Below the pieces are notes generated by a model. That model was not told the DNA's origin, did no database searches, and worked only from the letters and a program-made list of their open reading frames with translations. Below, piece by piece: positions 1 through 64,000 of a DNA stretch of 64,000 nt (its first letter is position 1; each line of letters opens with the position of its first letter). The stretch is from assembly GCA_963575745.1 (NCBI GenBank), contig CAUYUJ010014589.1, positions 325,001 to 389,000 on the forward strand, in the 5' to 3' direction. Position numbers and translations under genes: made by a program. Source of the stretch: Prorocentrum cordatum (lineage: Eukaryota; Sar; Dinophyceae; Prorocentrales; Prorocentraceae).

Positions 1-130
1 TTGGGGAGTTTCAAGCTACTGGACCATGAGCGGTGAGGAAGTCTTAGGCGAAACGCTTCCGCCCTATCAGTACGTCCGGGGGTGCGACAGGGATGGGTTA
101 TTGATGAGGTCAAGGGATTGAGGGAGGAGG
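1..130 (+). repeat. Element X, 3' end of a truncated copy
   Basis: The stretch matches the closing part of the element X copies ending near 6,575 and 7,335. Shared landmarks in order are GAGGAAGTCTTAGGCGAAAC, a CCGCC segment, GGTGCGACAGGG and then a GGA tract. The window therefore opens inside a repeat copy whose head lies upstream. Confidence 0.6.
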
Positions 131-220
131 AAGGATGAGGGAGGCGGGAGGTGGATGGAGGAGGATGCAGGAGGAGGGCCCTGGAGGACGAGGACGACGG
201 CGGCGACGGGGACCATCCAA
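121..220. repeat. GGA-rich low-complexity tract
   Basis: Purine-rich, GGA/GAG-dominated sequence directly after the element X end, as in the other copies. It has no coding value. Confidence 0.7.
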
Positions 221-472
221 GGTCCTCGGAGCGTTCCGACGGGTTGGAGTTGCTGGGCGTCGAGCCGGAGCAGCGGGTCTGGGAACGCGCCTGCCACCAG
301 TCCTCCTTCAAGGGGGAACTCGAGGGCGGGCTACGGTTGGGAGCTTTGGCCTAGCATGTCGCGCAGGCGATTCTGGCCCACCACGCTTCGGTGCGACACG
401 CCCATCACTTCCGGGTCCCCAGGCGTCAATGTCTCGCCTTTTTTTTAGACCTTCCCGCCCCCGCGGAGCGGA

Positions 473-509
473 GCGACACGCTATCCGCTTGCAGGGCATA
501 GCGTGTCGC
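473..509. repeat. Perfect 12-bp inverted repeat (hairpin)
   Basis: GCGACACGCTAT at 473-484 is the exact reverse complement of ATAGCGTGTCGC at 498-509, leaving a 13-nt loop. The surrounding 221-900 holds no recognisable gene or repeat. It could be the core of a small foldback element. Confidence 0.6.
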
Positions 510-901
510 CATGGTCGCCGCCGCGAGACGCGCATCGGCTGAGATCTTGGCTCCAAACGGGCCCGTTGTGTTCGCGGGCCGCTTGTTGGAAATGGGACTT
601 TTTTAATTTCCAGGTCTTAGCATACTTCCCTTCCGTCTGGTGTCCTTCTTGGTCGACGAGGATTCCTTTTATCTTAACCGATTGAGCTTCCCTCTGCCCT
701 CCTTGGTGTGACCTCCGTTTGCCTTCCCTTGCCAGGGGCGGGCCCAAACCAGTCTACCTTTGCCATCGGCCAGCTTCACATTTTGTGCTTATGCAGGCGC
801 CTCCCTCCTCGTCTGGCCTTGCTTCACGTTTCCAGTGGCAGCGCCATTTGATTCGCAATGCTGGTTGGGTCTGCGCTTGGTTTGGGGATACATGTATTTC
901 T

Positions 902-1088
902 CGACGAAGGACAGACTGCATAAGCATACACTTCCGGAGCTCCGCGCGAATTGCTGGGATCGGCCCGCTTCTCTGGCGCGCGGAGCGCGCCATGGGCGGC
1001 GCTGGAGGCGCCGCAAGGGGGCCCAGCGCGGATTCAAGAAATCCGCGCGGAGCTGTGGATTTTTATGTTTATGTTGTTTTTCTTCCTC
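902..1088. mobile_element. MITE-like element family A, copy 1
   Basis: About 187 bp with long terminal inverted repeats. The left arm (about 902-950) runs GCATAAGCATACACTTCC into GGAGCTCCGCGCG; the right arm (about 1,044-1,088) reads the same inverted, with CGCGCGGAGCT and then TTTTTATGTTTATGTTG. The arms pair over roughly 45-48 bp with several mismatches. The interior has a GC-rich palindrome around GCGCGCGGAGCGCGCC. No transposase is encoded, so any mobility would depend on an enzyme elsewhere. Target-site duplications were not clear. Related copies lie near 9,160, 9,785 and 14,018. Confidence 0.6.
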
Positions 1089-1093
1089 TGAGG

Positions 1094-1435
1094 ATAGAAG
1101 CATTTTGTGCTTCTACGATCTTCCTCCGGACGACCTGCACTTGGTGGTAGATGCTTGTCGGGCGGACCCAGGACAGGGATACATCGTTCCAAAGCGTTCA
1201 TGAACGCTCTCAGAGCGCTCCAGAGCTTTTTGGAACGGCCGCGGTGCCTGATACATTCTCAATCGGCGGATCTCAGATGTTACCGAGTCATCCGTGTCTG
1301 GTGTTATTTTGGTCATGACTTCGTCTCAGCCTTTCTCTTCGGCAGGAGTACTCGAGGGTCACCCTGTCTGCCGCGAAGATCGACGCCTATCTCCCGGGCC
1401 GACGCCTGTTCCTAGTCAGGGCTCCTGCGGGAGGC
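1094..1435. other. Unrecognised sequence
   Basis: Between MITE A and the GGA tract I see no exon, repeat or RNA signature. A small inverted pair around GAACGCTC/GAGCGCTC near 1,200-1,225 is the only local structure. Confidence 0.4.
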
Positions 1436-1740
1436 TGAGGGAGAGGAGGAGCTGGAGGGAGGGAATGATGAGGGAGGCGAGAAAGAGGGAGGAAGAAGGA
1501 GGATGAGGTGGAGGAGGAAGAAGAGAGGGAACGGACGGAAATGGAATGAGGGAGGAGGAGGGGGATGAGGAGGAGGAGGAGGAGGAGGAGGAGGAGGGGC
1601 AGGAGGAGGAGGCGGAGGCGGAGGCGGAGGCGAAGGAGGAGGAGGAGGAGGAGGAGGAAGTGGAGGAGGAGGAGGAGGAGGAGGAGGAGGGGGAGGGGGA
1701 GGAGGAGCAGGAGGAGGAGTTGGAGGAGGAGGAGGATAAT
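1436..1740. repeat. Long GGA/GAG microsatellite
   Basis: About 300 bp of nearly uninterrupted GGA triplets with GCG and GAA variants. Long open frames here (poly-Glu, poly-Arg, or poly-Ser/Leu on the other strand) are products of the triplet repeat. Confidence 0.9.
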
Positions 1741-2280
1741 AATGATACTACCAATACTAATAACACTAAACATATCAGTATGAATACGACGAACAGGAAC
1801 AATACTAACATAACTTAAAATAAGAAACCGTCGTACACTACGAATCAAACTAATACACATCATACGAGTAAGACGAACACTCTATTCATAAGACTATTCG
1901 TCATACTTATAATAACATTCGGAGCATGCCACACATGATATTAATAAGAGCCATACTACTAATTCTAAGAAGACGAATAATACATATGGTAAGAGTAATA
2001 ACCATACTAATAGCAAGCACTATACACATACGACAAATAACACGAATAGCATTCATAATGGACAGACGAAGACGAGTCAGACGAATCACACTGCTACGAA
2101 ACATAATGACACTATTAACAACATAATTCTAACGAGTTGGAATACCACGACTAAGACGACGAATGGTAAAGCCACTCATATTAACAATACTCGTTGAGAA
2201 CATTACTAATCATAATATAATAGTGATGCGGCTAAACATCAAACCAATCAAAGTAATGATGGTAAGTCATGGAATAGGAT
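1741..2280. repeat. AT-rich island of decayed short repeats
   Basis: About 540 bp with a strong compositional break from the GC-rich surroundings. It is built from degenerate motifs such as AATACTAATAA, AGACGAATAA and CATACTAATA, suggesting an old trinucleotide or short minisatellite array that has diverged. It is bounded on both sides by GGA tracts. A smaller stretch of the same texture lies at 8,190-8,300. Confidence 0.55.
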
Positions 2281-2388
2281 CAAAGGAGGGAGTAGGAGGA
2301 GGAGGAGGAGGAGGAGGAGGAAGAGGATGAGGAGGAGGAGGGAGGAGAGAGGAGTGAGGAGTGAGGAGAAACATGCTGGATGGTGACG

Positions 2389-2692
2389 AGTTGTGGATGT
2401 ACGTTGACATCCCTCCCTACGGCCGTCTTCGTTGGCCGAGGGGCCGTAGGGAGGGCCTCGGCCCCTTCCAGTGGCAACTGACGCCGTAATGTACTGGTGC
2501 ATTAGTGGGAGAGGGCGACCCAAGCGGCCCCGATGATGACAGCCGCAAGGTGTTTGAGGCCTATGATGGTCCTTACGGGTGAAGCCTATGATGGTCCTCA
2601 CCGGGGTGGGGTGGGGAATAGGGCAGGAAGGTCGAAGCGGATGTCCGACAGCGGTGTCTTGGGGATGTCCGGCAGCAACGTCCTGGCAGGGA
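2389..2692 (+). repeat. 300-bp segmental duplication, copy 1
   Basis: Nearly identical to 3,591-3,894 in the same orientation, 1,202 bp apart; I count two substitutions. It contains an inverted repeat: CCCTCCCTACGGCC at 2,411-2,424 pairs exactly with GGCCGTAGGGAGGG at 2,442-2,455. GGA tracts border the pair. The low divergence implies a recent event or ongoing homogenisation. Confidence 0.9.
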
Positions 2693-2699
2693 AACGAGG

Positions 2700-3190
2700 C
2701 GGGAGTTCCTGAAAGGGATAGGGTGAACACACAAACAACACTGGCATACATAGTTTCGACACCGAAGCTAAGCAGGGCTTGCGCACTCGGTATCTCACGG
2801 GGGGATAACGAGTGCACACGCTACGCTCAGGTGCCGGCTTGCTGCTCGCCCAGCCCAAGGGGCAGCTGCGCCCCGCCGAGAGCAGAACCGAAGAGGGGCG
2901 CGTCAAAAAGTCGAGCGGCCGCGGGCGGCCATGCGCGTTCCTGATCGGGGCGGGGGAGGGTCCTGGCAGGAGTCGGTTTTTGACCGGAGGCGGCGAATGG
3001 GGGCGGGTAGAAACAGGAGCGGTCCCCCAGCCCCCAGGCACCGCGACACCCAGCCCAGGGGGGGCAACGAAGGCGAGGAGGGGGACAAAACGGAGACGAA
3101 CGGGCAGAGGAGCGGCGAGGGGTAGGGTACGTGTGGGTATGATTTTGTGTCGCCCAGTCCCGTCCTCGAGGGGCACGCAGGGGGGGCGGG
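2700..3190. other. Unrecognised sequence with a weak 5S-like patch
   Basis: GC-rich, with no supported exon. At about 2,757-2,830 a patch reads CCGAAGCTAAGCAGGG, which resembles the A-box region of eukaryotic 5S rRNA, followed by a loosely similar GGATAA...GTGCAC...GCTACGC part. The conserved 5S 5' half is missing and overall agreement is poor, so at best this is a decayed 5S-derived SINE or a chance match. Confidence 0.25.
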
Positions 3191-3194
3191 GAGC

Positions 3195-3410
3195 GGGAAC
3201 GACCACACGAGTGACACCACAGCGACACATGTGCCACTGTGGCGGCACGGGTCGGACCATCACCCTGGTGGGGGGCGGGGAGAGGGAGTGACCGCATGAA
3301 TGACGCCACAGCGGCACATGTGACGCTGTGGCGGCGCGGGTCAAACCGTCACCCTGGTGGTTGGGGCGTGGACGAGGCGGCCGCATGAGTGACACCGAAG
3401 TGGCATGGAC
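3195..3410. repeat. About 95-bp tandem repeat with a palindrome in each unit
   Basis: Two full units and a partial third. Each has GTGAC, then a near-perfect palindrome CCACAGCG-GCACATGTG-ACGCTGTGG, then CACCCTGGTGG. The palindrome is about 26 bp and centred on CACATGTG. Confidence 0.7.
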
Positions 3411-3590
3411 AGCCGTCCAACACCCAGATTCAGCACTTTGGATAGGTGTGGGGTGGCCAATGCGCCATAATGCGTAGGTGAACTGTCATTGGCAGGCACA
3501 ATCAGCCAGCAGAGGAATAAATCCCGCTCGCGGCCCTGAGGAGGAAAACGCTGGATGGTGGCAATTGGCGCCTTAGGGTATTCAGGTATG

Positions 3591-3894
3591 AGTTGTGGAT
3601 GTACGTTGACATCCCTCCCTACGGCCGTCTTCGTTGGCCGAGGGGCCGTAGGGAGGGCCTCGGCCCCTTCCAGTGGCAACTGACGCCGTAATGTACTGGT
3701 GCATTAGTGGGAGAGGGCGACCCAAGCGGCCCCGATGATGGCAGCCGCAAGGTGTTTGAGGCCTATGATGGTCCTTACGGGTGAAGCCTATGATGGTCCT
3801 CACCGGGGTGGGGTGGGGAATAGGGCAGGAAGGTCGAAGCGGATGTCCGACAGCGGTGTCTTGGCGATGTCCGGCAGCAACGTCCTGGCAGGGA
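3591..3894 (+). repeat. 300-bp segmental duplication, copy 2
   Basis: Partner of 2,389-2,692. The homology starts again further upstream (GCTGGATGGTG near 3,550), but this copy has about 30 extra bases before ATGAGTTGTGG. It is followed immediately by a GGAGGGA tract. Confidence 0.9.
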
Positions 3895-4110
3895 GGAGGG
3901 AGGAGGGAGGAGGGAGGAGGGAGGAGGGAGGAGGGAGGAGGGAGGAGGGAGGCGGGAGGGAGGGAGGGAGGGAGAGTGGAGGAGGGAGGAGGGAGGAGGG
4001 AGGGAGGGAGAAGGAGGAGGAGGAGGATGAGGAGGAGGGAGGATAAGGGAGGAGGGAGGAGTGAGGAGGAGGAGGAGGGAGGAGAAGGAAAACGGAGGAT
4101 GATGATGATG
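3895..4110. repeat. GGAGGGA/GGA microsatellite
   Basis: Pure purine tract with a GGAGGGA heptamer core grading into GGA triplets and a short GATGAT run. Confidence 0.9.
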
Positions 4111-4129
4111 ATGCGGCGGAGGACCAGAG

Positions 4130-4800
4130 CGAACAGAACTTGCATCAGCGGTGCTGCAATACACCCTCCCGTCCAAGGTCCTCTTGTCTCAGGGTTCTAC
4201 GGGAAGGCTTCCTACTGATCCCAAGAAGCACCCTCGAACGACCAGCCCCACGTGGTCCAGTTATTCAGGCGAGCGCCGCGTTTTCTCAACGGGAAAGCCT
4301 CTACACCCTTCTAGCGAATAGCAAGAACATGTGAGAAAGGTGTGATCCGATTGTGCAGTCCAGTGGGGTGCCCAGCGATGCGATGGTCTCCTTGTAAGAA
4401 CCGACAGCCCCCCCCATCCCTGTTACCGCTGCACAGACGTGCACCTGGCCGTGGGCTTCCTGGATGTCTGAAGCGAGAGCCCCATTTTGAGGAGGAACCG
4501 CCCTCCATCCGTGTAGCTGCTTCTGACTTCAGTAAACCCCGAGCGAGCGTACCATGATGAACATAACCGTTCTTCATCGCTGTAACTGTCGAACCTGCTG
4601 TTGAACGCTTTTGCAAGGAATGTGCGCAGCGCTCAGGTGAGAGCCTCATGCTAATTTCCTTTCATCGCTGCAAGTGCTGCCGGCTTTCATGTGAAACGTG
4701 CGCGGCGCTAAGGCGAGCTTGATCTCGAACACGACTTCCCTCTCTCCTTGTAGCCGTTACTGGCATATTCGGACGACAGCACGTCGCTAAGGTGCCAGTT
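4130..4800 (+). repeat. Element X, diverged copy
   Basis: The head contains GCAATACACCCTCCCGTCC (about 4,156), matched inverted near 43,510. The tail contains degenerate 83-bp units such as GAGAGCCCCATTTTGAGG (4,469), GTGCGCAGCGCTCAGG (4,621) and GTGCGCGGCGCTAAGGCG (4,700). The order is purine tract, head, tail, as in the 5.7 and 6.6 kb copies. No coding capacity is recognised. Confidence 0.5.
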
Positions 4801-4859
4801 CCACGTTGAACACTATCCCAGCAGAAGATCGGCGGCGAGGCCGGGGGGAAGTGATAAGG

Positions 4860-4990
4860 TTCGGACCTTCTCAGAAAGATCGGAAGTCACCCGGCCTTCT
4901 GAGAAGTTTTCTGAGTTCTCCCGGAGACACAGACAACTTCTCAGCGGTCGCGGGGGCTTCTGAGAAGTCCCGCCGCCTCCGAAAAAGGCC
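4860..4990. repeat. Cluster of CTTCTGAGAAG palindromic motifs
   Basis: Several copies of CTTCTGAGAAG or CTTCTCAG with spacers such as CCGGAGACACAGACAAC. The same set occurs near 52,555-52,625 and 54,085-54,180 next to 'GAAGACGCAGAC'-like text, so this is a dispersed repeat. Confidence 0.55.
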
Positions 4991-4999
4991 TTCTCCCTC

Positions 5000-5545
5000 T
5001 CACTTTCCACCTCGCTTGCCGCCGAAATCGTTCATCATCCGAGCGATGATGAAAGCTTCCGAGGCCGCCACACCTGGCACGCCAGAGTGCGCTCCCGCGC
5101 CGCCCCGCCCTGAAAGAGGGGGGGCGGGGAAGAAAAGGAGGACGAGCAGGAGAGTGACGACTGGCGGGCGGAACGGGGGGAGGTGCCGGAGGGTGGAGTT
5201 GCATTCGCAGGAGGACGCGGAGAAGAACGGCTCACCGAACGCCTTCCGCTGCTCGCAAACGTCCGAAACAAAACATGTCTTCCTGTACGTGATGGATCGT
5301 AGATCGTAGATCCCCCGCGGCGGATCCAGGCCATTTACGAGCAGCTGCTTTGCGACTAGTGGAACTCGCTCGTCCGAGGAAAGCGAGGAGGCCAAGCGCC
5401 CTCCGCACGCGCTTCGGCCACACTGTGAGCCCCCCCGCCCTCCATCGGTGGCCCCCTGATGGGGCGAGGGCGCACGCGCCGTGGAGCCACTGCTCCGATC
5501 GCCTGCTCGGGGCCGCGGTCTCCCTTCGGCCGGCCTCCCGCCGCT
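5000..5545. other. Unrecognised GC-rich sequence
   Basis: No exon with matching splice sites, no RNA gene and no clear repeat seen. Confidence 0.4.
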
Positions 5546-5547
5546 GC

Positions 5548-5730
5548 CTAGGAAAAGGAGGGGGGTTGGAGGAGGGGGAGGGAGGGAGGAGGAGGAGGAG
5601 GAGGAGGATCATGAGGAAGATCATGCGGAGGATCATGCGGAGGAGGAGGAGGCGAGGAGGAGCAGGCGGAGGAGGAGGCGGAGGAGGAGGAGGAGGAGGG
5701 TGAGGAGGACGAGGAGGAGGAGGAGGAGGA
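5548..5730. repeat. GGA microsatellite
   Basis: GGA triplets with interspersed ATCATGCG units, directly preceding the head of an element X copy. Confidence 0.85.
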
Positions 5731-6575
5731 CCAGTGTAAACCGAAGGATCATCAACGCTGTTGGGAAACCCTCCCTCCAGGCTCCCTCTTCATAGGCCCC
5801 TAAAACGCTTCATTTCCATTGAGGGAACTCCCTCGTTGGAAGACAACCGTTTGAAGACCCTTCAGCATGCCAAGACATTATTCTCGGGATTCCAACGCAA
5901 CGGATCAACCTGAGTGTTTCGTCTTGACGATCCTGAATCGTACCAGAAATCCATTCCTGGGACTTCAATACCGCGAATCAACGTAACTGATGCGATCGCA
6001 TAATCCCGAATCCTTTCAACATGCCGTTTCTGGTACGCTGATCATGGGAACCCGTGGAACTCTGAAGCACTTTATAAACCAATGTGCGCGGCGCTAAGGC
6101 GAGAGCCACATTTTGGAAAGTAGCCGCCCTCAATCCGTGAGTCTTCCGCAACTGATAACACTGAGTGTGCGCGGCGCTAGGGCGAGAGCCACATTGTGAA
6201 AACGGGTCGCCCTCAATACGTGAAGCTCTTGCAAGTTGATAAACGAGTGTGCGCGGCGCTGAGGCGAGAACCACATTTTGAAGACCACCCGCCCTCAATC
6301 CGCGAAATTAGTGCACATGTTTGAAACGAATGTGCGGGGCGCTAAGGCGAGAGCCACATTTTGAAAACCACCCGCCCTCAATCCGAGAAACTCGTGCACA
6401 TTTCTAAAAAGCGAATGTGCGCGGCGCTAAGACGAGAGCCACATTTCGAAAAAGGAGCCGCCCTCCATCTGCGAAACTATTGCCACATTTCAGCTTCTTA
6501 GTCATACGTGATAAGGAAGTCTCAGGCGAAATGCCCGGCCTGCCTTAAAACTTGGTTCCATGGTGTGACAGGGAG
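5730..6575 (+). repeat. Element X, full copy with 83-bp sub-array
   Basis: The head (about 5,730-6,060) aligns through its length with 6,617-6,945, including GATCATCAACG, CCTCGTTGGAAGACAACCG and GTTTCTGGTACGCTGATCAT. The tail is an array of about 83-bp units, each starting near GTGCGCGGCGCT with GAGAGCCACATTTTG and CGCCCTCAATCCG; units begin at about 6,084, 6,167, 6,249, 6,332 and 6,417. It closes with CATACGTGATAAGGAAGTC. I do not recognise the family. No transposase or reverse transcriptase is present. Confidence 0.7.
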
Positions 6576-6616
6576 AAGTGTCTTATAAGGAAGAGAAATG
6601 GAGGAGGAGGAGGAGG

Positions 6617-7335
6617 ACCATTGTAGACCCAATCAGTCATCAACGATGTTGGAATAAACCGTCCCTCCAAGCTTTCTCTTCACAGGCCCCTACAACGGCT
6701 CATTTCCACAGGGTGAACTGCCTCGTTGGAAGACAACCGTTTGAAGACCCTGAAGCATGCCAAAAAAATAGTTTCGGGATTCCAACGCAAGGAATCAACC
6801 TGATTTTTGCGTCTTGACAATCCTGAATCGTGTCAGAACGCCATTCCTAGGATTTCAACACCGCGAATCAACGTAACCGTTGTGCCTTCATAACCCTGAA
6901 CCTTTCCCACACATCATTTCTGGTACGCTGATCATTGGAATCAGTGAAGGTCCGAGCCACATGTTGAAAAGGAACCCCATTCAATCCGCGATTTGCTCGC
7001 ACATGTTTGAGACGAGTGTGCGCGGCGCTGTGTCGAGAGCCACATTAAAACGACGCGCCCTCCATCCGTGAAGCTCTTGTAAAGCAGTAGTACGAGTGTG
7101 CGCGGCCCTAAGGCGAGAGCCACGTTTTCAAAACGACCCACCATAAACCCATGTTTTAAACGAATGTGCGCGGCGCCTAGGCGAGAGCCGCATTTTGAAA
7201 CCGACCCACCCTCCATCTGTGAAGCTGTGACCACATTTCAGCTTCACAGTCATACGTGGTAAGGAAGTCTCAGGCGAAACGCCCGGCCGCCCCAAAGACT
7301 GGCCTCGGGGTGCGACGGGGGGAAGTTGGTTATCA
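6617..7335 (+). repeat. Element X, second tandem copy
   Basis: Offset 887 bp from the previous copy, with the same head and a shorter tail array (units near 7,018, 7,098 and 7,166, the last spacing shortened to 68 bp). It closes with CATACGTGGTAAGGAAGTC and then a GGA tract, so the cycle GGA tract-head-array-closure repeats as a unit. Confidence 0.7.
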
Positions 7336-7525
7336 GGAAAAGGAATGGAGGATGAGGGAGGAGGAGGAGGAGGAGGATGAAGAGGAGGAGGGAGGACGAG
7401 GAGGTGGAACAAGGGAAGGGAGCAGGAGCAGGAGGAGGAGGAGGAGGAGTAGGAGGAGGAGAAGGAGGGAAGAGGGGGAGGGAGGAGGAGGAGGAGCAGG
7501 AGGAGGAGGGAGGGAGAAAACGGGA
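7330..7525. repeat. GGA microsatellite
   Basis: GGA/GAG tract with GCA and GTA variants following element X. Confidence 0.9.
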
Positions 7526-7621
7526 GATTGTGGAGTCAGTCTGTGTTCCAGTGCCGCGGCTCCCCTCGTTCGGCCTCCCGCTTCTGTCCTGGGTGGTGCC
7601 CACACTCAGGGCCTTTTGGCT

Positions 7622-7752
7622 TGGCACCGCACGGACGTGTGCATCCGTTTCTCGGCAAGGGCCTTCGACGAGCATCTTGGATCATCTTGCGACACAGATA
7701 TGCAAGCACGACACCAAGAACAAATTACGGGGAATGGACGTCCGAGTGATAG
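7622..7752 (+). mobile_element. Short foldback repeat family C, copy 1
   Basis: Aligns over about 125 bp with 42,712-42,835. Common features are CGGACGTGTG at the left, TCGGCAAGG/TCGGCGAGG and GAGCATC in the middle, and GAATGGACGTCCGAG at the right. The ends are short inverted repeats (CNCGGACGT versus ACGTCCGAG), so this may be a small non-autonomous element. A GGA tract at 7,968-8,025 lies just beyond. Confidence 0.45.
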
Positions 7753-8189
7753 CGAGTCGAGCTCAGGACATTGACACAATCATGGCTCTGGAAGGTCTGA
7801 AGGGGAGACACGAGGGATGGAGAATGTTTGGAGTCGCCTAAGCAGTGGTTCCTTGTTTTACGGGCCCTGGTACAACCGCCCATCTTTGCTCTGGGCGAAC
7901 GGGAAGGGTCAGGGGGTCGGGGATCGGGGCGAAAGGGAGGATCGGGACATCGTGGGAGGGATGGAGAAGGTGGAGGAGAAGGAGGAGGAGGAGGAGGAGA
8001 AGGAGGAGAGGAGGACACTCGCCTCCCCCTTTTGCTATCCCTAGCTGTATAGATCCGCCCCGCCAGGCGGAGGAGGGTCATACCTCGCCGGGCGGGGGAT
8101 CGAAAGACCTCTGATCCATCTCGTGACTGCCTGCGGGCTCCATTCGATTCGTTTTTTGTCCCAGTTTTCCCAGACTTCCTTAGGTGCAC

Positions 8190-8300
8190 TTGAAGAATAA
8201 TAAGAAACATAATAACAAGAAGGGTACTACCATAATCCAGACTGGTAAGGCAAATCATAATGCCAATAATAAGAATGATAGTAAGACGACAAGTGAAGAC
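8190..8300. repeat. Short AT-rich patch
   Basis: Motifs such as AATAATAAGAA and CATAATAACAAG repeat the texture of the AT-rich island at 1.7-2.3 kb. Confidence 0.4.
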
Positions 8301-8623
8301 AAGAAGCAGAAGCCTAGCCCTGATGGCAAAATGGCAGATTGATCGAGCTTGCGGATCACATGCGTGCTTGCAGGCATGAACGCACGTGGCTGCACAGGGC
8401 CTCGGGACACCGTCGTCGTAGCCTTTGTTCCCAACAAAGTGCAAGGGGGGGTTGCGCAGTATGTTGAAGAAGGGGGAAGGGGGGATGGGGCGGACGAGCA
8501 GGGAGGAGCGGCGCGAGGCGGGCAGGGGGAATCTCGTGGCAATGAAGACCGTTCCAAGACTACACTGCGCAGCGTCGGGCTACGGCCGCCGTTCACCACT
8601 CTGACGAATGTTCCGGCTCGGGA

Positions 8624-8965
8624 GCCCTGGCGCCGTATGGCGGCGACGAAGTTTTGGTCGGCGGCGAGGCAGAGAAGCTGCTCCAGCGGGCGGCGATCCT
8701 GGGCGACCAACGCGCAAATTGGCCGGTGTGCAAGAGAGGGAGCAAGGCAGACAAGGCGGTCGCGAAGGACAGGAGGAGGCGGAGGGCACTCAGACGCGGA
8801 AGAATTTCAAGCTGAGCGACGAAGCTTCACGCCAGCTTCCGCTGGGATCAGCGTCGAGCGGCCCTGGAGCTCAAGGAGAAGCTGCGGGGCCAGTACGCCA
8901 AGAGCTCCCAGGCGCTGCCCGCGCTTTTGCGGAGGGGTCCGATCCGGCCAGTTTGTCAGTGGTAG
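8624..8965 (+). CDS. Candidate exon fragment(s), unknown product
   Basis: One plus-strand frame reads protein-like text on both sides of an in-frame TGA at 8,813-8,815. Upstream it has GGDEVLVGGEAEKLLQRA and a basic KDRRRRRALRR run. Downstream (from about 8,817) it has FRWDQRRAALELKEKLRGQY and SSQALPALLRRG, ending at TAG 8,963-8,965 or at a nearby splice site. The downstream part has the Lys/Glu/Leu make-up of a helical segment and is the more convincing. The internal stop means either two exons or a decaying gene. No family is recognised. Confidence 0.35.
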
Positions 8966-9202
8966 TCGCTTGGATTGTGTGTATCGCTGAGGTGAGGGTA
9001 CGGCGGTTTAGGGTAGGTTCGCGTCAGTCTAAGAAGGAAAGCAGCATAACCATACACGTTTGGAACTTCTTGCGGATTCGGCCTGGCTTTCAGTTGAAGT
9101 CGCTTGGATTCTGTCTATGCCTGAGGTGAGGGCAAGGGGGGGCAGGGTAGGTGCGCGTCCGTCGAAGAAGAACCATCGATGTAACGACACACATTCGGAG
9201 CT
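8958..9202 (+). repeat. About 137-bp direct tandem duplication
   Basis: AGTCGCTTGGATTGTGTGTA (near 8,966) and AGTCGCTTGGATTCTGTCTA (near 9,100) begin two diverged units, both with CTGAGGTGAGGG and GGGTAGGT downstream. The first unit ends in what looks like a truncated MITE A arm (9,030-9,085). Confidence 0.6.
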
Positions 9203-9362
9203 CTGCGCCGATGTCTTGGATCGGCGGCGGGCACCCCATGCGGCGCCTCGGTCGCCGCCCCTGGCGCGCTCCGCGCGCCAGTGAAGGGGGCCCAGCGCGG
9301 ATCCGAGAACTTCGCGCGGACCTCCAACAGTTTGTGCTTATGCCGTTTTTGTTGTTCCTCCA
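9160..9362. mobile_element. MITE-like element family A, copy 2
   Basis: Core inverted ends are CGGAGCTCTGCGCC at the left and TTCGCGCGGACCTCC at the right. The outer arms carry ACGACACACATT and AGTTTGTGCTTATGCC, matching the other copies. The interior has a GC-rich palindrome with GGCGCGCTCCGCGCGCC. Confidence 0.55.
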
Positions 9363-9784
9363 AGGATGGGGATGGATTGGTTGAGGGAAGTGGGACGAGT
9401 AGGGATGCGGCATTAGGAGCTCGTTCGTTCTGTGCGGGACTCCGGCAGGTCCGACGACCGATTTGCTTGCAATTTCTGTGGTCCCTTCCATTGTTGTTGT
9501 CATGCGTTCGATCGGAGCCGATCTGTCCGCATTGTCCCTATCAGCTGAAGTATGCATCGGGCAAGGGGTTGCCACCTCTCTCCCCGCCTCTCCCCCCAGG
9601 GCGGCGAGATCTAGAACTACCCACCGCCTTTTACCAGGCCTACCCTGGGCCAAGCTTTTCGTCGCCAGGCTCCCCCTTGCTCCTGTCAGCTCCCTCCATC
9701 CCTTCTCCCCCCCCCCTTACCTCCTTTCGACCCTTCTCCCTGCAATTCTCACCCATCTGGACATCTCCCTGTCAGGGCACGTCT

Positions 9785-9982
9785 TCGAAGAGGAAGTAGA
9801 GCACAGAATCATGAACTGTCGGAGCTCCGCGCGGGTTGCTTGGATAGGCGCTGGAGCCCCCTTCGGGCGCGCGGAGCGCCCCAGAGGCGTCAACAGAGGC
9901 GCCGCCAGGGGGGTCCAGCGCCGATCCAGGCAATCAGCGCGGAGCTCCGGCAGTATATGGTTGTGCAGCTTGCTCTTCTTCC
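9785..9982. mobile_element. MITE-like element family A, copy 3
   Basis: The left arm reads GAACTGTCGGAGCTCCGCGC and the right arm GCGCGGAGCTCCGGCAGTAT, an almost exact inverted pair. Outside these, GAAGAGGAAGTAGAGCACA pairs with the inverse of TGTGCAGCTTGCTCTTCTTC. This is the best-preserved copy. Confidence 0.65.
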
Positions 9983-10178
9983 AGATCTCCCCAAGACCCT
10001 ACGATCCGACGTTGCGCGACGTAACATCGCGAGCAGTCACTACCAGAGCCCTAGACCCCATCGTTCTGTGGCATTCTTTTGCCAGATCGATATGTGAGGG
10101 TCCCAGAGCCCAACATCGGCTGAAACCGCCTGGCGTGCAAACATTGCGACGCGTGGATCTCAGGGCTAGACGGCTCAG

Positions 10179-10394
10179 GCGGACGAGGTCTGGATGAGCC
10201 AGCTGCCCATACAGGCAAAGGAGTTGCTCAAGTACCGGCTTATGCAGCGCGCCATAGGAGGCATGGCAGCGCTGCAGCGGATCGACGCCGACGCGCGCGG
10301 CTACTGGCGCCTCTTCTGCAAGGGGGCGATCACAAAGCAGTACTGGGACTCCGTGGTGGAGGTGGAGAAGGAGATCTCGCATGAGCTCGACAAG
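10179..10394 (+). CDS. Exon with a Sec66/Sec71-like segment
   Basis: A 72-codon exon. An AG acceptor ends at 10,178 (GGCTCAG), a GT donor follows AAG at 10,395, and both boundaries are phase 0. The peptide includes AKELLKYRLMQRAIG, GYWRLFCKGAITKQYWDSV and EKEISHELDK. The spacing LLK-x3-L-x2-RA...LF-x-KGAI-x3-YW...E-x5-E resembles the Sec66/Sec71 subunit of the post-translational ER translocation complex, where yeast has a comparable L-Y-x-NGAI pattern. That role (protein import into the ER with Sec63) is family knowledge, and the match is from recall, not a search. The expected downstream region and other exons were not found. MITE A copies lie upstream and a GAT array downstream, as expected for introns. 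Confidence 0.45.
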
Positions 10395-10685
10395 GTGCGC
10401 GGGCGACTGGGGGACCCTGAGATCTGGGCGTTGCAAGTTGTTCATGCCAGGCCTTCTCGCCTGGTGTCGGGCCCTGGGGCTATCATAGATCGATCTCGCT
10501 TCTCGCTCGGGTGGTGTCTTGGGCTCTGGTGGTGATGTTCCGCGACTTTGTATTGTTTCGCAGTGGTGCATGTCAGGGGAGGGGGGGGAGTATCGTTTCG
10601 GATCGGACCGGAGCCCCTCGGAAAGGCTTCCGTCTGAACTGTCTGAAGCCATTGCGGGGGGGGAGTGCTGTGACCACATGGCAAG
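10395..10685. other. Probable intron sequence after the Sec66-like exon
   Basis: Starts with GTGCGC; no further exon is recognised before the GAT array. Confidence 0.35.
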
Positions 10686-10689
10686 CAGC

Positions 10690-10691
10690 CC

Positions 10692-10732
<41 letters not shown>

Positions 10733-10975
10733 GTGATGATGAGGAGGATGATATTGTTGTTGATGATGATGGTGATGATGATGAGGATGGTGATCAGGAT
10801 CGTGGTGATGATGATGGTATGATGATGATGATGACGATGTTGATTATACTATTGATCCTGATGCTGATCATGATGATGATGATCGTGGTGGTGATGATGC
10901 TGATGATTATGATGTTGAGTTTGATGATGATGATGCTGATGCTGATGCTGCTGCTGATGATGATGCTGATTAAAT
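10690..10975. repeat. GAT microsatellite
   Basis: About 285 bp of GAT triplets with GGT, GAG and GCT variants. It yields poly-Asp or poly-Met frames that I do not regard as genes. Confidence 0.9.
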
Positions 10976-11600
10976 ATGTCGATGAGAAGGAAGAAGAGTA
11001 TGAGGGGGATTTCTGCAATAATTTTTTGGAGGGGCCGATGGCCAGTTCCGTCTACTGTGAAGGGCGCACCAGATCCACGGATCCGTATTCCATGTTAACG
11101 CGTACCCGAGTTGTACGGTCAGCAGCACCCATGAAAACGCGATGTCTGCTTTTGGGCCCGTCCAGCGCAGCATTCCGCTGACCCTCCTCCAGAAACACAG
11201 CGGTGCAGCGACGGTTGCACGCATGGCACCTCTCTGGGGAGGCGAGGAGAATGGCCTGATCTGCTTCCCGTACAGAGCTCACTGTTTCGGATTGGTTCAA
11301 CGGTTAAGAGAGCGAAATTGGGTCAAAGCGTAGCACATGATTGTGGAATCCAGGATGAAGTTTGCCAGGCGACTCGATGAGGGAAGCGACACTGCAAGCA
11401 ACATACCAGGACGAGGCAGGGAGGACGATGGACGACGAGCAGGAACGACAAGGCCGCGGGCGAGAGGAGGGGAGATGGGAGCCGGGATGAGGCAGGCGGG
11501 GCATGGGCAGCACACGGCGGCAGAGCCAGGGAGTGACTGAAGTCAGGGGCAACGGGGATGTGTTCGAGGTTCGCGGTTTTGAGAGGTTCCTTTTGGTTTT
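10976..11600. other. Unrecognised sequence
   Basis: No exon, RNA or repeat is supported. Confidence 0.4.
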
Positions 11601-11690
11601 CGGTGGTTTTCCAGGTGTTCTTCAGCAGCTGCGCCTCGCCGAGGGCGTTCCAGAGGTTCCCAGGTTTTCCCGAACGGCCTCCGTAGGCCC
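11600..11690 (+). repeat. Dispersed repeat shared with 55,650-55,750
   Basis: Both stretches contain CAGCAGCTGCGCCTCGCCG, preceded by TTCGCGG and GTTCC and followed by a CCG-rich end. Similarity is moderate over about 90-100 bp. Confidence 0.45.
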
Positions 11691-11717
11691 GAGTTACGGC
11701 TTGAAAGCCACCAGGGA

Positions 11718-11885
11718 CGAGAATAGGCTCATGGGGAGATGCATCGATTTTCAATCGCCCATTCATCGCCGATGGGGGCCTGACAGCCCTCCCTTCCAGG
11801 AACGTGCGGTCTCGCTGTCGGGGGCCAACTCGCCGATCTATCTGCGACGTATCGCCGAATTCTGCCCGATGCCTCCCCCCCTTCT
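11718..11885 (+). repeat. About 170-bp dispersed repeat, copy a
   Basis: Aligns with 13,603-13,772: ATAGGCTCA, CAATCGCCCATTCAT, GGGGCCTG.CAGCCC, then ATCGCCGA motifs and a final TCCCCC. The orientation is the same and divergence is moderate. Confidence 0.6.
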
Positions 11886-11889
11886 GCCA

Positions 11890-12800
11890 GTCCCTCGCCC
11901 GAGCGGTCCCCGTCGTGGAGGACGGGAAGGGGCTGATGGCACGGTGGTTTCGCGTTGTGTCGACCGGCGGCGACCCCGCCGCTGGTGTTTCATGTTGAAC
12001 GCCGCCAGCGCCACAGAATCGATCGATGTTGAACGATCTAACGTTTCAGAAACGACCGCTCGTTCAAGGTTGAACTATCCAGCGCGGTGTCAGAGACCAA
12101 CCGCTGAGGTCGGCACGACGCGAATTTGCCGTACTTGCTTCGATTTTCGGGTCTCGCTTTTCTCTGCGGCGGAGCCTGCAGCCGTTTTTCGGAACTGCGC
12201 ATCTGCAGCGGCGCGGCCGGTGCATGCACGCTCCAGCGCTTGGGGGGCGCAGAGCGTCTCGAGGGCGAAGTCGCAAACTGAATCGAGATCGGAAGTGCTC
12301 TTGATGCCTTGGGCTTGGGCCACGAGGGAAAGGAGGGAGGAAGGGAGGAAACTCAGAGGAGGAAGAGGTACCCATGCCTCTACCTTCCCTCATTCTCCTT
12401 CTCTTCGGCCTCCTGGGAGGCTCTCGTCGTCAGGGCAGGATTTGCCTCGAAATTCTGGTCAGAACGCACCCTGGGAGAGGCCTGGGGAGTAGCAGTATCG
12501 GTACATTTTGGTCTCCCAAGAAACGACGAGGGCGGAGCAGGGAGAAAACCAACGTGCAGCAGGACGAGACTCAGGCGGGATGATGTTACCAGCCTGAAGC
12601 ATATCTTTACCCCCATGTCGTTGCCATCACCACACCTTGGTGCCGATCTTCTTGAGGATTCCCTCAGCTCCTGAGTGCTCATCCCTAAGATTGCTATCGC
12701 CCTGGCCCTTCCGCGGGGAGCTAAACTCCTCACCAGCCACACCGACCACAGGCCAGGAAGATTGCCACCGCCCTGGGTTTGCCAATCATACGAATACAGT
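11890..12800. other. Unrecognised sequence
   Basis: An open frame covers part of this stretch, but its composition changes with local base content and it has no matching splice signals or family features, so I do not call a gene. Confidence 0.4.
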
Positions 12801-12975
12801 CGGAGCGATATGTAAGATCGAGGTCGGTTCGGGGAAGGTGCCCTAATGTTCTGCGTGCTTGTTGGATTATCTTGTGCATCCTGGGGAGGGTACCCTTGGA
12901 TGTTATGTGTGTTCTGGCCGGCGGAGGGTCTCATTCTCTTGAAAGATGTCCTTCTGTCCTAGGTCCGACTGTAGA
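12801..12975 (+). repeat. About 190-bp dispersed repeat R190, copy A
   Basis: Matches 60,488-60,670 almost throughout: GTAAGATCGAGGTCGGTTC, CTTGTGCA.CCTGGGGAGGG, CCTTGGATGTT and GGCCGGCGGAGGGTCTC. A third copy near 54,720-55,112 is split by an inserted MITE. Confidence 0.75.
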
Positions 12976-13020
12976 CATAAGCTCGATGCTGGTTAGGCTG
13001 GGGGGGGCCAGCCCCGCCAG

Positions 13021-13206
13021 CCGGAGGTGAAGGCCGAGGCGGCGGCCGTCGAGCCGACGCAAGACCCGCGCAAGCTGATCTCGGAGGCGATGCAGTTCCT
13101 CACGCGCTACGGCGACCGACTGCCGTCTGCCGAGGACATCGCCGGCAGCGCCGACGTCTTCGCGGACGCCGCCGCCCTGGTTGGGGGGCAACTCGATGAA
13201 CTATAA
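13021..13206 (+). CDS. Terminal exon, unknown product
   Basis: The frame begins after CCGCCAG (AG at 13,019-13,020) and runs 61 codons to TAA at 13,204-13,206. Protein-like stretches are TQDPRKLISEAMQFLTRYGD and SAEDIAGSADVFADAAALVG, ending QLDEL-stop. The composition (acidic, Ala-rich, amphipathic) is unlike the surrounding non-coding DNA. It starts in phase 0, as other exons here do. It could be the last exon of the same transcript as the Sec66-like exon 2.6 kb upstream, but nothing links them directly. No domain is recognised. The end QLDEL resembles but does not match an ER-retention KDEL motif. Confidence 0.55.
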   Translation, partial: PEVKAEAAAVEPTQDPRKLISEAMQFLTRYGDRLPSAEDIAGSADVFADAAALVGGQLDEL

Positions 13207-13602
13207 TCTGGAGGGCCGAAGTGGGCACTCCTACTTTCATTAGGAGGGTCGGTCAGATTTGGAGGGGGTCTGATTTGAGCTGCCTTGGAGGGCTCTGGGG
13301 GGCCTGAGCAACAGGCTGCCCTGTCATGGCTTGTCGGGGGGATTTCTAATCTTGCTTGTCTTGGAGGTCTGTGACCCCCCCTTTGATATGGGATTCGGAG
13401 TGCGGAGAGGACGGTGGCGAGGGCCGACAGCAGTTCTTGCTCACTCTGCGCACGACTCGCTGCCTGCACCGCCGCGGGCGTTGTCCATTTTTGAGGCGCA
13501 CGGTCGCCTGCCTAGAGCAGCGGCCGCTGTCGCATCTGGAAAACGTGTGCTGCTGGACGTCGTACAATTTGTTCGCACCATCTCGGGCGTGCTGACGTCA
13601 GA

Positions 13603-13772
13603 GGGGGATAGGCTCAGGCGGGGATGTATCGACCCCGCCCACAATCGCCCATTCATTGCCGACAGGGGCCTGGCAGCCCAACTCCGCTCAGGGCCATGTC
13701 GTTTTGCTATCGGTGGCAAATCGCCGATTCATCGGCGTGTCGCCGACTCCAGGCCGATGTTCCCCCACCTGA
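13603..13772 (+). repeat. About 170-bp dispersed repeat, copy b
   Basis: Partner of 11,718-11,885. It ends with ATCGCCGATTCATCGGCG, itself a small inverted repeat. Confidence 0.6.
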
Positions 13773-13797
13773 GCTGTCCCCCCCTGAGCTGCGGCCC

Positions 13798-13985
13798 CCT
13801 TAGCTGGCTGGGTTCTCAGGTTGCCCAGCACTGGTTCGGGCCAGCAGGAATGAGGGAGACAGAGGCCTCCTCGTCGCCACGGCTGGTCGCGACTCGGGGA
13901 GCCGGTCAGCTTCGACTCCGGGTCCGGGGACCGACTGATGGCGGATTTGCCCTCGCCACCCCCGCTCTTGTTAGATTTTTGTGTG
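13798..13985 (+). repeat. Dispersed repeat shared with 48,600-48,775
   Basis: Common blocks are GCCCAGCACTGGTT, CCTCCTCGTCGCCACG, GACCGA and GCGGATTTGCCCTC, in the same order and orientation. Confidence 0.6.
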
Positions 13986-14017
13986 GCCCCATGCAGCGCA
14001 GACCCCCTGGTCGCACC

Positions 14018-14170
14018 CAAGAAGAAACTGCGTTCGCGTACATTTTCGAATGCCAGCGCGGATTTCTCAGGTTGGCGCTGGCCCCCCTGGAGGCACCTCT
14101 GGCCAGCGCCGACCTCCGAAGTCCGTCCGGAACCCCGAAAAGTTCGTGTGTTCGTGTAGCTGTACTTGTT
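14018..14170. mobile_element. MITE-like element family A, diverged copy 4
   Basis: The inner inverted ends are CCAGCGCGGATTTC...GGTTGGCGCTGG and CCAGCGCCGACCTCC. The outer arms AAGAAGAAACTGCG and the inverse of ACTTGTTCTGG weakly follow the family pattern. It lacks the GGAGCTCC core, so the assignment is tentative. Confidence 0.35.
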
Positions 14171-14199
14171 CTGGCCATCTCTTTTTTACTGAGCCCCAA

Positions 14200-17100
14200 A
14201 CTGCTTCCTACAGTGCAATATTCGTGGTGCAATGTATGCAGTTGAAGTGATTTTCGCAAACGAGTTGACACTTCCCATGCTCTTGCAAACATCCCACACA
14301 CCCACCCGCAACTTGGGCGCGGTATCGTGGCAACGTCGACAGCGGCATGCACGATTATGCTACTAGCGATGCTGGTGACGATGTTGACAACGACGAAGGC
14401 CTGGTCAGTGCGGGCGCCGATGCTGATCACGCCGACGACGATGACGGCGTATTCGCGTCGGTGATGAAGGTTATGGAAAGAGTTCGACATGCGCGCGCGG
14501 CCGACGCGCGAGAGTGGCCCGCATGGTTTTATTTGGCACGGATTGTGCCCGCCCCCAGCACTCGCACAAAGGGCGCGCGGATGATGTCGGGAGGCGGCGC
14601 GAGAGGCCCGCTTGGCAGAATTCGACCACAACGTTGAGCAACTTTTGGTTTTCTCAAGAATTCTCACGGGCGCGAGCGCACGCTTTTTTGACAACTGACG
14701 TTGCGAAAACCATGTGTTCTCTTATGTTTTTTGGACGTTCGGTTTTGAAGTGGTTCCGGAACCAAAGGTTCTTGACGGTCTTCGGCATGCGCGCGCGACG
14801 ACGCGCGCGCGTGCGTTTCGTTATTTATTCGTTTTTCCGCATAAGGGTTCTCGCGACGGCACGCGCGGAAGGGCGTCCGACCGATGTCGACGCGCGCGCG
14901 AAGCCCGCTTGGTAACATGTTGTGGCACTGCTTGCTGAGTTTGTTTTTAGGATTTGCAAGAGCGCGCGCGTAAGTTTGCTTTGTAAATCCGCGTTGCGAA
15001 ACCAAGTGTTTTTATATGTTTTGTTTGGCCACTCGAGTTCGACATCCTTACGGTGCAGACGGTTTTTGAAGGATATCGGCATGCGAGCGCGACGACTCGC
15101 GCGTTTGCACGTCGTCCCGGATTTTGCAAAAGGATTTCTGACATGTCAGGAGTTGTGGTGAACGAGTGCGCGCGAATTGCATTTGTTGCCGAGGATGGCG
15201 GGGGCGGGGGGGGGTGCAATGCCGGCCGGGCTGGGTGAGTTTGCACTTAGGATGGGTGATGGGGCAGAATCCAATGCAACCTGCAAGTCGGACGGGGATG
15301 GGGTAGCCCCGGGGGGTAGAGTCCTTTTAGACAGAGAATTAATAATATAGGCATGATGCAGTAAAAGTGGCGGAGTTGACATTGATTTCCTCGCGCGTGA
15401 CCGCCTCCCATGGTCGCGCCGACATCCCGCCCGCCCGCCGGCAACTTGGTTTGCAAAAAACACGCGGCGGCTTCTGCGATGAGTGCTTCGCGCTGTCTGG
15501 CGCGTCGCTGCTGCCGCGCTATCGCGCGCAGGCTCGCGCGCAGAGCGGCCAACTAGTCTGGGGCGACCGGCGGGGCTGGCGCTGGCCGTTGCGAAATTCC
15601 CGGCGCGTCTTGCAGGCCGCTGACGCGCGGGCGCATCAGTGCGAGTCGGCGATCCGGTCGGGCGCGGTATCACGGCGACGTCGAGAACGGCATGCGCCAC
15701 GATGATAGTAGCGACGCTGGTGACGATGACGATGACGGCGCCGACGCTGATAACGCCGATGACGATGGTGTCCTCGCGTCGGCGATGAAGGTCATGGGGG
15801 GGCTTCGATGCGCGCGCGTGGCCGACGCGCGCGAGTGGCCCGCGTGGAGTCATTGTCGCCCATCGTGCCTCCTCCCCGCTCGCGCGCAAGGACTGATTTT
15901 CGACGTGGGCGCGCGAGGGGCGCGTTCGGTAGCATTTGATGAACGCGTGAAATACCTCTGGTCTGCTCAAACATTTCGTTCGGTAACATGTGATGAACGC
16001 GTGAAATAGCTGCGGTCTGTTCAAACATGTGCAAAAGCCCGGGCGCAGTTTTACCGTGCATGACATGCTTGTTGCAACGCCGTGTTGTTTTGTTTATATA
16101 TATAATGGTTTCGGGGCATCCGGTTTTGACCTCCAAGCTGAATGATGGCTTTGCAGAATTTCGTGACGCAGCGCGCCATGGTGCGCGCGCGTGCACTTTA
16201 TCATGTTTTCGTGCTCGATGGTTTCGACGACGCGCGCGCGGGCAAAAAGGCGCTCGGAAGATTCCGACGCGCGCGCGCGAGGGCCACGTTTGGAAACGTT
16301 TGATGAGCACGTTGGAAAATACTGTTGGTTTTCCAGGGATGCGGCAACAAAGTGAACGCAGTTTGTTGCATGCACTTCCTGCCGCGGAATCGTTGTTGTT
16401 TCTGCTGTTTTCGGGGCGGCGGATATTGGCCCCCCTACGAAACCGCGCGTTTGTTGAGAGGGTTCGGGGGTGCGCTCGCGACGACGCGCGCGCGCGTACT
16501 CCGTCAGTTTTCTTCCGCAGATGGGTCGTTGAAGCAAGGGTTTGGAGATGGGAAAGTGCGCGAGCATGTTTTTTTTTTTTTCCCCTTTGCCAGGGGCGGC
16601 GAAGGCGGGGGGGGGGGCGGGCGGGGGGGCGATGCCAGGTTGGTTGAGATTTTTTGAGTTAGCATGTAGAGGGGGGATTCGGTTTCAGCGTTTGTTCTTT
16701 GTGCACTTCCCAAAGGGTTGCGGATCATCGGGGGTGGCTGATCATTATTTTTTTTTGGAATCATTATCTGCGTGGTGCAATCTACCTTGTGCAATCTATC
16801 TCGCAGTGCAATATATGTGGTGCAGTTTCTTCGGTGAAGCACATAAGCATATGCAGCGTGCTGTCCGCGTGGCGCAATCTACGCAGTGCAATTAATTCCT
16901 CTTCGCAGCGAGTTGCCCACTCCACTGCTCGCGCAGACATTCCACCCGCCCGCCCGCAACCTGGTTTTCAAACCTCATGCGGCGGCGATTGCGATGAGTG
17001 CTCGACGCTGGCTGGTGCATCTCCGCGCCCGCGCCGGCCCGCGCATTCGCGCGCTTGCAGCGGCCAAGTAGTTCGGCGCGACCGACGCGGCCGCGGCGGT

Positions 17101-17930
17101 GCTGACCGCTCGGCGCATCCAGGCGGGCACTTGAGTGCGAGTCGGCGACTCGGGCGGGCGCGGTATCATGGCCACGTCGGCAATTGTAGACGCGACGATG
17201 ATGATAGTACCGATGTTGGCGACGATGCTGACAGCGACGACGGCGCGGCCAGTGATGGCGCCGATGCCGATCGCGCCGACGACGATGACGGCGTCTTCGC
17301 GTCGGTGATGCAAGTTGTGAAAAATGGGATTCGACAGCGCGCGCGGCAGACGCGCGGGAGCGGTCGGCACTGTATTCTCTGACGCGCATCGCGCCACCCC
17401 AGCACGCGCGCATTGACGTTCGAACGATTTCGACATGTGCGCGCGGAGCCCGCTTGGTATCATGTTCTGAAAATGTCGGAAAATGCGTAGGTTTTTGTTT
17501 GTGTTAAAAGAAAACGAAAAATAATTGAAACCATTTTTAAAATGAGAATTCGCAAGAGCGGGCGCGCGTGTTTTTTGGTGCAACTTCGCTTTGCGAAACC
17601 AAGCGTTTCGCATGGTTTTTTGGGCGCTCGATTTTGACATCCTTCCGACGCCATGAGGTTCTTGCAGGATTTCGGCATGCGCGCGCGACGACGCGCGCGC
17701 GCGTGCTCCATTTTGCACGGGGTCATGGCACATGTTCCATGAACGAATTTGCGCGCATTAGGGCTCTTTGCAGCAGATGACGGGGGGGGGGGGGGCGATG
17801 CCAGCCTGGCCGCGATACGCGATGTGATGAACTCACAGGTAGGATGGGCACTGGGTCAGAATCCCTTGGGGGGGGTAACCTCAGGGGGGGGGGGGGGCTG
17901 GTAGAACAGTTTTTTATATATATCCTTTTC
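14200..17930 (+). repeat. Tandem triplication of a 1-1.5 kb unit with (CG)n hairpins
   Basis: Three diverged units, roughly 14.2-15.34, 15.35-16.89 and 16.90-17.93 kb. Each has a CCGCCCGCCCGCAAC-like start, GCGCGGTATCATGGC.ACGTCG, a GACGATGACGGCGT stretch, and one or more copies of a 200-250 bp block with GCGAAACCAAG, TTGACATCCTT and TTTCGGCATGCGCGCGC. The hairpin at 14,785-14,814 has arms GCATGCGCGCGC and GCGCGCGCGTGC around GACGAC. The unit end has a G-run followed by CGATGCCA. Matching peptides can be read in corresponding minus frames of the three units, but also in plus frames, so coding is not established. Confidence 0.6.
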
Positions 17931-17936
17931 GTAACA

Positions 17937-17995
17937 CGTCCGAATGCCGACTGCGGGGCTGCAAACCCCGCCGCCCCGCAGTCTGCATTCGGACG
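17937..17995. repeat. 23-bp stem hairpin (foldback)
   Basis: CGTCCGAATGC at 17,937 and the following GACTGCGGGGC pair with GCCCCGCAGTC and GCATTCGGACG (17,973-17,995). This is 22 of 23 positions around a 13-nt loop, directly after a T-run and TATATATATCC. Confidence 0.8.
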
Positions 17996-18059
17996 GTCTG
18001 CGATCCCGACCTCGTTTTCGTCTGCGCGGCATTGAGGAGGAGGACGTAGGAGTAGACTG

Positions 18060-19260
18060 AGACAGTGAGGGTGGGGACGAAAAGGTTTCTTGGGGCGTTT
18101 TTGGTGACTCCTGGGGCCTCCTGCGAGATTCCTGAAAGCTTCTCGGTGGCTTTTTGGGGGCCTCATGGGGCCTCTTGAGAGCCTCTTGGGGCTTTTTGGA
18201 GAACTCTAGGCCCGTCTGACGCCCTCGCAGGCCGTCTTGAGGGCCTCCTTGGGTAGTCCTAGTACCCCTTTGGAGTGCTTCAGGGTCGTCCTGAGGCCTT
18301 TTTGGGAGTCCCTTGGGCGATCTTGGGGTCGTCATGCGTCGACTTGGGGCCATCTTGGGGGCCTCTTGAATTGTCTTTGAGCTATCTTGGAAGGCTCTTG
18401 GCTTGGGCCCTTCTGGGCGGTCGGAGTCCGAAGCGGGCGAGAACCTCGCAATCTTTCAAACGCGCGAGGCTAATCAATGATTTTAGTTTCTTCGAGCTCT
18501 CCGGGCCGTCATGGCGGCCTCTTGGGGCTCTCTCGGGCCGTCATGGTGGCCTTTTGGGCCGTCAGGAGACCGTCTTGAAGGACTCTTGAGCTGCCTTGGG
18601 CCATCTTGAGCTGCGTTGGTTGTCGTCATGGCTGTTTCGGAAGCCGTCTTCGAGGCGACGATGCCCCTACGAATGCCCGAACCATCTCAAGAGGCCCCCC
18701 CAATACGGCCCAGTAGGTCTCCAAGAGGTCATCCAGGAGGACCGAGGCCAGCAGCGTTGATTTCCCACAGATGTTTGAAGAGTTCGAACTTCTGGCATGT
18801 TTGGGTTTCCGACCGCCCAAGACAGCCTATGAGGCGTCAAGTTTCAAGGCCGTCTCGGGGCTTTCTGGGTAGCCGCTTGGGCGGTCTTTGAGCCGACTTG
18901 GGTTCCTCTTGGGAGCCCCTTGGACTGTCTTAAAGCTATCTCGGAGGCCTCTTGGGGGCTTCTTGGGCCGTCTTGGGCGGTCAGAAACCTGAACATGCGA
19001 GAACTTCAAACTCTTTCAAGCACCTGGGGATCATCAGTGGTTTTGCACCCCCCCATCCACCCCCTCGGGCTCTCCAGGAAGGCCTCTTGGAGCTTCTTGG
19101 GCCGTCTTGAGGGCCTCTTAGGCCGTCTTGAGGCTGTTTTGAGACACCCTTGCGCTTTCTTGGGTCGTCTTGAGCCGCGTTGGCGCCGTCTCGGCTGTCT
19201 TGGAAGCCCTCTCGCAGGCCATCCTGGCCGCCCGGAAGCCGAACTGACCGCCAGGCAGTA
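18060..19260 (+). repeat. CTTGGG minisatellite block 1
   Basis: About 1.2 kb of degenerate units of the form GGCCTCTTGGGGCCGTCTTG. Embedded are three non-satellite modules with GAGAAC.TC, TTTCAAACAC or TTTGAAGAG and ATCA.TG.TTTT (about 18,416-18,500, 18,752-18,835 inverted, 18,975-19,050). The same modules occur in blocks at 41.2 and 50.4 kb. Weak protein-like frames here come from the repeat. Confidence 0.75.
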
Positions 19261-19479
19261 TTTTCAGAGGGGTCGTTTTTTAGGGGCGCGTGCGTCGAGG
19301 GGGGGGGGGGGTCGGGCCTAGAAAATTCAAACACGCCTCCCAGGAACATGTTGGCATTCTAGCACGCCCACTCCGTGCAGGCACGGTGGCGGTTATGGTT
19401 TTACCCCTATACGACAACCCTCATGAGGATGATGCGGAGGTTTTTGGGGAAAAGGGGAGGAACAAACGTCCCACTCAAT
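19261..19479. other. G-rich linker between two repeat arrays
   Basis: Contains a 12-G run and TTTTTGGGGAAAAGGGGAGG. No gene is supported. Confidence 0.4.
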
Positions 19480-19810
19480 CGACATCGCTATAGATCTCGT
19501 TGCCGATCTCACAATCGATATCACTATCCCTCTCACTGTCGATCTCATAATCGATCCCACTATGGACTTCCTTGCCGATCTCACCATCGATCTCATTGTC
19601 GATCTCATGATCGATCTCACTATCGATTCCACTATATATCTAGCTATCGATACCATCATCGACATCATACGGATTATACTAAGTATCGCACAGGCGATCT
19701 CAGTATCGACCTTACGATCGATCTCACTATCGATCCCAGTATTGTTTTGACTATCCATTGTATTATCGACCGCACTATCAATCAAACTATCGATCGCACT
19801 GTCAATTCTT
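19480..19810 (+). repeat. 12-bp ATCGATCTCACT array 1
   Basis: Degenerate 12-bp units, with frequent ATCGAT and GATC, over about 330 bp. The period equals four codons, giving an IDLT-like peptide in one frame; this is a repeat artefact. A sister array is at 41,617-42,035. Confidence 0.85.
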
Positions 19811-20058
19811 GACGCGCCGCGGAGCACCCCCCTCTGGACTGTCTGTCCGACTGTGACGACGATGCTTCCGACGAGGTGGCCTTGCTCTGGTGGCGTTTTC
19901 CCCCCCACCAGGCTGGCGCCTTCCCTCTGTCTGCTTTCCGACTACGCCTTGTTGGGTCTTCGACTGCCTGTGTCGCCGCATGGCTCTCTTCCCCCCCCCT
20001 TGCTTTTCTGGTTTGCGGCTATCGGCTGCGCCCCCCTCTTCCTTCGCGACAACTGCAG

Positions 20059-20301
20059 TGGCGGTGTAAAGGCCTGGCCCGAACATTGGGCGCCCCCGAA
20101 GAGTTCGTCGTGATCTTTGCGCGGGCCCCGCGCGGGGTTGGCGCGATGGGTTATTTCGCGACTGAAAATGATGCGCCCGATCTGGTTTGTGCTGCGCTTG
20201 TTTTACGCGCCACGCATGCACCGATGTTTTACATGATGTCGCAACTCCGCGTCGCATTCGACGCATGGATGGAATCGGGGCACACAATTTTAGCACACCA
20301 G
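20059..20301 (+). CDS. Internal exon, unknown product
   Basis: 81 codons between AACTGCAG (AG at 20,057-20,058) and CACCAG followed by GTAACA (GT at 20,302). Both boundaries are phase 0. The reading is fully protein-like: GAPEEFVVIFARAPRGVGAM, GYFATENDAPDLVCAALVLR, APMFYMMSQLRVAFDAWMES. It mixes hydrophobic beta-like and helical segments with no low complexity. No partner exon is recognised in the 900 bp downstream; the polypyrimidine-rich CCCCCCTTGC... upstream fits an acceptor region. The family is not recognised. Confidence 0.6.
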
Positions 20302-21190
20302 GTAACATGTAAGCACGTGGGTCGTGTGAGTAGGTTCACCGAACCCCAACATGTCATTTAGGGTTGGCCGCGGGCACCCAGGGTTGCATCCCGCGGCCCC
20401 GCGGCTTTTTGGACATCAGTTAAGCCCAATTGCCTCCCGCCCGAAGCTCGCGCCATGGCGCCCGCTGCGCGCAGATAAGTCACGACTTTCCTCTAACTGT
20501 GACGGGGTATTGCCCACCGTATGTTAAAATCAGTGGGCCACTATTGGGGGTTTCGGGTGAGTTTGAGACTGATTGGGAATGATTGAGAAGGTTGGGTGGC
20601 AACGGTGGACCGAAGGGCCCCAGGCGCCACAAGTGCGCGCCCATGGCGCGACATCTGTGCAACTCTTATGAGACCGTGAAGATAGGTAGACGAGGGGGGC
20701 GGGGAGGATGAGGTGGCATGAACAGGCATGCGAGCGGTCGGGGGCCCGACGACCGCACCTTTCGTCTTCGGCCCACAATGTTTCTTGCGCGGGTGCTCCA
20801 GGGGCCCCGACTCGACCGTCGCAGCGGTAGAACCTTGAAAGTTTCATCTTCGAGTTCGGGGCGTCGCTCGTCTCACGCCCCTTCCTCTCCGCAAACCCCC
20901 CCTCTCTTCCTTCGCCCCGCGCAGTGGGGCAGAAAGCAGTCGAGACGTGCAATGCGGGGACGCATTGCCGGAGCTCTAAACCGATACTTGCGCAACAGCA
21001 AACGAAGGGTTGAATAAACGAGCTTGAACTGGCACTACGGGGGGCGCCATCAAAACTTTGACATTGAGATTTAGGGTTCTACCGACGCTCCACCCTATAA
21101 GATGATATGACCGCTTTCGGGCTTACAGAAACCCCACCCTCTAAGATGCGACTTTTGGGCTGCTATTGGATCCCCCCCCCTGCTCGTCGC
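20302..21190. other. Unrecognised sequence between exon and SL
   Basis: Starts as a putative intron. It has no repeat or exon I can support. A C-run and pyrimidine-rich stretch (21,170-21,195) immediately precedes the SL. Confidence 0.4.
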
Positions 21191-21195
21191 CCATC

Positions 21196-21217
21196 TCCGT
21201 AGCCATTTTGGCTCAAG
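21196..21217 (+). other. Genomically encoded dinoflagellate spliced leader (relict SL)
   Basis: All 22 positions agree with the dinoflagellate trans-spliced leader consensus (D-CCGTAGCC...GGCTCAAG), here with T at the variable first base. The SL is normally added in trans to mRNA 5' ends, so an encoded copy in front of a reading frame is the known mark of an mRNA that was reverse-transcribed and reinserted. It is not an SL RNA gene: the exon is not followed by a GT donor but by GCATTTTGCTC. That next stretch (21,218-21,231) resembles the SL 3' part CCATTTTGGCTCAAG with a base lost and the end changed, as expected for an older relict SL one recycling round back. Confidence 0.92.
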
Positions 21218-21256
21218 GCATTTTGCTCTGGCCACGCCGTGGGCTCCAGCGAGCTC

Positions 21257-22249
21257 ATGGCAGGGACTGCCGTCGCCGAAGATGGCATCCGAGGGGACGT
21301 GGGCGACGCTGGCAGTGATGTTGGCGGCGGCGCTGTGGCCGTTGAGCCCGACGGCGTCGGGGGTCCGCCGACCGTCGCCGATGCGTTTACGCGACCTCGG
21401 CGCAGACGGGCGCCTGCGCCGCCGCCCGCGCACGGCCAGTTTTCTGCCTTGCTTGTCGGGCGCCCCGACGACGGGGAGGTGGCGCCTCAGAGTTTGGTGG
21501 ATCAGTTCGAGGGCGGTCGTGGCATGAGCGTTGTTGGGTATTGTTCGTGCCAATGGTCTCTGGAGACGCCGTGTAGCGACGCCAAGGACCGCCGCGCTGC
21601 TGCTCTGGTCACTTCTCCAGCATCAGCTGCAGTGGCATTTGGATTTGTCCACTACGAGGTGTCCGACGTCTGGCAGCTGTCGCAGGTCGCGCCCGTCCCT
21701 GCCAGCTTGCAAGGAGACGTAGATGACCCATCGCATCTCCCCAACCTGCTGGAGATGATTGTTGACAGAGCCGCTGGCACCCGTTTCACTGCGAACCGCC
21801 GTTCGGCGGCGGCAGATGCGTTGGACTCAGTGTGCCACATATTATTGTTGAGTCTTCCTGTGCTGGCCAGCGCGCTTGTGTCCACGTCGGAGGTCGCGCT
21901 GGCGTCGTGCAAGTTGTGCGCTCGATTCATGGCGGCAGGTCTCGTGCCGAACCACCCGACGCGAGCCATCATCCGACGATGGCGGCGCGCGCATCGCCCG
22001 CCCAGGGCGTCTGCGAGGCAGGCTCGACCACTGGCGCCAGGAGCACTGCCCTCGCGCGAGGACGTCGCGCTGCAGCTGCCGCCGCCCAAGCGCCAGCGCC
22101 AGCAGGTCAGCGCCGGCGGCGGCGACGCCGAGCCAGCTCGCGGGAAGAGGAAGGCCGACCCCGTCAGGTTCTACAAAGCTCTGAAGTTCAGGCGCCACTT
22201 GCGATCGGCTCGAGACTTCAAGCTGGCGCTGGCCGACGCCAGCGCGTAA
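21257..22249 (+). CDS. SL-tagged reading frame, unknown product
   Basis: Opens with ATG 39 nt after the SL and reads 330 codons to TAA at 22,247-22,249. The N-terminus is acidic and Gly-rich (MAGTAVAEDGIRGDVGDAGS); a Pro/Arg-rich linker follows. The middle is folded-protein-like (SVVGYCSCQWSLETPCSDAK, PNLLEMIVDRAAGTRFTANR). The C-terminus is basic with two possible nuclear localisation patches (PPKRQRQQ and GKRKADP) and KALKFRRHLRSARDFKLALA. The terminal bases GCGTAAGA also match a 5' splice site, so the true product may continue into exons downstream rather than stop. The long uninterrupted frame fits an intron-free retrocopy. The domain family is not recognised. Confidence 0.6.
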   Translation: MAGTAVAEDGIRGDVGDAGSDVGGGAVAVEPDGVGGPPTVADAFTRPRRRRAPAPPPAHGQFSALLVGRPDDGEVAPQSLVDQFEGGRGMSVVGYCSCQWSLETPCSDAKDRRAAALVTSPASAAVAFGFVHYEVSDVWQLSQVAPVPASLQGDVDDPSHLPNLLEMIVDRAAGTRFTANRRSAAADALDSVCHILLLSLPVLASALVSTSEVALASCKLCARFMAAGLVPNHPTRAIIRRWRRAHRPPRASARQARPLAPGALPSREDVALQLPPPKRQRQQVSAGGGDAEPARGKRKADPVRFYKALKFRRHLRSARDFKLALADASA

Positions 22250-22800
22250 GACCTCGACGCGGGGGCCGAGGAGAGGGGCGCCATCGGCGACATTGACAGG
22301 AGTTGGTGGCCCAACGCCGTCGCCGATCCCTTATGCCCGCTGCCATTCCCAGAGCCCGCCCCGACGCTCGCCGCCCCGCCTCCTAGTTTGGCGGCGGGGG
22401 GGTTCGCGTAGATCCCCCTCGTGGCTCCCACGGGCTTTCGGGGTGGGGTCTGTTTTCGGGGTCGGGGCGGTGTTGGTGCCGACCGTGAGGACGAGTCTCG
22501 AGGGTGGCCTGCAGCGCATCGACATCTTGGCCATGCTCCTTCACCGTCGGCGGCGGCGCGCCGGTCGGGTCCATGACCGCGTCGGATGCGAGCCCGAACT
22601 GTGGAGAGGAACTCCAGGGTGCTATCGCGTCGGTTCTCCGCGTGGACGGCTCGTTTTACCACGTTGCGTTTGCTGGCAGTTCACTTTGCCATGGACATGC
22701 AGACTTAATATCAAAAGGCATTGCCTTACTCTGGGGCGCGTAGCTATTATTTGGACAGGGCGAAGAAGATCTGCAATATTTTTGTGAGAAGGTTACTTCA
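22250..22800 (+). other. Possible intron and short coding patch
   Basis: If GTAAGA at 22,246 is a donor this is intronic. A patch at about 22,610-22,740 reads GEELQGAIASVLRVDGSFYH and FAGSSLCHGHADLISKGIAL before TAG at 22,741. This could be an exon, but its borders are unclear. Confidence 0.35.
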
Positions 22801-22801
22801 G

Positions 22802-23435
22802 TGACGACCGACATGGGGACGGAACGGATGACAATTCAGTTGCCGAATTTGCGGGCTGCGTTCTGGCTCTGGTTGCGCGGTGAGCCCGTCGGCAACCTCA
22901 TGGCGCACGCGGTGCAACATGAGAGACTCTTGCCCAACGCCATCCGCATGAGTGGATGGGGTCATACGTTCGGCAATTTGGCTAAGCATTGCTGTCAGAC
23001 GTGGCCGCAGTGGCCTGCGAAGCCTTCACGCTCGCGGCGTTTATGCAGCTTCTTCAAGAACGCGACGCACCGCAATCACATCAAGAAGACGTTGAGCGAA
23101 GAGCCCCCCACTTTAGGCGGGGGTGTTCTGGATCGCTTCACGGCGGGCTTCGCGAAGTGGAGGTACCAGGCCTTGGAGGTCATGCTTCGCCAGTTGTCTT
23201 CTCTGCGTGAGGTCCGCACTTGTATTCGGTCTGAGTGGTTCCGCAATTGCCAGGACTCCGATGTTGCAGCAGTGTTCGACTCCTTGGCAGATGACACGTT
23301 GCGGTACTTCATCGCGCACGCTGGACGGCATCTTTTTACGCCGCTGGAGCATGACCGCTTCTGGGGGATGACTTGCGCGCGCCCAGAGCGCGCCCGGCAG
23401 CGGTCTGAGGCGAGAGCCCGAGGGCGCAGCATCCA
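22802..23435 (+). CDS. Coding segment, unknown product (frame disturbed)
   Basis: Begins after GGTTACTTCAG and reads protein-like sequence: RMTIQLPNLRAAFWLWLRGE, MAHAVQHERLLPNAIRMSGW, then, after a stretch where another frame reads better (VAAVACEAFTLAAFMQLLQE, about 22,995-23,060), GFAKWRYQALEVMLRQLSSL and DTLRYFIAHAGRHLFTPLEH. It is rich in Trp, Arg and Leu. The frame change in the middle suggests indels. It ends in an Arg-rich run and a T/TA microsatellite. Unknown family; probably the same gene or pseudogene as the SL-tagged frame. Confidence 0.45.
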
Positions 23436-23440
23436 CGCCG

Positions 23441-23480
23441 TTTTTTTTTTTTGTTTATATATATATATATATATATATAA
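23441..23480. repeat. Poly-T plus TA microsatellite inside a coding region
   Basis: About 12 T, then GTTTA and ten TA units. It separates two coding segments. A similar TTTTGTTTATATATATA occurs at 16,090-16,108 after CGCCGT, and here too CGCCG precedes it, hinting at the end of an inserted element. Confidence 0.7.
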
Positions 23481-23549
23481 TCTCGGAGATTATCGACAGC
23501 ATACGCCCGAGTGAGAGAGTCGTCGAGACAGTGCGTGGCGAGGTCGAGG

Positions 23550-24290
23550 ACGCTCGCGCTTGATGACGTTGGGACGGGCGCAGAAGTCCACGGTGCATTG
23601 GTGACGATGTTGGAGTTCGCAGGCGGGAACATACTCAATCGCAACAAGTACCTGGAGTCTCCGCCTTGGTCAGTCGTGCACACCCTTTCCCAGGGCGGAG
23701 CCAGGATGCTCCTTCGCAAAGTACGTCGTGCTGCTTTTCAGTACCACGACTTCGTCACACAGCAGCTGATGAACGCTCGCGGTGATCACATGCAGCAGGT
23801 CGCAGATGGCGGCCAAGCGGGCCCGCTCCACGCCGAGCAGGTGCGACGCTATGCTTTGACCCCCTTGGACGAGAGCCGCGGCGAGGGGCACCACAGAGCG
23901 ACGACGCGCGAGAAGAAGCGTGCCCCAGGAATTAGTTCACATCGCGTCAAGCAGAGCGTGCCCCAGGAAGAAGGCAGCATTCCAATGCATCGACGAATTT
24001 CGGAGACTCTACGGGCCTCTCGGCGATGATGTGATTCGCTTCGAATGGATTCGCTTCGAGGGAATATTGAGGCCGCCCGGGCCAAGGCAGCGGACGCCCG
24101 CCCCGATTATGTTAGCGTCTTTTTTCAAAAGGGTATACAGGGAGGACGCGATGGCCGAGGCCTCGTGGAACTCCATCACGGGCCCCCAGCCAGACCCGAT
24201 GCCGATCAACCGCGAGCACGCCGGCCCGATGCAGCGGCTCCACGTGGAGTACCTGGTCGCGCAGGCGCAGCCCGCAGTCGAGCCGCAGGG
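23550..24290 (+). CDS. Coding segments, unknown product (frame shift near 23,915)
   Basis: The first part reads VHGALVTMLEFAGGNILNRN, SPPWSVVHTLSQGGARMLLR and FQYHDFVTQQLMNARGDHMQ. From about 23,918 a different frame continues naturally with PQELVHIASSRACPRKKAAF, CIDEFRRLYGPLGDDVIRFE and EASWNSITGPQPDPMPINRE, ending near EYLVAQAQPAVEPQ where CCGCAG precedes GGTGCG. The sequence GCGTGCCCCAGGAA occurs twice (about 23,918 and 23,957) at the shift. It is helical with mixed charge; no family recognised. Confidence 0.45.
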
Positions 24291-24540
24291 TGCGCGACGG
24301 CACGCTTGGCAAACGCGCGGGAGAGAGGGGCTGCGAGGGCGGGGGTGGGCAAGGTGAACCATGTTCTTCCTCCCCGTGAGTCCTCGTCTTGGAACCCTAC
24401 GAGCTCCCTCCACTCCAATCCCCTCGTCTTCCTGCTATCTCCCCCTGCGCCTTCCCTAGCCGAGCGGCTGCCCAGCCATGGCGCTTGTTTGATTCGCCCT
24501 CCCCCCGCGCCTCCCCCTCCCCCCAGCGGCCGCGCGCCCT
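24291..24540. other. Pyrimidine-rich probable intron
   Basis: C/T-rich sequence with ACCATG...CCCCGTGAGT near 24,360 and a long CCTCCCCCTCC run ending in CGCCCTAG, a typical acceptor. Confidence 0.45.
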
Positions 24541-24548
24541 AGTTCGTC

Positions 24549-25733
24549 ATGGGTGTCTTTTCGCGCGCGCCCCGTGTCCAAGAGGATGGGGCTGAAAGGG
24601 CGTCTGAACGGGAGGTGTTCTTCAAAGTATTGGAGGCGGCACGCGGGAGATCGCGCGCCCACCTCATGCCGACGGCCGAGAGCGCGGGCGATCCGCAGGT
24701 CACTTCCGCTTTGGCCCTCCACGTCGTGATGGAGGCCTGCACCGCGGAGCCGCCGAGTGGAATGATCTCTGGTTCGAAACATGTAGTGGCAGATGACGCC
24801 CCTCAATGGATACGGCCATTCTCCATCACTTCTTTTGAGAAGGTCTACAGCACGATGCAGCACTGGAGCAAGGCTGAACCCTCGAGCGCGCAGCCAGGCG
24901 CATTGGTGTTGTCTGAGCCGCAGGCCGCTCGCCCACCGCGCAGCATCTTGGACTCCCGCTGCCCCGCCATTGCAGTGGTGATTCATGTGAAGTCGAAGGG
25001 TTGGAAAGCGGTGCAGCGCCAGGTTGACCACGTCAGCTTTGCTTTCGGCGACATGGACGGGGCCGAGGCCGTGCGGATGAAGCCGTACTTCCAGGCGCTG
25101 GCTTCCATCGACAAGTGCATGCCCTCACCTCGCACATGCCCTCACGTCAGCCCACTTAAGTGCGATGCATGCCTCCTGCGAGGCGCCCCAGCCGAGCCTG
25201 GCCAGTCGAGCGTCGAGTACGCGCTGGCGCTCAACAGGACCAGCGGCAAGAAGGGGCTGCTGGCGCGCCGCCTGGCTTTGGAGGATGCGCCAGCCTTGCT
25301 GGCGCTTCCGGGCGCTGGCGGAGACGACGACGGCGTCGGCGGAGCTCTGCCGCCCCAGGATGCCCCTCAGCGGCGGCGCGGGCGCGACTCAGCCCCCTCG
25401 CGCAGCGCTGGCAGCCGCTTGGGTGGCCCGCTCGGAGATGAACCCTTGCCTTTTGTTTCGCAGCCAGTCTCTGGCGGCGGCGGCGCGGACGGCGGAGCCG
25501 ATGCCGTTGGCTTGCGCGAGCTGCTTGGCTCGGAGGGCTCGCCAGCGGCGCCAGAGGCCCCACCCGCCGCCGCGCCAGACGGAGACGTGGGCGGCGCCAG
25601 CGCCAGTGCTGGCCCGCCACCGCGCGCCGTCGCTGGCGCGCCCCGCAATCCCAACCGACTCCGTCGGGAGTGGATCGATGGTCTTGATGGTTGCAAGATT
25701 TTCGTATCAAGTGTACATTTCTGGGCAGCATAA
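24549..25733 (+). CDS. Long coding segment, unknown product
   Basis: A 394-codon frame starting with ATG nine bases after a CCCTAG acceptor. It may be an internal or terminal exon rather than a full gene. The N-terminal half is ordered (SEREVFFKVLEAARGRSRAH, PQWIRPFSITSFEKVYSTMQ, QVDHVSFAFGDMDGAEAVRM) and includes a small Cys/His group (CMPSPRTCPHVSPLKCDACL), possibly metal-binding. After about residue 240 it becomes an Ala/Gly/Pro-rich disordered tail. The last codons after GGTTGCAAG may be intron. Transcription is the same direction as the SL-tagged frame 2.3 kb upstream, so it may be part of one gene. Family not recognised. Confidence 0.55.
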   Translation: MGVFSRAPRVQEDGAERASEREVFFKVLEAARGRSRAHLMPTAESAGDPQVTSALALHVVMEACTAEPPSGMISGSKHVVADDAPQWIRPFSITSFEKVYSTMQHWSKAEPSSAQPGALVLSEPQAARPPRSILDSRCPAIAVVIHVKSKGWKAVQRQVDHVSFAFGDMDGAEAVRMKPYFQALASIDKCMPSPRTCPHVSPLKCDACLLRGAPAEPGQSSVEYALALNRTSGKKGLLARRLALEDAPALLALPGAGGDDDGVGGALPPQDAPQRRRGRDSAPSRSAGSRLGGPLGDEPLPFVSQPVSGGGGADGGADAVGLRELLGSEGSPAAPEAPPAAAPDGDVGGASASAGPPPRAVAGAPRNPNRLRREWIDGLDGCKIFVSSVHFWAA

Positions 25734-25877
25734 CACAGTTTACAAGAACTTCAGAATTCAATGCATGAGCCCCGCGCGCGGCGCTGAGTGCCGAAAGACG
25801 CGGGGTGACATCGATTCGGCCAAGAGGAATTCTGGACCTCTGGAGCCTCTCGCTTTTCTTCATTGCTGGTTGAATTT

Positions 25878-25897
25878 GGACCCCCCCCCCCCCCCCC
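25878..25897. repeat. Poly-C run
   Basis: A 20-base C run, a likely site of assembly error. Confidence 0.8.
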
Positions 25898-26179
25898 GAA
25901 GGCACTTCACACGCCGCGAGGAATCCGAAGCTTCAGGACGCCAGGTCCTTCTTGGAAGCTCGGAGGGGTGAGCTCGAATCCTTGCGTCGCCGCGTGACGT
26001 CGACGTAAACAATACAAACGGGGGAACCTGATCATGCATGAATGCGTTCACGAATTCACACATGTTACAACGGCGTTCTGGAAACGGGAGGGGTCAACAC
26101 ACATAAAACATATAAACGCACATCCACTCACACGTAACGCTTCTAAAAGGAATACCGTCCGTCAAGACAGCACAAGAGT

Positions 26180-26300
26180 ATGCATCGGCGACGCGCGCAA
26201 TCCTGCGCGCGTGTCATAGCGAGGGTGACCGATGCATCGGCGATGTGCATTCGAAGAGTCACGCATCGGCGATGCTCGAGTAGACAGCGATGCATCGGCT
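26180..26300. repeat. GATGCATCGGCGATG repeat patch
   Basis: Several GATGCATCGGC and GCATCGGCGATG motifs in both orientations. They resemble the interior of MITE family B copy 2 (54.8 kb) but clear terminal repeats are absent. Confidence 0.4.
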
Positions 26301-26423
26301 TTGCTCGCGATGAGGAGTGGGTGAGTTTGAGGGGGGCGACGCTGGGGCCGTCGCCGTGTTTCTCCAGCGCAGGCAGGGCGCCCATTTCATCGGCACCGGC
26401 TTTCCACCGCCAGTCGGGCGCCC

Positions 26424-26855
26424 ATGTCTGCGAAGATTCGCCCTGCGGCGGCGGGGCCCATCCTTCCAGTGGTCGGCGAGTTTCGCCGGCCCGGCCCGCG
26501 GGCCCTCGAGAGGACCGTCCTGCGCCAGACAAAACGCATCCGCTCGCTCAACATCCAGGTTTTCTGGCCGAAGAAGCGCACCAAGGCGCTGAAGACGGCG
26601 ATGCTTCAGATGAAGAAGGCCGCCGAGAGCATCGCCGCCGCAGACGACCAGAGCTGCGCCCAGATGCATATTGAGATCAACAGGGCTGAGGACCGCCACC
26701 CGCCTCAGATGCAGACGGAGCACGAGCCAGAGCGAGGAGCCCGCCGCCCTGTCACCACGGTCGGCCTGGAGAGAGCTCGGCCCGCAGAGCACCTCGGGCC
26801 TCGAGTGCTGCAGCTGGCGCGCCATCAGTTGGCATTGGCCAGCTGCGTTGCTTAG
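26424..26855 (+). CDS. Possible exon, unknown product
   Basis: An open frame of 143 codons with the protein-like stretch TKRIRSLNIQVFWPKKRTKA, LKTAMLQMKKAAESIAAADD and MHIEINRAEDRHPPQMQTEH, ending in TAG. The N-terminal 40 residues are less convincing and may be intron. It could be a last exon of the gene at 21-25.7 kb. Not recognised. Confidence 0.35.
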   Translation: MSAKIRPAAAGPILPVVGEFRRPGPRALERTVLRQTKRIRSLNIQVFWPKKRTKALKTAMLQMKKAAESIAAADDQSCAQMHIEINRAEDRHPPQMQTEHEPERGARRPVTTVGLERARPAEHLGPRVLQLARHQLALASCVA

Positions 26856-26869
26856 CGCACTCGGTATGC

Positions 26870-27540
26870 AGAGCGCATTTGGCAGAGAGTGCATCAGATT
26901 TCTGTGCGCAATCAGTTCCAGGTGAGATGGCATCGGGTTGTCCTAGTCATCTCCAGAACGCTATCGCTTGAATCCAACATCGCTGCCCGAACCCCCCCAC
27001 GATTCACCTGCCCCCGCCAGCCTATACTAGCACAACGCATGTTGCAACGCATGCCGGCAGTCATGGCCATCCCCGCCCTCCTCGTCGGCGTCGCTATCCC
27101 CATATCTCCCCAAACGGCCTTCTCTTGTTCCGCCCCCGCCTCGCCCTCTTTCCACTCGCCCCCCCCGCCTAACCAGAATGCGTCGCAGATAGCAGGTGGG
27201 GGGTGAGAGGACGAGGATGACGCGCGCGGAAGCCTGATGAGCCACGCCCGAAAACCATGATAATGGATGGCAGTGAAAAGTTTAAGAATAAGGCCTCCTT
27301 GGCACCTTCCAGAAGCTCTATTGGGCCGCTCTTGGGACGCTCGCCCTTGCCCCCCTCGCCCCCTCCACCCGCCGAACAAAAAAGCAGCACCCCGCGCCGT
27401 GCGAGCAAAAATGCGCGCGCGCCAAGCCAGACGAACCACATGCAGCACGTACAAACACCGCGTACCAAGCCATAGCGCTCCATATCAAATACATGCCACA
27501 CCATAACGGCTACCGCCAACATATACAAAGCGCATACCAC
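26870..27540. other. Unrecognised sequence
   Basis: No supported exon or RNA gene. It grades into the CCAAACACATA array. Confidence 0.4.
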
Positions 27541-27559
27541 ATCAGACCAACACTTACCA

Positions 27560-28165
27560 ACAACATACCATCACATGCGACATGTGCACATCGGACCGCA
27601 CCAAAACCATAGCAACCGCATGCCATGCCGTACCAAACGCATAACGACACGCATCGAACACATACCAAACACATACCAAACACATACCACCACGTACCAA
27701 CTACATGCCAAACACACACCACATCAAACAAACAAACGTACCAAACACATACCACACACATACCAAACATACGAAACATAAACCAAAATCATACCAAACG
27801 CGTGCCAAACACGTACCAAACCATACCAAACACATACCAAACCATACCAAACCATATCAAATCCATGTCAAACACATACCAAACACATACCAAAACATAC
27901 CAACCCATACCAAACACATACCAAACCATACGACAAATAAACGTACCAAACCATACCAAACCATACCAAACTCAAACCAAACACATACCAAACCCATACA
28001 AATCAGACAAACCACAGCAAAAACATACCAACCACATGCCAAACACACACCAAACCATAACAACAACATACCAACCATACCAACACATACCAAACACATG
28101 CCAAACCATACCGAAAACATACCAAACCATGCCAAACCATGCCAAACACAGACCGAGCCTTAGCT
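27560..28165. repeat. CATACCAAACA minisatellite
   Basis: About 600 bp of 10-12 bp units (CATACCAAACA, CCATACCAAA). It has no G-rich complement tract and is A/C-biased. Two plus frames stay open (NTYQTIPN-like repeats) because the unit lacks stops. Confidence 0.9.
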
Positions 28166-29480
28166 AAACATACCAAGCACCTAGCAAACGGGAGGAGGGG
28201 GGAGGGGGGCTTCGCCGCGATTTTCCGGTTCCGCCTGGCGAGGCGAAAGGATCCCGTAATTCCACTCCACGACAAAATTTTGTTTCGCGACGAGAGGAAA
28301 ATATGCACCTCCCGCCGGAGCGCTGCGCGTATTTCTCGACGGCGACATTTTTTCATGTCGCCGCGCGGGAAGCCGGCAAACTCGAAATTGTGCCAGTGGC
28401 ACGCGCGGGGGCGCATCGCGCCCGATGCGCTTCGCCAGGCAACGTCCATGCCGAACGCGCCGCGCGTTAGGCGGGGACTCTGCCTTGGGCCCCATAGGGC
28501 CCTGGACGGCGCAAGAGACAGAATTCGCATAGCTCCCCCGCTCCATTACGGCGCACCTTTTTCAGCGGGATCTTGCCCCGCAGGAGAAATCCACGCGCGG
28601 CTCCAGAGGGGCGGTTCGCATTGCGCCAACGCGCTGATTTTGATTCCCTCCTCGCACGGACCGCGCCCCCACGGGGGGGGCCACCGACGTCCCGAGAGGG
28701 GGGATTCGCATAGGGCCCGCCCCGCCAACTTCGCAGCGATGCTGCTGCTGCCCCCCAGCCCAGCCAGGGATTTTGAGCTGCGAACGGGTCGCCCGCTCGC
28801 GTTCTGAACCGTTTGATCGTCGTCGGGGGGCCCGTTCGCATTTCGACGTCTCCGTGGGGTTGGCGGTGCCCATTGGGCGTCCGCGGCGCCAGGTGCGCCT
28901 GCAGCCTTTTTGGCGCCGTGCCAGGGGGCCTCGGCGACCCCTGCCTGCCACCGCTCTTGCAGCATGGGCAGGGCGGCCTCCAGCAATGGCGCTGGCCGCG
29001 GCGGCAGGGCAGGGAGCTCCCATGGCGGCAGGGGGCGCAGCGGCCGCGGCCGCGCGGCGGCGCCGCCGCCCCCGCCGCCGAAGCCGCAGCCCCCCGCCCG
29101 CAGGGCCCGCGGGCCGTCGGCGCCCTGGCTGACGAAGCAGGCGCTCGCGACGCACGAGGCGGACGGCAGCGGGCTGCAGCAGCGGGGGCGGCGCTCGGGG
29201 AGTTGCTACTTGGACAAGGTCGGCCAGGGTACGCAATCCAACGCAGCTGATCTGTTCGCGCCCCCAGGGGTTGCTCGGGTCCATCTTGGGCGCCGCCCTG
29301 GGCCCGATCGCGGCCCCGCGAAGTCGAGCGGGCCACGGGGCCCCGCGGGTCGCGGGCGCCCGCGATGGCTCGCGAGGGCTCCTGGCGAGCCCTCGGGGAG
29401 GGGCGGGGCCAAGCCAGCTACGCCCATCCATGTCCGTGGAAAGGGGAGTGAGGCGCGGGGGCGGGCAACGCATGGCCGCC
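28166..29480. other. GC-rich sequence with TTCGCATAG-type motifs
   Basis: Short motifs recur at 28,518-28,875 (AATTCGCATAG, GGTTCGCATTG, GATTCGCATAGGG, CGTTCGCATTTCG), spaced roughly 80-160 bp. ATTTTTTCATGTCGCCG near 28,345 forms a small inverted pair with GGCGACAT. A possible coding patch at 29,120-29,215 (PWLTKQALATHEADGSG) is not well bounded. Confidence 0.35.
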
Positions 29481-29487
29481 TCCGAAG

Positions 29488-29650
29488 GTTTGCAAGAAGT
29501 CGCACACCTGCCTGTCCTGCACGAAGGTGGTCCGCGTCGGGGATCTGCAGTGCAGGGATGCGTTGAAGCGCAAGGAGTGCGGCAAGAGGGACAGGGCGCT
29601 CGCGTGGAACATGGCGCAGAAGAGCGAGGATTGCTGCGCAGGGCTCAAAG
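29488..29650 (+). CDS. Cys-rich exon of a multi-exon gene
   Basis: Starts after TCCGAAG. It reads CKKSHTCLSCTKVVRVGDLQ, CRDALKRKECGKRDRALAWN and MAQKSEDCCAGLK. The cysteine spacing C-x5-C-x2-C, then C-x8-C and a CC pair, suggests a small zinc-binding module, but no named finger family fits. The 3' border is not clear; a CTTGGG foldback follows. It is probably the first recognised exon of the gene ending at 35,412. Confidence 0.5.
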
Positions 29651-30420
29651 AGGGGCCCCAACTAGAACCCCGCTGCTGTCAAGGTGGCTGCCCCCGTCCT
29701 CGGCAGCAGGGATGCACTCTCGGGGCCCATCCTGGGGTCCCAAGGCGGCTCCAAGATGCCCCACTGGGAGCTCCAAGAGACCCCGCAAGGGCCCCAAGAG
29801 GGCCCGAGACCAAGCGTGTGCAACGCCGAGCTTGCGCACGCTTGGTTTCAGGTCCCCTGGATTTCTCTCGGTGATCTCCTGGGGCCCTTGGGCCTTATTT
29901 GAAGCCCTTTGGATCAATGTCGGGGCCCTCTCGTGGCCTGAGGGGGGGCCGAGATGGGCGCCGAGAAATCCACGCTGCTGTCGAGGTGGCGGCCCTCGCC
30001 CTCGACATCGGGGAGGCCCTCTTGGGGCCCACCCTAGGGGTCCAAGACGGCTCCCAGAGGGTCCCAAGGGTGTTCCAAGAGAGCCCCACAAGGGCCCCAA
30101 GGGGGCTCCAGGAAGGCCCGACACCAAGCGTGTGCAACGCCCCGCTTGCATACGTTTTGTTTCAGGTCCTTGTGGAGCTCTCTCGGGGCCCTCTTGGGGC
30201 TCTCTTGGGGCCATCTTGGAAGCTTCTTCGGGCGATGTCAGGCCCTCTTGGGGCCTGAAGAGCCTCGAGAGGGGCACAGAGAAATCCTCGCTGCTGTCAA
30301 GTTGGCGGCCTTCATCCTTGACATCGGGGACGCCCTCCTGGGGCCCTCTCGGGGCCTTCCCTGAGCCCCCATCGGGGCCCTCTTGGAGCCATCTTGGGGC
30401 CTTAGGAAGAGCTTCAGATG
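29640..30420. repeat. CTTGGG block 2 with large foldbacks (intronic)
   Basis: Two inverted repeats centred on hairpins ACCAAGCGTGTGCAA/TTGCGCACGCTTGGT (about 29,811-29,866) and a variant (about 30,121-30,170). Left of each centre the units read CCCCAAGAGGGCC, right of it GGCCCTCTTGGGG, so arms of 70 bp or more can pair. The three sub-blocks share GAGAAATCC.CGCTGCTGTC.AG.TGGCGGCC. Confidence 0.75.
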
Positions 30421-30531
30421 GCCCCGAGAAGGCAGTCGAGTAGCTTATACAATTGGCTAGCTTGTTGCATAAGCTGGTTGGGCCCTGGGGGGTGGGCGGA
30501 AAAGGGGGGCTGCCCCCCTGCCTCAGCCCAG

Positions 30532-30784
30532 GTGAACGGCCTGTGGGACAACCTTATGCACGAGGATCCAGAGAAGGCCCAGAAGCTCAAGATGGAGTAC
30601 ACCATGTCAGGCAACTTCCGTGAGTTCGAGTCGTGCGTCCGCACGCTCGTCAGGGAGATCGATACAGCGCGGAGGGCAAGGACCTCGAGCTGAACCACGA
30701 CTGGTTCATCAGGACCCTCTGCAGCGCGGGCGTGAGCCGCGACGATGCCGAGGACTGCTGGGAGCACAAGGCTCTGGCGGGCGC
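30532..30784 (+). CDS. Exon of the 29-35 kb gene, with one frameshift
   Basis: Begins after CAGCCCAG in phase 0: VNGLWDNLMHEDPEKAQKLK, EYTMSGNFREFESCVRTLVR, then EI. From 30,660 the reading continues in the next frame: RYSAEGKDLELNHDWFIRTL, CSAGVSRDDAEDCWEHKALA. One additional base after 30,660 (for example a lost C in ATC-C-GAT) would join the parts. It is helical and charged; not recognised. Confidence 0.55.
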
Positions 30785-31683
30785 GTGGCAATCAGAAACC
30801 GATTGGCCCCGAGAGGGTTGCAAGGGGCTCTAGGGTGCTCGAGCGGGGCCGCAAGGGCGCCAAGAGGGCCCAATGGGGCCCCCGAGAGGGTTTCAGGATA
30901 GCCCCAGACAGGTTCCACATAGGAAGGTGCCCGGAGGGCCCAAATAATGACCAAGGGGGCCCCGATGGGATCTCCAGGAGGGCCCCAAGTCGGCCCCAAT
31001 AGGCACAGGGCCCATAGGGCCCCCGCGGTCGCATCTCGGGGTGGGGCTTAGGGGGCCCCTTAGGGGCCTCGCACTGGGTAGGGGTGGGGCTTAGGGGGCC
31101 CCTTCCTCCTCCTCCTCCTCCTCCTCCTCCTCCTCCTCCTCCTCCTCCTCCTCCTCTTCCTCCTCCTCCTCCTCCTCCTCCTCCTCCTGCTCTCGCTGCC
31201 CGCCCCTTCTCCGTGCCTGGAGTGCGACGTCGCGTCGTCGCTTCCGAATCGTCGGTCCATCCGTCCATCCATCCATCCATCCATCCATCCATCCTGGGGC
31301 CGCTTTCGACCGCGCGAAGCAGGTTTGGGGCGGCCTCGAGATGGCCCCCATATAGGAGGGAGGATGTAAGAAACGGAGAGAGGAGGGAGGAGGAAGGAGG
31401 AGCAGGAGGGGGAGGAGGAGGAGGAGGAAAAGGATGATGGTGATGATGAGGAGGAGGAGGAGGAGGAGGAGGAGGAGGGAAGGGGGGGAGGAGGATGGGG
31501 GAGGAGAGGGGGGGGGGGAGGAGGTGGCGGCGCGGCAACGGGCAACTGGCAGGGCTCGAAACAAACCTTGGGACTAGCGCTCCGATTGTCGGCGAGATCG
31601 CGGCGCTAGCCCCATGTTTTTTTCCCCGAGGGGAGGGGGGAGGGGGGAGGGGGGGGGGGGAGGGGGGGAGGGGTGGGCGGGGT

Positions 31684-31725
<42 letters not shown>

Positions 31726-32109
31726 AGGGGGAAGGGGGGATCGCCGCGCGGCCCCATGAGAGTCCCGCCAGCCCTCTGGGCGTGAGCGGTTAAGACCGCC
31801 CGCTCCGTTCCACGGCTTGGAGGGCCATCGAGGGGGCAGGGGGCCACGGTTTGCCGCGGCAGCCGTGTTGCAGTTGACGATGGGACATCTTGGTGATCAT
31901 CGGTGGAGGAGGATGGGGGAACGAGGAGGATGAGGAGGGGGAGGGGGAGGGGGAGGAGACCACCAGCAATTATGGGGAGAGCCCGACGCAGACCCATGAA
32001 GGCCCCGAGAGAGCCCCAAGATGCGACTGATGGGCCACATGGGGGGAAATGGTAGCCTGGGGGCGCCTCGCCCTGCCTCGCATTCCCTTCCACTTCCCCT
32101 TCCCTGCAG
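30785..32109. other. Intron packed with low-complexity sequence
   Basis: Contains CTTGGG-type units in GGCCCC form (30,800-31,080), a TCC run (31,105-31,190), an ATCC/CCAT tetranucleotide run (31,258-31,292), GGA tracts (31,380-31,500) and a G-rich stretch with more than 40 consecutive G (31,620-31,735). It ends with the acceptor CTTCCCCTTCCCTGCAG. Confidence 0.7.
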
Positions 32110-32217
32110 GTCGACGAGTTCGGCAGCGGGCTGAAGGAGGTCGTCTGTCAGGGCGAGCGCTGCCTCGTGCTGAGCGGCAAGCGCAGCAAGAAGCACAAGG
32201 AGGCGCTGAAGCTGTCC
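32110..32217 (+). CDS. 36-codon exon of the 29-35 kb gene
   Basis: CCCTGCAG acceptor and GTGAGA donor, phase 0 at both ends. The peptide is VDEFGSGLKEVVCQGERCLV followed by LSGKRSKKHKEALKLS. It is basic at the C-terminal end. Confidence 0.65.
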
Positions 32218-32549
32218 GTGAGAGGCTCGGGAAAGGCTCGGCCCGTCGACGTCGCCGAGGCCCGGGCGGTTTTCGCCCAGCCGCTACAGCGCTTCTCGAG
32301 GTTCGAACGGGCTGGCTTGATGGGCTCGGCCGAGGAGCGCCGCGGCAGGTCGCGCTCGAGGCGCCGTGGCGGCGGGTCGCATCGGCGTCGCAGCAGCGGC
32401 CGCGAGCGCGCCTCGCCGCCGTCTCGCGCGGCGTCTCGCCGCTCGGGCCTGGGCCCGTCGGCCCCGCGGCTCGAGGCCCCAACTCCTCCGCGCGCTGGCT
32501 CCTCGCAGAACGTGAGCTCGCAGCAGTCGGAGGAGGAGGGGGGGGGCAG

Positions 32550-32807
32550 GAGGGGGACGCGGCTGCTGCGAGCCTCTCGGAGGACGACCGCGTGGCCGAC
32601 GCCGTCTCGGCCTTCAGCGGCCGCCGCTCGGCTCGCAGCAGCCGCGCGCGGTCGACCCAGACGTCTGGGGCGGCCCACGCCATGGAGGTCGCCCACGCGC
32701 AGAAGATCGAGATCTGGGAGGCCAGGTTCGCCGAGCTGCCGAGCCACTTCGGGGGGGCCGTGGACATGTGGAACGCCCAGGCCTGGATCGCGGAGTACTT
32801 GGAGGAG
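32550..32807 (+). CDS. 86-codon exon of the 29-35 kb gene
   Basis: Starts after GGGGGGCAG and ends with GAG before GTCGTG, phase 0 at both ends. It contains EDDRVADAVSAFSGRRSARS, VAHAQKIEIWEARFAELPSH and FGGAVDMWNAQAWIAEYLEE, the latter a Trp-rich amphipathic helix. The donor is not ideal, and the frame can run on to 32,850. Confidence 0.55.
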
Positions 32808-32879
32808 GTCGTGCTGTCGGAGCAGGCCCCGCCGCCAACCAAATGCGGGGGGGTGGGATGAAGGGCGATGATAAGGCCG

Positions 32880-33040
32880 TGTTCCGTTGAAACCGTCCCG
32901 CACCCATCCGAGGCCCCAAGAAGCCTCGGATGGGTTCGGGGAGGTTTCAGCGGAACGCAGCCTCGGATGGGTTCGACGGTTCCCAAAAGGCCTCGGATGG
33001 GTTCGATGCGTTCTAAGAGGCCTCGAGGCGCAGTGCATCG
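32880..33040. repeat. CCTCGGATGGGTTCG short tandem repeat (intronic)
   Basis: Four GCCTCGGATGGGTTCG motifs at about 35-45 bp spacing, the first paired with an upstream inverted CACCCATCCGAGGC to give a 12-bp hairpin. Confidence 0.65.
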
Positions 33041-33550
33041 CGAACGCAGCCTCCGTTCGCGATCACTGCTGCATCGCTGCAGCCTCCGCCCCAGCCCACT
33101 GGAAGTTGCCCCAGCGCGACGCGCGCTACTTTTGTTTGCGGCCCCTCCCATCCTCGGCCCCTCCCCTCATGCACCGTTTCCCCGACGCCCCAAACCTTCG
33201 CGTCCTCCTCCAACCCCTTCGGCACCCCCGCCCCGCGCCCAGCGTGCCCCCCCCCCCCCCATCGGGCCGCCGGCGGATCGCGCGGCCTCGAACGCGACGG
33301 CGAGCCTGAGGAGGAATGAGGCGGATGGCAACGAGGACGAGCAGGCGCAGATGTGGGGGGAGGGGGCGCGGCAGCTGGACTGAGGCAGCGAAGGAGGATG
33401 CGGGACGATGAGACAGACCAGGGGGGCGAGGTTTGGCCACGGCGGGGAGGGGGTGACTGCGTGGGCGATGCCCGACCGACGCAGTGAAATGGGGAGGATT
33501 GTTGGGCGGTGGGGGCGCTCGGTGGCGCGGGCCGCTCGTCGCACCCCCAG

Positions 33551-33625
33551 GTGGGCGGGGTGTGCATCATCGAGTGGCTGGAGACCCAGATCGCAGAGAT
33601 TGGCCAGGAGGAGCCCTGCGCGGGA
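33551..33625 (+). CDS. 25-codon exon of the 29-35 kb gene
   Basis: After CACCCCCAG in phase 0 it reads VGGVCIIEWLETQIAEIGQE then EPCAG; the donor GTGTTG follows GGA. It is short but clearly protein-like. The 3' border could vary by a few codons. Confidence 0.5.
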
Positions 33626-33689
33626 GTGTTGGCCAGGCATGGGATGGTAATGGTTGGAGAGGAGTTGGTGGCTCATGAAGGGGGGCGTT

Positions 33690-33950
33690 GGGGGATGTGA
33701 CTTTCCTGGGGCCGCCTCGGGCCACTAAGAGGTTCCGAGAGAGCCCCAAACGGGCCCGAAGAGAGCTCCGCGAGGGCCCCGAGAGCCCTATCCGATCCCT
33801 CTCGGAAGGCCCGAGGGGGCCCAAGACCAAGCGTGTGCAACATCCCGCTTGCGCGCGCTTGGTTTCAGGTCACCTTGGGGCCCTCTTGGGTCTCTTGGGC
33901 TCCTCTTGGACCCCAATTGGGCGGGCTCGGTCGACGGCGACGTGCCCTTC
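33690..33950. repeat. CTTGGG foldback copy 3 (intronic)
   Basis: The same hairpin centre as at 29.8 kb (ACCAAGCGTGTGCAACATCC...GCGCGCTTGGTTTCAGGTC, about 33,823-33,876), with CCGAGAG units to the left and GGGCCCTCTTGGG to the right. Confidence 0.7.
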
Positions 33951-33963
33951 CCTCTCCGCCCAG

Positions 33964-34164
33964 GAGCGCGTCGCTCGTCTGAACTTGCCCGACTGCTTGC
34001 CCAGGCTCAAGAAGGCCAAGGAGAATGTGGACAAGCTGCGTGAGCACACGCAGAAGTGGGACGAGGGCCTCGACTTCGGCCAGGAGAGGAGTGCGATCAG
34101 CCGGCGCGTGCAGGAGTTGAGGGAGGAGGTGAGGCGCTTCCGCCGCCACGAGACTGGCTTGCAG
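33964..34164 (+). CDS. 67-codon coiled-coil-like exon of the 29-35 kb gene
   Basis: Starts after CCGCCCAG in phase 0: ERVARLNLPDCLPRLKKAKE, NVDKLREHTQKWDEGLDFGQ, ERSAISRRVQELREEVRRFR, ending GLQ. The heptad-like Leu/Val spacing and high Lys/Glu suggest a coiled coil. TTGCAG is followed by GCGCGC, so the intron would be of the GC-AG type known from dinoflagellates, again phase 0. Confidence 0.6.
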
Positions 34165-34417
34165 GCGCGCTCGGAGGGGGCGGAGGGAGGGCGGGGGTCG
34201 ACAAGGGAGACGGGGGCGGCGGGCAGTGGAGGCGCTCCAAGGGGGGGCGGCGGCGAGGGGCGGCGTGGGAGTCGGCAGTTCCTCGAGGAAGGATGCAGAC
34301 GAGGGGAGGGGGCAGAGGCGCGGGTGGACCGCGCGGTCATGCCCCCGTCGCCGCCGCCCGCCGCCCCCCCGCAGGGCCCCCCCTGCCTTCGCCCTGCACC
34401 GTGTCCCCCCGCCCCAA

Positions 34418-34789
34418 GTTGTAAACCTGCCCGAGGCTATCGTGGCCAAGAAGCGCCTGGAGAAGAGCGGGCTCTCGCGCGAGTGGAGGTTCGTGAGGGA
34501 CAAGATCAGGTCGTACCTGATTGGCAAGAGGCTGCCAGACGCCGTGGCGATGATATCGGCGAACACCTTGAACGACTTGGGCATGCCATCGAACGAGTAC
34601 GGATTGAAGATTGAGTACAATGTGGTTGCAGACCACCCTGCGGACAACATCAGCGTGAACACGTTCCTGGAGCCGTTCATCATCAGGAAGCCGCAGGACG
34701 TGGATAAGGCCTCCAGGGACATCTTCCAGCAGACGTTCGCGAACATGTGCGAGGAGCAGGACAAGCCCATGGCGGCCAAAAATGACAGG
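34418..34789 (+). CDS. Exon of the 29-35 kb gene (central domain)
   Basis: Follows CCGCCCCAA(G). It reads VVNLPEAIVAKKRLEKSGLS, WRFVRDKIRSYLIGKRLPDA, VAMISANTLNDLGMPSNEYG and FLEPFIIRKPQDVDKASRDI, ending KPMAAKNDR at a TGA. The next frame continues directly with protein-like sequence from 34,789, and one extra G in AGGTGA would join them. The alternative is that CAG-GTGAGA is a donor, but then the coding run immediately after it would be unexplained. The exact acceptor phase does not fit perfectly. Confidence 0.6.
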
Positions 34790-35412
34790 TGAGAGACTAC
34801 ATGCGAAAGAATGACTTGGGATCGGCTTGGGGGACCCTGGGCTACACGCCGAGTTTCTGCTTCAAGCTCGACGGCGAAGATGGCGATGTTTCGACTGACC
34901 CACTGGGCGGGCTCCGCGTGGCCGTATATGGGCGCAGCACTGGGGAGTGGAAGACTGAAAAGGCCACGCTGCCATGGTCTCAGTGCCCGATCTTCGTCCA
35001 GCAGTTCAGTGGTCTCGATTTCAACGGGCTGCTGGAGAACGCCGAGTCTGGGGCGCTCTACAAGCATCGGTCGTGCTTGCTCGAGGCGGGCAGCGCTGTG
35101 TACGCGCCGATGGGTTACGTGCCGTTCTTGGCCCCCATCGCGGCCAGCGTCGACTGGAAGAGCAAGAAGCCCAACCTCAAGGAGTCCAAGCGCGGCGCCG
35201 AGGTGAAGCACCTGGCCAGCTACGGCATCAGCTACTTCTTGGAGGACCGCGTCCGCGAGAAGTCGCCTTCGGGCGCTCTCGCAGCCGCGGCCGCCGCTTG
35301 GGTCGCGGCCAAGACGACCCAGCTCCCGAAGTCGTTCAAGGCCAACTCGGACATGGACGCCTGGTTCGACGCCTGCGGCCAGGGTGCAGCTCGCGGCGAG
35401 ATGGTCGACTAG
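34789..35412 (+). CDS. Terminal coding segment of the 29-35 kb gene, unknown function
   Basis: About 207 codons ending in TAG at 35,410-35,412. Motifs: RDYMRKNDLGSAWGTLGYTP, GGLRVAVYGRSTGEWKTEKA, CPIFVQQFSGLDFNGLLENA, LLEAGSAVYAPMGYVPFLAP, then a helical AAAAAWVAAKTTQLPKSFKA and an acidic end. The EAGSAVYAPMGYVP stretch loosely recalls the 'gdvlyvPpGw' turn of cupin/JmjC-type beta barrels, but the metal-binding His/Asp set is not visible, so I do not assign it. With the upstream exons this gives a plus-strand gene of at least 6 kb with phase-0 introns full of repeats. The two apparent single-base losses make a young pseudogene or assembly indels possible. Long open frames on the opposite strand here are shadows. 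Confidence 0.65.
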   Translation: MRDYMRKNDLGSAWGTLGYTPSFCFKLDGEDGDVSTDPLGGLRVAVYGRSTGEWKTEKATLPWSQCPIFVQQFSGLDFNGLLENAESGALYKHRSCLLEAGSAVYAPMGYVPFLAPIAASVDWKSKKPNLKESKRGAEVKHLASYGISYFLEDRVREKSPSGALAAAAAAWVAAKTTQLPKSFKANSDMDAWFDACGQGAARGEMVD

Positions 35413-35440
35413 GTGTTCCGTTCTCGCAACACGCGTCGTG

Positions 35441-35513
35441 CTTTTTGTTTGTCGGTCAGCGCGGCCAATCCCGCCAGAGTGGAATGACCGCGCGCTGGCC
35501 GACAAACGAAAAG
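35441..35513. repeat. Foldback element in the 3' flank of the gene
   Basis: CTTTTTGTTTGTCGGTCAGC at 35,441 pairs with CGCGCTGGCCGACAAACGAAAAG ending at 35,513. The stem is about 23-24 bp with few mismatches and the loop about 25 nt. It lies 29 bp after the stop codon, so it would be in the 3' UTR if transcribed. Confidence 0.75.
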
Positions 35514-35519
35514 CCGCTG

Positions 35520-37000
35520 AACATGGGGGCGATTCTTCTGCTTGGGATGTGAGCACGCGTGCTCGGAGTCCCGTGGGCCGCGCCGCCAGCGCGGTGAGGA
35601 TTCGCATGGATGTTGGGAAATCCAACTCTTGACGGTTGAAAAGAGTGGCCCCTCCCGACCGTGCTCGGGAGCGGGTGTTACCGGTGGGGCCCATCATATC
35701 TCCATCTGCCGTGCCGTGGACCGCACATGTTCGTCTTCTGGCCCCCCTCTTCCGCCAAAATCCCCCGCCCGAGGCCGCGCCAATCCCCTTCCCCTGCGGC
35801 GGCAAGCAAGGGGCGCGGAGAAACCGCTCGCAACGCACCTGAGTCGCCCAGCCCACCGAGGCTGGACGACTCAGGGCAATAAACTCAAGGCAACTTGTGC
35901 CTGCCCGCTCCTCGCTCGCCTCCTCCGTGGATCAGCCCAGCCCTCCCTGTCCCTGCTAGCCCCTCCCCCCCTGCCCCTGCCCGCCCTTGCCCCCGCCCCG
36001 CGGAGCGAGCCGCTCTTCTCCGCTTCCTCAGCGGGTCAGCCCGCCCTCGCCCCTCAAGGGATGGCCGAGCCAATCAGGCATCTTCCCCTCAAATGCCTTT
36101 CGCCTCCTCGCCGTTGACGCCCTCTCCTCCTTCCAACGCGCCCTTCGGCTTCCCCTCCGCCCCCTCGCGACCCCGCTTGCCTGCCCTTGTCGCTCCTCGG
36201 TCGCCCCGTCCCCCTCCCGCCCTCAGCCCCCCCTGCCGGGCCGCGTTGGTTCAAGGCTGCAGCTGCGCCCAGTTATGCGGGCGCGCGCCGAGATGGAGCG
36301 GGCGCTAAGAGCTAGTTGCTTCTCGTGCGCCCATTCCCGCGCGAGCCTCCTGGGCACGCGCGCGCGGTGGATATCGCGCGTTGGGCCCGTGATCCCTCGT
36401 CTATTCGAGGTTGGGTAGGCGGGCCGCCCGAAGTACGACGTCAGAGTAAAGACGTCGTTTGGGCACTCGACTGCGATCGTGTTGTCGGAGTGGTGCGACG
36501 GCGCGTTCGTTTAAAGCGTGGCGGATCGTGGACTTCGCGGCATGCCTGGATGCCTCCGTCTTGCGCGAGGGCGGGGGGTGTTTGTGCTCGCTTGCCAGTG
36601 CTCCTTGAGTTCGTGTCCTGTGCACTTTGGCCGCTGCGCGGGCCTGGTTGGCGCTTGTTATTGTTTCGTGGCTAGGTGCGCACGGGAAATGCGTTCGCCC
36701 CCTTCGTTCTGTCATCGCGAGGCAGCTTGGTTGGGCGCGCTGGCCGCGCCATTTCGCTCTGCGCGCCCCCGCGTGCAGCCGAAATTCTGCAGAGTTGATT
36801 TGTCCGCGCGTCGGCAACAGTTGCAATTTCGATGGGCGCTGCGATGGTTCGTTGCGTGTTCTGCGACGCCCTCGGGGGCGCGCGGGCTCCGCGTCGCTTC
36901 GCCTGGTGACCTCGCCACGCGCAGGCAGTCCTCGCGCGAGCCTCGCGCGGGATTCCTTGAGGGCGCAGTTGTCGCCCCAGCGCCCCTCGCCAGGCCCTTA
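35520..37000. other. C-rich unrecognised sequence
   Basis: Pyrimidine-rich runs (35,880-36,250) and GC-rich text without matching splice signals. No exon, RNA or repeat is claimed. Confidence 0.4.
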
Positions 37001-37004
37001 CAGG

Positions 37005-37193
37005 TGGCGGGCCCCTGGACCGCCACCCGCGGGTGGGCCCACGCAAGGCGCGCCCCTGCACAAGTGGTTCATCCTGTGGCAGGCTCAGCCATTCCACGAC
37101 GGGCTCGTCCCGCTGCACGACGCCGTCGTCTTGGAGGCTGGCTTCCTGCACAAGTGGTGCATCTTTTGGCAGGGCCGCGCTTCCTCTTGGCAG
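37005..37193 (+). CDS. Exon (upstream of a possible 52-nt intron), unknown product
   Basis: After TTACAG the frame reads GGPTQGAPLHKWFILWQAQP, FHDGLVPLHDAVVLEAGFLH and KWCIFWQGRASSWQ, ending with CAG before GCGTTC (a GC donor) in phase 0. The motif LHKW-x-I-x-WQ occurs twice, with a 24-nt direct repeat behind it (near 37,058 and 37,149). The copies could themselves flank an older or alternative GC-AG intron. Trp-rich; not recognised. Confidence 0.45.
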
Positions 37194-37245
37194 GCGTTCT
37201 CCGGCTCCCAGCTACGCCGGCGACGTCGGCCCCTTCCTCTGGTAG

Positions 37246-37479
37246 GATTTGCCGCTCGCGGACGCCAGCGACGCCCTGCCCTTCTGCGGTGATCAGGCGG
37301 CGCACACCTGCCCGCAGCCCCCCCCGGGCGGGGCCTCTGAACGCTGGTGGGCAGTGCCGCCGTGGTTCCACGCGACGCCCCCCCCGCCCATGGGCGCACG
37401 GCAGTTGCCACTCGGGACTCACGCCAAGACTACAGTCGCCTGCTTCAGTGACGACCTCTCCTCGAGCACGTGGTGCTCC
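37246..37479 (+). CDS. 78-codon exon, unknown product
   Basis: The acceptor CTCTGGTAG and the strong donor GTGAGTGAGG at 37,480 bound a phase-0 exon: DLPLADASDALPFCGDQAAH, TCPQPPPGGASERWWAVPPW, GARQLPLGTHAKTTVACFSD, ending SSSTWCS. Four cysteines and a WW-x5-W pattern suggest an extracellular or luminal fold. Joined to the preceding exon through a 52-nt GC-AG intron the reading stays open. Family not recognised. Confidence 0.55.
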
Positions 37480-37739
37480 GTGAGTGAGGCTCCCTTGCCC
37501 TCCTGCCCCTCTCCCTTTTCCCCCCCAATCGCCCTGCTCTTCGCCGTCCGGTCTGTCGGGTGCTGGCGCCGCTGTGCGACGCCCCGCTGACCGTCGTCGG
37601 CTGCCGTGCTAAGGCGCGGCCCCTCGAACTTGCTCGGCATGCTTGCATGTGCGGCCGGCTGTCGACAGTGACTGCTGGGTTCGCTAATTTTTTGGCTCTG
37701 CGCCCCAGTCAGCCCGATCGACCCGCCCTCGGGACTTTT

Positions 37740-37860
37740 ATTAGCGGGCCGCAGATAAAAAAAAAGTAGTCCCACTAGCGGGCGTTGCGCCCGCTCCATG
37801 TCCCTCGCCTTGGAGCCGCGAGCCAAAAGGCACCCCCACTAGCCCACCCAAAAACGATAT
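37740..37860. other. A-run with GTAGTCCCACTAGCGGG flank
   Basis: A run of nine A followed by GTAGTCCCACTAGCGGGCG, preceded by an inverted CTAGCGGG-like TTAGCGGG. Its layout resembles the AAAAAGTATCCCCGCCAGC sites at 62.9-63.6 kb. Confidence 0.35.
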
Positions 37861-37944
37861 CTGGGAGAGCTGACGGGCAAAGGGATGAAGAGACGCGCAT
37901 AGTGAAACAGCGTGGGCAACAACGGTGAGTTGGGAGATCTCTGG

Positions 37945-38360
37945 TAGCAAATGGTGTGGGTGTTGCTGTTGGTGCTGTTGCTGTTGCTGGTGCTGATGGT
38001 GGTGGTGGTGCTGCTGCTGCTGCTCCAACTTCCGCCCCTCTTTCTCGCCGCCGTTGCCGCCGTCGGCATCATCGTCTTCGCCTTCGTCGTCGTCGACTCT
38101 GTCGTCGCTGCTTTCGCCGCGAGGGGGGGGGGGGGCGGAGGAGGCGGAGGAAGAAGTGGACAACGAGGATGAGGAGGAGGAGGAGGAGGAGGAGGAGGGG
38201 GAGGAGGAGGAGGAGGAGGAGGAGGGGGGGGAATATAAGGTGGGGGAGGGGAAACAAGGAACGGAGGAGGAGGATCAGGCTGAAACAATATAGGGAAGAG
38301 GATGAGGAGGCGGACAAAGAGGAGGAGAACGCGAAGAAGGAAGAGGAGGCGGATGAGGAG
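37945..38360. repeat. TGCTGT/GTC/GGA compound low-complexity tract
   Basis: GTTGCTGTTGCTGG and GTCGTC units followed by GGA triplets and G-runs. Acidic or Ser-rich frames here are artefacts. Confidence 0.85.
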
Positions 38361-38489
38361 GGCAACTTGCGGTACCGAGGAACCCCACATTTTTATATTA
38401 TGGCTGGAGTGATGATAGCTGAAGTGAAGTATGTGAGAATTATGTTAGCGGCCGCTACCCAGCCGATACAGTTGGCGACGCCAGTCAAA

Positions 38490-40570
38490 AGGAGAGTTGC
38501 GAGGCCGAAGCGGATAGCGACCGCACCCCCATCGCACCCCTGGTGGCGTCGAGAAAGTGCCACGCTTGCCGCGATATCCGTGGCCGAAACGGATAGCGAC
38601 CGCACCCCCAGCGCACCCCCTTGTGGCATGGAGAAACTGCCGCGCTTGCCACACGTTGCGAGTCCGAAGCGCATAGCGACCGCCCCCCCAGCCCAATCCT
38701 TTGTGGCGCCGCGAAAGTGCCACGCTTGCCACGCGGTGCGTGGCCGAAACGGATAGCGGCCGCACCCCCAGCCCAATCCCTTGCGGCGCCGCGAAAGTGC
38801 CACGCTTGCCACGCTTGGCGAGGCCGAAACGGATAACGACCGCACCTCCAGCGCACCCCCTGTGGCCTGCCACGCTTTGCGAGACCGAAGCGGATAGAGA
38901 CCGCACCCTCAGCGCACCCCCTGTGGCGCCGAGAAAGTGCCACGCCTGCCGCGCTTTGCGGCGCCGAAGCGGATAGCGATCGCACCCCCAGTGCACGCCT
39001 TGTGGCATGGAGAAAGTGCCACGCCTGCCACACGTTGTGAGCCCGAAACGGATAGCGGCCGCACCCCCAGCGCACCCCTTGTGGCGTCGAGGAAGTGCCA
39101 CGCCTGCCACGCCTTGCGAGACCAAAACGGATAGCGGCCGCACCCCCAGCGCACCCCCTGTGGCGTCGAGGAAGCGTCACGCTTGCCGCGCTTTGCGAGG
39201 CCGAAACGGATAGCGGCCGCACCCCCAGCGCACCCCGTGCGGCGTCGAGAAACTGCCACGGCTGCCACGATTTCCGTGACCGAAACGGATATCGACCGCA
39301 CCCCCAGCGCACCCCCTCTGGCATGGAGAAAGTGCCACGCTTGCGGGTCCGAAGCGCATATCGACCGCACCCCCAGCGCACACCCTGTGGCGGCGAGGAA
39401 GTGCCACGCTTGCCACGATTTCCGCGGCCGAAACGGATAGCGACCGCACCCCAGCGCACCCCCTTGTGGCATGGAGGAAGTGCCACGCCTGCCACACGTT
39501 GCGAGTCCGAAGCGCATAGCGACCGCCCCCCCAGCGCACCCCCTGTGGCGCCGAGGAAGTGCCACGCCTGCCACGCGGTGCGTGGCCGAAACGGATAGCG
39601 GCCGCACCCCCAGCCCAATCCTTTGTGGCGCCGCGAAAGTGCCACGCTTTCCACGCTTGCCGAGGCCGAAACGGATAGCGACCGCACCTCCAGCGCACCC
39701 TTTGTGGCCTGCCACGCTTTGCGAGACCGAAGCGGATAGAGACCGCACCCCCAGCGCACCCCCTGTGGCGCCGAGAAAGTGCCACGCCCGCCGCGCTTTG
39801 CGACGCCGAGGCGGATAGCGATCGCACCCCCAGCGCACGCCCTGTGGCATGGAGAAAGTGCCACGCCTGCCACACGTTGTGAGCCCGAAACGCATAGCGA
39901 CAGCACCCCCAGCGCACCCCCTGTGGCGTCGAGGAAGTGTCACGCTTGCCACGCTTTGCGAAGCCGAGACGGATAGCGACCGCACCCCCAGCGCACCCCG
40001 TGCGGCGTCGAGAAACTGCCACGGCTGCCACGATTTCCGTGACCGAAACGGATAGAGACCGCACCCCCAGCGCACCCCCTCTGGCATGGAGAAAGTGCCA
40101 CGCTTGCGGGTCCGAAGCGCATAGCGACCGCACCCCCAGCGCACACCCTGTGGCGCCGAGGAAGTACCAGCCACGCTTTGCGTGGCCGAAACGGATAGCG
40201 ACCGCACCCCCCGCGCACCCCTTGTGGCGTCGAGAAAGTGCCACGTTTGTTACGCCCTGCGATGTTGGCGCGTCTAGGGGCCGCGCTGAGGGACCACCCC
40301 CTGCGCACCCCCTCCCCGGTGTCGAGAAAATGCCACGCTTGCTAGGCGTTGCGACATTGTCGCGTATGGAAACCGCGGTGAGGGACCACCCCCGGCGCAC
40401 CGCCTCTGGCGCCGAGAAGGCTCGCATAGAGACCGCGCTGAGGGACCACCCCTGCACACCCCCGTCTGGTGTCGAGAAAGTGCCACATCTGCTAGGCCCT
40501 GCGACATTGGCGCGTATAGGGACCGCGCTGAGGGACCATCCCCTGCGCACCCTCTCTGGTGTCGAGAAAG
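38490..40570. repeat. 79-80 bp satellite with higher-order repeats
   Basis: About 22 regular units plus about four diverged ones at the right end. The unit has CCGAAACGGATAGCGACCGC, ACCCCCAGCGCACCCCCTGT, GGCGCCGAGAAAGTGCCACG and CTTGCCACGCTTTGCGAGG. Successive GGATAGCGAC sites are 79-80 bp apart (38,511; 38,590; 38,670; 38,750). Variant units recur in the same order: the CATGGAG unit at 38,621 and 39,464 (843 bp), and the GTGCGGCGTCGAGAAACTG unit at 39,238 and 40,001 (763 bp). A shortened unit (CTGTGGCCTGCCACGC) is present in both. All three minus frames are open for more than 1 kb, but as the period is not a multiple of three this reflects a stop-free unit. Confidence 0.92.
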
Positions 40571-40579
40571 CAGCTGAGC

Positions 40580-40745
40580 TTTGTTGTGCTGAGCTGAGCG
40601 TTGTTGAGCGGTGCTGTGCTGTGATGTGTTGTGTACGTGCTGTGTGTCAATGTGTTGTGTGCTGCGTGCTGTGCTGAGCTGTGCTGAGCTGTGCTGTGCT
40701 GTGCTGCGCTGCGCTGTGCTGCGCTGCGCTGTGCGGCGCTGTGTT
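40580..40745. repeat. GTGCT/GAGCT pentanucleotide tract
   Basis: Repeats of GTGCT, GAGCT and GCGCT directly after the satellite. Confidence 0.85.
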
Positions 40746-40859
40746 GCGTGAGGAGGAGAAGGAGGGGTGAGGAGGAGACGCGGGTGCGACGCAGGAAGGA
40801 AGGAACCCATAACCCCACTAAGCATGTGGGGAAACACATGACGAACATAATAACCTGCT

Positions 40860-41470
40860 TGGATGTTTCTTGCGAGTTTTTGCAGGCCTCTTGGAACGTC
40901 TTGGGGCATCTTGGGTGCCTCGGGAGTCCGCTTGAAGTCTCTTGGGGGCCTCCTGGGGGTCTCTTGGGAGCCTCTTGGAGGCCTCTTGGGTCCGTCTGGG
41001 CGCCTCTTGGGGCCCTGTCGGGACGCTCTCGTGAGTTTTAGGGGCACTCTTGGCGCTATCTTGGAGGAGATCGATCAAAGAAGGGGGGGTTCTTAATTAG
41101 CGCTGCCCTTCCAGAGCGCCCAACATCGCCTCCAGAACCCCTCTTGGGGCGCTCTTGGGGCCGTATTGGGCCTCTTCGGAGCCCCTCTTGGGGCCCTCTT
41201 GGGCCATTTTGGAGCCATCTTTAGGCCTCGGATGGCCATCGGAAGCGAAAAGGCGAGACGGCAAACATCATTGATTTCCTTTAGGCTAAGGATGGTGGCT
41301 TCTTGGAAGCCTCATTGAGAGTCTCGGATGTCTCTTGGAGCCGTCTTGGAGCGTTCCTGGGGCCTCTCGGAGTATCTTGAGAGCCATCTTGACGCAGCTT
41401 GCGCTATCTTGAGCCATCTTGGAGGTCATCTTGGCCTGTCCGAGGCCCTCTTGGAGCCATCTCGGGCCAT
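40860..41470 (+). repeat. CTTGGG minisatellite block 4
   Basis: GGCCTCTTGG units as in block 1. It contains the conserved module ATCGGAAGCGAAAAGGCGAG...AAACATCATTGATTT near 41,228-41,290. Confidence 0.75.
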
Positions 41471-41616
41471 CTGAGATGCTTCAACCCCTCGCGACCACCC
41501 CCGTCCAGGTCCAGGGGAGGGAGTCGGGGGAGGGGTAAACCTCTCCCCGAAGGGGGAGAGGGGGGTTGGAAGAGGAAACTCCCTAAACCACCTACGCCCA
41601 GAGGGCTGGTGGGATT

Positions 41617-42035
41617 TCATTATCGATCTTGCAATCGATCTCACTATTGGGTTCACAATCGATATCATAATCGATCTCACTATCCCTTTCTGTCGATATC
41701 ATCATCGATCCCACTGTGGACCCCAAGGTCGATCTAACTATCGATCTCATTATCAGTATCATTACAGATATCATTATCGATTGTACTATCGATCTCCCTA
41801 TTGATCTCATTACCGATAGCACATCGATATTTCCAGGGATCTGACAATCGATCTCATTATCGATCTTACGATCGATGTCACTATCGATCGTACAGTCGAT
41901 TTCACCGTCGATCTTACTATCGACTTCACCACCTATCAAACTCTCGATCCCTCTGTCGATCTCACTATCGGACTCCCAATGCGATCTCACTATCGAACTC
42001 CCTGACTATGGATCTCACTATCGATCTCATTACGG
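41617..42035 (+). repeat. 12-bp ATCGATCTCACT array 2
   Basis: The same unit and orientation as 19,480-19,810, again following a CTTGGG block and a short G-rich/C-rich linker. It continues into GGGACACCGACG units (42,036-42,170). Confidence 0.85.
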
Positions 42036-42179
42036 GACACCGGCGGGGCACCGACGGGACACCGACGGAAGTCTGACGGGACACAGACGAGCCACCCCGG
42101 GACACCACGGGACGCCGCGGGACACCATCGTGGCACCATGGCGGGACACCCCTGGCACCCACCCGCCAACCAGGGGGGC

Positions 42180-42660
42180 GGACTTCTACCCCAGCGGCGC
42201 CCTAGCCAGATGAGGGTTCATTCCTCTCGTCCGTCCACGCAGCTTCGCCTCGCCCACGCGCTCGACACGAGCACGAAACCGAAACCGATTTCTCGGTGGG
42301 AGATTCTCCGTTCCATTGCGATCTCACCCCGTCATGTCGGATTCTTCGAAAGGAGCTACGGTCCTTTATAGTGTGCTCCCGCTGCAGCATTGGCTGGCAA
42401 CATTTCAGGATCGGCATTTTGCTCCTGTTGTTCGGGATGGCGCAATCGCCCCAGCGCACACTGTGCCTCTGGATATGACCCCTTCCTTGTCGTTGGCGTT
42501 CCCTTCCTTTCCTTCTGTCCGCCTGCCCCTGGTGCTCCTGCTCTTCCTGATGCCGCGATTCCTCCATCGCCCTCTCCTCTTTCCTCAGCCTCGTCCTCCC
42601 CCTGCCCGTCCTCCTCCATCCCCTCTGCTCTTGGAGAGCTCCTCCTCGCAGCAGCCTCAG
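42180..42660. other. Unrecognised sequence
   Basis: A pyrimidine-rich stretch at 42,480-42,640; no exon or RNA is supported. Confidence 0.4.
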
Positions 42661-42711
42661 CCGTGTCAGCAGGGCGGTCTGGGCGCCTCGCCTGATGCGT
42701 CACATTTACCT

Positions 42712-42835
42712 GGCATCGCTCGGACGTGTGTATTTTTCCTTCGGCGAGGACCATCGAGGAGCATCCTTGATCATTTGGCGAAAAAAACACGCATCAAAAC
42801 CGAACAAAAACACAGAGAATGGACGTCCGAGCGAA
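42712..42835 (+). mobile_element. Short foldback repeat family C, copy 2
   Basis: Partner of 7,622-7,752. The ends are GCTCGGACGTGTG and GGACGTCCGAGC, a 9-bp terminal inverted repeat CTCGGACGT. The interior is A-rich at the right (AAAAAACACGCATC). Confidence 0.45.
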
Positions 42836-42879
42836 GGCCAGTGTATGATCCTGATGCAAAGTTGAACTTTCCGGCAGCT

Positions 42880-43560
42880 GCACGGCTGGAGGGAGGGCGG
42901 CTTTCCACCAGCTGCTCTCTCGCTCGTGTCGCGCATGGTCATTTCAAAAGCTTGCAGAGGTTCGCAAGATGGAGGGGTGGCGGTTCAGAACATGATTCCT
43001 CCGCCCTATCGCCGCGCAGATCTGTTTCCAATGCTTGCATTAGATGGAAGTCTTGCCATAGCGTCGGGCACATTCGTCTGGCATATTGCAATATTTAATT
43101 ACTGGGTTGGAGGCCGGTTCCTGATCAAAGTAGGACTCTCGCCTGAGATTTCCTCAGTTCTAGATATTTGAAAATCGAACACATGTAACCGCTGCTCGGA
43201 TGGATGGCGGCTCATCTTCAAATTGGGGTTCTTGCTTTCGACGTCCTCGAAGGTGATGACCATCAGTGTAAACTTCTGCAGCCGTTGCACAGCTCGGGGC
43301 GTGTCTTCTTCAATACGGAACTCTCGGTGGACACATATCAATACGGATGATCATACCTTGTGGCATTCCTTTTGAGTCGATCGAAGGACGCAGGGCTGCT
43401 CCTTACCTAAACGGGGCTCTCGACTGCTGGTCTTTTTGTCAAGGGGGGCTTCTTGAAGCGAAACGGAAGGGCTGTGGGGACTTCTGAGTGGGGCACTGGG
43501 GACGGGAGGGTGTATTGCAAAATCGTTGATGCATCTTGGTTTTATACCCCGGACCTCCCC
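42880..43560 (-). repeat. Element X, inverted diverged copy
   Basis: In reverse orientation it contains the tail units (GGCGG.TTTC.A, CGCCGCGCAGAT, GATGGATGGCGGCTCATCTTC) and then the head landmark GGACGGGAGGGTGTATTGCA at about 43,500 and GTTGATGCATCTTGG. The order is the mirror of 4.13-4.8 kb. Confidence 0.5.
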
Positions 43561-44760
43561 TCTCTCCAACGTGCAAGGCACCCCTGTCTGCTTGCGCATC
43601 ACACAATGGGGTCATTCGGGGTGTCATGATTGTCATGATCCTCTAGGACACCCCGGTTGGCGGATAGCAGCTGGTTCACAGCGATGGAAGAGGATGGGTG
43701 TGAGGGGTAGGATGCCAAAGACGGCGCGAGCGTACTGAGGCTTGCCCTCCCAGTTCTCCCTTTCCCCCCCCCTGCGGCCCCATCACCTCCTCCCCGTTCC
43801 CCTCCGTGTTTCCAGTCCCCGTCCTGTTTCTCAGCCCTCCGATGTGGTGATTTTTGTGATGACGTGGGCCGGCCCCCAGCGGTCTGGACCCATTCCCCGG
43901 GGCACGTTTTTCAGGCAAGGGCCTTCGCAGGCCGTGCAGCAAGTCCCCGCCCCGTCGTTTTGTAGGTGTCATGACCCGAGGAGGTCGGGTATTCTTGTCC
44001 GCCCTCCTGCCTGCCCCCTCCCCCCCGTGGACCAGCCGCCCCTCCCTCCCCTGCGCTCCCTCCGCTCCTCGCGTCGGGCCCTCGCTGTTTGCGTTTCACC
44101 CTTCCCTGATATCCGACGTTGCAACAAAAAGCAACACGGGAACAAATCACGACCTGATTCCTGGACGCCGTCTTTTTGCGCATTTCTTCGAGTCGCATCG
44201 ATCTGTGAGGGAGCAATGGCCCGAAACAGGTCGAAAGCGCCCGTGGTGGAACAATTGAAACGCCAGGATTTCAGAGTTCCTCGGACCTGCGTCTCCAGAG
44301 GCAGGTCAATCTGCTCTTTAGGATGGCGTGTCCGACTCGTGCAAGTTGTTCTTGCATGGCGCTCCCCCCCCCCCGCGCCTCCCTCCGCCGCCTTTTCGCA
44401 CAGCGCTGGGCCAAAACGGCGTGCAAGTGAGTCCCGACTGGGGTGAAGTCGGATTTGTCTTTCGGGCCTCGCCACTCTAACATGGAAGTGAACTTGCAGA
44501 AGCCTGAACAAAAGCAGCCTCTAGGAGAGCGTTCTTTCATTTCCGGGCGAGAGCGGACATCATCGGGGAAGGGGGCGGGGGGTATAGGGGGCGGGGGGCC
44601 GGTAAGGTCACGTTTCGCGCCAGCGCCGTTCGGGAATGTCTCGGAACCACCAGAGCCACTTCGGAGGCCAGCACGACTCGTGACGTTGCCTGGGGAGGGG
44701 CCCCGCCAACGGCCGCGAGCAACAGAGAACACGCTCTCCTCAGAGCCCCCCCCCGCGCCG
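43561..44760. other. Unrecognised sequence
   Basis: Includes a short match to repeat family C (GGCAAGGGCCTTCG, 43,914) and C-rich runs. No exon with matching borders is seen. Confidence 0.4.
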
Positions 44761-44768
44761 CCGGCAGG

Positions 44769-44900
44769 ACGTGCTGAAGCACCTGCCCGGCCCCGGCGCC
44801 CTGCCGGGGCTCGCCGGCATGCCCCCGGGGGCGCTGCACGGGCTCGCCGGCATGCCCCCCGGGGCCCTGCCGGGGTGCGCGGGGGCAGAAGCCCAGACCC
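44769..44900 (+). CDS. Possible exon with LPGLAGMPPGA repeats
   Basis: After CCGCCGGCAG it reads DVLKHLPGPGALPGLAGMPP then GALHGLAGMPPGALPGCAGA. An 11-12 residue Leu-Pro-Gly-Leu-Ala-Gly unit is repeated two to three times. The Gly/Pro composition and GC bias make chance possible. Borders are not defined on the right. Confidence 0.35.
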
Positions 44901-45880
44901 GGACCCCCCCGCGTCGCTCGAGGGGAGAGGCGCGGGGACCACGGCCGAGCCGGCGCGGGATCCGTCGGCGCCGCTCTTGGTCGTGGTCCGTGCTGGCTGC
45001 GCAGATTCGCGGGGCTTGCTCACGAAGTGACGCTGACCAAGATGGACGGTGAGGAGAGTCGACGGGACATTTCCGCGCTCAGTCTCGGTCATGGTCCCCG
45101 TTGTCTGGCCTTTTTCAGTCGTGAAATGATCTCGTACGTTCTCCATTTCGGGCTTCTGGGGGCCCTTGCCGCGCCTCGGGGCCGTCAGGAAGCGGCGCAG
45201 GATGAGAACCTGGCCGGGGGGAAAGGGTCCAGGCCTATGGATGTTCCACGCCACGAGACGAATTCACGACGTCGGGGTTCTGGGCACATCGGGCGCCGCC
45301 ACCTGGGGGCAGGAGTCCTACGTACGCTTCCTCTCGTGGTGGGGGGCGGTGGGTTGTCGCCTCCTGCGTTCCTTCGGGCGTTCCGACCGCGTCTTGTCCG
45401 CGTTGTGGCGCGTCACGCGTGGCGATGCTCGGCACATCATGGATCTCAAGAGGCTTTTTTTGCGGGCGTGCCCCGGGCTGCGGCACGTCCGCCACCATGG
45501 CCTCGAGGGACTCGTGTTGGAGTGTCCTCAGCGCACTTTGAGTCTTTAGACCCGAGTCCTGAACTAAGGAGTAGTTACGGGCGGCCTGGACCCCCCCAAC
45601 TCAAGGGGTGTGCTGCGGGGCCCTCAGGACTGCCTAATTAGGAGAGGCAGAAGGCTTTTCGTGTTCTGGTGGTTCTTGTACTATGCTAGGCGTTCTCGCC
45701 TTCTCGGGCTTCCGACCCACACGCTTTCGGTCGCACTCGTTGGGGGACGGGCAGTGCAGTGCAGACATCGTCGGGCGCCGCCTCGGAGAACTCGGGGCGA
45801 CTGGCCCTGGGGAGGGATGGGGTAGGGAGTCAGTACGATCGAAACGGGTACGGAAAGAATGGTGACGAAGACGGACAGCA
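44901..45880. other. Unrecognised sequence
   Basis: No supported features. Open frames here lack splice signals and consistent composition. Confidence 0.4.
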
Positions 45881-45881
45881 G

Positions 45882-46040
45882 TTTCCGTCCATCTTGAAGA
45901 GGGCTCGCTGTCGGTGTCGCCGCGGACGATGTCCATTTGAGATGGAAGACCGCCTGGCCAACAGCGGCCGTTGTTGGTTTGGGACAACATCTGCTGTTGT
46001 GCATCGTACCCTTTTCCGTACCATTTCGGTCGTCCAAGGG
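45882..46040. repeat. Dispersed repeat shared with 49,590-49,757
   Basis: Shared blocks are TGTCCAT/CGTCCATCTTGAA, GGTGTCGCC.CGGACG and TGTT.G.GCATCGT.CC, in the same orientation. In one minus frame both copies read an RHRQR-x3-F-x-MD motif, so it may derive from an old coding sequence. Confidence 0.45.
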
Positions 46041-46049
46041 GAGGTTTGG

Positions 46050-46790
46050 GGGCCCACGCGTCGAAGACAGTTGAAGCATTGGGTGCTTGGGTAGCCCCGA
46101 GAAGAGATCAGGGTCGATCAAGCCCAGCTGCACGCGCGCTTGTGCTTCCACGTGGGGGCTTTTTGGTCTCGTGCTGTCCTGGGATGTGGCAGGTGGAGTG
46201 TGGTCAGACACCGTCCTGGGAGACCTACAGTCGGCCCAGATTAGTAGGTCGGCTCTGCCAAGTCAAAGGCACGTTTATGTCCTGTGTCTCGCGACCCGTG
46301 CCTCCTGCATTCCTATGGCAATGTGGCCCTCGGAAGAGTCTTTTGTCCTCTCGCGTGTCCTGTCCGATGAAGTCCAACTGTACTGAGAGACCTAGTCGAG
46401 ATTCGAAGACGAGCGCGTTTCTGATCAAGACGACAAGACACGGCATGCCGAGGCGCTGCCCGGGACGGTCCGTTGGGGCAGATCCCAAGCCGAGCCCAGA
46501 CAGAACGCCTCCCTCGTTTGGTGCAGGAGGGAAAAACACACACAGACACAATTAATTGTCGACCCCCCAGAGAGAAACTATGGGAAGTGGGGGGGGAAGT
46601 GGGGGAAACTATGAACAAAAAAAACATAAGGGGAATCCTGTTATTTGTGTGTATTCATTTGTGTGTCACAGGGCCCCTTCATTGGTTTGGTTCGGGCCTC
46701 CCCCTCAGGCAGACCGGCAACATTTGGTCCTTACCCCCCCTGGGGGCCTATCGGCCTCGGCGACCCTCTCGACAGATCGTCTATATGGTA
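46050..46790. other. Unrecognised sequence
   Basis: Moderate GC; no exon or repeat is supported. Confidence 0.4.
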
Positions 46791-46799
46791 GGTTCTCCC

Positions 46800-47219
46800 A
46801 GGGCTGTAAGGAAGAGGTCCTCGTCGCTGCCGCCGCCGCCGCTAGCGGCGTCGGCGTCGGCGTCGTCGTCCTCGTCCTCGTCGTCGTCGTGATCGATCGT
46901 CGTGGTCGTCGGCGTCGTCCGCCTCGTCTCTGGAGGTCTCGCTGGAGCCCTCCAGATACTTCTGGAGGCTTTGCAGGAACTGGGCGGCGCGCACGAGGGG
47001 CGTGGCGCACGAGGGGGGAGGCCTTCCGTGAGGGCCAGGGGGGGCTTCTCGAGAAGCAGGGCCGCTTTGGCGCGGGCCCCGGCCCGCGCCACGCGCGGCG
47101 GCGGCGCCTCTCGAGGAACCGCCTCCCGAGCATGCCGCGGCCCGCGGCCACCCCGGGCTGCGCCCGGGGCTTGGTCGCCGCCATCGTCGTCGTCGTCGCC
47201 GCCGCCGCCGCCGTCGTCT

Positions 47220-47276
<57 letters not shown>

Positions 47277-47450
47277 GCGCCGTCGTGGTCCGCTGGCCAG
47301 ACGGCCAGGCTCGGGCTGCCGCCCGCGGGCCTGCCGCCCCTGGGCCTGCCGCCCTCGGCGCCGCCCCCGCGGCCGCCCGGGGGCGCGCTGCCGCAGCCGG
47401 CGCCCCAGGAGCCCCCGCGCCTCCGCGGGGGCTGTGATGCTCCAGCCTGC
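46800..47450 (-). other. CGT/GAC triplet-rich region, possible minus-strand acidic coding
   Basis: CGT triplets at 46,830-46,920 and 47,180-47,275, the latter with about 20 uninterrupted units. On the minus strand one frame gives a long poly-Asp protein, and another gives a natural-looking AAQFLQSLQKYLEGSSETSR followed by Asp/Arg repeats. The frames disagree, so I do not call a gene. An exon near 46,920-47,010 on the minus strand is possible. Confidence 0.4.
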
Positions 47451-47469
47451 TGCAGGCTGTGATTCCGTT

Positions 47470-48590
47470 GTGAGCACCAGGTAAGGGTCCCCAAACTCGA
47501 GCCTTCAGCCTGGTCAGCCTTCAAACCAGGGGGCTGTGATGCTTCAGCCTGTTGTGAGCACCAGGAGAGTGCCCCCCGAGCTCGAGGGTTTTCTTCGCGT
47601 GTCGGGCGGGGACGCGCGGCCGACACTGCCGTGGACGCTCTTTCGGCACTCTTTTGACACTTTTCCGGGTGCCCGAAATCATTTCTGGGATGTGGCCCGG
47701 AAGTGCGATGGGAGCAACATAGCGCGTGGGGTGTCTTCGAGAAGCATTGGCGAAGCGCCGTGGTCTGCCTGCAGTCGGACCGAGGCATTCGGAGGAGGAA
47801 GAGGTGCCGATACTGATGATTGCCCTCGCCCCGTTTTCCCCTTTTTGAGCCTCCTGGGCGGTCCCCGTTGCCTCTGCTGGATGCACCTCGAAGTCCTGGC
47901 CAAGCGTGAGGGCCTTGTTTCGGGGAAGCGCAAGGCTCGACGGTGGGTGGACTAAAAGTGTCCACGCGTCTCGCCAAGAGCTTGAGTTATCTAAGCATGT
48001 CTGACGAAAATGCATACCCCCCTTCTCCAACATTCAAAGTTGACGGTCTTGGGGCAGTAGGCCAAAGGCCAGGGACAACATGTGGACACTTCAACTTTGG
48101 GTTTTGGGGGGAGTGGTGCGAAGCAAGAGCATTTCGCAATTGTGGTTCTTGTCACGTTGCATCGCCTTACCGCCATGGGTGTGGACACCTTTTGTCTGGG
48201 TTCCGTAGCTCGCCAGAACTCTAGCTTGCCTACGTTTTTCGATGGGCCCGTCCTGGGTTTTGGCGGTTCAGTTCTCGTGGGATTTACGCAGAGGGAGCTC
48301 GCGCCAAATTTCAGCCTTGGTCTCGTCATTTTCCTGACGGCCCCGTCAGGTCAACCCGAGTCCCCCGAAACCGAGTCTTACACATGTTCCCGGCTATTGT
48401 GCTTGCAGGCGTAGCTTGGTGTTCGCGCGCGTACTATGGCGATCGCAGCGCACCCCCGCCCCGACATGCCCCAACGCGCCCAAGCGTTACCGTTTCCCGG
48501 CCCCCCCCCCGCCCGCCCCCGGATAACGGTCCTTACGCGGCAATAATAAACAACAGTCTCTGAGGGATGAGGCCCCGAGGACAAGCGGCG
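47470..48590. other. Unrecognised sequence
   Basis: Contains a short direct repeat (GGCTGTGATGCT.CAGCCTG, 47,431 and 47,531, each with GTGAGCACCAG nearby). No exon is supported. Confidence 0.4.
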
Positions 48591-48599
48591 TCGAACTTG

Positions 48600-48775
48600 A
48601 AGCCGGCTGGGGTGCTGAGGTGGCCCAGCACTGGTTTTGGCTAGCAGAACGGGGGGAGAAAGGGCCCTCCTCGTCGCCACGCTGGACACGGCTCGAACGA
48701 CTGGTTAGTTTCGAAGCTGGGGACCGATTTCGAGCGGATTTGCCCTCAGCCCTCCTCCTTAGCCGTTTTTCTCGG
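48600..48775 (+). repeat. Dispersed repeat shared with 13,798-13,985
   Basis: The second copy, with the same block order, ends at CGGATTTGCCCTCAGCC. Confidence 0.6.
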
Positions 48776-48779
48776 GGCC

Positions 48780-50210
48780 TCATCTTTTAGGGCCCAACGT
48801 ATGAACCGCCGAATACGGGTTGGGGGCGGTCAGGAGCGGGGTGATGATCAGGGGGCGGTGGATATCATGGCCACGGCCATGATACCTCCCCAGATGTTAT
48901 GGTGCCTCTTCTTCTTATTTTATGGCCGAGTACGTCCCCTGTCCCCCCTGGGCCGCGCATGCCTCGGGCCATGATCTGCGACCCCCCCTCTTAGGCGCCC
49001 CCCAACGGGGGTGAAGGGGCGAAATGGTGCCAGAAAGACTGGAAGCGGATCGGGCCCCTCGCAGAGCCCAAGCTGCGGCCCCAGCTGGGCGCGGCCGCAC
49101 GCGGGCGTTGCACTGGTCTCGCTGCACCCTCCGCACGCCTCGCGCCACATCCTCGATGGAAGAAGACGGGGTCGTCTTCACCGACACTGGCGCTTCAGCG
49201 TGCCGCGTAAGGTCGCGCGTGAGCGCCCTCGTCTCCAAGGGCAGCGTGCCGCCCTGGCGGCCCGCGTGAGCCTCCGCCTCGGGTCACTATGTCGCCTTGC
49301 GCAAGATCCGTGTCCGTCGCTCACATGGTGAAGCCTCGGGTGCTGCCGCAGTGGGCACGGTCGCACGTGGGCCCCACGCCCGTCTGGGCACTCTCCACGC
49401 GCACCGTGCCACGTAGTCCATGTGACACTGGGCCACCCAACTGCGGCCACACGGCCGTACGAGTCGGCGGCGCGCCCAGGGGGGTCGGCAGAGAGGGGGC
49501 GGGCCGAGGCCTTTTGACAAGCTTTGTGAGCCTGCTCCGAAGCCACAGGGTTTTCAGAAGGTCCGGGCGCGCCGCCGAACGAAGTCCAACACCAGCTCCT
49601 GTCCATTCTGAACTGGATTCGCTGCCTGTGTCGCCACGGACGCGTCCGTCTGGGACACACGTCGCTTTCCGACGGCGGCCGCCGTCTTTGGTGGACGCCG
49701 TTCGCTGTTGGGCATCGTGCCAATTTTTGCCAGACCCATTTCGGGCGTTCAGGTGGCGCCACAGGATCGGTCTTCTAAGAATTCGGTGGGCTTCTTCGAG
49801 GGGTTTTAAAGGGGCATCTAAGAGCGCTTCTCAGAAGCTTCCCTGGCTGCTAAGAGGTCTCGTGCCTTCTAAATTAGACGCCCCCCCACCTTCTTAGAAC
49901 ACGTCCTTCCTGTTGGCCCGTCGTGCGCACCGCCGAGTCAGATGGGCTCCTACTCGGGAGTCTCGTCGAATTGCCACCATGAAGAACGTACATCCTCCAC
50001 GGGCCTAAGTTCCTAGAAACCTGCCAGCACAGCATTCGCCGGCCCAACGGGCCAGGGCGTGCTAAGATCTCCGGTAACTGGTTAACAGTATTAACAGTAT
50101 TTCTAGTTCGCGCGCGCGGGGCGGCCCCTGGGGGTCCCCCGGCGAAAAGTACCCCGACCAACGCCCGGTCGCCGCCCGACCGCCGCCCGACCGCCGCCCG
50201 ACCAAGTCTA
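48780..50210. other. Unrecognised sequence with one dispersed repeat
   Basis: Holds the second copy of the 45.9 kb repeat (49,590-49,757) and a CTTCTCAGAAG palindrome at 49,831. No exon is supported. Confidence 0.4.
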
Positions 50211-50219
50211 CTCAGAGAT

Positions 50220-50900
50220 GGTTTTCCTTCTGGGTGCGGCCTCTCAGGCTCCCCAGAGCGCGCTCAGAGTGCCCCAAGAGGCCCCCAAGACTGCCCAAGA
50301 GGCCCCCGAGACGCCCAAAGAGCGCTCGAAGACGCCGAAGATGACCCCAAGACGGCCCAAAAGGCCCCCAAGACAGCCCAAGAGGCCTCCAAGACGCCCC
50401 AAGAGCCTTCCAAGAGGCCTCCGAAGAGAGCCCCAAGAGGCCAAAATCGTTGATTTTCATTGGTTTTTTCGATGTTTTTTGTGTTCTGGCTTTTTCGGCT
50501 TCCGGACGCTCCAAGACGGCCCAAGAGGCCCCCAAGACCGCTCCAAGACGGCCCACGAAGCTCCCAAGACGGCGCCGAAACGACCCAAGAGAGCCCTCAA
50601 GACGGCCCAAGTGCCGCCCAAGACGGACCAAGAGGCCCCAAGACGGGCCCAAGAGGGACTCAGGAGGGATACCGAGAACTCAAAAATGGAGCCCTCCGTC
50701 CCAGAAGGCGCCCAGGAGGTCCCAAAGAGGCCCCAAGAGGCCTCCAAGAGGCCCCAAGATGTCGCCAAGAGGCCCCAGGAGACTCCCAGGAGGCCCAAAA
50801 GAAGCCCCAGAAGGCTTCAAACATGTCTCCCAGGCGCCCCCGAACGGCCTCTCAACAGACCCCAAGAGGCCCCCCAAAGAAGCATCTTGACGACGACTCT
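50220..50900 (-). repeat. CTTGGG minisatellite block 5, inverted
   Basis: CCCAAGAGGCC units, the reverse complement of blocks 1 and 4. It carries the inverted module AAAATCGTTGATTTTCATTG...CGGCTTCCGGACG (50,438-50,515). Confidence 0.75.
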
Positions 50901-51420
50901 ATTTCGCCCCATCGAGAGACGACCCCCAGGGAACTGCTTCACCATCAAAACTCCCCACGCAACGCGTCCGAACGACACCCGCCCCCAAGAGCGCAACATG
51001 GGCAACGAACACGCAGACAAAAACCAGCGATGCCATATCACGGGCCGGCGGAATGAGCGAAGCGATTCAATAATTACCTCGTTTCTGGCCTCCCGCAGTC
51101 AGACAGCAGGATTTCCCATGCAGGGTTGCCTTTGGGGTGGTGTTGGGCTGTCGAGACAGGATCTTAGGAGGGAAGTTGGCCCGGGACCTGAGAGGAAAAC
51201 GGAGAGAAAGGTTCCTGGGAGAAGGGGTCCTTGCTCTTGAAGGAAACATGAGGACATGGGCCAGGAGAGAAAGGAACGGATTGCTCTGCGGGCCCCACGC
51301 TTGCGGGAGACCCTTTCACCACAAATAGCGTAGATGCTTCACGTGTGTGACGCCCCTGCCGACCTGCATACCTCACCTCCCCTGCCGACTGCAGACAGCA
51401 GGGTGATCCGCAATGCATAT
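50901..51420. other. Unrecognised sequence
   Basis: No supported exon, RNA or repeat. Confidence 0.4.
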
Positions 51421-51424
51421 TATT

Positions 51425-51669
51425 ATGAGGCGGAGGAGGAGGAGCAGGATCGGGAGGAGCAGGAGGAAGATGAGGAAGAGGAGGAGGATGAGGAGGAGGA
51501 GGAGGAAGTGGATGATGAGGAGGTGGAGGAGGAGGAGTTGTTGTTGATGATGATGATGCTGATGATGCTGCTGATGATGACGATGCTGATGATGGTGATG
51601 ATGGTGATGGTGATGATGCTGGTGATGATGATGATGTTGCTGACGATGATGATGCTGATGCTGATGATA

Positions 51670-51738
<69 letters not shown>

Positions 51739-51945
51739 CGGATGCTGATGATGCGGATGATGATGATGATGATGCGGATGATGATGATGCTGATGATGAT
51801 GATGACGATGATGATGATGCTGATGCTGCTGCTGCTGATGATGATGATGATGCTGATGATGAGGATGATGGTGGTGGTGGTGATGGTGGTGGTGGTGATG
51901 ATGATGATGATGAGGAGGAGGAGGAGGAGGAGGAGGAGGAGGAGC
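51425..51945. repeat. GGA-GAT-GAG compound microsatellite
   Basis: GGA/GAG (51,425-51,535), GAT with GCT variants (51,540-51,910) and GAG (51,911-51,945). Confidence 0.92.
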
Positions 51946-52091
51946 CGTTGCATGGCATTTGCAGAGAAGTCTTGGCGCCCTTCAGACGGTCGCCCCGGCA
52001 ACGGGGGGCCGAGGCGCACCCTCCGCCGTGTGCCAGGAGGGAGAGAGGGGGCCCCGGGGGACCAGGGGGGCAGGGTGCAGAGAAGGGTTCG

Positions 52092-52575
52092 TGGGAGAAA
52101 GCGGAGCGCCCCCCCGGCCGCACGGCCGTGCCTCCGTCGGCGGCGAGCCCTGGGGAGAAGTCAAAGGGGGCGGGCCTGCTAAGAGGGCTCGGAGGGCCTC
52201 GGGCCTTCCGAGGCGTTGTCTCGGCCTCTCCCGAAGACGCAGGCAACTTCGCAGTGGGCCCCGTGGCCTGAGGGAAGGATGCACCTGACGCACGAAGCCC
52301 CCACGATCTGCGAGCGGGCCTGGGACGGGGCCCAGAGCGAGGCTGGCCCGGAGATCAGGGGGCTGGCGTTGCGAGTCGAAGCGTATGTTCGCGATCGTTT
52401 AGGGGGAGAAGAGCAGCCTTGGAGAAAGGGGAGCGACCCCCTGGCCTCGCGGCCATGTCTCTGTCGGCGGCGAGCCTTGGGGAGAAGTCAGAAGGGGCGG
52501 GCCTTCTTAGAGGGCTCGGAGGGCCCCGGGCCGTCTGAGGCGTTTTCTCGGCCTTCCCCGAAGACGCAGACCATT
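52092..52575 (+). repeat. Tandem pair of about 155-bp repeats
   Basis: 52,092-52,247 and 52,421-52,575 share GGAGAAAG.GGAGCG, CGGCGGCGAGCC.TGGGGAGA, AGAGGGCTCGGAGGGCC and CCCGAAGACGCAG. An inverted partial third copy is at 54,190-54,245. CTTCTGAGAAG motifs follow at 52,580-52,625. Confidence 0.75.
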
Positions 52576-52658
52576 TCTCAGAAGGCCAGGAGGGTTCTGA
52601 GAAGCCCCGCCGCCTTCTGAGAAGGCTTGGCTCACCCCCCCGGGGCGCGCCGCCGTGG

Positions 52659-52787
52659 TTCGAGCAGATGGGGTCGGACTATCGCGCCGCATCGTCGATA
52701 TATCGCCGCTGCGGTTTGATGTGGAGCCAGATTTTTCCTACGTCGACGTCGCCGATGCGGCGCGATGCTCCGACCCCATCTATTCGG
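52659..52787. mobile_element. MITE-like element family B, copy 1
   Basis: 129 bp with 39-bp terminal inverted repeats (33 of 39 positions pair): AGATGGGGTCGGA...ATCGCGCCGCATCG at the left, and its inverse CGATGCGGCGCGAT...TCCGACCCCATCT at the right. The interior is short and has TCGTCGATATATCGCCG. No protein is encoded. Confidence 0.8.
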
Positions 52788-52911
52788 ATCCCATTTGGGA
52801 GACCTCTCATGCCAGGATTCGGGAGGCGAGGTCGAGCAGTGCATCGACGAGAGGTGGAGGGGGACGGGGGTGCCCCGTAAAGCTGGCACGAGGGTAAAGA
52901 ACAATCTGGAG

Positions 52912-53178
52912 GGGTACAGTGGAAACCCGTGCCAAGAAACACCCTGCTTGCCTCCAGGGTGCCCTGGGTTTTTTGGGTGTTGATGGTTTTGCGATACACA
53001 GCGTGACGTTCCCACACCAAACATCGATGGATGTTCTGGGGTTTCAGGGTTGGGTTTCTTGTGGTCGAGCTCCTTTTGTAAAGAGCACTCCTAGCTTTGG
53101 ATGGGGTACCCCTCTGTTTTTCGTGCCTGGGTGTTCTTGCACTTTGGCGTGGTTCTCGTGTTGGGTATCCCCATGGCG
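52912..53178 (+). repeat. About 270-bp direct repeat, copy 1
   Basis: Matches 54,247-54,531 along its length, for example CCAAGAAACACCCTGCTTGC, AGCGTGACGTTCCCACACC, GGTCGAGCTCCTTTTGTAAA and CACTCCTAGCTTTGGATGGG. Divergence is about a tenth. No coding function is recognised. Confidence 0.85.
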
Positions 53179-53199
53179 CCTGGGCCCTTCGGCGAGGGT

Positions 53200-53870
53200 G
53201 CCCAGGCTCTTGGCCCACGCTCCTGAAGCTGTGCTGCGACTGGAAGGCTGGCGTACCCTCTCTCCGCGGGACTTCCGAGCTCTGGAAAGGCACGATGGGG
53301 CCCAGCAGTCGCCCTCGCTCCCCCTTCTCGGAGGGGTCTCTCTCTCTCTCTCTTTCTCCCGCTCAGTGGTGAGGTGCCCTTCTCCTCGTTCTGCTTCCTC
53401 CCCCTTCTCCTCCCCCCGTCTCCTCCCTGGTCTTCTCCTTTCTCTCCTCCGCCACCCCCTCGTCCCTCCCAGCGGCTTCGAGCTCCCTTCGCATTGTTGG
53501 CGGGATTGTTGTTACTCCTCCCACTGCTGAGATGGAGTTTCACTAGTTTTGTTTGCTGCTCCAGTCCGCTGCAGGTCGTACAACGTGACCGAACACATAA
53601 CAAGACACGCGTGCTGTCTGTGCCAGCCGCGTTGTCAACATCGCAGTTGCCGCATGCTTGGTGGCAAGCACAAGCGAAGTGTGATGTTCCATCTTAGTGA
53701 TCAGATCACCGGCAGTCGCAGTAAATGGTATGTTGCCACATCGTTCCTCATTCCGTGCGTTACCCCAGTATGCGTTTCCCCGTTCAGCTCCGCCCATGGC
53801 ACGCGGCTTGTGGCGACCCGCATTACGCCGCCTCCTTCGTATTGAAGGGCTTCGGTGGACAGGCACACGC
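53200..53870. other. Unrecognised sequence
   Basis: Contains a CT run (53,338-53,356) and pyrimidine-rich DNA; no exon is supported. Confidence 0.4.
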
Positions 53871-53880
53871 CGGCGTGCAG

Positions 53881-54050
53881 GATTTATGTCCACGGCGACT
53901 GCGTCTCAAATTTCTGGACTCCCTTCCCCCGAGACGCGGTGGACGTGGACGACAACCTGGCCTCTGGCGAGGCCATTCTTTACACATACATGCATTGTGC
54001 CTATGGTCCGCTGGAGTCCCTGACCAGCACGTCCAAGACGCTGTGTATAT
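53881..54050 (+). CDS. Possible exon, unknown product
   Basis: After GGCGTGCAG one frame reads IYVHGDCVSNFWTPFPRDAV, DVDDNLASGEAILYTYMHCA and LESLTSTSKTLCIW. It is protein-like, but the right border is unclear and the other frames are also open. Confidence 0.3.
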
Positions 54051-54084
54051 GGATCGGCGGCGAGCGAGGGGGGGAAGTGAGAAG

Positions 54085-54245
54085 GAAAAGGAGGCGGCGG
54101 GACTTCTCAGAAGCCTCTTGGCCTCCTGAGAAGTTCTCTGCGTCCTCGGGGGAAGGCTCAGAAGACTTCTCAGAATGAAGGGGGACGTCTTAGCCTGCTG
54201 AGAAGGTCCGCCCCTTCTGACTTCCTCCCCAGGGCTGGCCGCCGA
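54085..54245. repeat. CTTCTCAGAAG cluster and inverted partial repeat
   Basis: Several CTTCTCAG/CTGAGAAG motifs, followed by the inverse of the 52-kb tandem repeat (CCGCCCCTTCTGACTTC.TCCCCAGGGCTGGCCGCCGA). Confidence 0.6.
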
Positions 54246-54246
54246 A

Positions 54247-54531
54247 TGGATACAGTGGGGCCCATGCCAAGAAACACCCTGCTTGCCTCCAGGGTGCCCT
54301 GGGTGTCGTGGGGTTCGATGGTTTTTCGATGGAAAGCGTGACGTTCCCACACCCAAAATCGATGGACGTTCTGGGGGTCACGGTTGGGTTTCGTGTGGAA
54401 GGTGTTTTTGTGGTCGAGCTCCTTTTGTAAAGAACACTCCTAGCTTTGGATGGGGTGCCGCTCTGTTCTTCGTGCCTGGGCTTTTTGCACCTTGGCGTGG
54501 TTCTCGTGCTGGGTATCCCCACAGGGGCCTC
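54247..54531 (+). repeat. About 270-bp direct repeat, copy 2
   Basis: Partner of 52,912-53,178, 1.34 kb downstream, with an extra 12-15 bp (GTGTGGAAGGTGTTT region). Confidence 0.85.
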
Positions 54532-54719
54532 TACTGTACAGACCTCGCCCGCAATGTGGGGCACCGAGAGCGCGCTCGGAGGATCCCCGTCGAACCGTGG
54601 GGGGGGGGGGCGCCCGCCCGCCGCAGGATGCGGCGGCGACGGACACCTACCGGTGGAAGCAGGACCCATCGCTGCGCTCCGAGCTCCTGCGGGGGTGGGG
54701 GTGGGGGAGGTCAAGTCCG

Positions 54720-55112
54720 ACCGAGGTAAAGGATCGAGGCCGGTTCGGGGAGGGTGCACCCAGGAGTAGATCGGGTCGGACGATCGCGCCGCATCGCCGA
54801 TGCATCGCCGCAGCGGCCCGATGTGGAGCCCGAGTTCCTTCCCGCGGACGTCGCCGATGCGTCGCCCACGTCACCGATGCATTGCCAGTGCATCGCCGAT
54901 GCATCGCCGGTGCATCGCCGATGTATCGGCGATGCGGCGCGATTCCCCGACCCCAGCTGCTCGGACCCCGTCTAGGAGGCCTCTGGAATGTCCTTCGTGC
55001 TTGCTGGTATTATTGTGCATCGTGGGGAGGGCACCCTTGGATGTTCTGTGTGTTCTGGCTGGCGGAGGGCCCCATGTTCTCGAAGAGTGTGATTCTGTCT
55101 CAAGTCCGCTTG
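54720..55112 (+). repeat. R190 repeat copy B, split by a MITE
   Basis: The left part (54,720-54,757, GGATCGAGGCCGGTTCGGGG) and the right part (54,985-55,112, CTTCGTGCTTGCTGG...CTTGGATGTTCTGTGTGTTC) together match the uninterrupted copies at 12.8 and 60.5 kb. The intervening approximately 230 bp is absent from those copies and contains MITE B copy 2. Confidence 0.75.
54762..54964. mobile_element. MITE-like element family B, copy 2
   Basis: About 200 bp. The terminal inverted repeats pair at 30 of 38 positions, with the inner ATCGCGCCGCATCGCCG arm exact. The interior is longer than in copy 1 owing to added GCATCGCCGAT units. It sits inside an R190 copy, so its insertion is younger than that repeat. 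Confidence 0.8.
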
Positions 55113-55339
55113 TACCCTCCTTCCGCAGCCCCTGCTCTCGAGGGAGCGCAGACGCGGACTCAGGCGCGCGGATTTGCGAGGGGGGCCCTGATACCGGGCA
55201 GAATCGGCGCGCTTCGTCGCCAGGTGAGGCGGGATTGGGTCCTGTTGTTTTGGAGCAACCTTCCCCGATGCATGGGTCTGGCTCCCACGCGTCGGATCCC
55301 CACTTCCCTGATCCTTGCCAGCGTTTGCCCGATGATCCT

Positions 55340-55530
55340 ACTCCTGGTTGTGCGCGTGCTTATGTTCCCGCTCCTGCTCCTTCTCCCACTGGTCCTGCTC
55401 CCCCTGCTCCTGCTCCTCTCCTGTTCCTGCTCCTGCTTCTGCTTCTGCTTCTCCTGCTCGTGCTCCTCCTGCCCGTGCTCCTGCTGCTGCTTTTGCTCCT
55501 CGTGCTCCTGCTGCTCCTGCTCCGCTGGGC
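55340..55530. repeat. CTCCTGCTCC microsatellite
   Basis: TGCTCC/TGCTTC units; Leu/Ser-rich frames are repeat artefacts. Confidence 0.85.
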
Positions 55531-55534
55531 GCTG

Positions 55535-56225
55535 CCCTCGCCGCTCCAGTTGCCAGGGTGGCGCTTGGGGGGAGTGGGGCATCCTCCCGGAGCGGACGAG
55601 AGTGGGTGGGCCGACAGGGACGTCGGACGAACGGGGCTCCGGGCTCGAGGTGTTCGGGCGTCTCCGTCGGTTCGCGGCGGTGTTCCAGCCTCGGGAAGCT
55701 TTCCAGCAGCTGCGCCTCGCCGCGAGCCCTCCGGGGGTGCCCGAAGCGTCGTGGCCAGATGACGTGGATCACCTGGATCGGACGAACGGAGAGCATTCGG
55801 ACAGGGCAGTTGCGATCGCCGGTCTGTGCCTCCTGGTAGCCTCCTGGGCCCCTGGGTCCGTCAAACGAACATCCGGGATGAGAAGCCGATCCCAGGGAAA
55901 GCCCGGGCCGAGGGTCCAGCACCCTTCAGGACCCCATGCCAACACCAGTCACCTGTAGGTGCCCCTATGCCTCCCTGATAGCAGGGCCTCGCGATTGCAG
56001 AGGCAAGACCGTCCTCCTCATCCTCATCCTCCTTGCAATCCTCCTCACCCCATTCGTCATCGTCCCTGTCGTCCCCATTATCGTACCCTTGCTGCTCTTG
56101 CTCCCTCTGTTTTGCTCCATCCTCCGTCTCCTCATGCGGCCGCGCAAGGACACCGACGAGGTCGAGGTGTCAGTCAGCGTTCCACTCACCGCGCTCGACT
56201 CAGAGGGGCCTCGTAGCTCGAGTTG
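55535..56225. other. Unrecognised sequence with one dispersed repeat
   Basis: Holds the CAGCAGCTGCGCCTCGCCG repeat (55,650-55,750) shared with 11.6 kb; otherwise nothing is recognised. Confidence 0.4.
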
Positions 56226-56229
56226 GGCG

Positions 56230-56762
56230 AGGGCATAAGGAGGAGGAGGAGGAGGACACAGAAGGGCAGTGGCAAGGGAAGCAGTACGGTGATCAGAAAC
56301 ATGCTCACGAGGAGACGGTCTCGGGGATGATGCTGATGACGATGACGATGACGATGATGATGATGGTCGTGGTGGTGGTGGTAATCATGATGATGATGAT
56401 GACGACGACGACGATGATGATGATGATGATGATGATTATGATGATATTGATTGATGGATTGCTTGATGAGGATGGTGATGTTTTTGATGCTAACGATGTT
56501 GATGATGATGGTGTTGATGATGATGAGGATGCTGATAATCATGATCGTGATGATGGTGGTGATGATGATGATTCCGATTATGCTGATTGATCATGGTGGT
56601 GATAACGATGTCGGTGGTGATGCTTATGCTGATGCTGATGCTATTCATGCTGCTGCTGTTGCTGCTGCCAACGATGATTGGCGATGACGATTGTAATGAT
56701 AGTGGTGATGATGATGGTGATGCTGATGATGATGAGGGTGATGATGGTGATGATGATCATGC

Positions 56763-56818
<56 letters not shown>

Positions 56819-57602
56819 CCGATGCTGATGATATTGGTGATGCTGCTGATGATAGTTGCGATGATGATTATGATGATGCAGACGATTATGGGGCTGTGGC
56901 GAAGATGGTGATGATAGCCATGGTGAGGATATCGATGGCTCGGGCGATGACGAAGACGAAACACATGACGATGACGATGATGATGCTAATGATGATGCGA
57001 ATGGTGTTGCCTCTGGGTGATAGTGATGGTGACGACGATGATGCATCTTGTGAATGTGGTATTGAGCTTGATGTGTGGACGGACGATGGACGGGATAATG
57101 CTTATGTTGAGATGAGGATGATTTTGATGGCAAAGATGATGCCACTGATGCTTGTGATGATGACGAAGGTGATGTTGACGATGCTGATACTGATGATACT
57201 GGTGAGGCTTCTGATGACGATGGTCGCGATGCTGATTTTGGCGATGATGACGATTTTTCGAATGTGATGGTGATGGTGGTGAGGGCGATGCTGATGACTA
57301 TGATGATGCTGAAGATGATGATGATGATGCTGATGATGATGATGACGCTTATGATGGTGATGCTGATGCTGATGGTGATGCTGACGATACTGATGATGAC
57401 TTTGATGATGACGGTCGAGCTGGTGATGATGTTCCTGATGATGACGATGTTGCCGATTTGGATTAGCATGGTGGTGGTTATGATGATGACGACGACGATT
57501 ATGACGACTCGCATGATGATGACGCCGCTTTGTACTTTGAAGATGATGTCAATGATGATGATGACGATGATGATGATCATGATGTTGATGGCAATGCTAA
57601 TA

Positions 57603-57668
<66 letters not shown>

Positions 57669-57790
57669 ATGGCGATGATGATGCTGATCCTGCTGATGAT
57701 GCGATGATGGTGACGCTGATGATTATGATGATGGGGATGATGATGGTGATGCTGTTGTTGGTGATGCTGCTGACGATGCTAAAGATATTG
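56230..57790. repeat. 1.5-kb GAT microsatellite array
   Basis: GAT triplets with GCT, GGT, GAC and ATT variants. Pure GAT runs of 15 or more triplets occur near 56,765-56,815 and 57,600-57,665. Very long open frames (poly-Asp, poly-Met, poly-His/Ile) follow from this. Confidence 0.95.
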
Positions 57791-57799
57791 GCATCCTGG

Positions 57800-58200
57800 A
57801 TCAACACATACACATCTCCACCGCGGGCTGGTTTTCTGTCATGGGGGTTGATTGGATTATTGTTTCGACGGTGGGTTGCTTGGTGCGCCAAATCTCGCGA
57901 TAGTGATCTGTCGCGTGTGCAGCGTCATTTTGGCACGCGGCTGCACGCTCAAAAAACAACACATTCACGTGTTGTATAGTTCGGGGTGGTGTATAACGTC
58001 CCCTTTGTGGGCCCATCGTTTTTATACACCGCCACCGTGTTGCCATAGGGCGCTTGGGAACAATTATTTATTCGCGATCGCGCCATGTGTGCGCATGACC
58101 ACGTGGTAAGTACTTGCTCTTGGCGGGGCAGGCAGTGACACCCTTGCCGGGGCGGTCGCGCGCAGGATGTGTCCTTTCCTATGGCTGCCTGGTGGTGGCG
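57800..58200. other. Unique sequence between GAT arrays
   Basis: Has an inverted pair GGTGTATAA (57,988) and TTATACACC (58,022) and a consensus donor GTGGTAAGTA at 58,103. A short open frame (57,852-58,109) is not convincing as a gene. Confidence 0.4.
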
Positions 58201-58209
58201 CATATTTGG

Positions 58210-58802
58210 GGGTCCCGCAGATGATGATACTGATGCTGATTACGGTGCTGCGGATTACGACGGTGATGGTAATGATATTGCTGATGAGGATAGTGATTAT
58301 GATGTATGATCGCGATTGTGGTGACGATGCTGATTCGTGCGATGGTGGTGTCTTTACTGACGACGACGATGGTCTCGATAATGATGATGCGTGTTGTAAC
58401 ACTGACAGCGATGATGCTGCTGATGATGATGGTCATGGTGATGGTGATGGGGTGATACGAGTGATTATGGTGGTGATGGCGACGAGGATCATGATGCTGC
58501 TGATGTTGATGGCAATGATGGTGGCACCGATGAGGATGGTGATGATGATGACGGCGATGATGCTGATGCTGCTGATGATGTGTATTGTGCTGGTGGTGAC
58601 GCTGCTATCGGTGACGTGGATGATGGTTCTTGCGATGATGCTGAGTGTGTTGGTCCTGGCGGTATTGGTGGAGATGGTGATGACGAAGATGGGCATTTAT
58701 TATGGTGGTGGTGATATACGGAGGCTGAGGTTGAGGATGATGGTGATGATGGTGATCGTGATGATGATGGAGATGAAAACGGTGATGAAGATATTGGTGA
58801 CC

Positions 58803-58883
<81 letters not shown>

Positions 58884-58990
58884 CTGTTGATGACGGTGGT
58901 GATGATGGTGATCGTGATTGCTTTGCTGGTGCTGATGGTGGTGGTGGTGGTGGTGGTGGTGTGGCTGCTGCTGATGATGCTGATGCGGAT
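58210..58990. repeat. 0.8-kb GAT microsatellite array
   Basis: The same texture as 56.2-57.8 kb, with a pure GAT run at 58,803-58,883 and GGT runs near 58,935-58,960. Confidence 0.95.
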
Positions 58991-59510
58991 TGCGATGGGA
59001 AGAAGAGGGCTCGTCGACATTGTACGTGCCTGGGTGCTTGTTGTTCAAGTATTCCTGCGCCTGCGATTTGCGCTGGCTCCTTGTCTCAGTCCAGCTCCTC
59101 CCGCGTCTCGCCTCGCTGCTGCTGCTGTTGTCCCTGACCCTGCATTCTGCTCCTGCTGCTAGTCTGGACTCGTCTTATGTTTTCCTCCCCCTTCTCCTCC
59201 TCGCGATTCGCGGCTCGGAACCGCCGCGAGCGCAGACATGTGGTTGTAGCGTGACTCGCCTGCGCATCACGTGTGTAAGGCCACGGCTCTCACTCCCTGG
59301 CCTGATGGGCACAATCGGGATCCAGGGGAGCGCGCACGACTCTGGCGGTCGTGTCGCTTCGCTTCCTCACAACCCGCGGCTCTCGGACCGAGGCGGTCAA
59401 GGGCGAGGTGAAAGTCGTCATTCAGCCCCGCTGTCTGAGATTGCTGCACAGGCGACGCGCGCAACGACCTTTTATTGAAAGCGTGCGAGATCGGTGAGCA
59501 TGAGAAGAGG
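58991..59510. other. Unrecognised sequence
   Basis: An open frame extends from the GAT array, but its Leu-rich part follows CTGCTG repeats; no gene is called. Confidence 0.4.
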
Positions 59511-59514
59511 GATG

Positions 59515-60060
59515 AAACGGAGCAGGAGTCCGAGGAGGAGGAGGGGGAGGAGGAGAAGGAGGAGGAGGAGGAGGAGGGAGAGGAGGAGGAGGAGGAGTTG
59601 GAGGAGAAGGTGGAGGAGGGTGATGAGTAGGAGGGGGGAGGGAGCGGGGGGGGGGTCCAGCCCCATCCAGGGACAAGGCCCTGGTCGAGGGTCAGCTCTG
59701 CTCGCACTGCAACCCGGAGGGTTCCACCTGGACGCTGGGAAGAGGGCAGGTCACCGTTTCCTTGGAAAAGAAGGACCGATCGTCGTTGTCTGGCGTCGTC
59801 GTGGTCTGTCGGCGTCATGGTCGTTGTCCGTCGTCGTCTGTCATCGTCTGTCGTCGTCGTCGTCCGTCGTCCGTCCGTCGTCTGTCGTCCATCGTCCGTC
59901 GTCCGTGCGTCCGTCCGTCCGTCCGTCCGTCCGTCCATCCGTCGTCGTTGTCACCGTCGTCGTCGTCATCTTCGTCGTCGTCTTCGTCGTCGTTTTCGTC
60001 TGTCGTCGTCATCGTTGTCGACGTCGTCGTTGTCGTCGTCGCCTGTCGTCGGCTTCGAAG
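59515..60060. repeat. GGA tract and CGTC/GTCC microsatellite
   Basis: GGA (59,515-59,640), then CGTCGT, GTCCGTCC and TCGTCGTC units (59,770-60,060). Confidence 0.9.
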
Positions 60061-60487
60061 GGCATCCACCTACTTCTTCCCCCCGCCCTTCTCGCCCCCC
60101 CCCCCTCGGGGGCTGAGAGGGAAACTGGGGCGGCAGGAGCAGAAGGAAGAGGAGCAGGAAGAGGAGGAGGAGGTGCACGCGGAGGAGTGCGAGGAGAAGG
60201 GAGAGGACGAGGATGAGGACTGACGTTGCGACACCAGTCGATCTGACTTTGCCCAACGTGCAGTACAAATGAGCCTGAGGAGCGGATTTGATCCGGGCAG
60301 CCCCGAGGGGGTAGTCTCGCGGGACAAACTCGTCGTGGGGGGTGTGCGGAGCCCCGCCAGTGGCCTACGACAGGGCGCCGCTCAATCATAGTCTGTGTTC
60401 GCAGGCGAGCCTAGATCATCCTACCTCCGTCCCCTGGCTTTGACTCGTTTCGCAGTTTCGTTGTAAGTCAAGATATCGAAATATAAT

Positions 60488-60670
60488 CGGAGCGAGGTGT
60501 AAGATCGAGGTCGGTTCAGGGAGGGTACCCTACTGTTCTTCGTTTTTGCTGGATGTTCTTGTGCACCCTGGGGAGGGTATCCTTGGATGTTCTGTGTGTT
60601 TTGGCCGGCGGAGGGTCTCGTGTTCTTGATGGATATTCTTTTGCCCTAGGTTCGATTGTGAGGACGATTT
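60488..60670 (+). repeat. R190 repeat, copy C
   Basis: Best match to copy A at 12.8 kb; uninterrupted. Confidence 0.75.
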
Positions 60671-60679
60671 CGGTGTCAG

Positions 60680-61400
60680 AAGGCGCTGTGGCTTCCGGTC
60701 CGTTCCTTTAGTTTGGTTGGGGATTTGTTTGTAACCGAGGCTCGCCGTGGCCAGAATAATACGTTCGTTATGGTCGCTTGATGACTGTATGGGCGCGACG
60801 AGGGCAAAGGCCCAATTGTGGGAGCTATAGTATCGCACCCATGGCTTTATGAAGATCTCTAGCCAAGGAAGGCGACGCGGCAGGGTGGGAACACGCTGGT
60901 CTCATGCAGTGTTCACAGGCTTTTTGTGACCACCAGTGTTTCCGAGCGCATCTTGCAGTACATGCTGACAGCTAATTCTTGACGCTTCGCGTATCCCCGC
61001 CAGCGTATACCGACTATAGGGAGACCACCCGGTCGGAAGCATCCAGCTCTGGAGCCCCATGGCACCCAAGGCCGTCCTGGGAAGGGTGGGACCGCCAGGA
61101 AAGTTCATGGAGGGGCGCTGACTGGGGTACCAGGGAAAAAAGGACCGCCCCAAAAGGTGACGCGCAATACGCCGACAAGCGACAGCGAGGAAGGGAGCTC
61201 GAACGCTGGTAAGGCGGCGACATGTCTGACAAGAGTTCCCTACGCACAGCAGGATTGACACAGCCCAGAGCCCCCAAGGCGCACGGCCTAGGGATGTCTG
61301 GACAAGGGGCGCTCCCTTCATGAAAGGCTGGCCGCACCCGTACACAGCGGATACCCCCCAGAGGTGTGGCGCGTCCTCCTCCGTTGGCGTCACCACTACT
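60680..61400. other. Unrecognised sequence of lower GC
   Basis: Open frames exist on both strands (minus 61,405-60,902; plus 60,979-61,212) with ordinary composition but no recognisable motif or splice pattern. It contains GTATCCCCGCCAGC at 60,991. Confidence 0.35.
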
Positions 61401-61406
61401 GTCAAA

Positions 61407-61560
61407 CGTCCTGCGGCTATCGGCTGCCCTCCTCCCCCTCCTGTTGCTTACAAGTCCTGCGGCTATCGGCCGCTACCCCCGTTTCCTCGTCGCCAGAACT
61501 GTACAAGTCCGCGGCTATCGGCCGCTAACCCCCATTTCCTCGTCGCCACAGCGCAGTGCT
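61407..61560 (+). repeat. GCGGCTATCGGCCGCTA tandem repeat
   Basis: Three to four units of about 55 bp, each with ACAAGTCC, GCGGCTATCGGCCGCTA and TTTCCTCGTCGCCA; the central part is palindromic. Confidence 0.7.
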
Positions 61561-61756
61561 TGAGAGGCGCGGCTATCACGGGTCCCGCCTCAGTCGGGGT
61601 TGGCCCCGGTGCCGAAGGTTCCCACTGGGCGGCCACGTTCCTGACGGCCCACCCAGTGATGGGGTTCGTTTCGCCGCAGTGGCAGGCCGCGGCCTCGGTT
61701 CCCGTGTTACCTCCTGGGAGTGAGGTACACCCCCCACGCTGCGCTAGACACCCACG

Positions 61757-62415
61757 GCCCCCGTGGGCTCGTAGCCCGTGCGGTCGGCTGGAATAATCCC
61801 GCCCACGGTTTTGGTCGGGTTACCGGCCCGAGGAGGACCTGGTCGTCTCGCTGAAGGCGTTTCCCCATCTGTCCTGCTTCCACCTAGGTTCTTTGCCCGC
61901 GCTGAGTGCGGGCCGTGGTGCCGAGGACGCTGGTCCGGCCCCCCCTCGTGCTCCACCACATGAAGTTCAGCTTTGTGCAAGTGGTTTCCCCCCCTCGTCG
62001 CCGTTGGGGGTGATCATCACTGAATGAGACCCCCACTGCCTCGTGGATTGTAGCCCGTGCGGTCGGCTGAGATAACCCCACCCACGGTTTTGGCCGCGTT
62101 ACCGGCCCGCGGAGGTCCGGGTCGTTTGGCTGAAGGCGTCGCCCCATTGGTCCCTGCATACAGTGGATGGCTCTGGCCACGCATTGTGTCACCTTCTGGG
62201 TTCGAGAGGCACTACACTTCGCTTTGGTACCCGCGGCGTCCCGTGGGTTCCTGCGCCTGCGGTCGGCTGAAATAACCCCACCTAGGCCTTGCCCGTGTGA
62301 GTCTGGGCCGTGGTGATGAGGCAACTGGCTGAAGGCCTCTACTCGCTTCACCGTTGAAGTCTTGCTGTGTACTAAGTGACCTCCCCCCATCGTCGTTGTT
62401 GGGAGTGATCGTATC
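61757..62415 (+). repeat. CGGTCGGCTGAAATAACCCC repeat unit, three diverged copies
   Basis: Units begin at about 61,757, 62,038 and 62,238. They share GTGCGGTCGGCTG, ATAA.CCC.CCCACGGTTTTG, GTTACCGGCCCG.GGAGG and GGCTGAAGGCGT.. The first and third share a longer tail with GGGCCGTGGTG and TCGTCG.TG.TGGG.GTGATC. Confidence 0.7.
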
Positions 62416-62419
62416 TCTC

Positions 62420-64000
62420 GGCGGTGGACATGCACTGGGTGCTACGTGAGTGAGTACGCCGCTCTAGGCCTTCTGTGTTCCGCGGATGCCTGGGTACAGG
62501 CTCTGCGTTCGTTTTCGCCTGTTTGCGAGTGCGGTACCTTCTGGTGCCCTGGCTCACTGGCATCTGCCCAGTGGTCCTTGCTCGCGCCTCGGCTCAGGCT
62601 GCGGTCTGCTTTGCTTCGCGCGCGCCACTTGGCGCTCTGCTCTCTCTCTCTATTTCGGCCACCGGTCCAGCTCCCCACCTGCGGGTCTGGCTTGTGTTCG
62701 TTGGTTGTCCACCTGTGGCAGCTTCTCTTCCGCTGGCATCCGTTCAGTGTTTTTGCAAGGTAATATTCTGGCATCGTCTTTTGCCGCGCATTCGCTACAG
62801 CGGCCTACGTGCCACTGCAGCCAATTATCTCGCTCTGTGCCCCAGAACGTCAGTCCCGCTCGCTGGATCTGTCCTTCGAGCCGCCGAACAAAAAAAGTAT
62901 CCCCGCCAGCCTTGCGCGTCGCCTCTGCTTAAGTAGTCTCTGCGTAGCCCGCTTGGACCTGACTCGCCGCTGGCACGCTCGCCCGCGGCCGTTGACAAAA
63001 AAATATCCCCGCCAGCGGCGTCCGCCTGCTGCATGGTCTGCTTGTTCGACAAGGTGCTTGGGGTGGATGGGCCCTTCTTCTGGCCTTCATTGTGCTGCTG
63101 GCCTATACACCCCGCGCTCTGGGGAGTGCTACACGCCGGCCACTTCTTCGTTCACGTGCCGTTCTACCTCCCCCGCGCCATTTTGGTTGCGTGGTGTTCC
63201 CACATGCTTGACGTGCTCGTGGTGGGCACGGTCTCCCCGTCAAGTTCTACCTGTACGGCACGCTTGGCGCCCCTGTTCCGCCTTCACCCTGCGTGTCCTT
63301 CGAGGCAAGGTTTCGTGGCCGCCGGGGTACGGATCGGCCTGCTCGGCTCCTGGAGGCACGGTCGCGCTCTGCCGCTACTGGCGCTCGCTCCTCTTCGCGC
63401 CCACGACGCGGTCCTGGTGCCGTTCCTTCGCCCCCGCCTTTCGGCCGCCTTCGCGTCCCGCACGTCCCAGCGCGTTCGTTGCACCGCTTTTTCCTGCGCA
63501 GGTGGCATAGCCTGCCCCTGCTCGCCCGGCGTCCGACTTGATTTGTGCGCCTGCGTGCCCAAAAGTATCCCCGCCAGCCGGGACTTTCCTGGTGGACTCC
63601 CGGCTGCCCCTGTGGAATCCCGGGTGCGCTAGGATGTCCCTTGTGGACTCCTGGCTGCCCTTGGCCATTTGAGTACCGTGTCGCTGGCACGGGCCCCACG
63701 CAGGGACACAGGCGCGAGTCTGGAGCCTTGCGCGCGCGGGCTAAGGACTGCATTGATTCCGAATGTTGCGTGCGCGAAACAATTCCACAAGTACAGACCC
63801 GACATGCCTGCGATGATTTCCCGGACGCCTTGCGCCGCTGCGATAACGATGATTACCAGCTCGACCGCCACCTTGGGTTCAATGCTACTTTTGGGCGTAC
63901 ACGACAGGAGCACATTACGAACGACTGGGGCAATGTTGGGCGATCATGCAAGGGACGACCAAGACGCCCTTGACGCACGCAGCGGCAAACAGTGCAATCG
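62420..64000. other. Unrecognised sequence with repeated A-run/TATCCCCGCCAGC sites
   Basis: AAAAAAGTATCCCCGCCAGC at 62,891-62,910, AAAAAAATATCCCCGCCAGC at 62,997-63,016 and AAAAGTATCCCCGCCAGC at 63,561-63,578. Open frames cross this region in all plus frames but none shows conserved motifs or exon borders. The last 250 bp are near-unique sequence. Confidence 0.45.

Follow-up and report, generated by a model that had tools for sequence, protein, structure and literature searches.

The locus described here, which lies in a 64-kb stretch of DNA analysed at its full length (the window), is likely to be a DinoSL-tagged retrocopy of a trans-spliced mRNA, probably retroposed once before. A complete dinoflagellate spliced leader is followed directly, in exact register, by a decayed relict leader, and a coding-type signal begins at the leader. 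The locus offers a legible example of mRNA recycled more than once, with one intact leader over one decayed relict. The mechanism is an established one, and the locus is ordinary for dinoflagellates. An initial annotation had named a dinoflagellate as the organism and mRNA retroposition with an older relict as the mechanism, and this is still the best reading of the evidence.

The leader (TCCGTAGCCATTTTGGCTCAAG; Table 1) fits the consensus at 22 of 22 positions with 0 mismatches, in agreement with the full match claimed for it from the start, and it is the sole site within 3 mismatches when both strands of the window are searched. The number of such sites expected by chance is 0.00, and none of 100 shuffles gave one. 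The leader marks the window as dinoflagellate nuclear DNA. As none of its 22 nt has changed, the divergence accrued since it was last inserted would be at most about 13% (95% bound 12.7%). We note that two copies identical at 14 of 15 positions (CCACCCTATAAGATG and CCACCCTCTAAGATG) were seen by eye just 5' of the leader, at 21090-21104 and 21134-21148 on the + strand, with their starts 44 nt apart.

The bases behind the leader, GCATTTTGCTCTGG, were aligned to leader nt 8-22 (CCATTTTGGCTCAAG) with 11 matches, 3 mismatches and 1 gap, giving a score of 6, and the register is exact, the alignment beginning at the base expected for a leader minus its first 7 nt. The resemblance of these 14 bases to a relict, pointed out in the initial annotation, withstood resampling: the score was equalled in 10 of 100,000 locally matched order-1 resamples at a gap cost of 2, and in 26 and 11 of 30,000 at gap costs of 1 and 3, respectively. 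Over both strands of the window, scores at this level occur at 79 of 127,940 start positions, which are the relict itself, 8 positions overlapping the leader and 70 others. An ungapped search for relict forms with at most 3 mismatches did not list the site, because one base is deleted. The relict looks older than the leader, because it carries 4 events in 15 nt as compared to 0 in 22 (Fisher p = 0.021, a generous value, since intactness is what drew attention to the leader and so biases the comparison of ages). We thus find a relict that is cut after nt 7, adjoins the leader and is more decayed than it, which is the pattern of retrogenes that have gone through repeated rounds. After the relict, 25 nt of 5' UTR remain. 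A third, older relict (CCACGCCGTGGGCTCCAG) was considered immediately downstream and is not claimed, its score being equalled at 5179 of the 127,940 positions (4%).

Relicts are reported to have been cut at an AG, after nt 7, to lie directly downstream of the leader and to decay toward their 3' end (PMC3229502). Because of this truncation, we take the acceptor to be the TAG at 21200-21202, and a new leader, if added today, should by this analysis join directly after it. The 35 nt before this AG are 77% C/T; an equally pyrimidine-rich lead is found at 41 of the 3886 + strand AG dinucleotides in the window, or at 59 of the 3886 if the count is restricted to those 30 nt that are not part of the leader. 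The initial annotation had expected the new leader to join at the AG of 21216-21217. This is the wrong junction, as it would erase the leader and leave no relict; joining there is possible in itself, since the leader is described as holding two AG acceptor sites (PMC3229502).

As also described in that annotation, and as read from the sequence and the list of open reading frames, an ATG lies 39 nt after the leader and opens a frame of 330 codons (piece A) that ends in a TAA at 22247-22249. The length of the frame is unremarkable: the window has 90 ATG frames of 150 codons or more, 11 of which are longer. An ATG within 60 nt that opens at least 330 codons was obtained in 1 of 2000 resamples. 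The coding-type signal begins at the leader and is absent between 20203 and 21255. Indeed, three-base periodicity is 0.4-1.4 in seven windows of that interval and climbs to 2.1, 3.0 and 5.0 over the three windows that follow, the value of 5.0 not being extreme in DNA this rich in repeats (where the 75% quantile is 2.9 and the 90% quantile 6.2). An array of 12-nt repeats near 19.5-20.0 kb gave values of 7.9 and 4.6.

Of 1198 control windows, 4 attain the codon score of piece A, which ranks 6th among these 90 ATG frames; the five frames that rank higher are one in the training stretch, piece D and three in trinucleotide arrays. A 79-nt minisatellite (about 23 copies) and long TGA/GAT trinucleotide arrays are found at 38496-40249, 51545-51913 and 56326-57778, and the long open frames in the TGA/GAT arrays are probably spurious. 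The coding-like codons that continue in frame after the TAA (piece A2) have a codon score that 54 of 3853 control windows equal or exceed, and they fall mostly within a single segment-model call (21213-22352). Such a high score suggests that the TAA at 22247 may interrupt a longer frame. The protein initially placed at 21,257-22,249 thus stands as a 330-codon frame, but perhaps not as the whole coding region, a weaker coding-type signal extending past the TAA. As in retrogenes, leader and relict lie upstream of coding sequence, the coding part being recognized here by codon and periodicity signals, without homology.

Protein-like stretches in changing frames run along the + strand from 21257 to about 25,870. 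Nine pieces (A, A2, B0, B, C1, C2, D, E and F) were delimited by eye and scored with a codon model trained solely on a separate gene-like stretch. The claimed frame was the best of six in 8 of the 9 pieces, the exception being B0; the margin over the next frame was small for C1 and C2, and scores were mostly below zero in absolute terms. For piece D, the score was reached by 3 of 1198 control windows. A segment model, for which the locus itself had served as training data and which is less trustworthy than the separately trained codon model, called coding segments at 21213-22352, 22835-23437 and 24541-25701, and called none further upstream, none on the other strand, and none at B0, C1, C2, E or F. 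Periodicity drops after piece E.

The frame is interrupted by stops at 22247 and 22741, and it shifts from C1 to C2 and from D to E, with hardly any sequence left between the pieces. The two frames stay open side by side for 167 nt at C1/C2 and for 650 nt at D/E, so that an intron removing coding-like sequence is possible, and these shifts could reflect an intron, a real indel or an assembly error. For the interruptions as a whole, decay, introns and assembly errors are all possible causes. Before D, one of the 40 frame-compatible pairs would give a candidate GC-AG intron of 194 nt (24349-24542). The sequence downstream of the leader also includes a 12-T run and a TA microsatellite.

The stretch on which the codon model was trained (34424-35409, + strand) is a second gene-like stretch with a strong codon signal, and a Pfam scan of it gave no match above the curated cut-off. 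It changes frame at about 34,785, beside a five-A run, where the two frames are open together for 4 nt only; an assembly indel, an intron or a programmed shift are possible causes. Since this training gene is also frame-shifted, assembly indels may explain some of the breaks at the locus.

Table 1. Features of the leader-bearing locus (window coordinates) and the basis on which each was called.
Feature	Position	Strand	Basis
Pyrimidine-rich tract to the TAG inside the leader; predicted acceptor, junction 21202/21203	21166..21202	+	
Complete dinoflagellate spliced leader (22/22)	21196..21217	+	motif search, unique within 3 mismatches
Decayed relict leader (nt 8-22; 3 substitutions, 1 deletion)	21218..21231	+	alignment, resampling
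Possible third relict, CCACGCCGTGGGCTCCAG, not established	21232..21249	+	score reached at 4% of positions
Piece A, 330-codon frame, no family assigned	21257..22249	+	ORF, codon model, periodicity
Piece A2, 53 in-frame coding-like codons after the TAA, to TAG 22409	22250..22408	+	
Piece B0, open stretch ending in TAG 22741	22558-22740	+	claimed frame not best of six
Piece B, 211 codons, another frame	22744..23376	+	codon model, segment model
Piece C1	23577-23930	+	codon model, small margin; without segment-model call
Piece C2, different frame from C1	23947-24351	+	codon model, small margin; without segment-model call
Piece D (382 codons), preceded by a pyrimidine-rich, intron-like stretch	24549..25694	+	codon and segment models
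Piece E, frame different from D	25705..25869	+	codon model; without segment-model call
Piece F	26439-26852	+	codon model; without segment-model call

Searches for protein identity were carried out at several levels. At curated cut-offs, Pfam gave no match for A, B0, B, C1, C2, D, E, F or three other frames. In the protein collection, no homologue of piece A was found at E<=0.001 (scoring the 7997 candidates that shared most words), and none of B or D at E<=0.1 (7993 candidates scored for D). Scans of viral contigs with D and B gave no relative, a search of PDB sequences with B gave weak short matches alone (best E 0.015), and within the window no paralogues were found at E<=0.01. The collections may hold few dinoflagellate proteins, so the absence of matches says little. 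Structure models calculated without alignment were poor, with mean pLDDT values of 42.7 for A and 47.0 for B. Piece B contains a 'VTTDMGTE' stretch, which might be transposase-like.

From the arrangement of leader, relict and coding signal we infer reverse transcription, the order of two rounds and, more tentatively, a transcript shared with the later pieces. A nuclear gene would have been transcribed and a spliced leader added in trans, and this first trans-spliced mRNA would have been reverse-transcribed and inserted, placing a leader in the DNA. The inserted copy would then have been transcribed in turn, a new leader being joined at the TAG inside the embedded one and leaving its last 15 nt, and the second mRNA would have been inserted at the present locus, to give the intact leader, the decayed relict, the remainder of the 5' UTR and the coding sequence.

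Poly(A) remnants and target-site duplications are supporting, not defining, marks of retrogenes. Between 22250 and 28000 we found no A-rich stretch (9/10, 12/15 or 15/20) and, with exact words only, no target-site duplication beyond chance: the longest exact word in common with the 30 nt upstream was 9 nt (a C run), which 129 of 300 random 30-mers equalled or bettered, and exact words touching the leader reached 7 nt at most. A processed copy would not usually contain an intron-like stretch such as that before D; intron-bearing retrogenes have been reported (PMC6050394). The same source places retrogenes at 22-23% of the genes in two Symbiodinium genomes and relicts on a fifth to a quarter of full-length dinoflagellate transcripts, and describes most retrogenes as being without a detectable parent, 6.4% and 9.8% being paired (PMC6050394).

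Four other leader copies were found in three public contigs, and none has a comparable relict follower, the follower scores being -6, -7, 0 and -6 as compared to 6 at the locus. Two of the copies are on the - strand of an AT-rich contig listed as viral (L001, IMGVR_UViG_3300045993_001077; GC 0.22), in which the region 1783-2767 holds an intronless 254-aa frame (1936-2700, GC 0.49) with a complete DinoSL 45 nt upstream and GGGAAAAAATAAA after the frame and before the next gene; a second complete leader lies another 147 nt upstream. Among the products of this contig is a 975-aa protein that matches glycosyltransferase 41 and glycosyltransferase 1 and, weakly, TPR; the 254-aa frame has no relative among viral contigs except itself. 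The arrangement has the look of a trans-spliced dinoflagellate mRNA that was copied into the genome of a virus, possibly a giant one, and could also be a chimera. In JAKUNN010000063.1 (L003), a complete DinoSL followed by GT (4334-4355, - strand) lies in the spacer between the 3' end of a eukaryotic LSU and the next SSU rRNA gene; it is likely to be a leader-RNA gene inside an rDNA spacer, and the binning as Dehalococcoidia an error. In CAJXDJ010000191.1 (L002, 1-250), from a bin also titled Dehalococcoidia, a complete DinoSL follows a (TCA)n run at the contig end and adjoins sequence that by eye looks bacterial, and this is a probable chimera.

Several other explanations of the locus were weighed. 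Leader and partial leader could both stem from a tandem-SL RNA gene, joined in a single trans-splicing and inserted once. Tandem-SL RNA genes with partial leaders have been described in Fugacium, and their authors propose this same reading (PMC6616646); the 'at least two rounds' of the initial annotation are for this reason likely, and not forced. We nevertheless consider a single round unlikely, as nt 1-7 are missing from the relict, just as expected from splicing at the internal TAG, and its decay goes further than that of the leader (at the generous p = 0.021). Much less probable still is that the locus is a leader-RNA gene, intact or degenerate, in which the leader exon is followed by the start of a GC-type intron. 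The leader is indeed followed by GC (21218-21219), and leader-gene introns in Fugacium begin with GU or GC (PMC6616646), but mutation of the relict's first C to G gives the same letters. A single GTTTTC is found at 21439, 222 nt after the leader, matching the Sm motif GUUUUC proposed for Fugacium, which is not known to apply to other species, and this distance falls inside the 103-292 bp length range reported in the same work (PMC6616646). Against such a gene, there is one leader copy in 64 kb and no array, no 5S rRNA or other Rfam family reaches gathering score in the window, and folding is unexceptional (z of -1.5 and -1.4, with 12 and 18 of 200 shuffles folding equally well). The bases after the leader, moreover, fit a relict in register, and coding-type signal starts at once, in contrast to the leader and GT in the rDNA spacer of JAKUNN010000063.1. 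It is just as improbable that the leader was joined to the locus as an assembly chimera with cDNA. Such joins probably exist, as in the leader beside bacterial-looking sequence in CAJXDJ010000191.1, but GC is little changed across the leader here (0.58-0.61 before and 0.63-0.67 after), and the downstream sequence, with its changing frames, 12-T run and TA microsatellite, is not clean cDNA.

The extent of the retrocopy is a closer matter. That it comprises only piece A and its UTRs, to about 22.4 kb, with B-E as exons of a separate gene in the same direction, is a serious possibility to which we would give somewhat less than an even chance. Piece A has stops of its own at 22247 and 22409, the signal is weak over a gap to about 22.7 kb, an intron-like stretch precedes D, and unidirectional gene order is reported as usual in dinoflagellates (PMC11453091); on the other hand, A and B-E cannot be told apart by codon-model score, and the first of the gaps is short. 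We hold it to be rather improbable that the retrocopy carries a single long message of about 1,280 codons in seven pieces, from a dinoflagellate gene family that lacks recognizable relatives, and that its perfect outer leader works in place. If this were true, a role as promoter-like element or as trans-splice acceptor may have kept the outer leader perfect during the decay of relict and frame.

DinoSL retrogenes, or recycled processed cDNAs, are the subject, reportedly, of work by Slamovits and Keeling in 2008 and by Song et al. in 2017. The retrocopy described here resembles them in having a genomic leader upstream of coding sequence and a relict that is cut at nt 7 and is more decayed than the leader (PMC6050394, PMC3229502); it differs from them in that its outer leader is complete (22/22), its coding sequence is interrupted, and its protein has no relative among the collections searched. 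The tandem-SL and SL-like genes of Fugacium likewise present a leader followed by partial leaders, but the examples given are leader-RNA or pseudo-SL loci, and not the start of a coding gene (PMC6616646). Full-length DinoSL sequences are reported from genome scaffolds of S. tridacnidorum (496) and S. natans (244), so that an intact leader in assembled DNA is found there as it is here, although some of the Symbiodinium leaders lie in leader or leader-5S arrays, whereas ours stands alone in 64 kb (PMC8045281). The peridinin-chlorophyll protein gene of Amphidinium carterae is a known gene, unlike the present one, and its authors tie such motifs to highly expressed genes; its genomic leader sits exactly where trans-splicing takes place, just 5' of the coding sequence as at our locus, and an RNA intermediate was suggested to account for it (PMC2488372).
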